The notes beneath the pieces are model-generated. The model saw nothing but the letters and a program-made list of their open reading frames with translations, ran no database searches and was not told the DNA's origin. A stretch of DNA of 64,000 nt from an uncultured Erythrobacter sp. (GTDB taxonomy: Bacteria; Pseudomonadota; Alphaproteobacteria; Sphingomonadales; Sphingomonadaceae): positions 3,109,501 through 3,173,500 of the forward strand of contig CANLAD010000001.1 of NCBI GenBank assembly GCA_947488755.1. The letters run 5' to 3'. Of the stretch, positions 1 through 64,000 are shown one piece after another. The position numbers and the translations under genes are program-made. Every line of letters starts with the position of its first letter. Within the stretch, counting starts at the first letter, position 1.

Positions 1-1
1 G

Positions 2-1630
2 GTGGATGGCGATCCGGTGCCCTTCGCCGAAGTCGTCGCGATGTTCGACGAGACCAATCGCAGGCTGTCCTTCAGCGCCGAACTGCTCCAGATCGCGATC
101 GAGAACATCGACCAAGGCGTCGCACTTGTGGATGCGGACATGCATCTGGTGGCGTGGAACAGCCGCTATCAGACGATGTTCGACCTGCCCGACAGCCTGG
201 TTACCGTCGGCACACCGATTTCGGATCTCATTCGTTTCAATCTGCGCCGCAGCCGGATTGCCGAGGACGAGATCGAGCGACAGGTGGCGCGGCGGCTCGA
301 CCATATGCGGGCAGGGCGCGAACATCGCATCGAAAGCGAGCAGCATGACGGTCGGATCATGCGTATCGTCGGCTCGCGCACCCCCGGCGGGGGGTACGTC
401 ACCTCCTACACCGACATCACCGCCGATCGCCGCGCGGAGCAGGCGCTGGAGGACAAGGTCGCCGAGCGCACCGAGCAATTGAGCGAGGCGAACCTCGCGC
501 TTGAGGCGGCAACACGCTCGAAAACCCGATTCCTGGCTGCGGCGAGCCACGACCTGATCCAGCCGCTGAACGCCGCACGTCTGTTCGCTTCCGCGCTGGG
601 TGAGGAGGTTTCCGACAACACGCAGCTTTCACGGCTGGTCGGTGATCTGGACGGCTCGATTGCCTCGGCGGACCGCCTGATCCGGGCTTTGCTGGACATC
701 TCCAAACTGGATGGCAGCGGGATCGAGCCGAAGCTGGAACCGGTAGCCGTGGACCGGGTGTTCGACGAGATTGTCCGCGAATTCGCGGTTCAGGCAGACA
801 CGAAAGGCCTCAAATTGCGCCGGGTTCATACCAGCGCCTGGGTGCTGAGCGACCGCGCGCTGCTGGGCAGTGTGCTGCGCAATCTGGTCAGCAATGCGAT
901 CCGCTACACCGAAGAAGGCACGGTGCTGCTGGGCGTTCGCCGTGCCAGCGAAGGCATCCGCATAAGCGTGACAGACAGTGGCCGAGGGATAGCTGAAGGT
1001 GACATAGGGCGTATCTTCGACGAGTTTCAGCGGGCCGGCTCGACCGACCGCGAGGGGCTCGGACTTGGCCTCGCAATTGTGCGCCGGATCGCCCGATTGT
1101 TGGAAGTCGAAATCAGAACGCGATCCCGACCGGGCGCTGGCAGCATCTTCGAGATCGAAATGCCGCTGCTGCACTGGGAGCAGTCGAGGCGGTCGCAGCG
1201 GGCCGATCCGTCCGGCAATCGCCTTGCCAGCGCCCGCGTTCTGATCGTCGACAACGACCCCGCCGTATTGCGAGCAACCGCTGCGCTGGTCGAAAGGTGG
1301 GGGCTGCTTCCGCTTTGTGCGACATCTCAGACCGACGCGCTTGCACATGGGCCGCCAAGCATCGTTGCCATGGATTATCGGCTCCATGGCGATGAGCGCG
1401 GGGATGCCGTTTACGAGACGCTGTGCGAGCACTGGGAGACGCGGCCACCCGCAATCCTGCTGACTGCCGAATCGGGCGAGGAGACCGAGCGAGCGGCGCG
1501 TGCGATGGGCGCCCACCTGCTGCTCAAACCACCGTCACCAGCCGCCTTGCGCGCCCTGCTTTCCACCTGTCTCGCTCAGCACAAATCTGAACCGGCGGAT
1601 CAACCAGACGCCGAAGCCGCGATCGGCTGA
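2..1630 (+). CDS. Hybrid sensor histidine kinase (PAS - HisKA/HATPase - C-terminal receiver), 5' truncated by window edge; CrbS-like candidate
   Basis: PAS-like 'ENIDQGVALVDADMHLVAWNSRYQTMF'; H-box 'FLAAASHDLIQPLNAARLF'; N/G boxes 'NLVSNAIRYT', 'DSGRGI', 'GLGLGLAIVRRIARLL'; receiver 'ARVLIVDNDPAVL...AMDYRLHG...LLKPPSP'. Open at the 5' edge. Confidence 0.88.
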   Translation: MDGDPVPFAEVVAMFDETNRRLSFSAELLQIAIENIDQGVALVDADMHLVAWNSRYQTMFDLPDSLVTVGTPISDLIRFNLRRSRIAEDEIERQVARRLDHMRAGREHRIESEQHDGRIMRIVGSRTPGGGYVTSYTDITADRRAEQALEDKVAERTEQLSEANLALEAATRSKTRFLAAASHDLIQPLNAARLFASALGEEVSDNTQLSRLVGDLDGSIASADRLIRALLDISKLDGSGIEPKLEPVAVDRVFDEIVREFAVQADTKGLKLRRVHTSAWVLSDRALLGSVLRNLVSNAIRYTEEGTVLLGVRRASEGIRISVTDSGRGIAEGDIGRIFDEFQRAGSTDREGLGLGLAIVRRIARLLEVEIRTRSRPGAGSIFEIEMPLLHWEQSRRSQRADPSGNRLASARVLIVDNDPAVLRATAALVERWGLLPLCATSQTDALAHGPPSIVAMDYRLHGDERGDAVYETLCEHWETRPPAILLTAESGEETERAARAMGAHLLLKPPSPAALRALLSTCLAQHKSEPADQPDAEAAIG

Positions 1631-2235
1631 TCGACGTCGAGCTTGGCAGCGACCAGCACGGCCTGCGTTCGGCTGCTGACGCCGAGCTTGCGGAAGATCG
1701 CGGTGATGTGCGCCTTGACCGTCGCTTCGCTGATATCGAGTTCGTAGGCGATCTGCTTGTTGAGCAGACCACGCCGGATCGCGCCGAGGATCCGTCGCTG
1801 TGCGGGCGTCAGGCTCGCCATGCGCGAGAGGTCTTCGTCCTCGGCGTCGGGCAGGTCGGGGAAGGACCGGTCGCCGTCGCGCACGGCGGTCAGCGCTTCG
1901 CGCATGGTGTCGAGGCTGGCGGATTTGGGAATGAAGGCGGCTGCACCCAGCTGGCTCGCGGCGGCATAGACCCGAGCCTCCTCGCTCGCAGAAACGATCG
2001 CGATGGGCAGGGCGGGATAGTCCTGACGCAGATCCATAAGCACCGACAGCCCGTCGGAGTCCTCCATGTGCAGGTCGAGCAGCAGCGCTTCTGCGCCGCC
2101 TTCCAATTCACGCTGCGCATCACTGGCGCAGCTCGCCTCGATCACCTCCGCCTGCGGCCAGACCTTGCTCACCGCATGGCTCAGCGCCGTTCGGAACAGC
2201 GGGTGATCGTCGGCGATGATGATGCGCTGGGCCAT
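1600..2235 (-). CDS. LuxR/NarL-family response regulator (CrbR-like)
   Basis: Receiver 'IIIADDHPLFRTAL...LLLDLHMEDSDGL...IPKSAS' plus HTH 'SLTPAQRRILGAIRRGLLNKQIAYELDISEATVKAHITAIFRKLGV'. Internal Met (MAQRII) at 2235 preferred over 2262. Confidence 0.9.
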   Translation of the reverse strand: MAQRIIIADDHPLFRTALSHAVSKVWPQAEVIEASCASDAQRELEGGAEALLLDLHMEDSDGLSVLMDLRQDYPALPIAIVSASEEARVYAAASQLGAAAFIPKSASLDTMREALTAVRDGDRSFPDLPDAEDEDLSRMASLTPAQRRILGAIRRGLLNKQIAYELDISEATVKAHITAIFRKLGVSSRTQAVLVAAKLDVDQPIAASASG

Positions 2236-2239
2236 GTCG

Positions 2240-4165
2240 CTATCGGTTTTGCCGACTTTCAATCAGCCGATCGACCAGCGAAGGATCGGCCAGTGTCGAA
2301 GTGTCGCCAAGCGACCCGTAATCGTTCTCGGCAATCTTGCGCAGGATACGGCGCATGATCTTGCCGCTGCGAGTCTTTGGCAGGCCATCCGTGAACTGAA
2401 GATGATCGGGGGTCGCGATCGGGCCGATCTCCTTGCGGACATGCGCGCGCAGCTCCTTGTGCAGCTCGTCCGAGCCTTCCTCCCCCGCGTTAAGCGTGAC
2501 GTAGCAATAGATGCCCTGCCCCTTGATGTCGTGAGGATAGCCGACCACCGCCGCTTCGGAAACGAGCGGGTGCAGCACCAGCGCGCTTTCGACCTCGGCG
2601 GTGCCCATCCGGTGGCCCGAGACATTGATGACATCGTCGACCCGGCCGGTGATCCAGTAATAGCCGTCCGCATCGCGCTTGCACCCGTCGCCGGTGAAGT
2701 ACTTGCCTGCATAGGTGGAGAAGTAGGTCTGGATGAAGCGCTCGTGATCGCCGTAAATGGTGCGCGCCTGGCCGGGCCAGCTATGGGTGATGCACAGATT
2801 GCCTTCCGCCTCGCCATCCAGCACCGCGCCCTCATTATCGACCAGTTGCGGCTGGATGCCGAAGAAGGGCAGCCCTGCGCTCCCCGGTTTCATGTCATGC
2901 GCGGCGGGAAGCGTGGTGATCATCACGCCGCCCGTTTCGGTCTGCCACCAGGTGTCGACGATCGGGCAGCGCTTGTCGCCGACCGTGTCGAAATACCACC
3001 GCCAGGCCTCGGGATTGATCGGCTCTCCGACCGACCCCAGCAAGCGCAGCGAGGTCCGCTCGCAGCGGGTTACGAAGTCGTCGCCCTCGCGCATCAGTGC
3101 GCGGATCGCGGTGGGCGCGGTGTAGAGGATGTTGACCTGGTGCTTGTCGACCACGTCCCACATGCGCCCGTGATCGGGATAGTTGGGCACGCCTTCGAAC
3201 ACGAGGCTGGTCGCACCATTCATCAGCGGGCCATAGACGATATAGCTGTGCCCCGTGACCCAGCCGATATCGGCGGTGCACCAGTAGACCTCGCCGGGCT
3301 GGTAATCGAATACGTAGTGGAAGGTCGTCGCGGTCCACACGCCGTAGCCGCCGGTCGTGTGAACCACACCCTTGGGCTTGCCGGTCGATCCTGAGGTGTA
3401 GAGGATGAACAGCGGGTCTTCGGCTGCCATTTCCTCGCACGGACAATCGGCGTCGGATTTGACGCTTGCGAAGTCGTGATCGCGTCCATCGACCATCGCG
3501 ATGTCGCCGCCTGTGTGACGGACCACCAGCACGCCATCAACGTCGACCCCGTCCTGAGTGAGCGCGGCATCGACATTGGCCTTGAGCGGTACGTGTTTGG
3601 ACCCGCGCAGGCCTTCATCGGCGGTGATGACGTAGCGGCTTTGGCAATCCTCGATCCGACCGGCGAGCGCTTCGGGCGAGAAGCCGCCGAACACCACCGA
3701 ATGCACCGCCCCGATCCGCGCGCAGGCGAGCATGGCGGTGACCCCTTCGACGATCATCGGCATGTAGATCGTGACCCGGTCGCCCTTGGAAACGCCCATC
3801 GCTTTCAGCGCGTTGGCCATTGCCACGACCTCGCGATGCAGCTCGCGATAGGTCAGCGTGCGGCCTTCGCTCTCAGGATCATCAGGCTCGAAGATGATCG
3901 CGGTGTCGTCGCCGTGCGCATCGAGATGCCGGTCCACCGCATTGTGGCACAGGTTGAGCGTGCCATCGGCGAACCATTTGATCTCCACGGGGTCGAACGA
4001 CCACTCGCCGCCCTTGTTCGGTTCGCTGAACCAGTCGAGCCGCTTCGCCTGTTCGAGCCAGAAGCCATCGGGATCGTCGACCGAACGACGATAAAGCTCG
4101 TGATACTGCTCCTCGACGCAATGCGTGGCGCGATCGATTTCGGGACGTTTTACGGCTTCGAGCAT
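2240..4165 (-). CDS. acs: Acetyl-CoA synthetase
   Basis: '[61 protein letters not shown]' and '[17 protein letters not shown]', '[16 protein letters not shown]' are typical Acs motifs. Start at MLEAVKRPE. Confidence 0.96.
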
Positions 4166-4313
4166 GGCGATTCTCCCATTGGCGCGCATGGTTTTAGCCG
4201 ATTGCGCGGCGCGTCGCCTTCAGACCAAGGTCGTAAGACGTTCCGCCAATTGTTCGACCGGCGCCTCATCATGCAGTGTCTCGCGACAAACATAAAGAAC
4301 GCGAGGGGATTGT

Positions 4314-5702
4314 ATGTCACGGATCTATACCAAAACCGTGCTGCGCGCCGGGCTTCTGGCCGCGACCTGTCTGACGGCAAGTCCCGCGCTCGCGCAGGAA
4401 TCGAGCGTCGAAGATCGCCTCGACCGGCTCGAAGTCCTGGTCGAAGGTCTGATCGAGCGCCTCGACCAGCAGCAGGGCGTAAACGAGGCGCAGCAGAACG
4501 AGATGCGCGAACAGAGCGCTGCACTGCTCGAAGCGACGCAGGATCTCCAGACGCGACAGGTGGAACTGAGCGAACAGATCGCGGTACCTCAGCAGGCGCA
4601 GGACGAGGGCTCTAACATCGGCAAGACGACCTTCACCTATGCGGGGTACGTGAAGCTCGATGCGATCAGCCAACGCACCAGCGGCGGGCAGCTTCCCACT
4701 GGCAGCATCCTGCGCGATTTCCTGATCCCGGTGGCGATCCCGGTCGGAGGCGAGGCGTCGGGGTTCGACACCGATTTCAGCGCGCGCCAGACCCGTTTCC
4801 TGTTCAAGACCGCGACCGATGTGGGCACGCAGCATACGCTCAATTCGCATATCGAGCTCGATTTCAATGTCACCGAAGGCGGGGACGAGCGGATTTCCAA
4901 CAGCTTCACCCCGCGTATCCGGCAGGCGTTTATCACCTATGACAATTGGTTGTTCGGACAGGCCTGGTCGACCTTCATGGACGTGGGCGCGCTGCCCGAC
5001 AGTCTCGACTTTATCGGCGTAACGCCCGGAACCCCGTTCGATCGCCAGCCGCTGATTCGCTGGACCAAGGGCGGGTTGCAGCTTGCGATCGAGCAACCCG
5101 AAACCACGGTCACCACGCCAGAAGGCGCGCGCATCGAGCCAGGCGACGACACGCTCCCCGATTTCGTGGCGAAGTACAATTTCGTTCGCGATTGGGGCCG
5201 GTTGAGCGCGGCAGGCATCGTGCGCACACTCAAGATTTCCGATGACGATTTCGGCACCGGCGAGGACACGGCGCTGGGATATGGGGTGGCGCTTTCGGGC
5301 AAGATCAATGTCGGCCCGCGCGACGATTTCCGCTTCAGCGCCTCGGCCGGGGATGGGCTTGGCCGCTATATCGGGCTTAACATCGTCAACGACGCGGCGC
5401 TTGATGCCGAAGGGAACCTCGATCCGATCACGACCTACGCGGGCTTCGGCGCGTTCCGGCATCTGTGGTCAGACCAGCTGCGCTCCAATATCGGGGCGGC
5501 CTATTTCAAGGCGGACAATCCGGTTCTGCTGACCACCGATCAGGTCACCGACGAAAGCTGGAATGCCTTTGGCAACCTCATCTGGACCCCGGTCGACCCG
5601 CTCGATATCGGGATCGAGCTGATGTATGCCGAGCGCGCTTTGGAGGATGGGCGCAGCGGCAATCTCCAGCGCGTGCAGGTGTCGACCCGCTACAATTTCT
5701 AG
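4314..5702 (+). CDS. DcaP-like trimeric porin / outer-membrane protein
   Basis: Signal peptide ending ALAQ, N-terminal coiled coil 'VEDRLDRLEVLVEGLIERLDQQ', beta-rich body ending in F ('RVQVSTRYNF'). Confidence 0.8.
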   Translation: MSRIYTKTVLRAGLLAATCLTASPALAQESSVEDRLDRLEVLVEGLIERLDQQQGVNEAQQNEMREQSAALLEATQDLQTRQVELSEQIAVPQQAQDEGSNIGKTTFTYAGYVKLDAISQRTSGGQLPTGSILRDFLIPVAIPVGGEASGFDTDFSARQTRFLFKTATDVGTQHTLNSHIELDFNVTEGGDERISNSFTPRIRQAFITYDNWLFGQAWSTFMDVGALPDSLDFIGVTPGTPFDRQPLIRWTKGGLQLAIEQPETTVTTPEGARIEPGDDTLPDFVAKYNFVRDWGRLSAAGIVRTLKISDDDFGTGEDTALGYGVALSGKINVGPRDDFRFSASAGDGLGRYIGLNIVNDAALDAEGNLDPITTYAGFGAFRHLWSDQLRSNIGAAYFKADNPVLLTTDQVTDESWNAFGNLIWTPVDPLDIGIELMYAERALEDGRSGNLQRVQVSTRYNF

Positions 5703-5824
5703 CGCCCGCGCCGCGCCGGGAACACACGACCGCTCCGCTCGTCCATCGGGAGGAGACAGAGCAGCTTGCCAAGGACGCCCCGAATTTTGCATTCCACCCG
5801 ATTTTTCCTGCGGATCGCGAAGCC

Positions 5825-6778
5825 TTGAATCGCAAGCAGACCCACAGCGTCCCCTATTTCGAGGGCGATGCATCGCGCTGGCACCACGATCTCCCACTCG
5901 GACGGCTGGCCCTCCAGGCTATCCCTGCGACGCTCCGTCACGCGACGAGTTTCGCCCGAGCACAGGCTTTCGCACAGTTCGTCGGCTTTCCGCGTTCAGG
6001 CCATTCGCTGATCGGATCGATCCTCGATGCCCATCCCGATGCCGTGATCGCGCATGAGCTGGATGTGATGGGCCTGATCGAGAAGGCGGTGCCGCTGCCG
6101 CTGATCCACGGCATGATTGCGCACAACGCCAGCGACTTTACCGCGAATGGTCGCACCTGGAATGGCCTGTCTTACACGATTGAAGGCGGATCGCATGGTG
6201 TCGCGGGGCGACCGCTGGTGGTCGGTGACAAGAAGGGCGATTGGGCCGTGCGCCGGTGCGCGCAGGATTTCGCGCTGTTGGACCAGGCCCGGAAAATCTT
6301 GCGCAATCGCGATCGCTGGATCCTCGTCGTGCGGCATCCGGCTGACAACATCGCCACCATGTCACTGCGCAAGGGGCGAGTTTACGACGATCTGCGGGTG
6401 GCGACGGCACCGCGCGATTTCGGCGACACGCTACGCACCGCACAGGCCGATGGGCGCATCGTTGCAAATGTGCTCGACGAGATGATCGACGATTACGAAA
6501 CGCTGTGCGTCACCACCGAGAAAATGCAGCGGCATCTGCCAGACGAGGCATGGCATACCATGATCTACGAGCAGTTCGTCGATCACCCGGCGGAGCATAT
6601 CTCCGCGCTCTACGCCTTTCTCGATCTCTCGCTCGACGACGCGCTTATCCGTTCGGGCGCGTCAATCGTTCGAGAGGGCCGCACCCCAAGCCGTGACCGG
6701 ATCGGCTGGAGCGCCGCGCAGGAGGATCGCGTAGCGGCCATTATCGAACGCTTCGAATTTCTCGCCGCCTACCGCTAG
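5825..6778 (+). CDS. Sulfotransferase-family protein (probable TTG start)
   Basis: P-loop/PAPS-like 'FVGFPRSGHSLIGSILDAHPDAVIAHE' and 'ILVVRHPADNIATM'. No in-frame ATG between the porin stop and the P-loop; TTG at 5825 is the best start seen. Confidence 0.7.
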   Translation: MNRKQTHSVPYFEGDASRWHHDLPLGRLALQAIPATLRHATSFARAQAFAQFVGFPRSGHSLIGSILDAHPDAVIAHELDVMGLIEKAVPLPLIHGMIAHNASDFTANGRTWNGLSYTIEGGSHGVAGRPLVVGDKKGDWAVRRCAQDFALLDQARKILRNRDRWILVVRHPADNIATMSLRKGRVYDDLRVATAPRDFGDTLRTAQADGRIVANVLDEMIDDYETLCVTTEKMQRHLPDEAWHTMIYEQFVDHPAEHISALYAFLDLSLDDALIRSGASIVREGRTPSRDRIGWSAAQEDRVAAIIERFEFLAAYR

Positions 6779-7497
6779 GCAGCAGCGGGCTCGCCGCGGT
6801 TGTCGAGCCAGCGCGCCGCCTTTACACCAAGCGTGATCAGGAACGGCACCAGCACGAAGCTGAGTGTCACCTTGGCGATCACCTGCCCGATCAGCAGGTT
6901 CGTGATCGGGAACAGACCGTAGAACGCAAGGGTGATGAAGATCACCGAATCGACCGCCTGACTCAAGGCAGAAGCCACCGCCCCGCGCGCCATCAGCCCG
7001 AAAGTCGTCTCTTCCCCGCTCCCCTTGAGCCGGTCGAAGATCCACACATTGAGCAGCAAGGACACGATATAGGCCGCCGGGCCCGCAGCCCATACCCGCC
7101 ACACGGTGTTGTGAACCCGCTCGAACGCAGCGAGGTCGTCCGCGCGCCCCTCCAGCATTTCCGGCGAGGCAGGCAGGTTCAGCACAAGCTGCATCAGCAG
7201 CGAGGCGATCAGTAGCGGCAGGAACCCCCACCACACGATCCGCTGTGCCAGCGCTCTGCCGTAAAGTTGCGCGATCGTGCTCGAAATCACCACCAGCAGC
7301 AGGAATGCGAAAATGCCCGATTCCACCGCGAGGTCCGAAGGATAGAGCTGCACCTGCTTGTAGGCGAGTACGCCTGCCAGCACCGTCATCCCGCCATAGA
7401 GCAGCGTGAAGACGAACAGGCCGAGCGGCATGGTGAGCGTGCTTGCAGCAGAATTGTGAGGGGCGGGGGATTCGACGTTCGATGGCTGGTCGTTCAT
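6775..7497 (-). CDS. Queuosine precursor transporter / VUT-family protein (YhhQ-like)
   Basis: Hydrophobic multi-pass protein with 'AYIVSLLLNVWIFDRLK', 'SALSQAVDSVIFITLAF', 'QVIAKVTLSFVLVPFL' typical of YhhQ. Start MNDQPS at 7497. Confidence 0.8.
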   Translation of the reverse strand: MNDQPSNVESPAPHNSAASTLTMPLGLFVFTLLYGGMTVLAGVLAYKQVQLYPSDLAVESGIFAFLLLVVISSTIAQLYGRALAQRIVWWGFLPLLIASLLMQLVLNLPASPEMLEGRADDLAAFERVHNTVWRVWAAGPAAYIVSLLLNVWIFDRLKGSGEETTFGLMARGAVASALSQAVDSVIFITLAFYGLFPITNLLIGQVIAKVTLSFVLVPFLITLGVKAARWLDNRGEPAAA

Positions 7498-7647
7498 CGC
7501 GAGAGCGGTAAGCGAGCCGGTGTGAAAAGGAAAGCCGCACCCGGAGCGTTGCCCATCCTTCGCGCTTGCGCACCCGTTGTCTTGATGCAAAGCACCCGCC
7601 ACGCATGATCCGCCGGGGGAGACGGATCGACGCGAAGAGGGTTTTTC

Positions 7648-9132
7648 TTGATTGTGAACGACAGCGCGACTTCGATCTTACTCAGCCTGTTCGGCATTGT
7701 GGCCATCCTGGGCATCGCCTTCGCGCTTTCTTCGGGCAAGCGCCGGATCGACCTTCGCGTCGTGGGCGCGGCGTTCGGCTTGCAAGCGTTCATGGCGCTG
7801 CTGGTCCTGCGCACGGATTTCGGCGTTGCGCTGATCCGTTTCCTGTCCGACGGCGTGATTGCCCTGCTCGATTTTTCCAAGGTCGGGATCGAGAGCGTGT
7901 TCGGCCCGATGGACGCAAACCCCTTCGCCAACACGTTTGTTATCGCTGCGCTGCCGGTGATCGTGTTCTTCGCCGCGATCGTGGCGATCCTCTATCATCT
8001 TGGCATTATGCAGAAACTGGTGCGCTGGGTCGGCGGGGCGATCGGCTGGATCACCGGCATCAGCAAGGTGGAGGCGCTGGGCAGCGCGGCCAATATCTTC
8101 GTCGGCCAGTCGGAAAGTCCGCTGGTGGTGCGCCCCTATCTTGCCGCGCTCCCACCCTCGCGCCTGTTCACGCTGATGAGCGTCGGCATGGCGGGGGTCG
8201 CCGGCACTATCCTTGCCGCCTATGCCAGCTTTATTGGAGCGGAGGCCGTCCCGTTCCTGCTTGCCGCCGCGTTCATGTCGGCGCCCGGCGGCATTCTTAT
8301 GGCAAAGATCATCATGCCCGATGACGGAATTGCCATCGCCCCTCAGCCCGGACCAGGTGTTGCTGAAGCCGCTGGCGCGCGGCTGAAGAAGAAGGTTGGT
8401 CCGCCCACGCAGCAGGCCCGTGTGACCATGGTTGGGCAGCACGGCGAGGAAGTCGAATTGCCGCAATCGCCGATCGGTGCGGGTGGAGCCGCGACGGTCG
8501 AGGATCCATCGGGGCACGATGTCGAGATGGCCGAAACCTTCGAGGAAGGCCAACGTCCTGCCAACATCATCGAGGCCGCCGCGCAGGGCACGCAGACCGG
8601 CGTCAAACTCGCGGTGGCGGTGGGTGCGATGGTGCTCGTCTTCGTCGCTCTGGTGGCGCTGGCGAATGGGCTGCTGAGCGGCGTCGGGTCGGGCATCGTT
8701 ACGGTGGCAGCGACGCTGGGCGTTCCGTTCGGCGCGGAGACGGCGGAATGGCTGAGCACGATCACCTTCCAGCGGTTGCTCGGCTATCTGTTCGCACCGG
8801 TCATGTTCCTGATCGGAATATCCGACTGGGATCAGGCGCAGATCGCAGGGGGCCTGTTCGGTACAAAGATCGTGCTCAACGAATTCGTCGCCTTCATCGA
8901 GCTCGGCGCGATGACCGGCGGAGAACTCACCGAGCGCAGCCGCGCGATCGTGACTTTCGCGCTGTGCGGCTTTGCAAACTTCTCCTCGATCGCGATTCAG
9001 ATGGCGGTGACCGGCGGACTCGCGCCCAATCAACGCCCGGTTATCGCGCGGCTCGGTTTGAAGGCGCTTGCCGCGGGAAGTCTTGCCAATCTGATGAGCG
9101 CGGCACTCGCAAGCCTGTTTCTGCCGCTCTGA
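7648..9132 (+). CDS. Concentrative nucleoside transporter family (NupC/CNT)
   Basis: 'GSAANIFVGQSESPLVVRPYLA', 'SAPGGILMAKIIMPD', 'GTKIVLNEFVAFIEL', 'SIAIQMAVTGGLAPNQRP' are CNT signatures. TTG start; GTG alternative just downstream. Confidence 0.87.
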   Translation: MIVNDSATSILLSLFGIVAILGIAFALSSGKRRIDLRVVGAAFGLQAFMALLVLRTDFGVALIRFLSDGVIALLDFSKVGIESVFGPMDANPFANTFVIAALPVIVFFAAIVAILYHLGIMQKLVRWVGGAIGWITGISKVEALGSAANIFVGQSESPLVVRPYLAALPPSRLFTLMSVGMAGVAGTILAAYASFIGAEAVPFLLAAAFMSAPGGILMAKIIMPDDGIAIAPQPGPGVAEAAGARLKKKVGPPTQQARVTMVGQHGEEVELPQSPIGAGGAATVEDPSGHDVEMAETFEEGQRPANIIEAAAQGTQTGVKLAVAVGAMVLVFVALVALANGLLSGVGSGIVTVAATLGVPFGAETAEWLSTITFQRLLGYLFAPVMFLIGISDWDQAQIAGGLFGTKIVLNEFVAFIELGAMTGGELTERSRAIVTFALCGFANFSSIAIQMAVTGGLAPNQRPVIARLGLKALAAGSLANLMSAALASLFLPL

Positions 9133-9195
9133 CCGAGCGATCCAGTCGCACCCGACCCTTGGCATTGCCGCCCGGCGCGGTGTAGATGCGCACAC

Positions 9196-10137
9196 ATGAG
9201 CACGACAGAAACCGCTTCCGATATCGCCACCGTGTCGCTCGCCCAGCCACTGGGCAGCATAGCTGACGCGCTTGGCGAAAGCTTTTCTGAGTTCGGATTC
9301 GCGGTGGTGCGCGATCACGGGATCGATGAGAGCCTGATCGCCCGCGCGGAAGCCGCATCAAAGGCGTTTTTCGCTCTGCCGGACGAGGTGAAGCGTTCCT
9401 ACAAGATCGAAGGTGGCGGTGGTGCGCGCGGCTACACCCCGTTCGGCACCGAAAAGGCGAAAGATGCCGAGGTCTTTGATCTCAAGGAGTTCTGGCACGT
9501 CGGGCGCTCGCTGCCGCCGGGACATCCGCTCGCGGAATTCATGGCACCCAATGTCTGGCCCGATGAGGTTGCCGATTTCGAGGCAGTGATGAGCGAGCTT
9601 TACGCCGCGTTCGAGACTGCGGGGCGCCGCGTGCTTGAAGCGATCGCGATCCATCTCGGGCTTACGCGCGATTTTTTCGACGCGACGGTGGAGGATGGCA
9701 ATTCGGTGATGCGTCTGCTGCATTATCCGCCGCTCGGCGAGGAAGCCCCCGAAGGTGCCATCCGCGCTGCGGCGCATGGCGACATCAATACGATCACTCT
9801 GCTGCTCGGTGCAGAGGAGGCCGGGCTCGAATTGCTAGATCGCAGCGGCAAATGGCGCGCAATTGACGTGCCCGAGGGCGCGCTGGTCATCAATGTCGGT
9901 GACATGCTGGAGCGGCTGACCAACGGGCGGCTGCGATCGACGACCCATCGCGTCGTCAATCCGCGCGGCGAGGGGGCGCGGCGCTCACGCTATTCGATGC
10001 CGTTCTTCCTGCACTTTCGGCCCGATTATCTGATCGAACCGCTCGATAGCTGTGTCGCGGACGACGAGACCGCGCCTGCACCGATCACGGCGCATGATTT
10101 TCTCCAGCAACGGCTGCGGGAAATCAATCTGGCCTGA
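9196..10137 (+). CDS. 2OG-Fe(II) oxygenase, isopenicillin-N-synthase-like
   Basis: 'FGFAVVRDHGIDESLIARAEAASKAFFALP', 'AAHGDINTITLLLGAEEAGLEL', 'TTHRVVNPRGEGARRSRYSMPFFLHFRPD'. Confidence 0.88.
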   Translation: MSTTETASDIATVSLAQPLGSIADALGESFSEFGFAVVRDHGIDESLIARAEAASKAFFALPDEVKRSYKIEGGGGARGYTPFGTEKAKDAEVFDLKEFWHVGRSLPPGHPLAEFMAPNVWPDEVADFEAVMSELYAAFETAGRRVLEAIAIHLGLTRDFFDATVEDGNSVMRLLHYPPLGEEAPEGAIRAAAHGDINTITLLLGAEEAGLELLDRSGKWRAIDVPEGALVINVGDMLERLTNGRLRSTTHRVVNPRGEGARRSRYSMPFFLHFRPDYLIEPLDSCVADDETAPAPITAHDFLQQRLREINLA

Positions 10138-10453
10138 GCGGCGGATTCGCGAAGGTCGTGAAGGCCTTTTCCGCTTGTCTCGCGCACGGCTCGCTTGGCC
10201 GACGGCGGCCTCTTGTCCATGCAAATAGTGTTCAAGCGTTGCGGGCGCGCAACACCCGAGCTTGCCAGCGTTCGATTTCCGCGATTTAGCGCCTCGCCGA
10301 GCCGTCGTGTCAGTGGCAGGATGCACGACACCCCACGCCTTGTAACAGAATTGTCATCGAAGAGTCGCTTTTGTGCAGCGCAACGCAAATATGGACGCGC
10401 CCGAACACAAGTTTCCTTCAGCGTTCATCACCGTGCACAGGGGCCTTCCTCAC

Positions 10454-13400
10454 ATGAAAATCAAATATCTCCTCGCAGCGAGCGTCGTCAGCCTCTCTGC
10501 TGCCGCCACAATCGCGACGCCCGCCGCCGCGCAGCAGATTACCTCGGGGATCGAAGGGCAGGTTTCGGACAACGCCGACACGCCGCTACCGGGCGCCGAA
10601 GCGACCATCACGGACGAACGTACCGGTCAGACCCGCACCGTGATTGCTGGCAGCGACGGCAATTTCCGCGTCGACTCGATCCAGCCCGGTGGCCCCTACA
10701 CTGTGACCGTGACCGCACCCGGCTTCGAAGGGCAGACGGTTGAAGATGTCTTCACCAGCATCTCGGGTAACACCTCGTTTAACTTCACGCTGACCGCGAG
10801 TGCTGCGGGCGCCGCAGACAACACGATCATCGTTACCGGCGCGCGTGCTGGCGCGACTCAGCTTGCTGTCGGTCCGGGCACCGCATTCGACACGCAGACG
10901 CTTGAGGCTTTCCCGTCGATCACCCGCGACATCCGCGACATCATCCGCATCGACCCGCGCGTCAGCCTCGAAGCGAACAATGACGTTGACCGCATTTCCT
11001 GTCTCGGCGGCAACGATCGGTCGAACACCTTCACGGTCGACGGCATCGTGCAGGCCGACGTCTTCGGGCTCAACGGCACGCCGTTTGCCGCGCGCAACTC
11101 GCTGCCGCTGCCGTTTGATGTGGTCGATCAGGTCTCGGTAGAGTTCGCGCCGTTCGACGTCGAATATTCCGACTTCACCGGCTGTCTCGTCAACGTCGTC
11201 ACAAAGGCGGGCGGCAACCGCTTCGGCGGCTCGGCTTTCATCACCTATTTCGACCAAGGCCTGTTCGCCGACAATATTGATGGCGATCCGCTCAATGCCG
11301 GCGAAGAAAAGCGCTGGGGTGCGACCCTTGATGGTCCGATCATTCCCGACCGCCTGTTTTTCTCGGTCGGTTACGAAGAAACCGATCTGGGTGATGGGAA
11401 CAATTTCGGACCCTTCGGCGGCGGTTTCACCAATGAAGCGAATTTCGTCACGCAGGAGCAGTTCAACGAGTTCGCCGAAATCGCAAGTAGCGTCTATGGT
11501 CAGGACATTGGTGGTTATCCGAACCAACTCGCCGAATCGGCCGTGCGCTACTTCGGTCGTCTCGACGCGATCATCACCGACGATCACCGCCTCGAAGCGA
11601 CCTATCAGCGCCTTGAGGAAACCAACATCGAAAGTGATTTCGGTGGCCAGGAAATCACGGGCTTCAACAGCTTCGAAGACGAAGGTACTATCTCGGATTA
11701 TTACTCGGTCCGCCTTTATTCGGACTGGAGCGATACGATTTCGACTGAGCTGCGGGTGAGCCGCGCCGAGGTCGGAGACGTCCAGGGGCCGGTCGGTTTT
11801 GGAGAGGCACAGTCGGATAATCCTACGGTGCGATTGGTGGTCGCCATTCCGAACGCCGACAATCCGATTTTCGGCGAAGACGAAGATGGTGACCCGCTCG
11901 GTCAAAATGGTGCGCTGTCCACTGGCCCCGGTATCTTCCGCTCGGCCAACCAGCTCGATACGAAAATCGATCAGGCGCGCTTTATTCTAAATGCAGATGT
12001 CGGCGACGGCCACTTTCTCAAGTTTGGTGCCGAAGTAAACGATCTGGAAGTGTTCAACCTTTTTGCCATCAACGCGACCGGCACGCTCTTTTTCAACGGC
12101 CTCGACGATTTCCGAGAAGGGCTGGTTGCGAACGGCGACTTCTCCAGCGTTTTCGGCGACGATGCTGACGACCTTATCAACGGCGTTCGACAGCGCGATG
12201 GTTCCGTAGAGTTCCTTGGCGGCGGCACAATTCGCTCGACGCCCTCGGGCGACATCAACGAAGCGGCTGCGCTGTTCAGCCGCCGTATCTACTCGGTTTT
12301 TGCTCAGGATGAGTGGGAAGCGACTGATCAGCTTTCGATCAATGCCGGTGTCCGCGTTCAGCTCTATGACGGCGATGCACCTCGGGCGAACCCGACTTTC
12401 CTCGATCGCTATGGCTTTACCAATCGCGTGTCGTTTGGTCGCATCGACCCGGTCGTGTTGCCGCGCCTGTCGGCTACTTACGAATTCTTCAATGACGGCT
12501 TCTTCTCGAACAGCCGGGTCACGGGCGGTGTTGGAATTTTCTCCGGCGGCGATCCGGTGGTATATTTCTCCAACGCGTTCTCGAACAACGGTTTTTCAAG
12601 CGCCGATGGCGACACATTCGACGCGCCTTGCCCGGATGGCTTTACCTCCGAAGAGGATGATGACGACAGCCAGCTCGATGTCGTCGAGAACGGTCAGTTC
12701 ACCGGCTTCCCGGAATGCGCTCGCCAGGCCGCGTCCAATTCCGCTGCGGCCGGTCTCGCCGATACGCAGTCGACCGACCCTGATTTCGACATTCCAACGG
12801 TTGTGCGGGCCAATCTCGGCTTCCAGACGACCTTCGGTGCCGAAAGCGGTTTTTTCAGCAACTGGAACCTGAATCTCGATTACATCTACTCACGTTTCAA
12901 CGACACGCTGAACTTCGTCGACCTCGCACAGGTGCCAGACATTCGCGCCGGTCTCGATGGTTTCACGGTTGACGGTCGTCCGATTTATGCCGCGATCGAT
13001 CCGACGCAGGATGGCTGTAATGCGGTGCTTCAAGGCACTGGCGGCACCCCACCGGTTTATACGGGCGTCACGGCAGATTGCTTTGGCACTCGCCGCGACG
13101 ACGAAATCCAGCTCACCAATGGGCGCAGCTCGGAATCGCACAACGCTTCGATCATCCTGACCAAGGGCTTTGGTCGCGGGATCTTTACCGAAGGCGGTGG
13201 CACAGACATCAGCCTTGGCTACACCTTTACCGATTCGAACAATGCCCGGAACAACCAGTCCTCCACCGCAACCTCGTCCTTCGACGTGACCGCGGCGTTC
13301 GACCGGCAGGATCCGGCGGTTTCGACCGCCACCACCGAAGTGCGTCACAATTTCGTTGCCGCATTCAACTTCCGCGAGCAGTTCTTCGACGGGTACGACA

Positions 13401-14062
13401 CGGGCCTCGGCATTTTCTTCCGAGCCCGTGAAGGAAGGCCCTACAGTCTCACCTTCGATGGCGGCGGTGTATTCAACGATTCGTCTTCGGGCTCGGACAA
13501 CGCGCTTCTCTACATCCCGACCGGCGTGAATGATCCGAACCTTTCGGATTTCAGCGATATCGACGATGATGTGGCACGCGCCAACGCCATCGCGGCGCAG
13601 GCCGAAGCAGTCGAAAACGTCATCGCTTATGCCGAAGAAAGCGGCTGCGGCTTCACGGCAGGCGAGACGATCGAGCGCAACACATGCCGCAATGACTGGC
13701 ATTTCGACATGGACCTGCGCATCAGCCAGGAACTGCCGTTCCTCGGCAGCCTCACCGGCATCGCGAACGACCGGATCGAAGTGTTCGCTGATTTCGCCAA
13801 CTTCCTGAACCTGCTCGACAGCAGCTGGAACGTCCTGCGCGACCGCGGCGGCTTCAACGGGCTGGTCGATGTCGCTGACGCTGGTCTGACGGTCGATGGC
13901 TCGGATCTCGACATGGATGGTGAGGCTGACGAAGTTCGGATTGGTGGTGTCGACGATCAGGGCCGCTACGTGATCGGCGGTTTCAACCCGGACGACCAGA
14001 ACGACATTCAGATCAACCCATCGGCATGGCGCATCCAGATCGGTGCGCGTTACGAGTTCTGA
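10454..14062 (+). CDS. TonB-dependent receptor with N-terminal carboxypeptidase-regulatory-like domain (Oar-like)
   Basis: Signal peptide 'MKIKYLLAASVVSLSAAATIATPAAAQQ', 'GIEGQVSDNADTPLPGAEATITDERTGQTRTV' domain, plug-like region 'NTFTVDGIVQADVFGLNG', terminal aromatic residue. Confidence 0.88.
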   Translation: MKIKYLLAASVVSLSAAATIATPAAAQQITSGIEGQVSDNADTPLPGAEATITDERTGQTRTVIAGSDGNFRVDSIQPGGPYTVTVTAPGFEGQTVEDVFTSISGNTSFNFTLTASAAGAADNTIIVTGARAGATQLAVGPGTAFDTQTLEAFPSITRDIRDIIRIDPRVSLEANNDVDRISCLGGNDRSNTFTVDGIVQADVFGLNGTPFAARNSLPLPFDVVDQVSVEFAPFDVEYSDFTGCLVNVVTKAGGNRFGGSAFITYFDQGLFADNIDGDPLNAGEEKRWGATLDGPIIPDRLFFSVGYEETDLGDGNNFGPFGGGFTNEANFVTQEQFNEFAEIASSVYGQDIGGYPNQLAESAVRYFGRLDAIITDDHRLEATYQRLEETNIESDFGGQEITGFNSFEDEGTISDYYSVRLYSDWSDTISTELRVSRAEVGDVQGPVGFGEAQSDNPTVRLVVAIPNADNPIFGEDEDGDPLGQNGALSTGPGIFRSANQLDTKIDQARFILNADVGDGHFLKFGAEVNDLEVFNLFAINATGTLFFNGLDDFREGLVANGDFSSVFGDDADDLINGVRQRDGSVEFLGGGTIRSTPSGDINEAAALFSRRIYSVFAQDEWEATDQLSINAGVRVQLYDGDAPRANPTFLDRYGFTNRVSFGRIDPVVLPRLSATYEFFNDGFFSNSRVTGGVGIFSGGDPVVYFSNAFSNNGFSSADGDTFDAPCPDGFTSEEDDDDSQLDVVENGQFTGFPECARQAASNSAAAGLADTQSTDPDFDIPTVVRANLGFQTTFGAESGFFSNWNLNLDYIYSRFNDTLNFVDLAQVPDIRAGLDGFTVDGRPIYAAIDPTQDGCNAVLQGTGGTPPVYTGVTADCFGTRRDDEIQLTNGRSSESHNASIILTKGFGRGIFTEGGGTDISLGYTFTDSNNARNNQSSTATSSFDVTAAFDRQDPAVSTATTEVRHNFVAAFNFREQFFDGYDTGLGIFFRAREGRPYSLTFDGGGVFNDSSSGSDNALLYIPTGVNDPNLSDFSDIDDDVARANAIAAQAEAVENVIAYAEESGCGFTAGETIERNTCRNDWHFDMDLRISQELPFLGSLTGIANDRIEVFADFANFLNLLDSSWNVLRDRGGFNGLVDVADAGLTVDGSDLDMDGEADEVRIGGVDDQGRYVIGGFNPDDQNDIQINPSAWRIQIGARYEF

Positions 14063-14163
14063 TTTTTCGTCACGGATCGTGAAAACACAAGCGGCGGGGC
14101 CTTCGTGTCTCGCCGTTTTTGTTTGTAACGGTTGGACTGTGGAATGGCGCGCGCGGGGCTGAG

Positions 14164-17100
14164 TCAGTCTCGTCGCGCGCACCTTCGATCCACGGGATTA
14201 TCGGCGATGGTCAGCAGGTCGAAAGCCAGCGCTTCGCATTCTCGCGCATCGGCATCGGTCCGCAGCGCGCGTTCTAGCGCGGCGGCCTGGGTGCCCAATT
14301 CCGCTTCACCGAAGACGGCCGCGGTTCCTGCAACTTTGTGGAGCAATCGCTTCAGTTCCTCGCGCGCGTCGGCCATTGCCGGTTCACTGGAGCCGAACAC
14401 GCCTCGCTCAAGCGATTCGCGCACCTTCCCGATCGTGAAACCTCGGCGCTCGGTCCAGCGCTTCGCAAGCGAAGCCGATGGCCGGACACCGCCACGAGCA
14501 TCGGGCTCTCGCGGGCTGCCTTTATGCTCCGACTTCGCAGGGCCCGGCGTGTCCTCTAGCCGCTGCGGCGCCCGAGCGTCGATTGTGGTCACGAGGCTCA
14601 CCTCTCGACGCGCGGCACACCGATCTGCTGATTCGTCCGTGTACCTGCGCGACGGATGGATCGCCTCTTCGCGCCGTGGATCGGAGCCGTGAGGCATGCC
14701 AGTCCCCGCGGTTCTCCTCTCGCCCGACGCGATATCCGCCGGCGAGGGCTCGCTCTCGACGATCTTCGTCGGCAGCCAACGCTGCAGCGCGCGGGCGAGC
14801 TCGGCGAACACGAGCGGCTTGGCCAGATGCGCCTGCATTCCCGCTTCGCGGGCCGCAGCGACGTCTTCGGGAAACGCATTGGCGGTGAGCGCGACGATGG
14901 GAAGCGTCTCGGCGGTAATGCCCTCGGCCCGGATTGCACGGGTCGCGGCGTAGCCGTCGCAGCCCGGCATCTGGATATCCATGAGCACCAGATCGTAGGA
15001 ATCGCCGCGCATGAGGCTGTCCATCACCATCGCGATCGCCTCGTTGCCGTCATGCGCGCTGGCGACGCTCTGGCCGCAGCGTTCGAGCATTTCAGTGGCG
15101 AGCACGCGGTTCACATCATGGTCTTCCACCAGCAGAATGCGGGCGGATCGAGGGAGCTCTGTGGCTTCGACCGGGGGCCGTGCATCCTCATGGGGCACGG
15201 GTGCCGAGACGTAGCTTGCCGGGAGGACCAGCCGGAAGCACGAGCCCTTGCCCGGCTTGCTTTCGACTTCGATCGAACCGCCCAGTAGCATTGCCAGCTG
15301 GCGCGAGATCGTCAGCCCCAGACCGGTGCCGCCAAAGCGGCGCGCGATGTCGCTTTCAGCCTGGGTGAAGGGATTGAAAATCGTCTCGAGCCGTGACGTG
15401 CCGATCCCGATACCGGTGTCGCGCACTTCGATGCCGAATTCCTTCTCACCGGCCCAGTAGCGAACGTTTATCGAGCCGCGCTCTGTGAATTTGACTGCAT
15501 TGCCGAGCAGGTTGAGAACGATCTGGCGTAACCTCAACGCGTCGCTAAGCACCATCTTGCGCGATCTCGCGGCGTCCCCTTCGCCAGTCACGGTCAGTTC
15601 GAGCCCCTTGCTCTCCGCATTCGGGCGTTGCAACGCAGCGCATTCGGCGACAGTCATGGCAAGATCGACCGGTGCGGTTTGGACGGCGATATGTCCCGCC
15701 TCGATCTTTGAGAGGTCGAGAATGTCGTTAAGCAACAGCATCATCGAGCGTCCGGACTGAACGATCATCTCGGTATGCCGGCGATGAGCAGGGTCGAGGT
15801 CATCCTGCAACATCAGGTCCGCGAAGCCGAGCACGCCGTTCATCGGGGTGCGGATCTCGTGGCTCATGTTCGCCAGAAATTCGGATTTTGCGCTTGCTGC
15901 ATGCTCGGCTTTGCGCCTGGCCCGGGTCAGTAGGAGTTCGAGTTCGACGCGCTCGGTTACATCGCGCGCCGAAACGATCACGCCATCGCGTTCCCCGGTC
16001 GTATGGTCGAAAGCGGCGGCGGCATCGGCTTCGATGAATACCGGGTTGCCATGCGCATCGTCCAGCAAACGGCGATAGGTGAGGCGCTCCTTGTCCTTTT
16101 CGCCGCTCAGCAAGCGATCGAGCGCTTCGACGATGCGGTTCGTATCTTGCGGATGCGTGCGCGCAGCCGCATGCTTTCCGACAAAATCCTCAGGGTCGCG
16201 ACCCAGCACGTCGCGCACCGATGGTGAGGCGTATGTGCAGATGCCGTCGCCACCGATCTTCAGCACCGCATCGGTTATCCCGTCGGCCAGCAGCGACAGC
16301 TCGCGCCGTCCGTGCGCCAGTTCCTCGGCAATTCGCGCACGCCCCAGCAGGACGGCGGCAATCGGAAGACCCGTCAGGAAATTGGCAGCGACGAACAGCT
16401 GAATGAGATACATCTTCCCGATGTCAGATGTCGTCGCAGCGACGATCGGCCCGGTTCCCGTAAATGTCATCCATGTCGTGACCACGGCGATACCCGGCAC
16501 GTAGAGCGCGGTGCCGACAGGGCCAAGCCGGAATGCCACGAACATGGTTATCGGCGGGACGAGAAACAGCAGCGGATAGCGATGCTGAGCGAATACCAGC
16601 GCGACCGCTCCCAATCCAATGAGCACGAGCAGCCCGCGCCTCCTCAATTCGTTTGCAGCCAGCGTCCGGCGAGACGGCCACGCGCGGACGGCGAGCAAAA
16701 TGGACGGCACCGTCAGGATCATGCCCATGCTGTCAGCAAGGAACCAAGATGAGGCGGCAATCCAGATCGCCCGCGGGTCGGCGCCCATCGCGGGCGCTGC
16801 GATCATGGCTGACACGACCGGTCCGACAAATCCGCCGATTGCCACAAATCGACCGACATCCCCAGGGTCAGTCATATCGGGCTGCGGGCCGCAATACCGC
16901 CGGGTTAGCCAGGTGACCAGTGCAATATCGGCAACGTTCGCAACGGCATAGACCGCGCTCGTGAGCGCGGGATTTCCGCCCAGCAGGTTTGCTGCCAGTC
17001 CGGCAATGGCGATACCGATATAGGTCGGCAATTCGTTGCGAAGGCGTGCGCAAAGGAGAAGCGCGACCGCGGCGGCGTTGGGAAGCCAAACGCTCGCGAG

Positions 17101-17265
17101 CGTCAAATCGAAGCGGGAAAGCGAAAGACACGCCAGTCCCAGCGCAAGGAACCCCGCCGCGCTCGCCGGAGCAACGACCAGGCTGCGTATGTCCGGGCGG
17201 CGCGTGCCCCGCCTGCCAACCGAAAGCGCTGTAGACGCACCATCATTCAAAGTGCGCTCACGCAT
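14164..17265 (-). CDS. Hybrid histidine kinase: MASE1 - PAS - HisKA/HATPase - REC - Hpt
   Basis: N-terminal membrane region 'LASVWLPNAAAVALLL'; 'SEFLANMSHEIRTPMNGVLGFADLML'; 'GTGLGLTISRQLAMLLGG'; REC 'RILLVEDHDVNRVLATEML...DLVLMDIQMPGCDG'; Hpt-like 'LKRLLHKVAGTAAVFGEAELG'. Start uncertain (17265 or 17301). Confidence 0.88.
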   Translation of the reverse strand: MRERTLNDGASTALSVGRRGTRRPDIRSLVVAPASAAGFLALGLACLSLSRFDLTLASVWLPNAAAVALLLCARLRNELPTYIGIAIAGLAANLLGGNPALTSAVYAVANVADIALVTWLTRRYCGPQPDMTDPGDVGRFVAIGGFVGPVVSAMIAAPAMGADPRAIWIAASSWFLADSMGMILTVPSILLAVRAWPSRRTLAANELRRRGLLVLIGLGAVALVFAQHRYPLLFLVPPITMFVAFRLGPVGTALYVPGIAVVTTWMTFTGTGPIVAATTSDIGKMYLIQLFVAANFLTGLPIAAVLLGRARIAEELAHGRRELSLLADGITDAVLKIGGDGICTYASPSVRDVLGRDPEDFVGKHAAARTHPQDTNRIVEALDRLLSGEKDKERLTYRRLLDDAHGNPVFIEADAAAAFDHTTGERDGVIVSARDVTERVELELLLTRARRKAEHAASAKSEFLANMSHEIRTPMNGVLGFADLMLQDDLDPAHRRHTEMIVQSGRSMMLLLNDILDLSKIEAGHIAVQTAPVDLAMTVAECAALQRPNAESKGLELTVTGEGDAARSRKMVLSDALRLRQIVLNLLGNAVKFTERGSINVRYWAGEKEFGIEVRDTGIGIGTSRLETIFNPFTQAESDIARRFGGTGLGLTISRQLAMLLGGSIEVESKPGKGSCFRLVLPASYVSAPVPHEDARPPVEATELPRSARILLVEDHDVNRVLATEMLERCGQSVASAHDGNEAIAMVMDSLMRGDSYDLVLMDIQMPGCDGYAATRAIRAEGITAETLPIVALTANAFPEDVAAAREAGMQAHLAKPLVFAELARALQRWLPTKIVESEPSPADIASGERRTAGTGMPHGSDPRREEAIHPSRRYTDESADRCAARREVSLVTTIDARAPQRLEDTPGPAKSEHKGSPREPDARGGVRPSASLAKRWTERRGFTIGKVRESLERGVFGSSEPAMADAREELKRLLHKVAGTAAVFGEAELGTQAAALERALRTDADARECEALAFDLLTIADNPVDRRCARRD

Positions 17266-17407
17266 CTCGGCCTCCGCTCCATCGTCGGTCACACGCCCCA
17301 TCGCTATTCGCCTGCACATTGGTATAGGCAGGCCCGTAGCGTCCGGGACATCGGCCCCGGAAATCAGGAAGCATGAACAACACGCGCAGCATGGTGGCAG
17401 GAAATAG

Positions 17408-18136
17408 ATGAGTAACACGCAGCGCGGCTATCAGGGAAAACCCAAAGGGGTGCGCTGGCCCCTCATTCTGGGCATCGTGGCCCTGCATGTGGTCGCGCTT
17501 TACGGCCTGTCGCGCGCGCTAGCGCCGCAATTCACCGCTTCGATTGAGCGCGAGGTGGTTGCTGCCTTCACCGTCACTGTGACGACACCGCCAGATCCGC
17601 CCGTGCCCTCTCAGCCGGAACCCGATGAGGGCGCGCAGGGCGATCCGGGGAAAGAGGCTGTTCCCCAGCCAGTGACTGTCCCGCCAACGCCGATCGAACA
17701 GAACCCGGTATCGCGTCCGCAGGCGTCCTCGACTGGTAGCGCTACACGATCCGGTGCGCGCGAAGCGGGTGACGGGACCGGCGCCGACGGCGAAGGGCTG
17801 GGCACGGGCAGCGGCAATAGCGGTGGCGGACAGGGTAATGCGCTCGCTGCGAGGCCCAGCGTGCGGTCGGGCAATCTCGACACGGCAAGTGATTTCCCGG
17901 TGCCTCCCGGTGGGCGAGAGAGCCGCTATGGCCGCTCGGTCACGGTGGTCTTCATGGTTACGCGCGATGGCCGGGCCCGCTATTGTTCGGTGGCGCGCAG
18001 CGGCGTCGATGCCGCAACGACTGCGCGGGTTTGCCCGCTCGTGATCGAGCGGATCCGGTTCAACCCGGCGCGCAACCGTGCAGGCGAACCGGTCGAGGCG
18101 CGTTATGGCTATCGTGTCGATTTCGGCGCGCGTTAG
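17408..18136 (+). CDS. Energy transducer TonB-family protein
   Basis: Single N-terminal TM 'WPLILGIVALHVVALYGLSRAL', Pro-rich linker, TonB-like C-terminus 'VTVVFMVTRDGRARYCSVARSGVDAATTARVCPLVIERIRFNPARN'. Confidence 0.78.
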   Translation: MSNTQRGYQGKPKGVRWPLILGIVALHVVALYGLSRALAPQFTASIEREVVAAFTVTVTTPPDPPVPSQPEPDEGAQGDPGKEAVPQPVTVPPTPIEQNPVSRPQASSTGSATRSGAREAGDGTGADGEGLGTGSGNSGGGQGNALAARPSVRSGNLDTASDFPVPPGGRESRYGRSVTVVFMVTRDGRARYCSVARSGVDAATTARVCPLVIERIRFNPARNRAGEPVEARYGYRVDFGAR

Positions 18137-18181
18137 CCGGTCGCGCTGGTCCGGGATGCCGAAGAGTGAGGGCGCGATCGC

Positions 18182-19246
18182 GTGGCGAAAACAGTGACAG
18201 ACCCCGTACTCCATCCGGTCATTCTATGTGGGGGCAGCGGGACGCGGCTGTGGCCTGAAAGCCGCCCGACAAAGCCCAAGCCGTTTCTTCCACTCGTCGA
18301 TGATGCGAGCCTGTTCGAACAGACGGTGAGCCGCGTGACGGACGACCCGCGCTTTGCCAATCCCATGATCGTTGCAGGCGCCGACCATGCATCCCTGGTC
18401 GAGGCGCAGATGCACGGCGCACCCCATCGGCTGGTTGTCGAACCCGCCGCAAAGGGCACCGCGCCTGCCATCGCGCTGGCCGCCGCGCTGCTTGAATCTG
18501 ACGATCTTATGCTGATTTGCCCCAGCGATCACTTCATTAGCGATGCAGTCGCATTTCGTGACGCCGCACTGCGCGCCGCCACTTTGGCGCGGAAAGACTA
18601 TCTGGTCGCGCTGGCTGTTGCGCCTGACCGGCCGGCGACCGGATTCGGCTATATTCAAAGCGGAAGGTCGCTCCATGGCGGGTTCGCCGCCCGCAGCTTC
18701 GTCGAGAAGCCCAAGCGCGAGCGCGCAGAAGCCTTACTCGCATCAGGAGATTATTTCTGGAACGCAGGCATCTTCGCGTTTCGCGCCGGTGCGCTGATGG
18801 AGGAAATTGCCATGCACCGTCCGCAAATCGCGTCAGCGGTGAAACGCGCTGTCGCCGCGGGTCGCTTCGATGGGCATCGCATTTATCCTGAGACGGAGCC
18901 GTTTTGGGAGATCGAGGGCGAATCGATCGATTATGCGGTTATGGAAAACACGAGCCGCGCCGCGCTGGTGCCGGTGGACATGGGGTGGTCCGACATCGGA
19001 TCGTGGTCAGCACTCCATGATGCGTTGCTGGAGCTTGAAGCCGCAGGTGACAGCGCAGGCAATGCCGCAAAAGGTCGCGTCGATTTCGCCCAATGCCGCA
19101 ATGTGCTGGCCCGCACGGACGGTCCTCGCATCTCTGTGGTCGGTCTTGAAGACGTGTGCATCGTGGTCGCCGATGGCGAAGTGCTTGTGACCAGTCGACG
19201 CCACGCCGAGGCTGTTGGAGGACTTCCCGGAGCGCAAGAGGGGTGA
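18182..19246 (+). CDS. Mannose-1-phosphate guanylyltransferase (GTG start)
   Basis: 'HPVILCGGSGTRLWPESRPTKPKPFLPLV', 'LICPSDHFI', 'NAGIFAFRA', 'IDYAVMENTSRAALVPVDMGWSDIGSWSAL'. Confidence 0.92.
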   Translation: MAKTVTDPVLHPVILCGGSGTRLWPESRPTKPKPFLPLVDDASLFEQTVSRVTDDPRFANPMIVAGADHASLVEAQMHGAPHRLVVEPAAKGTAPAIALAAALLESDDLMLICPSDHFISDAVAFRDAALRAATLARKDYLVALAVAPDRPATGFGYIQSGRSLHGGFAARSFVEKPKRERAEALLASGDYFWNAGIFAFRAGALMEEIAMHRPQIASAVKRAVAAGRFDGHRIYPETEPFWEIEGESIDYAVMENTSRAALVPVDMGWSDIGSWSALHDALLELEAAGDSAGNAAKGRVDFAQCRNVLARTDGPRISVVGLEDVCIVVADGEVLVTSRRHAEAVGGLPGAQEG

Positions 19247-19274
19247 GCAGGCGCAACGGCGGGATCATAATGCG

Positions 19275-19664
19275 TCACCCCGATCCGTTCGCCTTCAAAA
19301 CGCGCTCGATATCATGCGGAGCAAAGGGTTTGACGAGAATCGCCAGCGCGCCGAGATCCTCGATACCACCGAGCGTGTTGGACTGACCGGTCGCGAGAAC
19401 GAAAGACACGCCGCGCGCCGACAGCTTCCGCGCGACGGGGGCGCTGGTTTCCTCACCGAGATTGTAATCCACGATCGCGAAATCAGGCTGGCGATTCGTG
19501 ATTGCTCCAAGAGCGCCCGCCACGCTGCTTTCCACCCGGACCGATGCCACGCCGAGCTCTTTGATCATTTCCTCAATGTCGAGCGCGATGATGAGGGAAT
19601 CCTCGACCACCAGCACATCACGGGGCAGCGCGGCGCCGACGGCGTTTTCGAATTCGTCGCTCAT
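19275..19664 (-). CDS. Stand-alone receiver-domain response regulator
   Basis: 'DVLVVEDSLIIALDIEEMIKELG...PDFAIVDYNLGEETS...FVLATGQ...ILVKPFAP'. Confidence 0.85.
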   Translation of the reverse strand: MSDEFENAVGAALPRDVLVVEDSLIIALDIEEMIKELGVASVRVESSVAGALGAITNRQPDFAIVDYNLGEETSAPVARKLSARGVSFVLATGQSNTLGGIEDLGALAILVKPFAPHDIERVLKANGSG

Positions 19665-19800
19665 ATGTCCAGGTGCCCCCTTGAAATTTTCTTTTCCCGC
19701 AGGGGATTACGCGCCAACAGCATCACGCCGCGAACTTGTTTTTACTGACATAAATCAGGAGGCGGAGCAAATTCGAGGGACTGCATCCCGGCAGCTGCGA

Positions 19801-20103
19801 TCAGCTTTTTTCGAGCATCCGACCGCCATGACGGCGCACCGCACGCTCGATCGTGCCTCCGAGAAAGCCCAGCATTCCCGGCAGGTCGAGCTCGATAACA
19901 ACAAAATCCTCGCCAACATCGATCCCGCCTACGATCCGTTGTCCGGCGGCCGTGATGGTTAGGTCCATGCGGTCTTCGTTGGGCCAGTCGCGTTCGACCG
20001 TTGCCATGCCGGGCGGGAAGTAATTGGCGATCTCGTGCCCGTGCGCGTGCATGCGGCGGCGCACCTCTTCCTTGCCGAGATTATGGGGTAGCGAGACGCG
20101 CAT
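19801..20103 (-). CDS. Polyhydroxyalkanoic-acid-system-like small protein
   Basis: 'MRVSLPHNLGKEEVRRRMHAHGHEI...VERDWPNEDRMDLTITAAGQRIVGGIDVGEDFVVIELDLPGMLGFL' resembles the PHA_gran_rgn family. Confidence 0.7.
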   Translation of the reverse strand: MRVSLPHNLGKEEVRRRMHAHGHEIANYFPPGMATVERDWPNEDRMDLTITAAGQRIVGGIDVGEDFVVIELDLPGMLGFLGGTIERAVRRHGGRMLEKS

Positions 20104-20918
20104 TATCGGGGCTGCTCGGTAGGTTTACGCGTTTGAGACAGATCAGGCAGCGGAACGCCCGTGTCCGTGTCTCCGCGCATGTCAGCCAGCATTTCATCGC
20201 CGCCATAGCGGTAATCGAGGTAGCGCGACTTGACCGCCAGATCGTCAAGCGCACCTTCTGCCAGCCGCCGGGTGACGCGGTCGACCTCGCCCGATAGCCG
20301 CGTGAGGCTGTTTACCAGCCGATCGTCCGCAGTCCCGCCCGCATGTTCCTCGCCCCGCAAATGTTCGGGCACCTTGCGATAGTTTTCGATTGTCTCGGGG
20401 ATGTATTCACCCACCAGCTCGCGCACTTCGGCCATGGCCGGCTGGTTTGCGTCGAGCCCTTCGAGCTGTAGGCCCAGCGCATCGAGCTGCACGCCGAGCT
20501 GGTCGACGATCTTGACCGCGGGTGGCGGAAGAGCGGGGCGCTGCGCTTCGAGCCACAACTCGGTGCGGGCGACCATTTGCTGCGGATTGCCCTGCTTGAT
20601 CTCTGCGCGCGAGGGCGGCTTAGGCGTCGGGGCGAGGGCGAACACGCCGATCGCTACCACCGCCGCGAGCGCCATCATCAGCACGCCCCAGAAGCCGATA
20701 CCATTGAGGATGAGCCCCGCTATACTGCCTGCCACAACGATGCTCATGATCGCCGCTGCCAGGAACAGTGCGCGCTTGACCCAATATCGCAGCTTGAGGT
20801 CGGCGGAGCCTTTGCCGATAGAGCCTGCCTTGCGGTGCCGGCCGCCGGCACGATTGTCGTCGCGCACGCGGCGCGCGTCCTGAATCACACGGTCACTTTC
20901 GCGGGTGAGATCGTTCAT
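20103..20918 (-). CDS. XpaC-like membrane protein
   Basis: Two TM helices followed by a helical domain; directly downstream of telA on the same strand, the usual XpaC/TelA arrangement. Confidence 0.65.
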   Translation of the reverse strand: MNDLTRESDRVIQDARRVRDDNRAGGRHRKAGSIGKGSADLKLRYWVKRALFLAAAIMSIVVAGSIAGLILNGIGFWGVLMMALAAVVAIGVFALAPTPKPPSRAEIKQGNPQQMVARTELWLEAQRPALPPPAVKIVDQLGVQLDALGLQLEGLDANQPAMAEVRELVGEYIPETIENYRKVPEHLRGEEHAGGTADDRLVNSLTRLSGEVDRVTRRLAEGALDDLAVKSRYLDYRYGGDEMLADMRGDTDTGVPLPDLSQTRKPTEQPR

Positions 20919-20927
20919 CGGTTCGGA

Positions 20928-22160
20928 TCAACCATCCAGCGACAACAGTGAGGGATCGGAGGCGACCTTGGCCTGCGCCTGCGCCTGTCCTTCGGCCCGA
21001 GCGATGTAGCCCTTCGACTTCTCGACCTCGTCGGACAGCACGTCGACGGTCTGCTTCATCGAATCCAGCGCGCGGACCTTGAACTCGTCGACTTCGTCCA
21101 TTGTGTCGTAGATATTCTGGAAGGCGCGTTGGAGCGTTTCGAGCGGGATCGTCGACGACGCGGCTTGCTCGTGGATTTGCCCGGTCTGTTCGCGCAGCAG
21201 CGTGCTGGTCGAATCGATGATATCGCTGGTGGTCTGGTTGAGCGACGTGATCTGCTGCAATACGAGCTTCTGGTTGGTCATTGCCTGCGCGACGGTAACC
21301 GCGGTGCGCAGCGCGCTGACAGTGGTGGTGCTGGCGCGGTCGACGCCTTTCACCAACTCGACATTGTTTTTCTTGACCAGATCGAGCGCAAGGTACCCCT
21401 GCACGCTCACCGCCATCTGCGTCAGCAGATCCTGAGTGCGCTGACGGACGTAGAACAGCGCGCTTTCGCGCAGCGCCTTGGCCTTCTCCGGATCACTCGC
21501 GTCCAGCTCGTTCGCCTTGGCTTCCAGCCGCGCGTCGAGCGTCTTGGCGATGTGGATCATCTGTTCCAGTTCGCCCATCGCTTCCCAAAGCTTCTGGCGC
21601 TCGGTATCGATCGCGGCGTTGTCGAGATGCAGTTCCTTCTTGCCGCCTTCGAGCCGCTCAAGGATCGCCTGGATATGCCCCTGCGAGGACGTGTAGCTGT
21701 CGAAGTAGTTCTTCAGCTTGTTGCCGAAGGGGATGATGCCGAACAGCTTGCGCGGCGCGAGCAGCTTCTCTTTGCGACCCGGATCGAGGTCTTCGACCGT
21801 GCGACGCAGTTCGGCAAGATCCTTGCCCACGCTGCTGTCGGCATCCATTGCGCGCACCGGTCGGTCGAGGAAGCGGTTCGACTGCTGCGCGGCGGCGCGA
21901 ATCTGTTCCTGACCCATGCGGGTGATCTGATCGACCTTTTCGCCGAATGCTGGCGAGTTCGCGTCGGTCGACACGAGATCGGCGACGAATGCGTCGACTT
22001 TCGTATCGAGCTTGGTTTTCTCCTCGGAGGAGACCGGGACCAGCCCAGCGGCCTTTTCCGGTGCGACCTGTGGCACGGGATCGGGCGGCGTCAGCTCGAA
22101 ATCGGTCGCGGTGGCAGTCTGCGTCGCTGTCGTCGGTGCGGTCTGATCTTGCGTGCTCAT
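20928..22160 (-). CDS. TelA-like toxic anion resistance protein
   Basis: 'AAQQSNRFLDRPVRAM', 'LFGIIPFGNKLKNYFDSYTSSQGHIQAILERLEGGKKELHLDNAAIDTERQKLWEAMGELEQMIHIAKTLD' is TelA-like. Confidence 0.9.
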   Translation of the reverse strand: MSTQDQTAPTTATQTATATDFELTPPDPVPQVAPEKAAGLVPVSSEEKTKLDTKVDAFVADLVSTDANSPAFGEKVDQITRMGQEQIRAAAQQSNRFLDRPVRAMDADSSVGKDLAELRRTVEDLDPGRKEKLLAPRKLFGIIPFGNKLKNYFDSYTSSQGHIQAILERLEGGKKELHLDNAAIDTERQKLWEAMGELEQMIHIAKTLDARLEAKANELDASDPEKAKALRESALFYVRQRTQDLLTQMAVSVQGYLALDLVKKNNVELVKGVDRASTTTVSALRTAVTVAQAMTNQKLVLQQITSLNQTTSDIIDSTSTLLREQTGQIHEQAASSTIPLETLQRAFQNIYDTMDEVDEFKVRALDSMKQTVDVLSDEVEKSKGYIARAEGQAQAQAKVASDPSLLSLDG

Positions 22161-22313
22161 CTGCCCGTCATCACTCCCTGATTCATTACAAACTGTATTA
22201 GGTATCTAAAACACGTCTTTCAAGCTAGCGCACTTGCCTTGCGTGATCCATCGCGCATTCGCCGTGCTGCGCAATCATTCGTGCTTTGCGATGCTTCGCG
22301 AAAAACCGTAAAC

Positions 22314-23924
22314 ATGCGCATCAACCGCTATCCAAGGCCCTACGTGGACACCGAAACCACCCCGCGCCCCGCGCCATCGAGCTCTGGCTATCATCCGCTT
22401 CCCGACAAGGAAACCGGTGCCGCAGCGGGCACCGGGCAGAGCGGATCGACTTTCGGCAGAGTCATTTTCAGCGTGCGCCGCTGGTGGTTAGAGGACGTGG
22501 TGGGCACGGTCGATCAGGCCGAGGTTATCGAGGAGCGGCGCGAGGATTGCCTGCTGTCGGAGCGGTACCTCTTCATGACCGCGATGAGCGCCGGTATCGC
22601 GGTATTGGGCCTGTTGCTGTCCTCGCCTGCGGTAGTGATTGGCGCGATGCTGCTTTCGCCACTGATGGGGCCGATCATCGGGCTGGGCTTTGCGCTTGCG
22701 ATTGGCGATTATCACTGGCTCAAGCAATCCGCGCGCAGCCTTGCCTGGGGAACCGTGCTGGGTGTTGGGCTGACAGCGGTGCTGGTCTTTTTCTCGCCGA
22801 TCCAGACGATCACGCAGGAGATCGCTGCGCGCACGCAGCCAAATCTGTTCGACTTGTTTGTCGCGCTGTTTTCCGCGCTTGCGGGCTCATATGCGATGAT
22901 CCGGGGGCGTGCGGGGACGATCGTGGGCGTTGCGATCGCCACTGCGCTGATGCCGCCGCTCGCCGTCATCGGATTTGGCCTGGCGACGCTCAACTGGACG
23001 GTGTTTTCCGGCGCGCTGCTGCTTTACGTCACGAACCTGCTCACGATCGCGCTGACCGCGTGGGGGATGGCGCGGCTGTATGGGTTTCAGACCAATCTGT
23101 CCGAGCGCAACACGCTGTTCCAGAATGTCGCCGTTGCGACCGTGTTCGTCGCGCTTGCGGTGCCGCTGGCCTTCTCGCTGCAGCAGATCGCGTGGCAGAC
23201 CAATGCACAGCGCATCGTGCGTTCGGAAATCGGCGACCAGTTCGTGTCCGAGGCGCGCATTACAGCGGTCGATATCGAGTTCGGGGTGGAGCCGATCCTC
23301 GTCTCCGCGACGGTCTTCACGCCGGAGGTTGAACCCGATGCCGAAGTCGAGATTGAGCGCGCGCTCGCCAAGCGTCTGGATCAACCGATCGAGATGTCAC
23401 TGGCGCAGATCGAATCGGCCGGCGGTACCGAGGCCGAGCAGGCCCAACTCTCCGCTGCTCGTGCGCGCGAGGAAGCGGCGGCGCTCGAGCGCGCCGAGGA
23501 TCTCGCGACCCGGCTGGCTCTGGTAGCAGGTGTCGAAGAGGATGGAGTGACGATCGACCGTGCCCGCCGCCGCGCAATGGTCCGGGCCGAGCCGCTCGAT
23601 GGCGCTTCGCTCGCCGCCTATCGGACGCTTGAGGCGCGTATTGCAGCCACAGAGCCCGACTGGACGGTCGAATTGCTGCCACCATTGGGCGAATTGCCGG
23701 CGCGAATCCCGTTCGGAGAGGATGGTCCGACCCCGCAAGGAGCGGCGGCTCTGGGTGTGATCGAGTGGGCCGCCGAGCGCTTCGATCTGCCTATCGTTCT
23801 GATCGGCCCGGAAGCAGACGCTGCGCGTGCGGCAGAATTGCTTGGCAGCCGCGGGGTGAGCGTCGAAACGCGCGAAGGCGAGGGTGTGCTGCGTGCGCAA
23901 TGGGGTGGAGTGGTTTCGCGATGA
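22314..23924 (+). CDS. DUF389 multi-pass membrane protein
   Basis: 'YLFMTAMSAGIAVLGLLLSSPAVVIGAMLLSPLMGPIIGLGFALAIGD' and 'GVAIATALMPPLAVIGFGLATLNW' typical of DUF389. Confidence 0.88.
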   Translation: MRINRYPRPYVDTETTPRPAPSSSGYHPLPDKETGAAAGTGQSGSTFGRVIFSVRRWWLEDVVGTVDQAEVIEERREDCLLSERYLFMTAMSAGIAVLGLLLSSPAVVIGAMLLSPLMGPIIGLGFALAIGDYHWLKQSARSLAWGTVLGVGLTAVLVFFSPIQTITQEIAARTQPNLFDLFVALFSALAGSYAMIRGRAGTIVGVAIATALMPPLAVIGFGLATLNWTVFSGALLLYVTNLLTIALTAWGMARLYGFQTNLSERNTLFQNVAVATVFVALAVPLAFSLQQIAWQTNAQRIVRSEIGDQFVSEARITAVDIEFGVEPILVSATVFTPEVEPDAEVEIERALAKRLDQPIEMSLAQIESAGGTEAEQAQLSAARAREEAAALERAEDLATRLALVAGVEEDGVTIDRARRRAMVRAEPLDGASLAAYRTLEARIAATEPDWTVELLPPLGELPARIPFGEDGPTPQGAAALGVIEWAAERFDLPIVLIGPEADAARAAELLGSRGVSVETREGEGVLRAQWGGVVSR

Positions 23925-24313
23925 ATGTCGAACTTTACGCGCTTGCGCTTGGGGCGGGTCTGCTCGTTGTGCATGTCCTGCTCGCCGCCCACTACAAGAC
24001 GAAGCAATTCGGCATCGAATGGAACCTCAGCTCGCGCGAAGATACGCCTGCAGAATTGGACGGTATGGCAGGTCGCCTCCAGCGGGCGTCCGACAACTTC
24101 CGCGAGACCTTTCCGGTCGCCATAGTCGCTTTCGGCGGGCTCATCCTGGCTGACAAGACCAGCGAGACGACCGGAGTGGCTGCGTTGGTCTGGCTCGGCG
24201 CCCGGACGCTCTATCTGCCGATCTACTGGGCAGGTATCGAGAAGATCCGCACAGCAGTATGGGGCGTCTCGATGCTGGGGCTGCTGTATGCGCTGGGCGT
24301 GCTGCTGACCTGA
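23921..24313 (+). CDS. MAPEG-family membrane protein
   Basis: ATGA overlap with the upstream stop; 'GRLQRASDNFRETFPVAIVAFGGLILADKTS...LVWLGARTLYLPIYWAGI' is MAPEG-like. Confidence 0.82.
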   Translation: MNVELYALALGAGLLVVHVLLAAHYKTKQFGIEWNLSSREDTPAELDGMAGRLQRASDNFRETFPVAIVAFGGLILADKTSETTGVAALVWLGARTLYLPIYWAGIEKIRTAVWGVSMLGLLYALGVLLT

Positions 24314-24333
24314 TGCCCACTGATTGACCGATC

Positions 24334-26064
24334 CTAGGCGGCCAGCTCCAGCGGCACGATCTCGCCCGACAGATAGAGCTTCTTTGCCTTCGCACGGCTG
24401 AGCTTGCCCGAGCTGGTGCGAGGTAGGGTGCGCGGGGGTACGAGTTCGACCACGCAGCTCATTCCGGTGACCGAGCGGACCTTGTCGGAGATCTGTTCGC
24501 GCAGGCGGATCCGTTCGACCGGATCGGAGACGCGGCAATGGACCAGTACGGCGGGCGCCTCCTCGCCATTGTCGGTTTCGATCGCGAATGCGGCGATGTC
24601 GCCGTGGTTGAAGCCGGGCAATTGCTCCACCGCCCACTCGATATCCTGCGGCCAGTGGTTCTTGCCGTTGATGATGATCATGTCCTTCGCCCGGCCGACG
24701 ATGAACAAATAGCCATCGGCCAGGTAGCCCATGTCACCTGTGTCGAGCCAGCCATCGACCAGGCAATCGGCAGTTGCGGCCTCGTCGCGGAAATAGGAGT
24801 GCATGACGCTGGGGCCTTGCGCCCAGACCTTACCGATCTGGTGGTCGCCGCGCGCCCGCCCATCCTCGCCGCGAATTTCGACCGACATGTCCGGCAGCGG
24901 TTTGCCGCAATTGACGATCGCGCGGTAGCGGGCAGGGCGCGAAATGTCGCGCGGCGTTCCCGAAAGGCGCTCTTCTTCGACCAGTTCGACGCGGATCCCT
25001 TCGCCCGGCGGCATCACGGTGACGGCCAGAACCGCTTCTGCCAGGCCATAAGAGGGGGTGAAGGCCTTGGCCTTGAACCCGGCGTCGCTGAAGGCGTTGA
25101 CGAAGCTTTGCATGACGTCCGGGCGGATCATGTCCGCGCCGTTGCCAGCAACACGCCAGCGCGACAGGTCGAAACGCTCGGCCACGTTGGACTGGCTTGA
25201 GATGCGGCGCGCGCAGATGTCGTAGCCGAAGGTCGGCGAATAGGAGAGCGTGCTGCCCTTGTTCGCGCTGATCATGTCGAGCCAGGCAAGTGGACGCCGG
25301 GCGAAAGCATCGGGCTTCAGGTAATCGCCGGAAACCTGGTTCGCGATCAGTGACAGCAGACAGCCGACCAGACCCATGTCGTGATACCACGGCAGCCAGC
25401 TGACGCAGCGCTCGTTCTCACCAAGCTGCATGCTGGTGGAATGGCCGTAGAGATTGTGCAGCAGCGCTTGATGCGTGACCGCGACGCCGGTGGGAAAGCG
25501 CGTCGAGCCGCTGGAATATTGCAGGTAGCAGATGTCCTGCGGAGATGCCTCAGGCAACGCGCACTGCGGCGCTTCACGCTGCGCGAACTCGTCCCAATCA
25601 GTCCCAGCACAGCCTTGCCGCGCGGCTGCGGCCTGCGCCATGTCGGCGATCTCGGCCGGATAGAACAGCATCGCCGGATCGCAGCTTTTGAGCTGTACGG
25701 CGAGCTGGTCGATGTAGTTGTCCTTGCCCCCGAAAGTGGTCGGTAGCGGCAGGGGGACGGGCCAGGCGCCCGCATAGACGCAGCCGCAGAACAAGGCGGC
25801 GAAATCCGCGCCAGTCTCCGCGATCAGGGCGACGCGATCATCTTTGCCGATCCCCGCCGCGACCAGCCGACGCGCCATCGCCAGCGCATCCTCGCGCAGC
25901 TCCGCGTAGGGATAGACTCGCTCGAGCTGTCCACGCATATCGTGGAAGTTCAGGCCCTTCTCACTCCGGGCGGCATAGTCGATCGCATCATTGAAAGTGT
26001 CGAATTGCGCCCGAATGCGTGGTAGGTCGCAATCGTTCGGCGTCGGCTTCAAAGCTTCGGTCAT
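24334..26064 (-). CDS. Fatty-acyl-AMP ligase (FAAL-like acyl-AMP synthetase)
   Basis: 'DICYLQYSSGSTRFPTGVAVTHQALLHNL', 'CVSWLPWYHDMGLVGCLL', 'YGLAEAVLAVT', 'WLDTGDMGYLADGYLFIVGRAKDMIIINGKNHWPQDIEW', 'TSSGKLSRAKAKKLYLSG'. Start MTEALK at 26064. Confidence 0.9.
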   Translation of the reverse strand: MTEALKPTPNDCDLPRIRAQFDTFNDAIDYAARSEKGLNFHDMRGQLERVYPYAELREDALAMARRLVAAGIGKDDRVALIAETGADFAALFCGCVYAGAWPVPLPLPTTFGGKDNYIDQLAVQLKSCDPAMLFYPAEIADMAQAAAARQGCAGTDWDEFAQREAPQCALPEASPQDICYLQYSSGSTRFPTGVAVTHQALLHNLYGHSTSMQLGENERCVSWLPWYHDMGLVGCLLSLIANQVSGDYLKPDAFARRPLAWLDMISANKGSTLSYSPTFGYDICARRISSQSNVAERFDLSRWRVAGNGADMIRPDVMQSFVNAFSDAGFKAKAFTPSYGLAEAVLAVTVMPPGEGIRVELVEEERLSGTPRDISRPARYRAIVNCGKPLPDMSVEIRGEDGRARGDHQIGKVWAQGPSVMHSYFRDEAATADCLVDGWLDTGDMGYLADGYLFIVGRAKDMIIINGKNHWPQDIEWAVEQLPGFNHGDIAAFAIETDNGEEAPAVLVHCRVSDPVERIRLREQISDKVRSVTGMSCVVELVPPRTLPRTSSGKLSRAKAKKLYLSGEIVPLELAA

Positions 26065-26235
26065 ACGTTCAGCGATACCCGTTGTTTGCAGCGCGCATCG
26101 GCGCGTCCTATCGTGTTGCCGCCGTGCTCGCAAATTGGCCCTGGGGACAATCCGCAAGCATCTCGGTAACAAACATCGCCCATTTGATAACGAGTGTGGC
26201 ACGAATAAGGCGAAACGGTTTCATCGAGCAGCGAC

Positions 26236-26928
26236 ATGTCAGCGTCCGGTAACGGGGAAAACGGCCAGAGAAACCGCGCTGAAAAGCGGCGGGCGCGCGG
26301 TTCGGGGCGGCGTGAAAAGCGCAAACCCCGCCCGCTGGACGAGACCGCCTTGCGGGATCTAGCGCTTTCGTATGTTGCGCGATTCGCAACGACTGGGGCC
26401 AAGCTTGAAGGTTATCTGGCGCGCAAGATCCGCGAACGCGGCGTGGCCGAGGATGCGGAGGGGCGCACGAGCGATCTCGACGTCACCGGGCTGGTCACCG
26501 GATTTATTGAAGCGGGCTATGTCGACGATGAGGCTTACGCGAGGGCGCGCTCACGCGACCTGACGGCACGCGGATACGGTGCCCGGCGGGTCGAGCAGGC
26601 ATTGTGGGCGGCTGGCGTCGAAGAGGAGGTGCGGGCCGACAGCGCGCCGGGTGAGGCGCAGAGCCGCCGGGCGGCCGTGCTCCTCGCGAAAAAGCGGCGG
26701 TTCGGCCCGTTTTCCCTTTCGGAGGGTGTAGAGATCAGTGACGATGAGCCTGATGGAGACCCGCTGGCGAGGCGAAAACTGCGCGAAAAGCAGGTCGCCG
26801 CGATGCTGCGCGCGGGCCACTCTTACGAGCATGCAAGGTTCATCATCGACGCCGCGCGCCTTGACGATGTCGAGGAATGGCTCGCGGAGGCTGAGGAGGA
26901 CGAGGCGGGGGAGCAGGGCCCGTGGTAA
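26236..26928 (+). CDS. recX: RecX-family regulatory protein
   Basis: 'ALRDLALSYVARFATTGAKLEGYLARKIRERG', 'FIEAGYVDDEAYARARSRDLTARGYGARRVEQALWAAGV' RecX-type repeats. Confidence 0.82.
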   Translation: MSASGNGENGQRNRAEKRRARGSGRREKRKPRPLDETALRDLALSYVARFATTGAKLEGYLARKIRERGVAEDAEGRTSDLDVTGLVTGFIEAGYVDDEAYARARSRDLTARGYGARRVEQALWAAGVEEEVRADSAPGEAQSRRAAVLLAKKRRFGPFSLSEGVEISDDEPDGDPLARRKLREKQVAAMLRAGHSYEHARFIIDAARLDDVEEWLAEAEEDEAGEQGPW

Positions 26929-27413
26929 GGTTCGCGGCGCTCGTGATCGGTTTGACGCTTTATGCCTGCTCGCCGCCCGAAACGGCGGAGCGCCCCGAAC
27001 CTTCGGCGGCTGAGCAAGCCGTTCATCCCGTGTCCGGCCTGCCGCTGATAACGGTCACGGTTGACACCGGAGAACGGCGTATCGATTTTGTGACGGAGCT
27101 TGCGAACAGTCCAGAAGCGCAGGAGCAGGGTCTGATGTTCCGCACGAAATTGGGCGAGTTCGAGGGCATGCTGTTTCCCTCGCAGACGCCGCAGGCACGC
27201 AGTTTCTGGATGAAGAACACGCCCCTGCCGCTCGACATCATCTTCGTCGCGCCGGATGGCCGGATCGCCAATATCGAGGGCGGGGTGCCCTATTCGACCG
27301 ACAGCGTCGCTTCGGACGGTCCTGCGGCGGCGGTGTTCGAGATACGCGGCGGGCGCGCGGCAGCTTTGGGGATCGAACCGGGCGACCTGGTGGAATGGGA
27401 AGCGCCAGAGTGA
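26922..27413 (+). CDS. DUF192 family secreted/lipoprotein-like protein
   Basis: 'FVTELANSPEAQEQGLMFRTKLGEFEGMLFPSQTPQARSFWMKNTPLPLDIIFVAPDGRI'. Confidence 0.9.
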   Translation: MVRFAALVIGLTLYACSPPETAERPEPSAAEQAVHPVSGLPLITVTVDTGERRIDFVTELANSPEAQEQGLMFRTKLGEFEGMLFPSQTPQARSFWMKNTPLPLDIIFVAPDGRIANIEGGVPYSTDSVASDGPAAAVFEIRGGRAAALGIEPGDLVEWEAPE

Positions 27414-27458
27414 GCTTCGATCTTCCCCTTGTCGGGCAAATCCGCTAACCGCGCCGCC

Positions 27459-27881
27459 ATGGGACTCTTAGGCAAAATCTTTACGTGGTGGGACGGCGCG
27501 ACCATCGGCACGCACTTGTGGTCCAAGCGGTCGGGTGGCGAGCAGGTCGGCACCGATGCGATGGGCAACAAATACTATCGCGCGAAGGCGAAAGAGGGCG
27601 GCAAGTCGACCGGCTCCTACACTCAGCGGGAAAAGCGCTGGGTGATCTACGAAGGCGCCAATGATGCGAGCCGCGTGCCGAGCGAATGGCATGGATGGCT
27701 GCATGGCGCATTCGACGATGTGCCCGAAAGCCATCTGCCACCGCCACGTATCTGGGAAGTCGACTACACACCCAATACAACCGGCACCGCGCAGGCCTAT
27801 CTCCCGCAGGGCGCGCTTGAACGCGGGGGCAAGCGGGCCAAGGCCGACGGCGACTACGAAGCGTGGACTCCAGAGGGCTGA
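27459..27881 (+). CDS. NDUFA12-family NADH:ubiquinone oxidoreductase accessory protein
   Basis: 'FTWWDGATIGTHLWSKRSGGEQVGTDAMGNKYYRAK...RRWVIYEG'-type sequence, 'ASRVPSEWHGWLH'. Start MGLLGK at 27459. Confidence 0.92.
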   Translation: MGLLGKIFTWWDGATIGTHLWSKRSGGEQVGTDAMGNKYYRAKAKEGGKSTGSYTQREKRWVIYEGANDASRVPSEWHGWLHGAFDDVPESHLPPPRIWEVDYTPNTTGTAQAYLPQGALERGGKRAKADGDYEAWTPEG

Positions 27882-27892
27882 TCGGCTTCACC

Positions 27893-28405
27893 ATGCGCAT
27901 ATGTCTGCCAGTCTGGCCGGTGATGGCGGCGCTGATGCTCGCCGGATGCGGTGATGAGGCGAGCGAGGCCGAACCATCCGAGGCTCCAGACGCGCCGAGT
28001 ACGGGAGCGATCGCGTCTTCCGAAGCGGCTCCGGACCCGTCCGTTGGCGCGATCGTAGCACCGGTCGAAGGCGCCACCCCGATGGCTGAAAGGGTCGCGA
28101 CGATCGGCCTGCTGAACAAGCGCAACAATGTGACCAAGGATTTCGAACTGCGACCTGGCGAAAGCGCGGAGGAAGGGTCCGTTATCGTCCGTCTTGAAGC
28201 GTGCGAGCGTACCGCCCCTTATGAATTTCCCGAGCAAACCGGCGCGTTCGTGCAGGTCGATGTGCGCGAACGGCGGCAAAGCGACTTCACGCGCGTGTTC
28301 TCCGGCTGGTTATTCAAGGAATCGCCCAGCCTCAACGTTGTCGAACACCCGATCTACGACGTCTGGGTAAAGGATTGCGCGATGAGCTTTCCGGGAGAGG
28401 AATAA
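27893..28405 (+). CDS. DUF2155 domain protein (lipoprotein-like)
   Basis: Signal/lipobox 'MLAGCG'; 'TIGLLNKRNNVTKDFELRPGE', 'FTRVFSGWLFKESPSLNVVEHPIYDVWVKDC'. Confidence 0.88.
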   Translation: MRICLPVWPVMAALMLAGCGDEASEAEPSEAPDAPSTGAIASSEAAPDPSVGAIVAPVEGATPMAERVATIGLLNKRNNVTKDFELRPGESAEEGSVIVRLEACERTAPYEFPEQTGAFVQVDVRERRQSDFTRVFSGWLFKESPSLNVVEHPIYDVWVKDCAMSFPGEE

Positions 28406-29079
28406 GTCTCATCGTTGATTAGCGCATGAAAGGCTTCACGCAGGTCCAGCAGGGGCGGCCCGTGCGCGTCTCCGATCGCCTCCAGATACTTCCTCTGCGG
28501 GATTTCGACCGCGCCCATCGATGCAAGATGATCGGTCATGAATTGGCAATCGAGAACGTCGAAACCACCTTTGCGCAGCAGCGCCACCAGCCAGCATAGT
28601 GCCACCTTGCTGGCATTGCTCGCGCGGCTGAACATGCTTTCGCCGCAGAACACCCGCCCGAAACTGACCCCGTAAAGCCCACCGGCGAGCTGCGGCGTGC
28701 TCCCGCGCCAGTTCGCATCGCCGGGTGCCTCTATCCAGCATTCGATCGAATGCGCATGCCCCGCTTTATGCAAGCCGAGATAGCTGGCGACGATCCGGTC
28801 GCTGATCCAGCTTTCGGGATGATCTTCGCGCGGGGCGGCGCAGGCTCGGATCACCTGCTCGAAAGCGGTGTCGATCGTGATCGTGAAGCGGTCGGAGCGC
28901 AGCACCTTGCGCAGCGATTTCGAGACGTGAAGCTCTTCGAGAGGAATAATTGCGCGCTCACGCGGCTCAACCCAGAACACGTCCTGATCGCTGCGGCGAT
29001 CAGCCATCGGGAAGATGCCGCTGCGATAGGCCAGCAGCAGCGTTTCGACCGGGATGGGAGCGCGTATCGGGGAGTGCAT
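28354..29079 (-). CDS. aat: Leucyl/phenylalanyl-tRNA--protein transferase
   Basis: 'LLLAYRSGIFPMADRRSDQDVFWVEPRERAIIPLE', 'SIECWIEAPGD', 'LAGGLYGVSFGRVFCGESMFSRASNASKVALCWLV'. Confidence 0.95.
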   Translation of the reverse strand: MHSPIRAPIPVETLLLAYRSGIFPMADRRSDQDVFWVEPRERAIIPLEELHVSKSLRKVLRSDRFTITIDTAFEQVIRACAAPREDHPESWISDRIVASYLGLHKAGHAHSIECWIEAPGDANWRGSTPQLAGGLYGVSFGRVFCGESMFSRASNASKVALCWLVALLRKGGFDVLDCQFMTDHLASMGAVEIPQRKYLEAIGDAHGPPLLDLREAFHALINDETYSSPGKLIAQSFTQTS

Positions 29080-29221
29080 GACAATTGGGTCAATAACACG
29101 AAGCGATGATGCGATGCTACGGGGCGTTTGTGCCGCGCCCTGCGGCGGATCAGCGATGAGGGCACAGACCGGATAGCGGTTGCGCGGGCGCGCGTCGTTC
29201 GATAAAGCGCGCGCACCCTGC

Positions 29222-29297
29222 AGGGGTGTAGCTCAGTTGGTAGAGCATCGGTCTCCAAAACCGAGGGCCACGGGTTCGAATCCTGTCACCCCTGCCA
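29222..29297 (+). tRNA. tRNA-Trp (anticodon CCA)
   Basis: AGGGGTG...CACCCCT acceptor stem, D arm 'GCTCAGTTGGTAGAGC', anticodon loop 'CTCCAAA', T arm 'GGGTTCGAATCC', encoded CCA. Confidence 0.97.
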
Positions 29298-29480
29298 TTT
29301 TTCCCCGATCACTGATTGTTAAGCATGAAATCGCCAGCTTTCTGGGGATTTTTGCGATGATGGCGATTTTCGACAATCAATCTTGCCGCAGATCGCGCAC
29401 GCCTTATCGGCCCGCGGGCGGGAACCATGCGCTTTCGCCGGGGTTTTTCTTGATAATTCGCTAACGAGGAAAACCGAACG

Positions 29481-29627
29481 ATGACACAGGCTTCGATATC
29501 GAAAAGCCGGCCCGATCAGTGGACCCACCCGCGGCCGCACACCGACCCGGCCCTGCGCCGCAAGAAGTATGGCGCCATCCGTCCAATGGAAGAACCCGGC
29601 TTCTTCGCGCGACTGTTCGGCGGGTAA
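29481..29627 (+). CDS. 48-aa small ORF (MTQASISKSRPDQWTHPRPHTDPALRRKKYGAIRPMEEPGFFARLFGG), not in supplied ORF track
   Basis: ATG at 29481 preceded by 'aacgaggaaaaccgaacg' (SD-like), uninterrupted to TAA at 29625-29627, followed by a hairpin plus T-run. Confidence 0.65.
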   Translation: MTQASISKSRPDQWTHPRPHTDPALRRKKYGAIRPMEEPGFFARLFGG

Positions 29628-29653
29628 GCTTTTACCCACATTGATGGAAAAAC

Positions 29654-29690
29654 GGGGCGAGCCGCGGGAATGCCGCGCTCGCCTCTTTTT
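29654..29690 (+). terminator. Rho-independent terminator after the 48-aa ORF
   Basis: 'GGGGCGAGCCGCGGGAATGCCGCGCTCGCCTCTTTTT': GGCGAG(C)CGCGG / CCGCGCTCGCC stem followed by a T-run. Confidence 0.7.
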
Positions 29691-29707
29691 CGTTGGATCG
29701 AGGCCGG

Positions 29708-31225
29708 TCAGTATTCTTCGGGCTCTTCCTTGGTGGCCACGCGGAAATCCTTGCCCGCTGAACGGTTGCCACCCGCGAGCTTGAACACGACGCCGCTAAG
29801 CAAAGCGAGTGCGAGCAGGTTGGGAAGCGCCATGGCGGCGTTGGAAATGTCGCCCATACGCCACACCAGCGACAGGTCGAGCGTCGAGCCGGCATAGATC
29901 ACGACGCACCACAAGACGCGCCAGATGATGTGCAGCACCTTCTCGCCCCCGCGGGTGGAGCCGGGGATGCGATCGTACATGAAGGTAATCGCACGCTCGC
30001 CGTAATAGCTCCACGTCAGCAGGGTCGTGAACACAAACAGGATCAGCACGATACTCGCAATCAGCGTACCGATCGGCACGCCCAGCAGATCTATCGGGAA
30101 GGCCGCGGCGAAGGCACCGCTGGTCATCGCGAAGCCTTCCAGGTCAGAGTTCCAGGCGTGCTCCACCGCAGCGCCGCCACCGGTGAAATTGCCCTGCACG
30201 GTCAGGATCACCAGCGCGGTCATGGTGCAGATCACGATGGTATCGATAAACGTGCCCAGCATCGCCATCCGGCCCTGCTGCTCAGGATCGTCGGTCTGCG
30301 CGACGGCGTGCGCGATGGCCGTGGAACCCTGCCCGGCCTCGTTGGAGAAAAGCCCGCGCGCGACGCCCGCTCGCAGCGCCAGCATGATCGCAGCCCCTGC
30401 AAAGCCGCCGGTCGCCGCCTGCGGGTTGAACGCGCCTTCAAAGATCAGGCCGAAAGTTGCAGGAATGTCCTCAAGGTTCAGCATCAGCGCGATGAACGCC
30501 ATGACGATGTAGGCCAACGCCATGAATGGCACGACGCTTTCCGCGACCTTGCCGATGCTCTTGATCCCGCCGATGATGACGATGAAGACGAGGATCGCAA
30601 CGATCAGGCCGCCCAGCCATTCCTCGATGCCGAACAGTTCGTTAAGGCCATCGGCCACCGCGTTCGCCTGGATCGTGTTGCCGGTTACCATCGCGGAAAA
30701 CAGCGTGCCAAGGCAGAAGAAGATCGCCAGCCACGTCCATTTCGGGCCGAGCCCCATGACGATATAGGTCATCGGCCCGCCACGCTTGACCCCGTCGCTG
30801 GTGGTTTCGCGATAGCGAATGGCGAGCGACCCTTCGGCGAACGCCAGCGCCATGCCGAACAGGGCGGTGATCCACATCCAGAAGATTGCGCCCGGGCCGC
30901 CCAAGGCGATGGCGGTTGCAACGCCTGCTAGGTTCCCGGTGCCAACCTGGCCCGAAAGCGCGGTGGAAAGCGCGGCAAACGGAGAGATCTCGCCCGCGCC
31001 CGCGCTCTTGCGGCTGGAGAACAGGCCGACAAAGGCGCTGCCCAGCTTGCGCAATGGGTAGAACCGCAACCCGATCATGATCCACGCGCCGATGCCAAGC
31101 AGGATAATTGTCATCGGCGGGAACGGGAGGACTTCGGCCCCGTTCCAAGTCCCGACCCAGATGAAATCCGATACGTTGGTTACGCGGTCGAGCAATGTTA
31201 CCGACGCGCCGTTAGATGCGGCCAT
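29708..31225 (-). CDS. Alanine/glycine:cation symporter (AGCS) family
   Basis: 'LSGQVGTGNLAGVATAIALGGPGAIFWMWITALFGMALAFAEGSLAIRYRE', 'GLFSNEAGQGSTAIAHA'. Start MAASNG at 31225. Confidence 0.95.
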   Translation of the reverse strand: MAASNGASVTLLDRVTNVSDFIWVGTWNGAEVLPFPPMTIILLGIGAWIMIGLRFYPLRKLGSAFVGLFSSRKSAGAGEISPFAALSTALSGQVGTGNLAGVATAIALGGPGAIFWMWITALFGMALAFAEGSLAIRYRETTSDGVKRGGPMTYIVMGLGPKWTWLAIFFCLGTLFSAMVTGNTIQANAVADGLNELFGIEEWLGGLIVAILVFIVIIGGIKSIGKVAESVVPFMALAYIVMAFIALMLNLEDIPATFGLIFEGAFNPQAATGGFAGAAIMLALRAGVARGLFSNEAGQGSTAIAHAVAQTDDPEQQGRMAMLGTFIDTIVICTMTALVILTVQGNFTGGGAAVEHAWNSDLEGFAMTSGAFAAAFPIDLLGVPIGTLIASIVLILFVFTTLLTWSYYGERAITFMYDRIPGSTRGGEKVLHIIWRVLWCVVIYAGSTLDLSLVWRMGDISNAAMALPNLLALALLSGVVFKLAGGNRSAGKDFRVATKEEPEEY

Positions 31226-31549
31226 TATATGGGCTACCCCCGTGATGATCCCTCGACCAGGCTTATCGTCGTCAGCCCGGATTGAAGCGGCGCACGCTAG
31301 TGTGGGCGAAATGGAATGACCAGAGGGCGACCGCACTTTTTACAGCCCTAATCGCACGGCTTGATGCTTGCCTTTCCGGAGCGGCGGCGGTAATGCAGAG
31401 GTTATTCCGACATTGGTAGCGTTACGATGCCCCTCCGGCGATCTTGTCCCGGACGGCGAAGAACCCTACCTGAAAGCCGGATTGAACACACACTCAGCCT
31501 CGCGCATTGACCCGGTGCGCTGGCTCCGCGCGATGCGAAAGGCGCCGTC

Positions 31550-31759
31550 ATGGCCGAAAGCAAGAAGACCAAGACCTCCGTTCCCGAATTCGTGAACCAG
31601 GTCCGCACCGAAACCAGCAAGGTCGTGTGGCCCACGCGCGAAGAGACGGTGCGTACCGCGATCTTCGTGTTCATCTTCATGGTGTTGCTCGCGCTGTTCT
31701 TCTTCGGGGTGGACAGCGTGTTCAACGCTCTCGTCAACTTTCTGATTTCGCTCGCCTGA
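31550..31759 (+). CDS. secE: Preprotein translocase subunit SecE
   Basis: 'FVNQVRTETSKVVWPTREETVRTAIFVFIFMVLLALFFFGVD', immediately upstream of nusG. Confidence 0.95.
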   Translation: MAESKKTKTSVPEFVNQVRTETSKVVWPTREETVRTAIFVFIFMVLLALFFFGVDSVFNALVNFLISLA

Positions 31760-31808
31760 CGCCGCGCAGCCCGCTTTTCAAACCAATCTGCCAAGGATTT
31801 AAACGCCC

Positions 31809-32345
31809 ATGTCTCGCTGGTACATCATCCACGCCTATTCCGGTTTCGAGAACAAGGTGAAGGAAGCGATCCTGTCCGAAGCCGATCGGCTCGGCCTGTC
31901 CGAAGGCGTGGAAGAGGTCGAGGTGCCGACCGAGACGATCACCGAGATCAAGCGCGGAAAGAAGGTCCAGACCGAGCGCAAGTTCATGCCCGGCTATGTC
32001 CTGGCCAAGCTGCGGATGAACGACGATATCTATCACCTGGTCAAGAACACGCCCAAGGTGACGGGCTTCCTCGGCAACGACAACAAGCCGCAACCGATTT
32101 CCGAGAAAGAGGCTGCGCGCTATTTCGGCGGAGTCGAAGAAGCCAAGTCCGCGCCCAAGCAGCAGGTCAACGTCGATTACGAGATCGGCGATCAGGTCAA
32201 GGTACTCGACGGCCCGTTTGCAAGCTTCAACGGTGTGGTTGAAGAGCTCGATTTCGACAAGGCGAAGGTCAAGGTCAGCGTTTCGATCTTCGGTCGCGCA
32301 ACACCGGTTGAACTGGACTTCGAGCAGGTCGAACTGGTCAAGTAA
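31809..32345 (+). CDS. nusG: Transcription termination/antitermination protein NusG
   Basis: '[20 protein letters not shown]', '[31 protein letters not shown]', KOW '[22 protein letters not shown]'. Confidence 0.98.
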
Positions 32346-32353
32346 GGGCTGGT

Positions 32354-32959
32354 TCAGGCCGCCTTGCGGACCGAACGTTTCGCTGCCCGCCCTCGGGCAT
32401 TCCTCACCAGGCGATAGTCGCGGTAGTCTTCCGCGCCGTCTACCGCATCGCAGCGATAGTCGGCCCGCAGCAGGGCGCTGAACAACCGCTCGAACACAGC
32501 CGCATACCAGACGAACAACGTCTGCGGCGTGCGCGCACCGCCTTCACGATGGATGGAAAAGCTTCGGGAACCACGCGACGCAAACCGCCCCGCGCCTGCG
32601 AAGGTCCAGGCATGGCGACGGATCGCGTGCATCAGCAGCGGTCCCGCGATCGTGGGCGGCAGGATGCGCAGCAGCGTGCGCGCAGGCGCCGGAATGCGAT
32701 GAGCGATGATGTAATCGGCAGTGCCCTGGCCGGCTTCGATCGCGATCCTTTCGGCGAGATGCGGAGCTTTCGCGGCGATCGCCCCGTGCAGGCGCAACAC
32801 TTCGCCTTCCGCGATCATCGTCTCACCGCTCGGTAAGCGCTCCAGCCCTGCATAGGACAGGATCGCGCTCATCTCGCCCACGCCAAGCCGACGCTCCCCG
32901 GCCCACGCAAGTTGCAGCACCGCATTCGGACCGATCAGCGCAGGCGCATCAATCGACAT
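32354..32959 (-). CDS. bchJ: BchJ-like 4VR (V4R) domain protein
   Basis: '[18 protein letters not shown]' and '[57 protein letters not shown]'; start overlaps the bchE stop by 11 nt. Confidence 0.85.
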
Positions 32960-34574
32960 CGATGCGGTCTCTCTTCCTCTCCTGCGCGCGCTCCTGGCCT
33001 CTTTCTTTCATCTGAGCGCGCACCGCTTCACGCCTTTCCTTCGCCTGCGCCGCGCGGTCGGCTGCGGTCTGCCAGTCGGTCGCCGCCTCATGCGCCGCCG
33101 CGCGGCTCTCGTCGAACTGGAAATCGACCTTTTTCTGGGTCTGCGGCCCCCAATAGCCCGCTTTACCCAGATCGTAGAAGGTACGCTTGAACCCCGCGCG
33201 CAGGAACGCGTAGAGGCATCCGAGCAGGTATCGCCGACGAAACCCCGTGCCTCGCCACGGGTAATGGAACAGCGCTTTTTGCATGTAGAACCGGCGGTAA
33301 TTCTTCATCACGCCATTGAGCAGCTCTCCGCGCTCCATTGCCGCCGGTTTCATGATCGGGGTGACGAAATTGTATTTGCTGAAATCGTGGATCTCGACTT
33401 GGTCCTTGATCTCCTCGAACAGCGGGGTGAACGGCCAGGGCGTATACATCGCCCAGTTGGCGAGGTCCGGCTGCCAGTCCCACGCCATCTTGTAGGTCTC
33501 TTCCAGCGTTTCCTCGGTTTCGTTATCGAGTCCGACGATGAACTGCGCTTCCACGAAGATGTCCGCCTCGCGCAACAGGCGGATCGCCTCCTTGTTCTCC
33601 TCGACCTTGGTTTCCTTGTTGAACCGGTCGAGCTTCATCTGCGCTGCCGCTTCGGTACCAAGGCTTACATGGACCAGTCCTGCGCGCCGGTAGAAGGATA
33701 GCAATTCCTTGTCGCGGTAGATATCGGTGACGCGGGTGTTGATCCCCCACTTTATCTTGTCGGGAAGGCCGCGATCGATCAGTTCCTGGCAGAACTCGAT
33801 GAATTTCTTGCGGTTGATGGTCGGTTCCTCATCCGCAAGGATGAAGAAGCCGACGCCGTGATTCACGTGCAGATCCTCGATCTCGTCGACCACATCCTTG
33901 GGGTCGCGAATGCGATAATCGCGCCAGAACTTCCATTGCGAACAGAATGAGCAGGTGAACGGGCACCCGCGCGCCAGATTGGGGATCGCGACACGAGTGT
34001 TCAGCGGCAGATAGGTGTAGAGTTTCCAGTCCAGCACGCCCCAGTCGGGTGTGAGCGTGGACATATCCTTGACCGTGTCGGCGGCGGGCGTCGCAATGAT
34101 CTTGTCGCCATCGCGAAAGGCCAATCCCTTGATTGAAGCGCGATCCGCCTCGTAGCTCCCCTGCGCGATGGCGCCGAACAGCTCGACCGCGATCTCCTCG
34201 CCTTCGCCCCGGACGATGACATCGATATGCGGCGCTTCGCTCAGCACCTGCTTGTACATGAAGGTTGCATGGACACCGCCCAGCACCCGTACCGCGGCCG
34301 GCACATGGAGCGCCGCGATCTCCAGCACGCGTTCGGCGGCGTAGATAGACGGAGTGATCGCGGTGGTGCCGACCACATCCGGCTGCAATGCAAGCATCCG
34401 GTCGCGCAATTCCTCATCCGACAAGCCTTCGGTCATTGCGTCGATGAAGTGAATGTCGCCGTATCCGGCACGCTTGAGTGGCCCGGTCAGGTAAGCGACC
34501 CAGGCAGGCGGCCATGTTCCGGCGATTTCGGCCCCGCCGGAGCGGTAATTGGGGTGAACGAACAGAATACGCAT
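32949..34574 (-). CDS. bchE: BchE-like anaerobic Mg-protoporphyrin IX monomethyl ester oxidative cyclase (B12-binding radical SAM)
   Basis: N-terminus '[49 protein letters not shown]' is strongly BchE-like; radical-SAM '[22 protein letters not shown]'; '[37 protein letters not shown]'. Start at 34574 preceded by a GGAGAGAGG-type SD. Confidence 0.92.
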
Positions 34575-34650
34575 CGACCGTGCCTCTCTCCATGGATGCG
34601 ACTGGCATCCTTTGTGAGCGGGTTGTGCAGGAGAAGAGGGGCGCTGTGCA

Positions 34651-34664
34651 TTGATCGAGGTCAA
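34651..34664 (-). promoter_or_regulatory. FNR/FnrL-type binding site upstream of bchE
   Basis: Plus strand TTGATCGAGGTCAA; minus strand TTGACCTCGATCAA, 9 of 10 defined positions of TTGAT-N4-ATCAA. Centre about 83 nt upstream of the bchE start codon. Confidence 0.6.
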
Positions 34665-34780
34665 TCTCGCCAACCGGCACTACGCGGGTGCGGCACGGTA
34701 ACCCGTTTTTACAGCACGTAAGCCTGCGAAGGCCGGAGACGTCGTGTTCGCTCAAGAAAACGAAATTGGAACGGAAATCG

Positions 34781-35461
34781 TCAACTCCGTCTTTTCTTCC
34801 GCGGTCGCTTGGTCGGAGGTTTCGTCGGGGCATCCTTCAGCTTCGCAAGTTCCGCATCGATTGCGCTTTCGCGCCGCAGCTCTTCGACTTCGTTTTCGAG
34901 GTGCGTGTCCGCGCAGGCGCGTTCGTTATCTTCGGCGGTGAATTCGGCCCGCTTCGCCATCGCTGAAATCCGGTCCAGATGCCGATCGATCCTGCTTGAT
35001 TTATCCTCGCTCTGACGGCGGGGCGCCTGTTCCGCATTCGCACTGGCTTTTGCCTGTTGGCGCGTTTCTTCGCGCTTGGTCTCCAGCTGATCGATCGCAG
35101 CGTCGATTTCGGCCATTTCGGCCTCCGCTGCCGCGATGTCGTTCTCGGTTTCGACGATCGTCTCGCGGCAGTTTTCACGGGCAAGAAGCGATTGCCGCGC
35201 AAGGTCTTCGCGATCGTGATCCATGGCGAGCCTGGCTTTATCGCCCCAATCGGCCTCGCTCTTCCGATCCTTGGTCAGGGACGCCTCAAGCCGCTTCTTG
35301 CGCGACGACGCTTTGCTCCGCTCACCTTCGAGCGCAATAATCGCTTCTTCGATTTCGCGCTGGAGCCGGACGAGCATCTTGTGCGGGTCGGACGCGGTTT
35401 CGACCGCACTCGTGACATTACTCGCAATGAGTTCTCTGATTTGAATGGCAACCCGCAACAT
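34781..35461 (-). CDS. PspA/IM30-family-like coiled-coil protein
   Basis: 'MLRVAIQIRELIASNVTSAVETASDPHKMLVRLQREIEEAIIALE' matches the PspA N-terminal pattern; long coiled coil; basic C-terminal tail. Confidence 0.7.
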   Translation of the reverse strand: MLRVAIQIRELIASNVTSAVETASDPHKMLVRLQREIEEAIIALEGERSKASSRKKRLEASLTKDRKSEADWGDKARLAMDHDREDLARQSLLARENCRETIVETENDIAAAEAEMAEIDAAIDQLETKREETRQQAKASANAEQAPRRQSEDKSSRIDRHLDRISAMAKRAEFTAEDNERACADTHLENEVEELRRESAIDAELAKLKDAPTKPPTKRPRKKRRS

Positions 35462-35979
35462 ACGCCCCCTCCGATGATCCAATCCGTCACGGAGCGCTAT
35501 TTCCCAAACATTGTCATGGTGTTAATGGGAGTCCGACGCGATCGCTGCGAAGCTCAGTGATTTTTACCAGATGGTCGGCAATCATCAGCCGGACTGATTT
35601 CCTACTTGCCTGTCGCGCTTTAAGCCCGGGCGCATGATCGCTGCTTTTCCGATAATCCTTCCGCGTTCGCTGTGCGGGCGGCAGTTCCCCCTTAAAACGC
35701 TAAGGTCACACCCGCGAACACTCAGAACGCTGATTTCTCTTTTTCAATCAGAGACTAGAGTAACGTCGAGAGTTTCGCAAAAGGTGGGGTTGAGTGTATC
35801 ATAACGGGTGCAGAGGGTGGTCTGAGCACTTGCAAAGCGCGGCCAATTCGCTAACTGCCCTCGCTCTCGTCACATCGACGCGGAAACCCGTGCGGGAGCT
35901 TCGGATCAGGTCCGGGGCGCTTGACCGCTTAACATGACCCTGGACGTGATCCGGGGAACAGTGCGAAAGGAGGCCATTC

Positions 35980-36411
35980 GTGGCCAAGAAGATCGAAGGC
36001 TATATCAAGCTGCAGGTGCCCGCTGGCACCGCAAATCCCTCACCCCCGATCGGCCCGGCGCTGGGTCAGCGCGGCGTCAACATCATGGAATTTTGCAAGG
36101 CGTTCAACGCCGCGACGCAGGATCTTGAAAAGAGCGCGCCGATCCCGACCACGATCACGGTTTATGCCGACCGCTCGTTCACCTTCACGACCAAGACTCC
36201 GCCCGCATCCTATTACCTCAAAAAGGCTGCTAAGCTGAAGAAGGGTTCAGGCGAGCCGAACAAGAACAAGGTCGGCAAGATCACCCACAGCCAGTTGAAG
36301 GAAATCGCGGAGGCCAAGATGGCCGATCTCAACGCGAACGATATCGACCAGGCAATCAAGATCATCGAAGGCTCCGCGCATTCGATGGGCCTCGAAGTGG
36401 TGGAGGGCTGA
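35980..36411 (+). CDS. rplK: 50S ribosomal protein L11
   Basis: '[40 protein letters not shown]'. Confidence 0.99.
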
Positions 36412-36415
36412 ACCA

Positions 36416-37108
36416 ATGGCAAAGCTGACCAAGAAGCAGAAGAAGACCGCCGAGCTCGATCCTGAAAAGATTTATAGCGTCGATGAAGCGATTGCCACGC
36501 TGCGCGAGCACAAGGCGAAGTTCGACGAGACCGTCGAGGTCGCGATGAACCTCGGCGTCGATCCGCGCCATGCCGACCAGATGGTGCGCGGCATGGTCTC
36601 GCTGCCGTCGGGCACGGGCAAGGATGTGAAGGTTGCCGTGTTCGCGCGCGGCGACAATGCCGAGAAGGCTGAGGCCGCCGGAGCCGACAAGGTCGGCGCG
36701 GAAGATCTCATGGAAGAGATGCAGAACGGCGATCTCGACTATGACCGCGTGATCGCGACGCCTGATATGATGGGCGTGGTGGGTCGGCTGGGCAAGCTGC
36801 TCGGTCCCAAGGGCCTGATGCCCAACCCGAAGCTGGGTACCGTCACGCCGAACGTCGAACAGGCCGTTAAAGACGCCAAGGGCGGCCAGGTCGAATTCCG
36901 CGTCGAGAAGATGGGCATCATTCACTCGGGTATCGGCAAGATGTCGTTCTCGGATGACGACCTGAAGGCGAACTTCAAGGCGATGACCGACGCGATCGTC
37001 AAGGCAAAGCCGTCGGGCGCCAAGGGCAAGTACGTGAAGAAGGTCTCGCTGACCTCGACCATGGGTCCGGGCCTGAAGATCGACACCGCCGATATCGAAG
37101 GCGCGTAG
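36416..37108 (+). CDS. rplA: 50S ribosomal protein L1
   Basis: '[40 protein letters not shown]', '[23 protein letters not shown]'. Confidence 0.99.
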
Positions 37109-37143
37109 TAACGAACTCCGTTTCCTACTGGGAATCAACATGG

Positions 37144-37179
37144 CAAGGGGCCGGAAGCAGCGCTGCTTCCGGCCCCTTG
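37144..37179. terminator. 36-bp perfect palindrome after rplA, probable hairpin terminator or processing structure
   Basis: CAAGGGGCCGGAAGCAG CG CTGCTTCCGGCCCCTTG, fully self-complementary; no strong T-run follows. Confidence 0.55.
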
Positions 37180-37252
37180 CTGCGTCTGGCAATGGAGCAA
37201 TTTGGAAAGAACCCGCGTGCTAGGCGTTGAGATGGCAAAGGAGCTTTTTTGA

Positions 37253-37474
37253 ATGACTACCAAGACCATCCTCTTCTTCATCGGCATCGCGGTCCTTATC
37301 GGATCGCTGTTCGTCGATACGCGACTGACGCCGATTATCGGCGCAGTGCTATTGTTGGGAGCGATAGTGTATGGCTGGGCAGCAAATCGCTCGGCGAGCG
37401 ATGCGAATCTGCGCAAGGCCGAACGTGCGACCCGTCGCCAGCGCGACAAGCATTATCACGATCAGGCGTCCTGA
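37253..37474 (+). CDS. Small two-TM membrane protein, hypothetical
   Basis: SD-like 'aaaggagc' upstream; 'TILFFIGIAVLIGSLFVDTRLTPIIGAVLLLGAIVYGWAANR' with basic C-terminal tail. Confidence 0.6.
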   Translation: MTTKTILFFIGIAVLIGSLFVDTRLTPIIGAVLLLGAIVYGWAANRSASDANLRKAERATRRQRDKHYHDQAS

Positions 37475-37497
37475 TCGCCGTCAATTGTCCCGCTCAT

Positions 37498-39618
37498 TCA
37501 GGCGAAATTGGCGTGGGCAATGGCCATCGTGAACATCTGCGCATTGATACGGATCGAGGATGGGAACACGCTCGCATCGGCGACGTAAAGATTGCCGGTT
37601 CCGTGTACTTTGAGATCGGCACCGACCACGGATCGACGCGGGTTTGATCCCATCACATTGCCACCTTGCGGATGCGACGTGCTGACGATGAAATCGTGCG
37701 ATTCCTTAAGATGGCGCTCGACCAGCGCCTCGATATCGTCACCGGGCCGGACGGTGACGTTGTCCGACGTCGGAAGGTATACCTCCACCGCTCCCGCAGC
37801 GAAGTGCATCTTCACCACGTCGATGACATAGCCGCGCAATTGCTCGCGATGCTTGCGCTTCAGCTTCACTCTGAAACGACCGCGCTTCACTTCACCGATA
37901 TCGCTGACCGGCATGAGAATGCCAAGACAGACGAGGTTCGAATAGGACTGCATCCGCTCGACAAATTCCTGAAACCATCCGCCGACCGATGCGGCGAACG
38001 TCCCCGGAGGATGAAACCAGCTTTCGATCAGATGATCGCCGCGATCGACGTAGGTGCTCATTTGCACCCCATCCCAGCTGTTCACCGGGTGGGGCATCTT
38101 GGCGATCACGGGACAGGCGAGATTGCACGAAATCTGCTCGCCAATATCCGCAAAATCAAAGCGTTCCATCAGCGCTGAGGAAGCGCCCGTGCCAGCGGCG
38201 ATAATTGCACCCTTCGCGGGGCGGATGCGTACGTGACGTCCGTTTTGCCTCGCCTCGACGGATTTTACGGGCTTGTTGTGCAGGTTCCAGCCGATGTTGA
38301 TCCGGAACGCTGCGGTGTTTTCCGCAATCCTGGTGCCACCTGCCTGCGCGTCTTTGAGCAGGGTCTGAACCACCGAGTTCTTGCGGTCATAGGGGCATCC
38401 GGAATTGCAATAACCGCAGCCCCAGCATGTCCGCCCGTTGCTGCCGTAATTCTTCTCGAACAGCCTCGCGGTGACGCCCGCATCATCGGGTCTTCCATGC
38501 CCGGCGGCGACAAAGGCATTCCACGCATTCTTGAGATGCGCGCCGTTCGGTCCAGCCTGCTCGTCGGTGATGGGAGCGATTTCGAGGCGCGTCCATAGAT
38601 GATCGAAGGCCGCGCTCAACTTGCCACCCGCGTTCACATCCACACCGAATTCGTCGCGCCAGTGCTGGATTACGTCCTGTGTGCGCGGGTGCGGGTCGGC
38701 GATATCGGGGCGAAAGCAGATGCCGTTATTGACCAACGACGATCCGCCAACGCACTCGGCCTGGAGGATGGCGATCTCGCGATTACTCGACGTCATCAGC
38801 CCGCCGCCCACATACATTCCGGAATATTGCTCGGCATCTTGGTGGCGAATTTCGCCGGTGGACCAGTAATCGCCTTTCTCGATCACGATTACGTTCTCGC
38901 CCTTGGCGGTGAGAGCCGCCGCTGCAGCCGCTCCTCCCGCGCCAGAGCCGATTACCAGCCAGTCGCAATCCTCATCACCGTTCAGTTCGACCGGTGTCAG
39001 ATCATCGACGGTAGAAAAAGCGGGTGCGCCCGGGCGAGATGGCGCGGGAACGAAGCCGATGGAGCCCCAGCTCGCAGGCTGCTGATAATAGGCGCAGTAA
39101 AAGATGGTCCGCAGTCGGCCGAGCGAGCGAATGATATCGAAGTCGGCCTCTGCAATTTTGTCGGTAAGCCGCTGCTGGCGCTCCGCGACGGAAAGATCGG
39201 TAAAGCTGCGCCGGAGCCACAATTCCAGCAGCACCAGGCCGCGCTTCGCATCGAGCCTTGTGCTGTCCGGAAGGATGGCGATCCAGCGCATGGCGTTTTC
39301 GATGATTTCGTCGATGGTCCCCTGCGGCGGCGGTCCGCCAAACAGCGCCTCGACATAGGCGTGCTCGAACGATGCGCGGCGGCGAGCGACAACCTCGATG
39401 AGCCCGTCGTCGACCTGAACCGTGTTGGCTTCGCGGCGATTGACGGCTTCGCCTTCCAGAGCCATCGCCGCGCCATCGGCGACGATGTAGTCCGCTTTCT
39501 CGCCGTCAGGCCCGGCTTCGACGCGCAAGACCGGGTGACCGGCGGATGTCTTGCCCAGCGCTCTCACGCTGCCGGGCTTGAGCGCATTTATTACCGACAA
39601 TGACAGATCAGGCATCAT
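37498..39618 (-). CDS. GMC-family FAD oxidoreductase with N-terminal extension
   Basis: 'CDWLVIGSGAGGAAAAAALTAKGENVIVIEKG', 'GGGLMTSSNREIAILQAECVGGSSLVNNGICFRP', Cys-rich 'CWGCGYCNSGCPYDRKNSVVQTLL', 'TSHPQGGNVMGSNPRRSVVGADLKVHGTGNLYVADASVFPSSIRINAQ'. Confidence 0.9.
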   Translation of the reverse strand: MMPDLSLSVINALKPGSVRALGKTSAGHPVLRVEAGPDGEKADYIVADGAAMALEGEAVNRREANTVQVDDGLIEVVARRRASFEHAYVEALFGGPPPQGTIDEIIENAMRWIAILPDSTRLDAKRGLVLLELWLRRSFTDLSVAERQQRLTDKIAEADFDIIRSLGRLRTIFYCAYYQQPASWGSIGFVPAPSRPGAPAFSTVDDLTPVELNGDEDCDWLVIGSGAGGAAAAAALTAKGENVIVIEKGDYWSTGEIRHQDAEQYSGMYVGGGLMTSSNREIAILQAECVGGSSLVNNGICFRPDIADPHPRTQDVIQHWRDEFGVDVNAGGKLSAAFDHLWTRLEIAPITDEQAGPNGAHLKNAWNAFVAAGHGRPDDAGVTARLFEKNYGSNGRTCWGCGYCNSGCPYDRKNSVVQTLLKDAQAGGTRIAENTAAFRINIGWNLHNKPVKSVEARQNGRHVRIRPAKGAIIAAGTGASSALMERFDFADIGEQISCNLACPVIAKMPHPVNSWDGVQMSTYVDRGDHLIESWFHPPGTFAASVGGWFQEFVERMQSYSNLVCLGILMPVSDIGEVKRGRFRVKLKRKHREQLRGYVIDVVKMHFAAGAVEVYLPTSDNVTVRPGDDIEALVERHLKESHDFIVSTSHPQGGNVMGSNPRRSVVGADLKVHGTGNLYVADASVFPSSIRINAQMFTMAIAHANFA

Positions 39619-39724
39619 TCACCTCCCACCCAATGAATGCTGGTCAGGATGCCCTATTTTTGAGTATTACAAAACGTCAATTTGCGCGAATCCTTGTAAA
39701 GACGCGTCAATTATTGGCCTGCTG

Positions 39725-40489
39725 CTATAACATGCCGCCCCGAGTGAAGTCCCAGCCCTCCTCGGCCAGTCCTTCGCACAGATTATCGAAGCAGCGTTGC
39801 AGGGCGTCGCGGTCGGTTGAGCGGATCACGAAATTCGATCCGACCTTGCCATCGCGGAAAAAGGGATAGGATCCGATCTGGCAATTCTCATGCGCCTGTT
39901 CGACCTCGCGTAGCAGCCTTGCCACTTCGCTTTCAGGAATGAAGCCTCCGACGGTTTCCGAGATCAGGGGTGCGCCGCCCTCCAACTTGCCGGTCAGCGC
40001 GTCGAGCATTCCCGCGGTGATATGGGGGACGCCCGCCATCAGGATAACGTTGCCGCGGCGGATGCCCGGCGCGCCGGACATGCGATTGGGTATGAGGTCG
40101 GCACCTTCAGGCACGCGGGCCATTCTCAGGCGACCTTCGTTAAGCCCACCCTTGTCGGCATAGTATCGTTCTAGCAGCGCGCGCGCTTCGGGATGGATGA
40201 CCACGGGCACGCCAAGTGCCTCGGCAACTGCATCGACGGTGATGTCATCGTGGGTCGGGCCGATTCCGCCTGTGGTGAACAGGTAATCGTTGGCGGCGCG
40301 AAGCTGGTTCACCGCCTCTATGATGCGGTCCTGGATGTCCGGCACAACGCGCACTTCGGCGAGACGGATGCCCTGCACCTGCAGCCAGCTTGCGACCTGC
40401 GCGATGTTCTTGTCGTGGGTACGACCGGAGAGGATCTCGTCACCGATGATGACGAGCCCGGCGGTCCAGATCTTGTCGGGAGAACTCAT
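39725..40489 (-). CDS. CinA-like N-terminal/MoaB-MogA-type molybdopterin-binding domain protein
   Basis: 'AGLVIIGDEILSGRTHDKNIAQVASWLQVQGIRLAEVRVVPD', 'YLFTTGGIGPTHDDITVDAVAEALG'. Confidence 0.9.
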   Translation of the reverse strand: MSSPDKIWTAGLVIIGDEILSGRTHDKNIAQVASWLQVQGIRLAEVRVVPDIQDRIIEAVNQLRAANDYLFTTGGIGPTHDDITVDAVAEALGVPVVIHPEARALLERYYADKGGLNEGRLRMARVPEGADLIPNRMSGAPGIRRGNVILMAGVPHITAGMLDALTGKLEGGAPLISETVGGFIPESEVARLLREVEQAHENCQIGSYPFFRDGKVGSNFVIRSTDRDALQRCFDNLCEGLAEEGWDFTRGGML

Positions 40490-40543
40490 GTCACGCCATC
40501 TAGGCGAGCGGCGCGGGCATGACCAGTCGCGATCCTCGCCCGA

Positions 40544-42052
40544 TTACTCCGCCGCTTCGAGCTGGTCCTGCGTGTTGCTTGCCCCGGCGTCGGCGCGGCG
40601 GAACGTCAGAATGCCATCATCGACCGGATCGTCCTGCATCCGCTTGCGGTCGATCAGATATTCCTGATTCAGGCGCCAGGGGTATTCGACCGAGTTTCTC
40701 GGCATGATGTGCTTGCCGCGCTGAATGTAGCCGCTGGAGAAATCGAACACGTCGTCCTCCTCGATCGCCGCTTCTCCCTCGGGCGTCAGGATCGGCACCG
40801 CGATGTCGGTATCGGTTTCGCGCATCCGGTTCAGCACGCGGCACACAAAATCCGAATTGATATCCGCCCTCAGGGTCCAGCTCGCATTGAGATAGCCGAA
40901 CACGACCGCCAGGTTCGGCAGATTCGAGAACATGCAGCCCTTATAATAGAAGCGTTCGTGGAATTCGACCGGCGCGCCGTCCACGCTGATCGCGATCTTG
41001 CCAGCCACGGCAAGTTTCAGGCCGGTCGCGGTGATGACGATGTCGGCTTCGATGAACTCGCCCGATTTCAGCCGCACGCCGCCCTTTTCGAAGGCCGCGA
41101 TATGACCGGTCACGATGTCGGCGCGATCCGCCTTCATGGCATCGAACAGATCATTGTCCGGCACCAGACACAGGCGCTGTTCCCAAGGATTATAGGGCGG
41201 CGTGAAGCTGTCCTTGTCGTAATCGGAGCCGAGGGCATTCTCGATCCGCTTGTAGAGCGAATCCTTGACCTTGTCCGGCTTGTCGCGGGCCATCTTGAAC
41301 GAATAGTCCTGCATCCAGATATTCTTTGCGCGCGTCAGCTTGTAGGCGAGCTTTCCAGGCAAGATCTTCCGCAGCAGATTGGCAATCCGATCCTTCGCGG
41401 GTCGCGAGAACATCCAGGTCGGCGTGCGCTGGAGCATCGTGACCTTCGCGGCTTTCTCGGCCATTGAGGGGACGATCGTAACAGCCGTTGCGCCTGATCC
41501 GATGACCACCACTTTCTTGCCCTCGTAATCGAGATCTTCGGGCCAGAATTGCGGGTGGATCACCTGCCCCTCGAACTCGCCGAAATCGAAGCCGGGATCG
41601 TAGGGCTCGTCGTAATCGTAATAGCCCGAGCCGAGATACAGGAAATTCGCAGTCATCCGCGTGCGCGAGCCGTCTTCCAGCTCCATTTCGACATGCCAGC
41701 GCGCTTCGTCCTCGCGGAAATCGGCGGAGATGACCTTGTGACCAAAGCGGATATGCTTGCGGATCCCGCGCTCATCGACGATCCGGTCGAGATAATCGAG
41801 GATCGCGGGCGCATCGGCGATGCTCTTTTCGTGGGTCCAGGGCTCAAAGTCGAACCCGAGCGTGTGCATGTCGCTGTCCGACCTGATGCCGGGATAGCGG
41901 AACAGATCCCAAGTGCCGCCCAGATTGTCCCGCCGCTCAACGATGGCGTAGGAATGCGACGGGGCCTTCATCTGCATATGCGCCGCCATGCCGATGCCGG
42001 ATATCCCGGCACCCACGATCAGAACGTCGACGTCGGGTGGGCTCGCTAGCAT
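40544..42052 (-). CDS. Flavin-containing monooxygenase (Baeyer-Villiger-like)
   Basis: 'VDVLIVGAGISGIGMAAHMQ', 'GGTWDLFRYPGIRSDSDMHTLGFDFEPW', 'KKVVVIGSGATAVTIVPSMAEKAAKVTMLQRTPTWMFSRPA'. Confidence 0.93.
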   Translation of the reverse strand: MLASPPDVDVLIVGAGISGIGMAAHMQMKAPSHSYAIVERRDNLGGTWDLFRYPGIRSDSDMHTLGFDFEPWTHEKSIADAPAILDYLDRIVDERGIRKHIRFGHKVISADFREDEARWHVEMELEDGSRTRMTANFLYLGSGYYDYDEPYDPGFDFGEFEGQVIHPQFWPEDLDYEGKKVVVIGSGATAVTIVPSMAEKAAKVTMLQRTPTWMFSRPAKDRIANLLRKILPGKLAYKLTRAKNIWMQDYSFKMARDKPDKVKDSLYKRIENALGSDYDKDSFTPPYNPWEQRLCLVPDNDLFDAMKADRADIVTGHIAAFEKGGVRLKSGEFIEADIVITATGLKLAVAGKIAISVDGAPVEFHERFYYKGCMFSNLPNLAVVFGYLNASWTLRADINSDFVCRVLNRMRETDTDIAVPILTPEGEAAIEEDDVFDFSSGYIQRGKHIMPRNSVEYPWRLNQEYLIDRKRMQDDPVDDGILTFRRADAGASNTQDQLEAAE

Positions 42053-42166
42053 AGGTCTCTCTTCCTCTCTTCCGGCGCAATAGAACCACAGGGCGGCACG
42101 AAAAGCGAGTCACGATGGCAAATTGCAACTGACTTCATCCGCGGCAGTGTCTAGGGCGCGTGACCC

Positions 42167-44200
42167 ATGATAACCCGCATTCGCTCCATCGCATCGCTTC
42201 CGGCCATAGCCGCTGTTCTCCTCGCAACACCGGTCAGCGCGCAGGATGGCGAGCCGGAAGGCGGCGACGAGGCCGAGATCGTCGTCACCGGTGAAGGGCT
42301 TGAGCCTGCGCTTTCCAACATCGTCTATTCGACCACGGTGCTGGACCGCGACCTGATCGTCTCGAGCGGTTCGGGCCGGATAGAAGATGTGCTCTCCAAC
42401 ATTGCGGGCTTCCAGCAATTCCGACGCTCCGACAGCCGCTCATCCAACCCGAGCGCGCAAGGCGTCACGCTGCGCGCGTTGGGCGGCAATGCGACCAGCC
42501 GCGCGCTGGTGCTGCTAGATGGCGTGCCGATCGCCGATCCGTTCTTCGGCTATATCCCTTTCACGGCAATCACGCCCGAAACGCTCTCGCGCATCCGGGT
42601 CACACGCGGGGGCGGCTCGGGACCGTTCGGCGCGGGCGCATTGGCGGGAACGATAGAGCTCGAAAGCGCAGATGCGGCAACGCTCGGCCCGGCGCAGGCG
42701 AGCCTGCTTGCCAATGATCGCGGCGGGACCGAAGCGAGCGCTGCGCTGGCGCAAGAGCTGGGCGCCGGGTTCGGGATCGTCAGCGGGCGGTGGGATCGCG
42801 GCCCGGGCTTCTTTACGACGCCCGATGATCAGCGTGTGCCCGCCAGCGCCAAGTCGGAGTTCGATAGCTGGCAGATCGGCATTCGCGCGGTCGCTCCGCT
42901 CTCGAACGAAATTGAATTGCAGGCAAGCGGCCGGGTGTTCGACGATCAGCGCACGCTGCGCTTCGACGGCGCGAATTCGACCAGCGAAGGGCAGGATGCG
43001 AGCCTGCGGATCGTGGGGCGCGGCGCATGGGCGTTCGATGCCCTCGGCTACGTCCAGGCGCGCAATTTTTCGAATGTCGTAATCAGCTCCACGCGCTTCA
43101 CCCGGGTTCTCGACCAGCGCAACACGCCCTCTACCGGGCTGGGCGGCAAGATCGAGCTGCGTCCGCCGGTGGCCGAAGGGCATGAGTTGCGCATCGGCGC
43201 GGACTATCGCCATGCGGACGGTGAATTGCAGGAAGAGGCTTTTAGCGCCTTCACCGGCGCGTTGCGTGAGCGCCGCAGAGCAGGAGGCAGCAACAGCAAT
43301 CTCGGCCTGTTTGTCGAGGATGACTGGCAGATCGGGCCGTTGCTTCTAACCGGCGGACTACGCGCCGATCGCACCCGCATCGCCGACGGGTTCTTCCGCG
43401 CAGTGGACGCAAGCGGCGAGGTGGTGAGCGAAACGATCGCGGATGATCGGTCCGATTGGGCGTTGAGCTACCGCGCGGGCGCGTCCTTCTATGCCACCCG
43501 GCGGCTCGACCTGCGCGCCGCGCTTTATTCAGGATTGCGCCTTCCCACGCTCAACGAGCTTTACCGACCTTTCGTGGTCTTCCCGATCGTGACGCAGGCC
43601 AACGCCGCGCTTGAAAACGAGCGGCTCGAAGGCTTCGAGATCGGGCTGAACTGGCAGCCGGTCAACGCACTGGTCGTCTCGCTCACCGCCTTCGACAACG
43701 AAGTCGAAAATGCCATCGCGAACGTGACGCTGAAAGAGAACCTGCGCCAGCGCCGCAATCTGCCCGCAATCGATGCGCGCGGGATCGAGGGGGCGATTGC
43801 TGGCCAGGTCGGCAAGATCAGCCTCGACGCATCGCTCGCTTATACCGATGCGGAGATCGTCGGGGAGGGGCCATCGCTGGCGCTCGATGGCAACCGCCCG
43901 CCGCAAACACCGGAATTCTCCGCCTCCGCAACGCTCGCCTGGGAGCCGTCGGAAGGATGGCGGCTGGCGTCTACGCTGCGTCATGTCGGCGCACAGTTCG
44001 AGGATGATCTGGAAACGGATGTACTGCCTGCTGCGACCACGCTCGACCTGTTTGCGCAGGTTCCGGTTGCTGAGGATTTCTCCATCGTCGCTCGCGCGGA
44101 GAATGTATTCGACGAGGAAATCGTTACGCGCAATGCGCGAGGCGCGATCGATCTGGGCGTTCCGCAAACCTTCTGGCTGGGCTTTCGCTACGGCATCTGA
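42167..44200 (+). CDS. TonB-dependent receptor (BtuB/vitamin-B12-receptor-like architecture)
   Basis: 'EIVVTGEG', plug 'VTLRALGGNATSRALVLLDGVPIADPFFGYIPFTAITPETLSRIRVTRGGGSGPFGAGALAGTIEL', C-terminal beta-barrel repeats. Confidence 0.88.
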   Translation: MITRIRSIASLPAIAAVLLATPVSAQDGEPEGGDEAEIVVTGEGLEPALSNIVYSTTVLDRDLIVSSGSGRIEDVLSNIAGFQQFRRSDSRSSNPSAQGVTLRALGGNATSRALVLLDGVPIADPFFGYIPFTAITPETLSRIRVTRGGGSGPFGAGALAGTIELESADAATLGPAQASLLANDRGGTEASAALAQELGAGFGIVSGRWDRGPGFFTTPDDQRVPASAKSEFDSWQIGIRAVAPLSNEIELQASGRVFDDQRTLRFDGANSTSEGQDASLRIVGRGAWAFDALGYVQARNFSNVVISSTRFTRVLDQRNTPSTGLGGKIELRPPVAEGHELRIGADYRHADGELQEEAFSAFTGALRERRRAGGSNSNLGLFVEDDWQIGPLLLTGGLRADRTRIADGFFRAVDASGEVVSETIADDRSDWALSYRAGASFYATRRLDLRAALYSGLRLPTLNELYRPFVVFPIVTQANAALENERLEGFEIGLNWQPVNALVVSLTAFDNEVENAIANVTLKENLRQRRNLPAIDARGIEGAIAGQVGKISLDASLAYTDAEIVGEGPSLALDGNRPPQTPEFSASATLAWEPSEGWRLASTLRHVGAQFEDDLETDVLPAATTLDLFAQVPVAEDFSIVARAENVFDEEIVTRNARGAIDLGVPQTFWLGFRYGI

Positions 44201-44412
44201 CCCCCATGGCTATCGTTCGCAGAAGCAACATTCTGGCAGCGTGAGCGACGTTTGCGCATCAATGGTGCGATGCAGCACAACATGTGGCATTTTTGCTACA
44301 ACAGCGGATTAACGTAACCCGCGCTCTTGTGGGCCGTCAAAGCCTTGATAGTCTCTCATCGACAAGCGAACCACACCGGCAAAAGTCGGGTGGCCCTGTG
44401 GAGAGGACATCT

Positions 44413-47004
44413 ATGACACGCAAGTTCGCAAGCTTCGCGGCCGGCCTCATGGCCTGCAGCGCATTCACAAGTCCGGCCATCGCCCAAACCGCGGAGGCGC
44501 TGGATGACGAGGGGCAGACAACGCTGTCACCGGATCCCGATGACAGTGTGATCATCGTGACCGCGACGAGGCGCGCGCAGGACGTTCAGGACATTCCCAT
44601 CGCCGTGACCGCGGTCAGCCCGCAGCAGCTTGAGAACCAGGGCGTCGACAACATTCAGGAAGTGACCTCGGTTGCGCCGAGTTTCACCTCCAGTCAGGCG
44701 CAGGTCGCCTCGGGCTCGGTCGTACTGCGCATTCGCGGGGTCGGAACGACCTCGAACAACATCGGCTTTGAAAGCGCAGTCGGCATTTTCATTGACGGCG
44801 CATACCAATCACGGCCCGGCGTGGCGTTGAACGAGTTCGTCGATATCGAGCGCGTCGAAGTTCTGCGCGGACCGCAAGGCACATTGTTCGGGCGCAACAC
44901 GTCGGCGGGCGCGCTTAACATCACCACACGTCGCCCCGACGTGACCGAATTTGCAGGCTTCGCCAATGCCTCTTACGGCAATTTCGACGAGATCAGCGTC
45001 CAGGGTGCGCTAAACGCACCGATTATCGAAGACACGCTCGCCGTGCGTCTTACGGGGGCTTATCGGGAGCGGGATGGTTTCATCACACTCGTGGATGGCG
45101 ATGGAACGCCTTTCGATGACAGCAACGATGTCGATCAGTATCTGATCCGCGGGCAGATCGGGTGGGATACCGATAGCGGCCTGCGCGGCCGCATCATTGC
45201 CGACTTCTCGAAGAACCAGTCGAGTTGTTGCAGCCCGATCGAACTGTATCAATCGCCGCTTGTGACCGGGGGTGCCTATGCCGCCGTCGGACTCGGGGCC
45301 ACCGGGGGCAATGGGCAATCGGTCGTATCGACCAACCCCTTCGGCCAGGCTGAGTTCAGGGAGGCTCTCGACAATCGGGAAGCTTCCGCAAATTTCGCGC
45401 CTGTCGCGGATATCGAGAATTACGGCATAACCGGCGAAGTTGAATTTCCGCTATCTGATAACGCCGATCTCATCTTCATCGGATCGTATCGCAAATTCGA
45501 TTCCTTCGAGTTCTACGATTCCGACTTCACTGCGCTCGATATCTTCAATGTCGATATCAACGCCGAGATCGAGACCTACACGGCGGAACTCCGCTTGCAG
45601 GGCGAGGCGTTTGACGGTTCTCTCAATTATGTGATCGGCGGGTTCTATTCCGACGAGCAGATCGACCAGTCGGTCGGGTTTGAGCTGGGTTCGGAATATG
45701 ACCAGAATGTCGGCGCCATCTTCGGCGGCTTGGCGGGGCCGACGCCATTGCAGACCTTTACCAGCATTCTCGATCCAGATGGAGTGGGTGTGGATCCCGA
45801 CGGGACACGCTCGGTCAACCGCTTCCAGCAAAGCGCGCAAAGCTATTCGATCTTCACCAACAACACGCTGGAAATCGTCGACGGGCTCGAATTCACGGTC
45901 GGCGCGCGCTATTCCTGGGAGGAAAAAGAGGGCGGCTTCACGCAAACGTCGAACAACAACGAGGTTTGCCCGGCGATCCTCCAGGCTATTGGCGGAGGCG
46001 TCGTCCCGGCGGCCCTTTCTGATGGGCTGTTCGCGCTTGGCTGCTTCGGTTTTACCGCTCCGGCCGATCTGCCAGAGGCCGCAGCCCTGCCGCTGGTGCG
46101 CACGTTCCAGGACGAGTTCAGCGACGAAGAGCTGATCTACACGGTGAACCTCGGTTATTCGTTTGCCGCTCCGGTCAACGTCTATGCAAGCTTCACGCAT
46201 GGCTACAAGGCGGGCGGTCTCAACCTCGACACCACGGCTGCGGTCGGCGGGGCCGATCCGACGTTCCTGTCCGAAGAAGTCGATGCCTACGAAATCGGTC
46301 TGAAGAGCCGCTTCCTCGACAATGCGGTCACTTTCAACGTCGCCGCGTTCTACGAAGAGTTCTCCAACTTTCAGGTTCTCGAGTTCACCGGAACCGCGTT
46401 CCAGACGTTCAACGTGCCAAAGGCGGAATCGCGCGGGGTCGAGATCGAAAGCATCATTCGCCCCAACAGCGAGCTGACTTTCAACGCATCGACGACGATC
46501 CTCGAGGCGAGCTATCCGGACGACTGCGCGGGCGATCAAACGAGCGTGCAGGTCGCATCGCTGTGCGGCTTCGATCTGACCAATGCGCCGCAGGTCATCG
46601 CCATTTTCGGCGGCATGTGGGAAAAGCCGATCAACGCGTCGACCGAATTCTTCCTCGCCGGGCAAATCCGGCTGGAAGGCGATCAGCGCACCTCGACACA
46701 GGCGATCGTGCCGCCGAGCCAGGCTCAGATCGACGCAGCCGGAAGCTTGCAGGCGGCCATCGATGCGGCTCCGCTGATCATCGGCGATGTCCAGGACGGG
46801 CAGGAATTCATCAATCTGCGCGCTGGCCTGAGGTTCTTCGACGATCAGTTCGCGGTCGAGGGCTTCGTCAACAATCTCACCGACAACGTCGTGCGCGGCG
46901 TGACATTCAACACGACGCTGCGCGGCTCCGGAGCCGCCAATTCACGCTCGGCTTTCTCGCTTCAGCCGCGGACCTATGGCGTGACAGTGCGGGCCAAGTT
47001 CTAA
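44413..47004 (+). CDS. TonB-dependent receptor
   Basis: Signal peptide 'MTRKFASFAAGLMACSAFTSPAIAQ'; TonB box 'SVIIVTATRRAQDVQDIPIAVTAVS'; plug 'IERVEVLRGPQGTLFGRNTSAGALNITTRRP'; terminal 'YGVTVRAKF'. Confidence 0.96.
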   Translation: MTRKFASFAAGLMACSAFTSPAIAQTAEALDDEGQTTLSPDPDDSVIIVTATRRAQDVQDIPIAVTAVSPQQLENQGVDNIQEVTSVAPSFTSSQAQVASGSVVLRIRGVGTTSNNIGFESAVGIFIDGAYQSRPGVALNEFVDIERVEVLRGPQGTLFGRNTSAGALNITTRRPDVTEFAGFANASYGNFDEISVQGALNAPIIEDTLAVRLTGAYRERDGFITLVDGDGTPFDDSNDVDQYLIRGQIGWDTDSGLRGRIIADFSKNQSSCCSPIELYQSPLVTGGAYAAVGLGATGGNGQSVVSTNPFGQAEFREALDNREASANFAPVADIENYGITGEVEFPLSDNADLIFIGSYRKFDSFEFYDSDFTALDIFNVDINAEIETYTAELRLQGEAFDGSLNYVIGGFYSDEQIDQSVGFELGSEYDQNVGAIFGGLAGPTPLQTFTSILDPDGVGVDPDGTRSVNRFQQSAQSYSIFTNNTLEIVDGLEFTVGARYSWEEKEGGFTQTSNNNEVCPAILQAIGGGVVPAALSDGLFALGCFGFTAPADLPEAAALPLVRTFQDEFSDEELIYTVNLGYSFAAPVNVYASFTHGYKAGGLNLDTTAAVGGADPTFLSEEVDAYEIGLKSRFLDNAVTFNVAAFYEEFSNFQVLEFTGTAFQTFNVPKAESRGVEIESIIRPNSELTFNASTTILEASYPDDCAGDQTSVQVASLCGFDLTNAPQVIAIFGGMWEKPINASTEFFLAGQIRLEGDQRTSTQAIVPPSQAQIDAAGSLQAAIDAAPLIIGDVQDGQEFINLRAGLRFFDDQFAVEGFVNNLTDNVVRGVTFNTTLRGSGAANSRSAFSLQPRTYGVTVRAKF

Positions 47005-47021
47005 ACAGGGGTTCGTCACCG

Positions 47022-47060
47022 AAAAAGGGCGGCTCGGTTCGACCGAGCCGCCCTTTTTTT
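47022..47060. terminator. Bidirectional Rho-independent terminator between convergent TonB receptor and acyl-CoA dehydrogenase
   Basis: AAAAAGGGCGGCTCGGT-TCG-ACCGAGCCGCCCTTTTTTT. Confidence 0.92.
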
Positions 47061-47080
47061 GGCGCGCGGGGCGTGTCCCC

Positions 47081-48244
47081 TTACATCGAACGCGCGATCA
47101 GCATCTTCATGATCTCGTTCGATCCGCCGTAGATGCGCGCGATGCGGGTGTCGCGATACATCCGCGCGATGGCGTAATCGTTGATGTAGCCGGCGCCGCC
47201 GTGGAATTGCAGGCATTTGTCGACGACCTCGCTTTGCAGCTCGGTCACCCAGTATTTGGCCATGCTGGCGGTAGGCACATCGAGCTTGCCTTCGAGCAGC
47301 TTCGCGATGCAATCGTTGACGAAAACCCGCGCCGCCGTGCCGCGCGCCTTGAGGTCGGCGAGCACGAATTGCGTGTTCTGAAAGTCCCAGATCGTCTTGC
47401 CGAACGCCTTGCGCTGCTTGACGTATTCGACCGTCACGTCGAGCGCCTTCTCGATTCCCGTCATGGCACCCATTGCGATGACGAGGCGTTCCTGCGGCAG
47501 CTCGCCCATCAGCTGGTAGAAGCCCTTGCCCTCCTCGCCGCCAAGCACGTTGTCGGCGGGGATGAAGACATCGTCGAAGAACAGCTCGGAGGTGTCTTGT
47601 GCATCCAGCCCGATCTTGTCGAGCTTCTTGCCACGCTCGAATCCTTCGGCGCCTTCGGTCTCCAGCAGCATCAGCGATATGCCCTTGGCGCCCTCGCTCG
47701 GGTCGGTCTTGGCGACGACGATGATGAAGTCGGCGGTCTGCCCGTTCGAAATCCAGGTCTTCGACCCGTTGAGCTTGTAGCCGTTCCCGTCTTTGAGCGC
47801 CGTTGTCTTGATGCTTTGCAGGTCGGAGCCCGCATCCGGTTCGCTCATCGCGATGGCGCTGACCAGTTCGCCGGTGACGAGCTTTGGCAGGTATTTCTGC
47901 TTTTGCTCCTCGGTCCCGTGGCGCACGAGATAAGGCAGGATGATCGTGTTGTGCAGGCTCGCGGCGAAGCCTTCGACACCGTGCTTGGCTTGCTGGTCGA
48001 TGACGACCATGTCGTGTCGGAAATCACCGCCATGGCCGCCATATTCCTCGGGCACCGAGACGCCGAGCAGGCCCGCTTCGCCGGCTTCGTTCCAGAATTC
48101 GCGCTCGACCTGCCCGTCCTCGCGCCATTTCTCGATACGCTTTGGCGGCGCCTTGTCCTGATAGAATTTGCCCACGGCATCGGCGAAGATCGCTATCTCT
48201 TCGTCTTCCATAAATTCGGGCTGCGGAACGTCGATAACGGGCAT
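47081..48244 (-). CDS. Acyl-CoA dehydrogenase
   Basis: 'AIAMSEPDAGSDLQSIKTTALKDGNGYKLNGSKTWISNGQTADFIIVVAKT', 'QLMGELPQERLVIAMGA', 'QFHGGAGYINDYAIARMYRDTRIARIYGGSNEIMKMLIARSM'. Confidence 0.97.
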   Translation of the reverse strand: MPVIDVPQPEFMEDEEIAIFADAVGKFYQDKAPPKRIEKWREDGQVEREFWNEAGEAGLLGVSVPEEYGGHGGDFRHDMVVIDQQAKHGVEGFAASLHNTIILPYLVRHGTEEQKQKYLPKLVTGELVSAIAMSEPDAGSDLQSIKTTALKDGNGYKLNGSKTWISNGQTADFIIVVAKTDPSEGAKGISLMLLETEGAEGFERGKKLDKIGLDAQDTSELFFDDVFIPADNVLGGEEGKGFYQLMGELPQERLVIAMGAMTGIEKALDVTVEYVKQRKAFGKTIWDFQNTQFVLADLKARGTAARVFVNDCIAKLLEGKLDVPTASMAKYWVTELQSEVVDKCLQFHGGAGYINDYAIARMYRDTRIARIYGGSNEIMKMLIARSM

Positions 48245-48245
48245 A

Positions 48246-49007
48246 TTACTTCCCCTTCCAATTCGGGGCGCGCTTCTCGGCGAACGCGGCCGCACCTTCG
48301 CGCGCATCTTCGGATACGAAGACCGGCGCGATCAGCTGCGCCTGTTTTTCGTAGCGTTCGTCCATGTCCCAGCCGCGTGATTCCTTCATCACCTGCTTGG
48401 ACACCTTGACGGCGAGCGGGCCGTTGGCCGCGATCCTGGCAGCGAGGGTCTTTGCCCCCTCCAATGCCGGACCCTCGACCACCTCGTTGATGAGGCCAAG
48501 CTCGTAAGCACGCGCAGCGTCGATGAAGTCGCCGGTCAGCGCCAGTTCCATCGCGATGCGTTCGGGGATCTGGTCGGGCAGCATCATCACGCCGCCCGCC
48601 GCTGCGACCAGGCCGCGCTTGGCTTCGGGAATGCCGAATTTCGCGTCCTTGTTCGCGACCACGAGGTCGCAGGCGATCATCAGTTCGAGCCCGCCCGCAA
48701 GCGCATAGCCCTCGACCGCCGCGATCAGCGGTTTGGCGGGCGGCGCCTGTACGACGCCGCCAAATCCGCGTCCCTCGACCGTCGGGCTTTCGCCGCGCAG
48801 AAAGCCCTTCAGGTCCATGCCCGAACAGAACGTCCCACCTGCACCGGTCAGGATGCCGACGCGCAGATCGTCCTCGCTGTCGAGCCGGTCCATCGCCGCG
48901 GCGATCCCTTCGGCGGCGGCCTTGGACATCGCATTCTTGGCTTCGGGTCGGTTGATCGTGACGATCAGGACACCGTCTTCAATTTGGGTCAGGACTTCTT
49001 CGCTCAC
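48246..49007 (-). CDS. Enoyl-CoA hydratase/crotonase family
   Basis: 'VLIVTINRPEAKNAMSKA', 'LTGAGGTFCSGMDLKGFL', 'KPLIAAVEGYALAGGLELMIACDLVVANKDAKFGIPEAKRGLVAAAGG'. GTG start. Confidence 0.95.
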   Translation of the reverse strand: MSEEVLTQIEDGVLIVTINRPEAKNAMSKAAAEGIAAAMDRLDSEDDLRVGILTGAGGTFCSGMDLKGFLRGESPTVEGRGFGGVVQAPPAKPLIAAVEGYALAGGLELMIACDLVVANKDAKFGIPEAKRGLVAAAGGVMMLPDQIPERIAMELALTGDFIDAARAYELGLINEVVEGPALEGAKTLAARIAANGPLAVKVSKQVMKESRGWDMDERYEKQAQLIAPVFVSEDAREGAAAFAEKRAPNWKGK

Positions 49008-49117
49008 AGGCTCTCACTCCCCATTTTCATTAGCAACTGAATTCTTGTGCGAGTGGTGCAGGGGCCTTACGAATACGTCAACTGCAAGTTTCGCAAAAAC
49101 GAGAGAGGATCATCCCC

Positions 49118-50386
49118 ATGGCAGAGGCATATATCATCGACGCAGTGCGCACCCCGCGCGGGATCGGCAAGCAGGGCAAAGGCGCGCTGGCGGAACAGCA
49201 TCCGCAACATCTCGCCGCAACGGTGCTGAAGGCGATTGCCGAGCGCAACGATCTCGACACCAGCACCATTGACGACGTAATCTGGTCGGTGTCGACGCAG
49301 GACGGGATGCAGTCAGGCGATCTGGGGCGCATGGCCGCGCTTGATGCGGGCTATGACATCACGTCGAGCGGGACGACGCTGGACCGGTTCTGCGGCGGCG
49401 GCATCACCAGCGTCAGCCTCGCCGCGGCGCAGGTGATGAGCGGGATGGAGGATTGCGTTGTCGCCGGAGGCACCGAGATGATGAGCCTCACCGGTGCGAT
49501 GGCCAAGGAAAAGATGCAGGCCGGGATCAAGCCCCCGATGATGGGCAGCTATAACGAGCGGCTCCAGCGCGTGCATCCGCAATCGCATCAGGGCGTGTGC
49601 GGCGATGCGATCGCGACGATCGAGGGCTTCACGCGAGAGGAGCTGGACGAGGTCGGCTATCGCTCACAGCAGCGCGCCGCCGAAGCTATTGGGGAGGGTC
49701 GGTTCGACAAGTCGGTCGTCCCGGTGGTCACCGATGATGGCACCGTGGTGCTCGACCGCGAGGAATATCCGCGTCCGCAAACCACCAAGGAAGACCTTGC
49801 CAAGCTCGAACCGGCCTTCACCAAGATTGCGGACGTTCCGCTCGATAAGGACGGGACTACCTTTCGCGGGCTGGTCAATCAGAAATACCCGGACGTCGAG
49901 ATCGAGCATTTCCACCATGCGGGCAATTCGTCCGGCGTGGTCGATGGTGCGGCGGCGGTGCTGGTCACGAGCAAGGACTACGCGCAGAAACACGGGCTGA
50001 AGCCGCGAGCGCGGATCGTCGCGACGGCGAATATGGGCGATGATCCTACGTTGATGCTGAATGCGCCGGTTCCGGCAGCGAAGAAGGTGCTCGAAAAGGC
50101 GGGGCTGACTTTGGACGACATCGACCTGTTCGAGATCAACGAGGCGTTCGCGGTGGTCGCCGCCAAGTTCGTGCGCGATCTCGGGCTCGACTGGGACAAG
50201 GTCAACGTCAATGGCGGCTCGATCGCGCTGGGCCATCCGATCGGCGCGACCGGCTCTATCCTGATCGGCACGATCGTGGACGAGCTGGAGCGGCGGGGCC
50301 TCAAGCGCGGGCTGGTGACGATGTGCGCTGCGGGCGGCATGGCACCGGCGATCATCGTTGAGCGGGTCGACGATTTTGTCGACTGA
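49118..50386 (+). CDS. Acetyl-CoA C-acyltransferase (thiolase)
   Basis: 'TTLDRFCGGGITSVSLAAAQVMSG', 'VNVNGGSIALGHPIGATGSILIGTI', 'LVTMCAAGGMAPAIIVE'. Confidence 0.96.
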   Translation: MAEAYIIDAVRTPRGIGKQGKGALAEQHPQHLAATVLKAIAERNDLDTSTIDDVIWSVSTQDGMQSGDLGRMAALDAGYDITSSGTTLDRFCGGGITSVSLAAAQVMSGMEDCVVAGGTEMMSLTGAMAKEKMQAGIKPPMMGSYNERLQRVHPQSHQGVCGDAIATIEGFTREELDEVGYRSQQRAAEAIGEGRFDKSVVPVVTDDGTVVLDREEYPRPQTTKEDLAKLEPAFTKIADVPLDKDGTTFRGLVNQKYPDVEIEHFHHAGNSSGVVDGAAAVLVTSKDYAQKHGLKPRARIVATANMGDDPTLMLNAPVPAAKKVLEKAGLTLDDIDLFEINEAFAVVAAKFVRDLGLDWDKVNVNGGSIALGHPIGATGSILIGTIVDELERRGLKRGLVTMCAAGGMAPAIIVERVDDFVD

Positions 50387-51911
50387 GATCTCGGACAACA
50401 CGCCGGTCATCATCGGCGTCGGCCAGTATTCGGAGCGGGTAGGCGAACCCGGATACGAAGCTCTGTCCTATATGGACCTTGGCGGGCGAGCCTTTGCGGC
50501 GGCGATTGAGGACGCGCGGGCGGGCGGCTCGGTTTCCGAGGCGATCGACACCGTTGCCGCGATCCGGGCTTTTGAAATGTCGCGACCGGGCAAGGCACCG
50601 CCCTTTGGTGGGTCGGACAACCCGCCTCGCAGCTTTGCCAAGCGTGTGGGTGCCGATCCGCAGCGCGCCATCCTCTCTACCACCGGGGGGCAGTACAACC
50701 AGTACCTCGTTGGCGAATTCGCCGCCGACATCGCCGCTGGGCGCAGCCACTGTGCGGCGATCGTCGGGGCGGAGGCGATCTCGACCGTGCTGGCACTCTC
50801 AGCGAAAGGTAAGCAGCCCGATTGGTCCGAGGAGGTTGGCGGCGAACTTGAGGACCGCGGCTTCGGGCTTGAAGGCCTGCTCGAACCCGCGCTGTTTGCT
50901 CACGGGGCAAGCGGCGCGATCCCGCTCTACGCCATCGCCGAAAATGCACGGCGCGCCAAGCTGGGCATGGGATTGGACGAGTATCGCCGCGATATCGGCG
51001 AGCTGTTCGCGCCCTTCACCAAGGTCGCCGCAGACAACCCTCACGCCGCCGCTCCGGTCGAACGCAGCGCCGAGGAGTTGGCGACCGTCACCGAGCGCAA
51101 CCGCATTGTCGCAGAGCCCTATGCCCGCATGACGGTGGCCCGCGATCAGGTAAACCAGGCCGCCGCGATCATCATCGCCAGCGCCGCGACGGCACGCGAA
51201 TTGGGCGTGCCGGAGGATCGCTGGGTGCACATTCATGCGGTTTCGAGTGCGACCGAGTTGGAACTGTCCGAACGTTCCGACCTCTCCGCCAACCCCGCCT
51301 CCATCGCCTCGGTCGAGCAAGCGCTTGAAATCGCGGAGAAAAGCATCGCCGATATCGACCACCTCGATTTCTATTCGTGCTTTGCCATTCCCGTTTTCAA
51401 CCAGTGCGACCACTTCGATCTCGCGCCGAATGATCCGCGCGGATTGACCCTAACGGGCGGGCTGCCCTTCTTTGGCGGGGCCGGCAACAATTACTCCGCG
51501 CATGCCATCGCCGAAGCCGTGCAGCGGGTGCGCGGCGATCGGGGCAGCTACGCATTGGTCGGCGCAAACGGCGGCTGGATGAGCAAATACGCGACCGGCA
51601 TCTACTCCACCGAAGCCGCCGACTGGTCGAAAACCGAGCGTGTGCAGGAGGTGCCTAAAGCGACCAACGGGGTGCCAAGGAGCACCGAACCCTTCGAAAG
51701 CGCGACAGTCGAGAGCTACACGATCAACTACGCGAAGTCGGGCAGCGACGCCGTATTCATCGGCCGCAATTCAGGCGGCGAGCGCGTGATCGGAAACGCC
51801 GACCTCTCACACGATCCTACCCGCAAAGCTTTCGAAAGCGGCGAGCCTTTCGGTATGACCCTTTCGGTCGAGCGTGACGATCGCGGGCGTAACCTGGGCC
51901 GGGTGAATTGA
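50358..51911 (+). CDS. Thiolase-like acetyl-CoA acetyltransferase (SCPx/non-canonical thiolase)
   Basis: 'TPVIIGVGQYSER', 'IDHLDFYSCFAIPVFNQCDHFDLAP', 'LTLTGGLPFFGGAGNNYSAHAIAEAVQRVRGDRGSYALVGANGGWMSKYATGIYSTEAADW'. Non-ATG start, overlaps the upstream thiolase. Confidence 0.88.
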   Translation: MSGSTILSTEISDNTPVIIGVGQYSERVGEPGYEALSYMDLGGRAFAAAIEDARAGGSVSEAIDTVAAIRAFEMSRPGKAPPFGGSDNPPRSFAKRVGADPQRAILSTTGGQYNQYLVGEFAADIAAGRSHCAAIVGAEAISTVLALSAKGKQPDWSEEVGGELEDRGFGLEGLLEPALFAHGASGAIPLYAIAENARRAKLGMGLDEYRRDIGELFAPFTKVAADNPHAAAPVERSAEELATVTERNRIVAEPYARMTVARDQVNQAAAIIIASAATARELGVPEDRWVHIHAVSSATELELSERSDLSANPASIASVEQALEIAEKSIADIDHLDFYSCFAIPVFNQCDHFDLAPNDPRGLTLTGGLPFFGGAGNNYSAHAIAEAVQRVRGDRGSYALVGANGGWMSKYATGIYSTEAADWSKTERVQEVPKATNGVPRSTEPFESATVESYTINYAKSGSDAVFIGRNSGGERVIGNADLSHDPTRKAFESGEPFGMTLSVERDDRGRNLGRVN

Positions 51912-51947
51912 ACCACCTTTGACAAATCGGCTGGGAAAGCGTATTTA

Positions 51948-51971
51948 GTTACAAACGTAACCAGTTTGTAA
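51948..51971. promoter_or_regulatory. Nested inverted repeats (putative operator) just upstream of hppD
   Basis: GTTAC-AAAC-GTAAC (51948-51961) nested within TTACAAAC-GTAACCA-GTTTGTAA (51949-51971). Confidence 0.6.
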
Positions 51972-51990
51972 TATGCGAGATCGCCGAGCC

Positions 51991-53142
51991 ATGACCAAGC
52001 ACAAAACTATCCAGAATTCCGAGAACAGCGGCGACCTGTTCGAGAACCCCGTTGGCCTCGACGGCTTCGAGTTCGTCGAATTCTGCGCGCCCGAAAAGGG
52101 GATGCTGGAGCCGGTGTTCGAAGCAATGGGCTTCACCCGTGTCGCCAAGCACCGGTCCAAGGACGTGCACCTGTGGCGCCAGGGCGGCATCAACCTCATC
52201 GCCAATTACGAACCGCGCAGCGCCGCCTGGTTCTTCGCACGCGAGCACGGGGCAAGTGCGTGCGGCATGGCATTCCGCGTGCGCGATGCGGCCAAGGCTT
52301 ACGACTATCTGCTGGAACAGGGCGCCGAGCCGGTGCAGGTCGAAACCGGTCCGATGGAACTGCGCATTCCCGCCATTCGCGGGATCGGAGGCGCGATCCT
52401 TTACCTCGTGGACCGCTATGCCGGGGCCGAAGACAAGAGCCTCACCATTTACGACATCGATTTCGATTATCTGCCCGACGTCGATCCCTATCCCGAGGGC
52501 GCAGGGTTTCACACGATCGATCACCTCACCCACAACGTCTACACCGGGCGCATGAAGTACTGGGCTGATTATTACGAGAAGCTGTTCAACTTCAAGGAGA
52601 TCCGCTTCTTCGACATCAAGGGAGAATATACCGGCCTGACCTCAAAGGCGCTGACCGCACCCGATGGCAAGATCCGCATCCCGCTCAACGAAGAGGGCGA
52701 GGGCGGGAAGGGCCAGATCGAGGAGTTCCTGAAACAGTTCAACGGTGAGGGCATTCAGCACATCGCGCTGATCTGCGATGATCTCCCCGCCTGCTGGGAT
52801 CGCCTCAAGGATTACGGCGTCCCGTTCATGACCGCGCCGCCTGAAACCTATTACGAAATGCTCGAAGAGCGCTTGCCCGGTCACGGCGAGAACGCCGACG
52901 AACTCAAGGCGCGCGGCATCCTGCTCGACGGGACGATAGAGGATGGCAGCCCGCGCCTGTTGCTGCAGATCTTTGCCGAAGCGCAGGTCGGCCCGGTCTT
53001 CTTCGAATTCATTCAGCGCAAGGGCGATGACGGCTTTGGCGAAGGCAATTTCAAGGCGCTGTTTGAAAGCATGGAGCGCGACCAGATCCGCCGCGGCGCG
53101 CTGGACGTCGATCCCAAGGCGCCGAGCGAGCCTGCGCAATGA
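51991..53142 (+). CDS. hppD: 4-hydroxyphenylpyruvate dioxygenase
   Basis: '[63 protein letters not shown]', '[12 protein letters not shown]', '[40 protein letters not shown]'. Start 51991 preferred because 51973 abuts the inverted repeat. Confidence 0.96.
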
Positions 53143-53702
53143 GCGAGCACCCGGTCAAATTGGGCGGCGTCCATCACGCAGCCTATCGCTGCAAGGACGC
53201 CAAGGAAACGGTCGAGTGGTATGGCCGCGTTCTAGGCATGGATTACACCACCGCCTTTGCCGAGGATCACGTGCCCTCGACCGGGGAATACGATCCCTAC
53301 ATGCACGTCTTCCTGGATGCGGGGAACGGCAACATCCTCGCCTTTTTCGAGCTGCCCAATCAGACCGAGATGGGCCGCGACGAGAATACGCCCGCCTGGG
53401 TCCAACACCTCGCATTTCGCGTGCCGGATGAAGACGCGCTGCTGGCGGCCAAGCGCCATATCGAGGGCGAGGGGATCGACGTGCTCGGCCCGACGCATCA
53501 CGGCATCTTCAAGTCGGTCTATTTCTTCGACCCCAACGGCCACCGCGTCGAACTCGCCGCCGATATCGGCACCGACGAGCAATACGCCGAGCTAAAGCGC
53601 GTCGCCCCGCTGATGCTCGACGAATGGAGCCAGACGAAGAAAGCTCCTCGCCACGCCGACTGGCTGCACGAGATAGCGCGCGAGGAGCACGGCAAGGGAT
53701 AG
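53139..53702 (+). CDS. VOC-superfamily (glyoxalase/extradiol dioxygenase-like) protein
   Basis: ATGA overlap with hppD; '[38 protein letters not shown]', '[26 protein letters not shown]'. Confidence 0.9.
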
Positions 53703-53716
53703 GTGGACCGGATGTG

Positions 53717-53753
53717 AAAAGGGCGCGAAGGTGATGACCTTCGCGCCCTTTTT
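53717..53753. terminator. Bidirectional Rho-independent terminator
   Basis: AAAAGGGCGCGAAGGT-GATG-ACCTTCGCGCCCTTTTT between convergent genes. Confidence 0.92.
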
Positions 53754-53776
53754 CGTTTGTCAGGCAGATCGCGGGA

Positions 53777-56700
53777 TCAGAATTCGCCGCGAATGCCAAG
53801 ATAGAAGAAGCGACCGCGCACGCCGATCGGGCGCACTAGGCTTCCCAAATATGGTTCTATGTCGAAGGCGTTGTTGATCCCGCCATAGACGTTCAATTGG
53901 TCGGCGACGTCGTAGCTGAAGAAGATGTCGCTGACTATCGAGCTGCCGGTGTCGCGCTGCGGCAAGGCGACGAAACTGTTGTCGTCTACAACCTGGACGG
54001 TATCGCCTTCGATTGAAACCTCCACGACTTCAATATTGTCGATACCCGGCGAAAGCTGGCTGCTCTCGAAGCGGCCATTATAACCCAGTGTAAGCCTGTC
54101 ATAATCCCAGCTGATGCCGAAATTGACAATCCATTCAGGGCTACCGAATTCGCCGAGGCCATCGTTGGTGATATCATTAGCGATACGCGCACGTTCCTGC
54201 TCGAGCGGGTCTTCGATTGCCGCAATCAGGACGTCGGCGGTCGCATCGAAAATCGTCTCTTCTTCAAGGAAATGAGTGCCAGTCGCAGACAGTCGAATGT
54301 CACCCAGATTGTCTCCTGGCACCGCAAAATCGTACGTGGCGGCAAAGTCGATGCCACGCGCGGTGATAGATCCGAGGTTGATGTTGCCGGAGGTAAAGTC
54401 GTTGATCAGCCCGTTATCAGGATCACGTACGATGGCATCGCAGAACTGGTTGTCGGTCGATGGCAAATCAACGCACGCCGATGCGATTTCAACGCCCGTC
54501 AGCGAGTCGATTGCGCCTTCGATACTGATGTCGTAATAATCTGCGATCAGCGTAAGGCCAGGTAGGAAGCTGGTGGGCTGGAACACGAACCCTGCGGTGA
54601 AGGTTTCTGCCTCCTCTTCCGACAGGTTCGGATTGCCCCCGGTCGTGCCCGAACGGAATGCCGAGGCGAAATCGGCCGGGTTGAAGCTGTCGCCGACGAA
54701 CTGGCGGCAATTCGCTTCACGGAACGCGCTGCCTGCATCGATGTTGGCGTCCGCGCATGGATCGGCGGTCAACCCGATCAGCGCAGGCGTAACCGGGCCG
54801 AATAGCTCGGCGAGGTTTGGCGCACGCACCGCAACCGAATAGGTGCCACGCAGTGTGAGGGCCGGGATCGGCTTGTAGCGCCCCCCAACCGTCCAGGCAG
54901 TCGTTCGCCCGATCGTGTTGTAGTCGGAGAAACGGATTGCTCCCGTCACTTCGAGCAGATCTACGAAGTCCATGTCCGCGAGAAGCGGAGCGCGAATCTC
55001 GCCGAACCCTTCATAAACCTCAATCGCGGGATCCTCGAAATCGGGATCGGGCGATGGGAAGATCGGGCCGGCATTGTTGGTCGCCTGTGTGATCGGTGGC
55101 GAATTCTGGAACGGGGACGGCGTGAACTGTGAGGTGTCGCGCCGATATTCGAAACCCGCAGCAAAGCCGACCGGTCCGCCGGGAAGCGAGAAGAAGCTCT
55201 CGGTGTCGCCTGCAATCGTCGCCAGCAATTGCTGCTGTGTCAGCACGGTCGAGTTGTTGATGTCGACGAAGGCGAAGTCGGCACCCGGTCCGACAATGGC
55301 GCCATCGCCGAGGATATTGATCGGCGCGCACTGGCCGTCGCCCGGCAGGAAGGTGAGCGCTTGGCCCAGCCCGTCATCGTTCGTTGGCGGCGCAGGAAAG
55401 GGCGAAACGCCGGGTGCCGAACCATCGAGCGACGAACGACAGATGATATCGCCGACCTGCGCGGAATCAGGGCCGATCTCGATGCCTTCACCGCCGCGAA
55501 TGGCTGTCGCGGTGGCGTCGTTGGCGATGAAGGTTGCGATGTTGTCGTCGGTCAGCGCAACAGCATCGATCGCGTAGTAATATCGGTCTTCGATCCGGAC
55601 ATTCTGGAATACCGACTGCACCTCGGTCCGCCCGTAATTATAGGATACCTCCCAGTCCCAGCCGAGATCGGGAATCTCGCCGCGCAGACCGCCTACGAGG
55701 CGCCAGGTGGTGCGCTCGGTATTCTCCAGCGGATCAATGTCGAAGTCGAGATTGTCGCGTGACACCGCGACTCCGACCGTCCCATCATTGTCGTCGTCAT
55801 CGTCATTGTCGATAAGATCCTGCAACTGATCCACCTGCGCCAGCAACTCGGCCGGTAGGAATGGATTGTCGAGCTGGAGCGGAATATCGTCACTGAACGG
55901 GATGCCCGCCTGGTCGAGCCCTTCAGTGAACGCGAACTTGCCGTCGAGAAACACTTCGACGTTCGAAGTGATCTCATAGTCTGCGGCCGCGCTTACGACG
56001 ACCTGATCGAGCTCTGGCAGGATGATGCCGTCGGGCGGGTTCTGGGTGATGCCATCGCCACCTAGCGCGGTGAACGGGTCGACCGCGATACCCGGATCGT
56101 ATCGGCGCAACACCCCATTATCGAAAATCTGCGCAAGTGGGATGTCGGTCCCGTCGATATCGGGTGTCGCGCCTAGGTTCGCCGCGGTCGCGCCTGCGAC
56201 GAATCCACTGGGGCCAACGCCGACCGAGATTACCCCCGACGCGCTCGAGATCGGGAGCGTCTGGTTGGGGAAGAAAGCGTTGTCCGGAATTTCGCCATCC
56301 GGAAGACCGAGGTCGGCTGCTGAAATGCCGAGCGCGTCGAGAACTGCCTGATTGGTCGGGCCGAAGCTCGAAATGCCGAGCCCGGCAAAATCGCGGTCGC
56401 CCCCGCGAAGAGGGGTTTGGCGGCGATATTCAGCGGAGAATACCGCGCTGCCGCGTCCGTCATCGAACGTGCCCCCGGTGGCGATAGAGGCGTAATAGCT
56501 CTCTGCATCGCCTTCATCGGAGACACCGGTGCGCAGGTTGTATTCAACCCCGTCGAAGTCCCGGCCCGAGCGTAGCTGAAAGTTCACGACGCCTGTCACG
56601 GCATCGGCGCCATAGATCGAGGAGGCACCACCAGTGAGCACCTCGACGCTGCGGATACGCGGTGTGGGGATCGCGTTGATGTCGACCGCCGCCGATCCAC

Positions 56701-57130
56701 CAGTGCCAGGCACATGACGTCGTCCATCGACTAATGCTAGCGTTCGGACTGTTCCAAGTTGTCGAAGATTGAGCAGGCTAAGGCCGAGGTCTGAGCTGTC
56801 ACCTGTCTCGCCCGCCGGTGTCTGGTTGACCGAATCGATACCGGGAAGCGATCCTTGCAGCGCCGGAATATCGCGCAGCAATGTTGCCAGATCGGCTTCA
56901 CCGGTGGTCGCGATCGTCTCCGCATCTACGACCGTGATTGGACTTGGCGCAGAGATGGGCGAATCGATTGCGATGCGAGAGCCGGTGACCACGATCTCCT
57001 CCACCACCGGTTCTTCCTCCTCAATGGCGGCAGGTAGCGGTTCGCCGGTGGTCTGCGCATGCGCAGCGAGCGGCAGGGCGCTGGCGGCGGTAAGCAACAG
57101 AGCGTGGCGCGAGATCGTGGTTGGTTTCAT
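53777..57130 (-). CDS. TonB-dependent receptor
   Basis: 'EEIVVTGSRIAIDSPISAPSPITVVDAETIATTGEADLATLLRDIPALQGS', 'TLALVDGRRHVPGTGGSAAVDINAIPTPRIRSVEVLTGGASSIYGADAVTGVVNFQLR', terminal 'RFFYLGIRGEF'. Confidence 0.96.
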   Translation of the reverse strand: MKPTTISRHALLLTAASALPLAAHAQTTGEPLPAAIEEEEPVVEEIVVTGSRIAIDSPISAPSPITVVDAETIATTGEADLATLLRDIPALQGSLPGIDSVNQTPAGETGDSSDLGLSLLNLRQLGTVRTLALVDGRRHVPGTGGSAAVDINAIPTPRIRSVEVLTGGASSIYGADAVTGVVNFQLRSGRDFDGVEYNLRTGVSDEGDAESYYASIATGGTFDDGRGSAVFSAEYRRQTPLRGGDRDFAGLGISSFGPTNQAVLDALGISAADLGLPDGEIPDNAFFPNQTLPISSASGVISVGVGPSGFVAGATAANLGATPDIDGTDIPLAQIFDNGVLRRYDPGIAVDPFTALGGDGITQNPPDGIILPELDQVVVSAAADYEITSNVEVFLDGKFAFTEGLDQAGIPFSDDIPLQLDNPFLPAELLAQVDQLQDLIDNDDDDDNDGTVGVAVSRDNLDFDIDPLENTERTTWRLVGGLRGEIPDLGWDWEVSYNYGRTEVQSVFQNVRIEDRYYYAIDAVALTDDNIATFIANDATATAIRGGEGIEIGPDSAQVGDIICRSSLDGSAPGVSPFPAPPTNDDGLGQALTFLPGDGQCAPINILGDGAIVGPGADFAFVDINNSTVLTQQQLLATIAGDTESFFSLPGGPVGFAAGFEYRRDTSQFTPSPFQNSPPITQATNNAGPIFPSPDPDFEDPAIEVYEGFGEIRAPLLADMDFVDLLEVTGAIRFSDYNTIGRTTAWTVGGRYKPIPALTLRGTYSVAVRAPNLAELFGPVTPALIGLTADPCADANIDAGSAFREANCRQFVGDSFNPADFASAFRSGTTGGNPNLSEEEAETFTAGFVFQPTSFLPGLTLIADYYDISIEGAIDSLTGVEIASACVDLPSTDNQFCDAIVRDPDNGLINDFTSGNINLGSITARGIDFAATYDFAVPGDNLGDIRLSATGTHFLEEETIFDATADVLIAAIEDPLEQERARIANDITNDGLGEFGSPEWIVNFGISWDYDRLTLGYNGRFESSQLSPGIDNIEVVEVSIEGDTVQVVDDNSFVALPQRDTGSSIVSDIFFSYDVADQLNVYGGINNAFDIEPYLGSLVRPIGVRGRFFYLGIRGEF

Positions 57131-57430
57131 GATTTTCCCTGTTGCTTAAACAGCGCGCGAACAGCGTGCTGCGATGCAACAGAATTCAGGCTTGCCCTCT
57201 TTGTGTCAAGGCGATTACAGCATAATCTTATGGAAATAGCGCGGGCGTGGTAATCTTGTTACAACTGTTGAGCAGAAAACAGCGGCTTCCCATCATTTGC
57301 CGTGGATCGTATCTGTGAAGCGCCATCCCGGATCCGCGCATGGCGCTCTCGCCCTTGACCTTGCACGGCCTGTCGCCGACCACCCGTGTCCAGCGTAATT
57401 TCTTCCACGCCAACATTGGAAAAGAACCGA

Positions 57431-60061
57431 ATGAAAATGGATGTGCTCGGGCGCCTGTTCGTGATGCTGGCGGCACTGGGGATCGCCATATCCGCCCCGG
57501 CGGCGCGCGCGCAGTCGTTCCTCCCCGGCCAGTTCGACCCCGATATTCCGACACTCTCGCAAACGGTCGGTCACGAACCGGGAGAGCGCATCACGTCGCC
57601 CACCGAAGCGCTGGATTATCTCGAAGCGCTGGTTGCCGTTGCGCCGGATCGTGTTCGGATGGTCGAATACGCGACCAGCTGGGAGGGCCGCCCGTTGCAC
57701 TATGTGGTCATTTCGGCTCCGCAGAACATGGCACGGCTCGATGCGATCCGGGCCGACCTTGCGAACGTCGCGGCAGGCCAGCCCAGCAATGGCGCGGCTC
57801 TTCCGGTCACCTGGCTCGCCTATGGCGTCCACGGCAACGAAATATCTTCGACCGACGCGGCTCTGATGAGCGTGTATCACCTGCTCGCTGCGCAGGGCGA
57901 ACCGCGGATCGAGCAGATCCTGAACGAAACCATCGTCGTCATCGATCCAATGCAGAACCCCGATGGCCGCGCGCGCTTCGTCAATCACTTCCGCGGCGCG
58001 GTCGGGATCGAGCCCGCCAGTGACCGGCAGGCCGCCGAACACGACGAAACCTGGCCGAGTGGGCGGGTCAATCACTACATGTTCGATCTGAACCGCGACT
58101 GGTTCACGTTGAGCCAACCCGAGACGCGCGGGAAGATCGCCGCCATGCGTGAGTGGGCTCCGGTGGTGGTGGTCGACGTGCATGAAATGGGCGGCGACAA
58201 CACCTACTTCTTCTCGCCCGCCGCCCGTCCGATCAACCCGAACATCACGCCCTCGCAGCGGCAGGCCTACGAAATCATCGGACGCAACAACGCCGTCTGG
58301 TTCGACCGGATCGGCGAGCCTTACTTCACGCGCGAGGTCTACGACCTGTTCTATCCCGGATACGGCGACACCTGGAACACGCATCAGGGCGCGATCGGCA
58401 GCACGTATGAGCAGGGATCGGCGCGCGGTCTGGTGTTCGAGCGGCGCGATGGAACCGAGCTGACCTATGCCGAGGGGGTGCGCAATCACTTTGTCGCAAG
58501 CCTTGCGACCGCTGAGGCGGTGGCGCAGAATGCGGACCGGTTCCTGTCCGATTACGCCGATTATCGTCGCCAGAACGCGGCCGGTGCGGCCGGGCGGGGA
58601 AGCTACGTCATCGACCTCGCGCAGCGACGCTGGAACGCCGAAGCGCTCGGCCGCAGGCTCGCCGCGCAGGGCGTCACCGTGTTTCGCGCGGACGGCCCGG
58701 CGAGCGCGTGCGGCACCCCTTATCCGCAAGGCTACATCGCGGTGCCGCAGGCGCAGCCCGCCGCGCGGCTGGTGCGCAGCCTGCTGGACAAGGACACGCC
58801 GCTGCCGCGCGCCTTCGTGACGGAGCAGGAGCAGCGCCGGACAGAAGATCTGCCGCATGAGCTGTACGATGTGACCGCGTGGTCGGTCGGCCTCATGTCG
58901 GGCCTCAAGGTCGATCTTTGCGGGTCCGCCGTGAGCGCCAGTGCGCTTTCCGAAAACGCTCCGATTGCTCCGGTGCTGTCGGGCGGCGGAGACTTCGGGG
59001 TAGCGGTTCCGTGGACGGATTCGGGACAGGCACGGCTCGTCACCCTGGCCCTGCGTGAGGGTCTGGAAGGGCGCGTGACCGACGAAGCCTTCACCAAGGA
59101 CGGGCGAACCTATCCGCGCGGTACCGTAGTGTTCGCGGCCGCTTCCAACGATGCGGAGCGGATGGGACGGCTGCGTGCTCTGGCTCGCGAGGTCGGCGCG
59201 GAAACCGTCGCGCTGTCGTCGAGCTGGGTCGAGGACGGGCCGAACCTCGGGAGCGCCGCGTTCGCGCGCCTCACCCTGCCGAGCGTTGCGATGGCGTGGG
59301 ACGAAGGCGTCTCGCAATTGAGCGCGGGCGCCATGCGCTATGTGCTCGAGCAGCGGCTGGGCCTGCCGGTCGTGCCGATCCGCACCCACCGCTTTGGCCG
59401 CGCGGACCTTTCCGATTACGACGTGCTGCTGATCCCCGACGGTTCGCCCGCGGGACAATTGGGCAAGGGCGGAATGGAGACGATCCGCGCCTTTGTCGAA
59501 CGCGGCGGCGTGCTGGTAGCGGTCGGCAACAGCGTGAGGGCGTTTGCGGATGGGGATGATCCGCTGCTGGCGGTGAAGCGCGAGGCAGCGCTGGGACGCG
59601 AACCCGATGCGGACGAGGACGACGCGGGGTCGCTGGCAGAAGCGCGCGAAATCGCGAGCGAGGACGATTATCGCGAGGCGATCGCCGATCAGGAAGCTTT
59701 GCCCGATACCCTCCCCGGAGCGCTGCTGAACACAGTCGCCGACACCGAGCATTTCCTCTCGGCGGGCTATGATGATGGCGCGGTGGTTCTGGCGAGCGGA
59801 TCGCAGATTTTCACTCCGCTCGACCGCGATGACGGCAGCAATGTCCTGCGGTTCGCCGCTGCGGATGAACTGATTGCGAGCGGCTATGTCTGGGATGAGA
59901 ACCGGCGGCAACTGGCGTTCAAACCGTACCTGATGGCGCAGCCCACCGGGCGGGGTCTAGCGATCGGCTTCGCGCATGATCCCTCGACCCGAGCGTATCT
60001 CGACGGGCTGGACCTGCTGATCGCGAATGCCGTTCTGGTTGCGCCGTCGCGCGTTCGATGA
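57431..60061 (+). CDS. M14-family zinc carboxypeptidase-like secreted peptidase
   Basis: Signal peptide; 'WLAYGVHGNEISSTDAAL' (HxxE), 'IVVIDPMQNPDGRARFVNHFRG', 'NRDWFTLSQPETRGKI', 'VVVVDVHEMGGDNTYFF'. Confidence 0.9.
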   Translation: MKMDVLGRLFVMLAALGIAISAPAARAQSFLPGQFDPDIPTLSQTVGHEPGERITSPTEALDYLEALVAVAPDRVRMVEYATSWEGRPLHYVVISAPQNMARLDAIRADLANVAAGQPSNGAALPVTWLAYGVHGNEISSTDAALMSVYHLLAAQGEPRIEQILNETIVVIDPMQNPDGRARFVNHFRGAVGIEPASDRQAAEHDETWPSGRVNHYMFDLNRDWFTLSQPETRGKIAAMREWAPVVVVDVHEMGGDNTYFFSPAARPINPNITPSQRQAYEIIGRNNAVWFDRIGEPYFTREVYDLFYPGYGDTWNTHQGAIGSTYEQGSARGLVFERRDGTELTYAEGVRNHFVASLATAEAVAQNADRFLSDYADYRRQNAAGAAGRGSYVIDLAQRRWNAEALGRRLAAQGVTVFRADGPASACGTPYPQGYIAVPQAQPAARLVRSLLDKDTPLPRAFVTEQEQRRTEDLPHELYDVTAWSVGLMSGLKVDLCGSAVSASALSENAPIAPVLSGGGDFGVAVPWTDSGQARLVTLALREGLEGRVTDEAFTKDGRTYPRGTVVFAAASNDAERMGRLRALAREVGAETVALSSSWVEDGPNLGSAAFARLTLPSVAMAWDEGVSQLSAGAMRYVLEQRLGLPVVPIRTHRFGRADLSDYDVLLIPDGSPAGQLGKGGMETIRAFVERGGVLVAVGNSVRAFADGDDPLLAVKREAALGREPDADEDDAGSLAEAREIASEDDYREAIADQEALPDTLPGALLNTVADTEHFLSAGYDDGAVVLASGSQIFTPLDRDDGSNVLRFAAADELIASGYVWDENRRQLAFKPYLMAQPTGRGLAIGFAHDPSTRAYLDGLDLLIANAVLVAPSRVR

Positions 60062-60131
60062 GGAACACAAAGTGTGCTGAAGGTGGCTGAACGGGTTTGA
60101 ACTCGGCCCGGGCCCATGCAAAGCGGGGCTT

Positions 60132-63100
60132 ATGAGTACCGACCAGCCCGAAGGCGCGTGGCGCTTTGCGATCGATCGCGGCGGCACCTTCACCGATGTC
60201 GTTGCGACCACGCCGGACGGGCGGTTGGTGACCGACAAACTGCTGTCCGAAAACTCCGATCGTTACGATGACGCTGCGAGCGAGGCGGTGCGTCGCCTCA
60301 TGGAGCGGCATGGGCACGGCCCCATCGCCGAACTGCGGATCGGCACCACGGTCGCAACCAACGCGCTGCTTGAGCGCAAGGGCGAGCGGCTGGCGCTGGC
60401 GGTTACCCGGGGCTTTGGCGATGCCCTGCGGATCGGGACGCAGGCGCGGCCAGACATTTTCGCGCGGCATATTGTCCTGCCGGAACAATTGCCCGCGCAG
60501 GTGATCGAGATCGACGAGCGAATTGGCGTTGATGGCGAAGTGCTGCGCCCGCTCGACGAAGCGGCGGCGCTCGCGCAGTTCGCGGACTTGCGAAACGACG
60601 GCTTCGACGCGCTCGCGATCGTCCTGATGCACGGCTGGAAACATCGTGCGCATGAAGAGCGCCTCGCCGCCATCGCGCGGGAGATCGGCTTCGCGCAGGT
60701 CAGCGTCAGCCACGAAATCGCGCCGCTGATCCGCCTTATCCCCCGTGGGGACACCACCGTCGTCGATGGCTATCTCTCGCCGGTCCTTACTCGCTACACT
60801 GACACCCTGCGTGCGAGGCTGCCGGAATGCGAGCGGCTGCGCTTCATGCAGTCGAACGGCGGCCTCGCCGAGATCGACGCCTTTCGCGGCAAGGATGCGA
60901 TCCTGTCGGGCCCGGCAGGCGGGGTTGTCGGGATGGTCGCGGCGTCCGAGCCACTTGGCGCGTCACGATTGATCGGCTTTGACATGGGCGGGACCAGCAC
61001 CGATGTCGCGCACTATGCCGGGGAATACGAGCTGACCGGCGATAGCGTGATCTCGGGCGTACGCATCGCCGCGCCGATGATGAAAATCCACACCGTTGCG
61101 GCTGGCGGTGGCTCGATCTGCAGCTTCGACGGAGCACGGTTTCGGGTCGGGCCGGAGAGCGCGGGCGCCGATCCCGGCCCCGCCTGCTACCGCAGGGGCG
61201 GCCAGCTGACGCTCACCGATTGCAACCTTGCGCTCGGCCGGATCGACCCGGCGTTCTTCCCGCCCGTGTTCGGCCCCGATGGCAGCGAACCGCTTGATGG
61301 CCAGGCATCGCGCGAGCGGCTGGAGGCCATCGCCGCGACCCTCCCCGACGCGCGTTCGATAGAGGATATCGCGCGCGGCTTTCTCGCCATCGCGGTCGAC
61401 AATATGGCGAATGCGATCCGCAAGATCTCCGTGGCGCGCGGATATGACGTGACCACCTATTCGCTCGCCTGCTTCGGCGGCGCGGGCGGGCAACACGCGT
61501 GCAAGGTCGCCGACGAGCTGGGGATCGAGACTGTGCTGGTCCACCCGCTCGCCGGGATGCTGTCGGCCTACGGCATCGGTCTCGCGCCGGTGAAGGCGAT
61601 CCGTGAGACCAGCATCGTCACACCGCTCCACGATGGCTTCGACGAGCAGCTTTCGGCCCTCGAAAACAAAGCGCGCATGGCGTTAGAGGAACAGGGGTTT
61701 AATCCGAGCGATATCGCGCTGGAGCGCCGGGCACGCCTGCGGTTCGAAGGCAGCGACACGATGCTGATCGTTGATATTGCCGCCCCTGCCGCGATGGACG
61801 AGACGTTCCGCCGCCTGCATCGCCAACGCTTCGGCTATGGCGACGACAAATCCGCCATCATCGTCGAGGCGCTGAGCATCGAGGCGAGCGCGACATCCGG
61901 AGGGCTCGCAAACGCCGCGGTCGAACCGGCCCAGACGCCCGGCGAGGCGTCCGGATCGTGGCCGACCTTCGATCGTACCCAATTGCATGATGGCCAGACT
62001 ATCGCGGGTCCGGCACTGGTCGTCGATCCCGGGTCCACAACCGCTATCGAGCCCGGTTGGCAGGCACGGCTTGCACCCGACGGCACGCTTGTCTGCAACC
62101 GCGCCACGCCGCTTGACCGCCACCGCGCTGCGGGCACCGAGGTCGATCCCGTCCGGCTCGAAATCTTCAACAACCTCTTCCGCGCCATTGCCGAGGAGAT
62201 GGGCGTCGTGCTGCAATCGACGGCCCGTTCGGTGAACATCAAGGAGCGGCTCGATTTCTCCTGCGCGCTGTTCGATGCAAGCGGCAACCTCATCGCCAAC
62301 GCGCCGCACATCCCGGTCCATCTGGGGTCGATGGGCGACAGCATCGCGCGGGTGATCGAGGCGCGCGGGCCGGACGCGGACGGCAGGGCGCGCGACGGGC
62401 GCGGTTTCCGGCGCGGCGATGCGTATGTTCTCAACGATCCCTTTCGCGGCGGCACGCACCTGCCCGATATCACCGTGATCGTGCCGGTGTTCTACGGCGA
62501 TACCGGCGGGAGGCCCGACGCCTTCGTCGCTGCGCGCGGGCACCATGCCGATATTGGCGGGATCGCACCCGGATCCATGCCACCGGACAGCCGCTCGATC
62601 GAAGAGGAGGGCGTGCTGATCGACAATCTCCTGATGGTCGAGGAAGGCGCGTTCCGCGAAGGCGCGGTGCGGGCTGCACTGGCGGATGCGAAGCACCCCG
62701 CGCGCAACCCCGATCGCAATCTCTCCGACCTGCGCGCCCAGCTTGCCGCCTGCACGCGCGGGGCCGAATTGCTTGGCGCTGCGGCGGGGGAGCAGGGCGC
62801 GGACGTGGTCGCCGCCTACATGGGTCACGTCATCGCCAATGCCGAGGAAAGCGTGCGCCGCCTGCTGGATCGGCTCGAGGACGGCGAGTTCGCGTCCGAG
62901 ATGGACAATGGCGCGGTGGTGAAGGTCGCAATCCGCATCGACCGCGAAGCGCGTTCGGCGGTGTTCGACTTCACCGGCACCAGCGACCAGCTGCCCGGCA
63001 ATTTCAACGCCCCGCGCTCGATCACCCGCGCCGCCGCGCTCTACGTCCTGCGCACGCTGATCGACGACGACATTCCGATGAACGATGGCTGCCTGCGCCC

Positions 63101-63725
63101 GGTCGAGCTGATCGTGCCCGCAGGCTCGATGCTGAACCCGCAGCCGGGCGCGGCAGTCGTCGCGGGCAATGTGGAAACCAGCCAGGTCGTCACCGACACC
63201 TTGTTTGCCGCGACGCGCATGCTCGCGCCGAGCCAGGGGACGATGAACAATTTCACCTTCGGCAATGAAAGCCAGCAATATTACGAGACGATCTGCGGCG
63301 GCTCGGGCGCGGGGCCGGACCATCCGGGCACCAGCGCGGTGCAGACGCACATGACGAACAGCCGCCTGACCGATCCCGAAATCCTGGAAACGCGCCTTCC
63401 GGTCCGGGTCGAGAGCTTCGCGATTCGGCGCGGCTCGGGCGGGGAGGGCGCCAATCATGGGGGCGAGGGGGTCGATCGGCGGGTCACTTTCCTCGAAAAG
63501 ATGCGTGCCAACATCCTCGCCAATCGCCGCATCGTGCCGCCGCGCGGCATTTGCGGAGGCGGGGACGCCAAGCAGGGGCGCAACTGGATCGAACGCGCGG
63601 ACGGAACCTGCGAAGAGCTGGGCGCAACCGGATTCGCAACAATGCAGCCCGGCGATACCTTCATCATCCAGACCCCTGGCGGCGGCGGCTTCGGGAAGGT
63701 GGCGGCGCGACGAGTGACTCGGTAA
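60132..63725 (+). CDS. Fused HyuA/HyuB-type hydantoinase/5-oxoprolinase
   Basis: '[45 protein letters not shown]', '[34 protein letters not shown]', '[19 protein letters not shown]', then HyuB '[60 protein letters not shown]', '[17 protein letters not shown]'. Confidence 0.96.
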
Positions 63726-64000
63726 ATCGAGCGCGCGCGATCATCCCGACAAACCAGGCCGACAGCATCGTGATCCGCCCATTGAACCTTTTGCAGGTGG
63801 ACCGGCGGTTCGTGTCTCACCATCGCGGAGGTACGCCCGCCTTGGAAAAGAGGTGCGACGCGTAACCGGCTCGCGCGGCACTGAAAGATGCTGCTACGGG
63901 ACAGCGAGCGGACGATGTTTGCGAAGACGGGCAGCGCCTGCGCCATTTTCTTCAAATACAAGGACCGCCTTCGATTGCCGGGTTACGCCATGCCCGGATG

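Follow-up and report, generated by a model that had tools for sequence, protein, structure and literature searches.

The box upstream of bchE, the gene of the oxygen-independent bacteriochlorophyll cyclase, in an uncultured Erythrobacter sp. can be regarded as a real, conserved FNR/FixK-type site, which likely has a role in this genome. It lies in a window of 64,000 nucleotides, the whole stretch of DNA covered by the first-pass annotation. As read from the sequence, FNR-type activation of the bchEJ operon at low oxygen is well supported. The box would probably be the site of a CRP/FNR-family activator of this operon, and be read by a four-cysteine FNR when oxygen is low.

The bchEJ locus and its upstream box

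The operon and its box occupy the minus strand of the window:

32354-32959, minus strand: bchJ (TIGR02019, 112 bits against a cut-off of 74), overlapping the end of bchE
32949-34574, minus strand: bchE (TIGR02026, 818 bits against a cut-off of 481)
34651-34664, minus strand: FNR/FixK-type box TTGACCTCGATCAA, centred 83 nt before the bchE ATG at 34574

The radical-SAM cysteines C204, C208 and C211 of BchE are invariant. Probably, bchE and bchJ form one operon, and bchJ follows bchE in every sphingomonad locus checked. A pspA-like gene on the same strand ends approximately 206 nt upstream of bchE. The frame of bchE is open as far as a TTG at 34673, which we rejected as a start, since the conserved N-terminus begins at the ATG 34574. 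All BchE relatives start at this N-terminus, with an equivalent ATG or GTG, and therefore the box is non-coding.

Together, bchJ, bchE and the pspA-like gene sit between nusG (31809-32345, plus strand) and rplK (35980-36411, plus strand), in the segment 31809-36411 of the window. Usually, nusG and rplK adjoin. A shared neighbourhood was sought in the relatives across flanks of 1.5-4 kb; no match to nusG, pspA, rplK or rplA was found near bchEJ, only bchJ.

On re-reading, the sequence, coordinates, strand and distance to bchE given for the box by the first-pass annotation were all correct, as was its count of one mismatch to TTGAT-N4-ATCAA. With TTGAY-N4-RTCAA there are no mismatches. Compared with dinucleotide shuffles, three one-mismatch matches to TTGATN4ATCAA were seen where 1.2 are expected per 64 kb (three or more were reached in 11 of 100 shuffles), and one TTGAYN4RTCAA where 0.15 are expected. 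The chance per 220-nt upstream region is approximately 4e-3 for the former and 5e-4 for the latter. Taken alone, the bchE box is only mildly improbable by chance.

Ten distinct TTGAYN4RTCAA sites occur in the whole genome and one of the reversed motif, a control which is too favourable for judging enrichment. Genome-wide enrichment was dropped as evidence, because approximately eight sites would be expected when the window shuffles are extrapolated to the genome. Equal caution applies to the reversed control for TTGATCNNNCGCAA; some of the recurrent TTGATCNNNCGCAA matches are coding, one of them located inside ccoN. Seven of the ten sites lie shortly upstream of gene starts, namely those of bchE, ccoN (two boxes; TIGR00780), nnrS (PF05940), a DUF465 gene, a carotenoid-oxygenase gene (PF03055), and a small gene adjoining fnr. 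The boxes of ccoN and nnrS would fit a FNR/FixK/DNR-type regulon. A perfect palindrome, TTGATAAGTATCAA, is present at L022:5007-5020 (G000:C1:762906). It is apparently intergenic, approximately 250 nt upstream of a small reductase-like gene, and has no obvious FNR target.

Conservation of the box before BchE orthologues

The first-pass annotation had named conservation upstream of bchE orthologues as a check on its reading, and the box was indeed found before nearly every BchE that we read. Among the named BchE loci from GTDB genomes, 79 promoters were readable, and 75 of them carry the box with 0-2 mismatches within 220 nt. Over the same 79 loci, the reversed motif was found in none, and the box inside the gene in two. 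The box is also present in all 50 promoters of the Erythrobacter/Blastomonas clade tree, with a constant left half.

BchE is encoded in 12 of the 301 genomes of the family sample. TTGA-N6-TCAA is found at -60 to -83 in 11 of these 12, and the twelfth has TTGATCTGACGCAA at -63. The sequence flanking the box differs between genera. Outside the sphingomonads, TTGA and TCAA are invariant in 59 box-carrying promoters; this invariance is a little overstated, as the boxes were chosen by similarity, yet the controls indicate that chance does not supply them.

In the window's own genus, where 45 of 114 genomes encode BchE, conservation holds for the left half, TTGAY, and not for the right half, which is GCAA or ACAA in most species. 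Of 25 genus promoters, three have TCAA and 18 GCAA; the remaining four comprise three with ACAA and one with a GCAA missed by the scoring. The 50 clade promoters fall into two spacing classes, one at -77 to -85 with mostly TCAA, and one at -62 to -66 with mostly GCAA or ACAA. The window belongs to the former and has TCAA, and its three nearest BchE relatives belong to the latter. The promoter has therefore turned over locally.

The right half-site matters in the bchE promoter of R. sphaeroides, where a G or C substituted for the T of TCAA at -57 costs approximately 90% of the FnrL response (PMC4263372). The GCAA form is, in turn, taken in by the FixK2 consensus TTG(A/C)-N6-(T/G)CAA, and TTGATCCAGCGCAA itself is listed at a gene whose expression drops in a fixK2 mutant (PMC9104804). 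In the window genome, TTGATCCAGCGCAA is found 42 nt before hemN (G000:C1:3021549-3021562), and TTGATCTCGCGCAA occupies the same place in two relatives (L214 and L215). As a gene, hemN is a classical FNR target. These occurrences suggest that the GCAA right half is a working form in the genus, and they weaken a simple decay of the GCAA boxes.

Candidate regulators and host life style

An fnr-type gene in the genome, another point on which the first-pass annotation had made its reading depend, is present. Six CRP/FNR proteins score above the PF13545 cut-off, and two of them have the FNR-type recognition motif ETVSR:

G000:C1:1340528-1341214: four-cysteine FNR, with CX2CX7C plus a core Cys and an ETVSR helix
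G000:C1:1438273-1438974: second FNR/FixK-like regulator, with ETVSR, the third cysteine absent, directly downstream of narGHJI

The cysteines of the four-cysteine FNR align with those of solved FNR (PDB 5E44/5CVR). Its best model match is FnrL, yet the score of 130 bits is well below the equivalog cut-off of 300 (NF045989), and thus we name it FNR-type and not FnrL. A four-cysteine FNR with ETxSR was found in all 12 BchE-encoding genomes of the family sample. The second regulator, whose best PDB match is FixK2, could read the same box. Within the genus, the other genomes yielded no close orthologue of it, and what matched was their four-cysteine FNR.

The second regulator, with its incomplete cysteine set, belongs to a region with narGHJI and nnrS-type genes (G000:C1:1415001-1438974; L194, L026). 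Genes read from the sequence as narK-like and moa-like lie near narGHJI. Only the window genome had narH above the cut-off among 14 genomes of the genus tested, with none in the other 13. In another Erythrobacter strain, an integrative element was noted to carry a respiratory nitrate reductase system (PMC4919336). Together with the twice-boxed ccoN, narGHJI points to a low-oxygen life, and it is therefore probable that the host is not a strictly aerobic phototroph. Its earlier description as otherwise aerobic is doubtful on the same grounds.

AcsF is encoded in the photosynthesis cluster; assuming a circular contig, approximately 200 kb separate it from bchE. Both cyclases, AcsF and BchE, are encoded in the window genome and in 10 of the 11 other BchE-encoding genomes of the family sample. 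The presence of AcsF makes a switch between cyclases possible.

Promoter geometry

With a class II box, a -10 element is expected 23-28 nt after the box. This geometry gives one further feature:

34616-34629, minus strand: predicted -10 region TGCACAA (34629-34623) and transcription start at approximately 34616, if the box is class II (-41.5)

If the box is indeed class II, the start would be at approximately 34616, as the first-pass annotation had also estimated. At the -10 distance the clade reads CANNNT, with an A in the -11 column of 13 of 15 non-redundant promoters; one exception is the window, and the other is the L052 row, misanchored at -23 although the true box of that locus is at -63. 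Promoters outside the clade almost always have the -11 A as well, but there it overlaps the TGTCA of the PpsR site. The window's own -10 hexamer (TGCACA or GCACAA) is poor and departs from the clade pattern, which possibly reflects a strong activator dependence or a one-base shift.

Absence of a PpsR operator in the BchE clade

The first-pass annotation had found no TGT-N12-ACA (PpsR-type) site close to the box, and this was borne out. The nearest ones in the window are at 33560, inside bchE, and at 36639, inside rplA. Within 250 nt upstream of bchE, TGT-N12-ACA was found neither in the window nor in its BchE clade.

In a tree of 91 BchE proteins, the 24 sequences from Erythrobacter, Porphyrobacter and Blastomonas group into a single clade (SH-aLRT 100), which is nested within those of Rhodobacterales. 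A PpsR operator was found in none of the 24 promoters of this clade. Three other sphingomonad lineages, Parasphingopyxis and the groups g25 and g8, branch elsewhere, each with a PpsR operator. A constraint of all sphingomonad BchE as one group was rejected (AU p 5e-5), with the caveats that this group includes a long-branch member and was defined only after inspection of the tree. The bchEJ operon seems to have been transferred.

Nearly all BchE promoters outside the clade have TGT-N12-ACA, which either overlaps the right half of the FNR box or lies over the predicted -10/start region. Within 120 nt, the closest match to TGTCA-N8-TGACA differs at 0-2 positions in 66 of 67 of these promoters. 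In 23 of the 24 clade members it has 3-5 mismatches, which is comparable to the gene interior.

PpsR itself is encoded in the window genome (TIGR02040). The photosynthesis cluster contains the operator-like TGTCAACTGAATTGGACA before the bchF-side operon, and the operator-like TGTCAGTCTGAATTGACA 47 nt before a bchG-like gene, both gene names being read from the sequence. No TTGAYN4RTCAA box was found in the 40 kb around acsF. In the window genome, it appears that bchEJ is under FNR without PpsR, and the photosynthesis cluster under PpsR without FNR.

The Erythrobacter/Porphyrobacter/Blastomonas lineage of BchE may have dropped the PpsR operator and kept only the FNR/FixK-type box, so that the cluster answers to PpsR, and bchEJ to oxygen via FNR. 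Part of the lineage would have shifted to an asymmetric TTGATC-N4-GCAA, shared with hemN. We put this forward tentatively and give it slightly less than even weight. As far as we searched the literature, the clade-wide missing PpsR operator at bchE and the right-half-site shift within the genus are new.

Proposed mechanism and alternatives

For the window genome we infer a sequence of events that comprises cluster chemistry, FNR binding, activation, the start site and the cyclase switch. When oxygen falls, the four-cysteine FNR would retain its Fe-S cluster and dimerise. The dimer would bind the bchE box at the class II position, approximately -41.5 from the start near 34616, and recruit RNA polymerase. 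BchE could then carry out ring E closure of bacteriochlorophyll under conditions in which AcsF, which needs oxygen, is unable to do so. In the Erythrobacter/Porphyrobacter/Blastomonas clade, FNR would control bchEJ with no direct repression by PpsR, and in the window genome the photosynthesis cluster would keep PpsR control through two PpsR-type sites. The FNR reading of the first-pass annotation stands as far as the FNR gene in the genome and the box before the orthologues are concerned, and less well for the right half-site, imperfect within the genus, and for the aerobic life style.

The box could be read mainly by the nar-linked FNR/FixK-like protein (G000:C1:1438273-1438974), in which case bchE would follow nitrate respiration or NO, instead of or besides oxygen. 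The ETVSR motif of this protein, FixK2 as its best PDB match and its place directly downstream of narGHJI speak for such a role, as does the second regulator of R. sphaeroides, CrpK, which also binds and activates bchE (PMC4263372). The lack of a close orthologue in other genus genomes, whereas the box is far more widespread, makes this unlikely. Chance resemblance is still harder to accept. A one-mismatch match in 220 nt has a probability of about 4e-3, and many regions were inspected in the first pass, but dozens of diverged promoters have the element at the equivalent position, and the reversed control gave no hit. Chance is refuted for the family as a whole, and for the bchE box we regard it as highly improbable.

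The right half-sites bear on another possibility, that the box is a decaying relic of a Rhodobacterales-type promoter. Little control of bchE would then be left in the genus, with the right half lost repeatedly and BchE perhaps a spare gene. That most congeners, and the BchE relatives closest to the window, have GCAA or ACAA as the right half would agree with decay, given the cost of the T to G change in R. sphaeroides (PMC4263372). The box is nevertheless kept, left half constant, in every one of the clade promoters; GCAA boxes are found before hemN as well and conform to the FixK2 consensus (PMC9104804), and the window itself has TCAA. We consider decay quite unlikely, and activation by the four-cysteine FNR remains our preferred reading.

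Relation to known systems

FnrL control of bchE in Rhodobacter, invoked in the first-pass annotation, is confirmed by the literature (PMC2908626, PMC4263372). In R. sphaeroides, FnrL was found by ChIP to be bound at TTGACatgcATCAA upstream of bchEJGP (PMC2908626), and both FnrL and CrpK activate the bchE promoter, with FnrL activating a bchE-lacZ fusion (PMC4263372). In the fnrL mutant, the bchE transcript was higher, not lower, which the authors explain by compensation (PMC4263372). Due to the FnrL binding and activation, the mechanism is established for the orthologous promoter; for the window's promoter we infer it. The bchEJGP promoter of R. sphaeroides (Cereibacter) resembles that of the window in its half-sites TTGAC-N4-ATCAA, the orthologous bchE with bchJ next to it, and a four-cysteine FNR-type regulator. 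Each genome also has a second FNR-like regulator, CrpK in R. sphaeroides and the nar-linked protein in the window genome. In contrast to R. sphaeroides, the window genome has bchEJ apart from the photosynthesis cluster, with the box at -83 instead of about -60 and with no PpsR operator, and its regulation is a predicted one.

Other Rhodobacterales combine CrtJ/PpsR and FNR at bchE, and CrtJ acts at bchEJGP of R. capsulatus (PMC6199135). These promoters (59 non-sphingomonad ones with a box) share with the window's clade the FNR-type box and the A at the expected -11, a clade pattern to which the window is an exception. They differ by a TGT-N12-ACA overlapping the box or the -10 region, which the clade lacks. 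The FixK2 box of Bradyrhizobium, TTG(A/C)-N6-(T/G)CAA (PMC9104804), covers both the TCAA of the window and the GCAA of most congeners. The regulator conserved across these genomes differs from FixK2, a protein devoid of an Fe-S cluster, in having the four cysteines of FNR.

According to a 2025 review, bchEJ is absent from the cluster, or entirely, in most aerobic anoxygenic phototrophs, and its loss is ascribed to its little use in air (PMC12654162). The presence of bchE in 45 of 114 genus genomes, with a low-oxygen-type box in every promoter read, suggests that BchE is kept for low-oxygen use. If the lineage reading is true, a route to bacteriochlorophyll dedicated to low oxygen exists in many sphingomonad phototrophs described as “aerobic”. 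If the clade did lose the PpsR operator that its relatives on the tree retain, this would be a natural experiment in operon rewiring.

Two further observations concern the BchE proteins. The divergent BchE of L042 (G287), 71% identical and on a long branch, comes from a genome in which no AcsF was found; with a completeness of 96%, AcsF may have escaped the assembly. The C-terminus of BchE reads ACGGG.EQM or similar in some sphingomonads (L039-L042), and that of the window's clade is different, the window itself (32949-32990) ending in KRDRIDVD.
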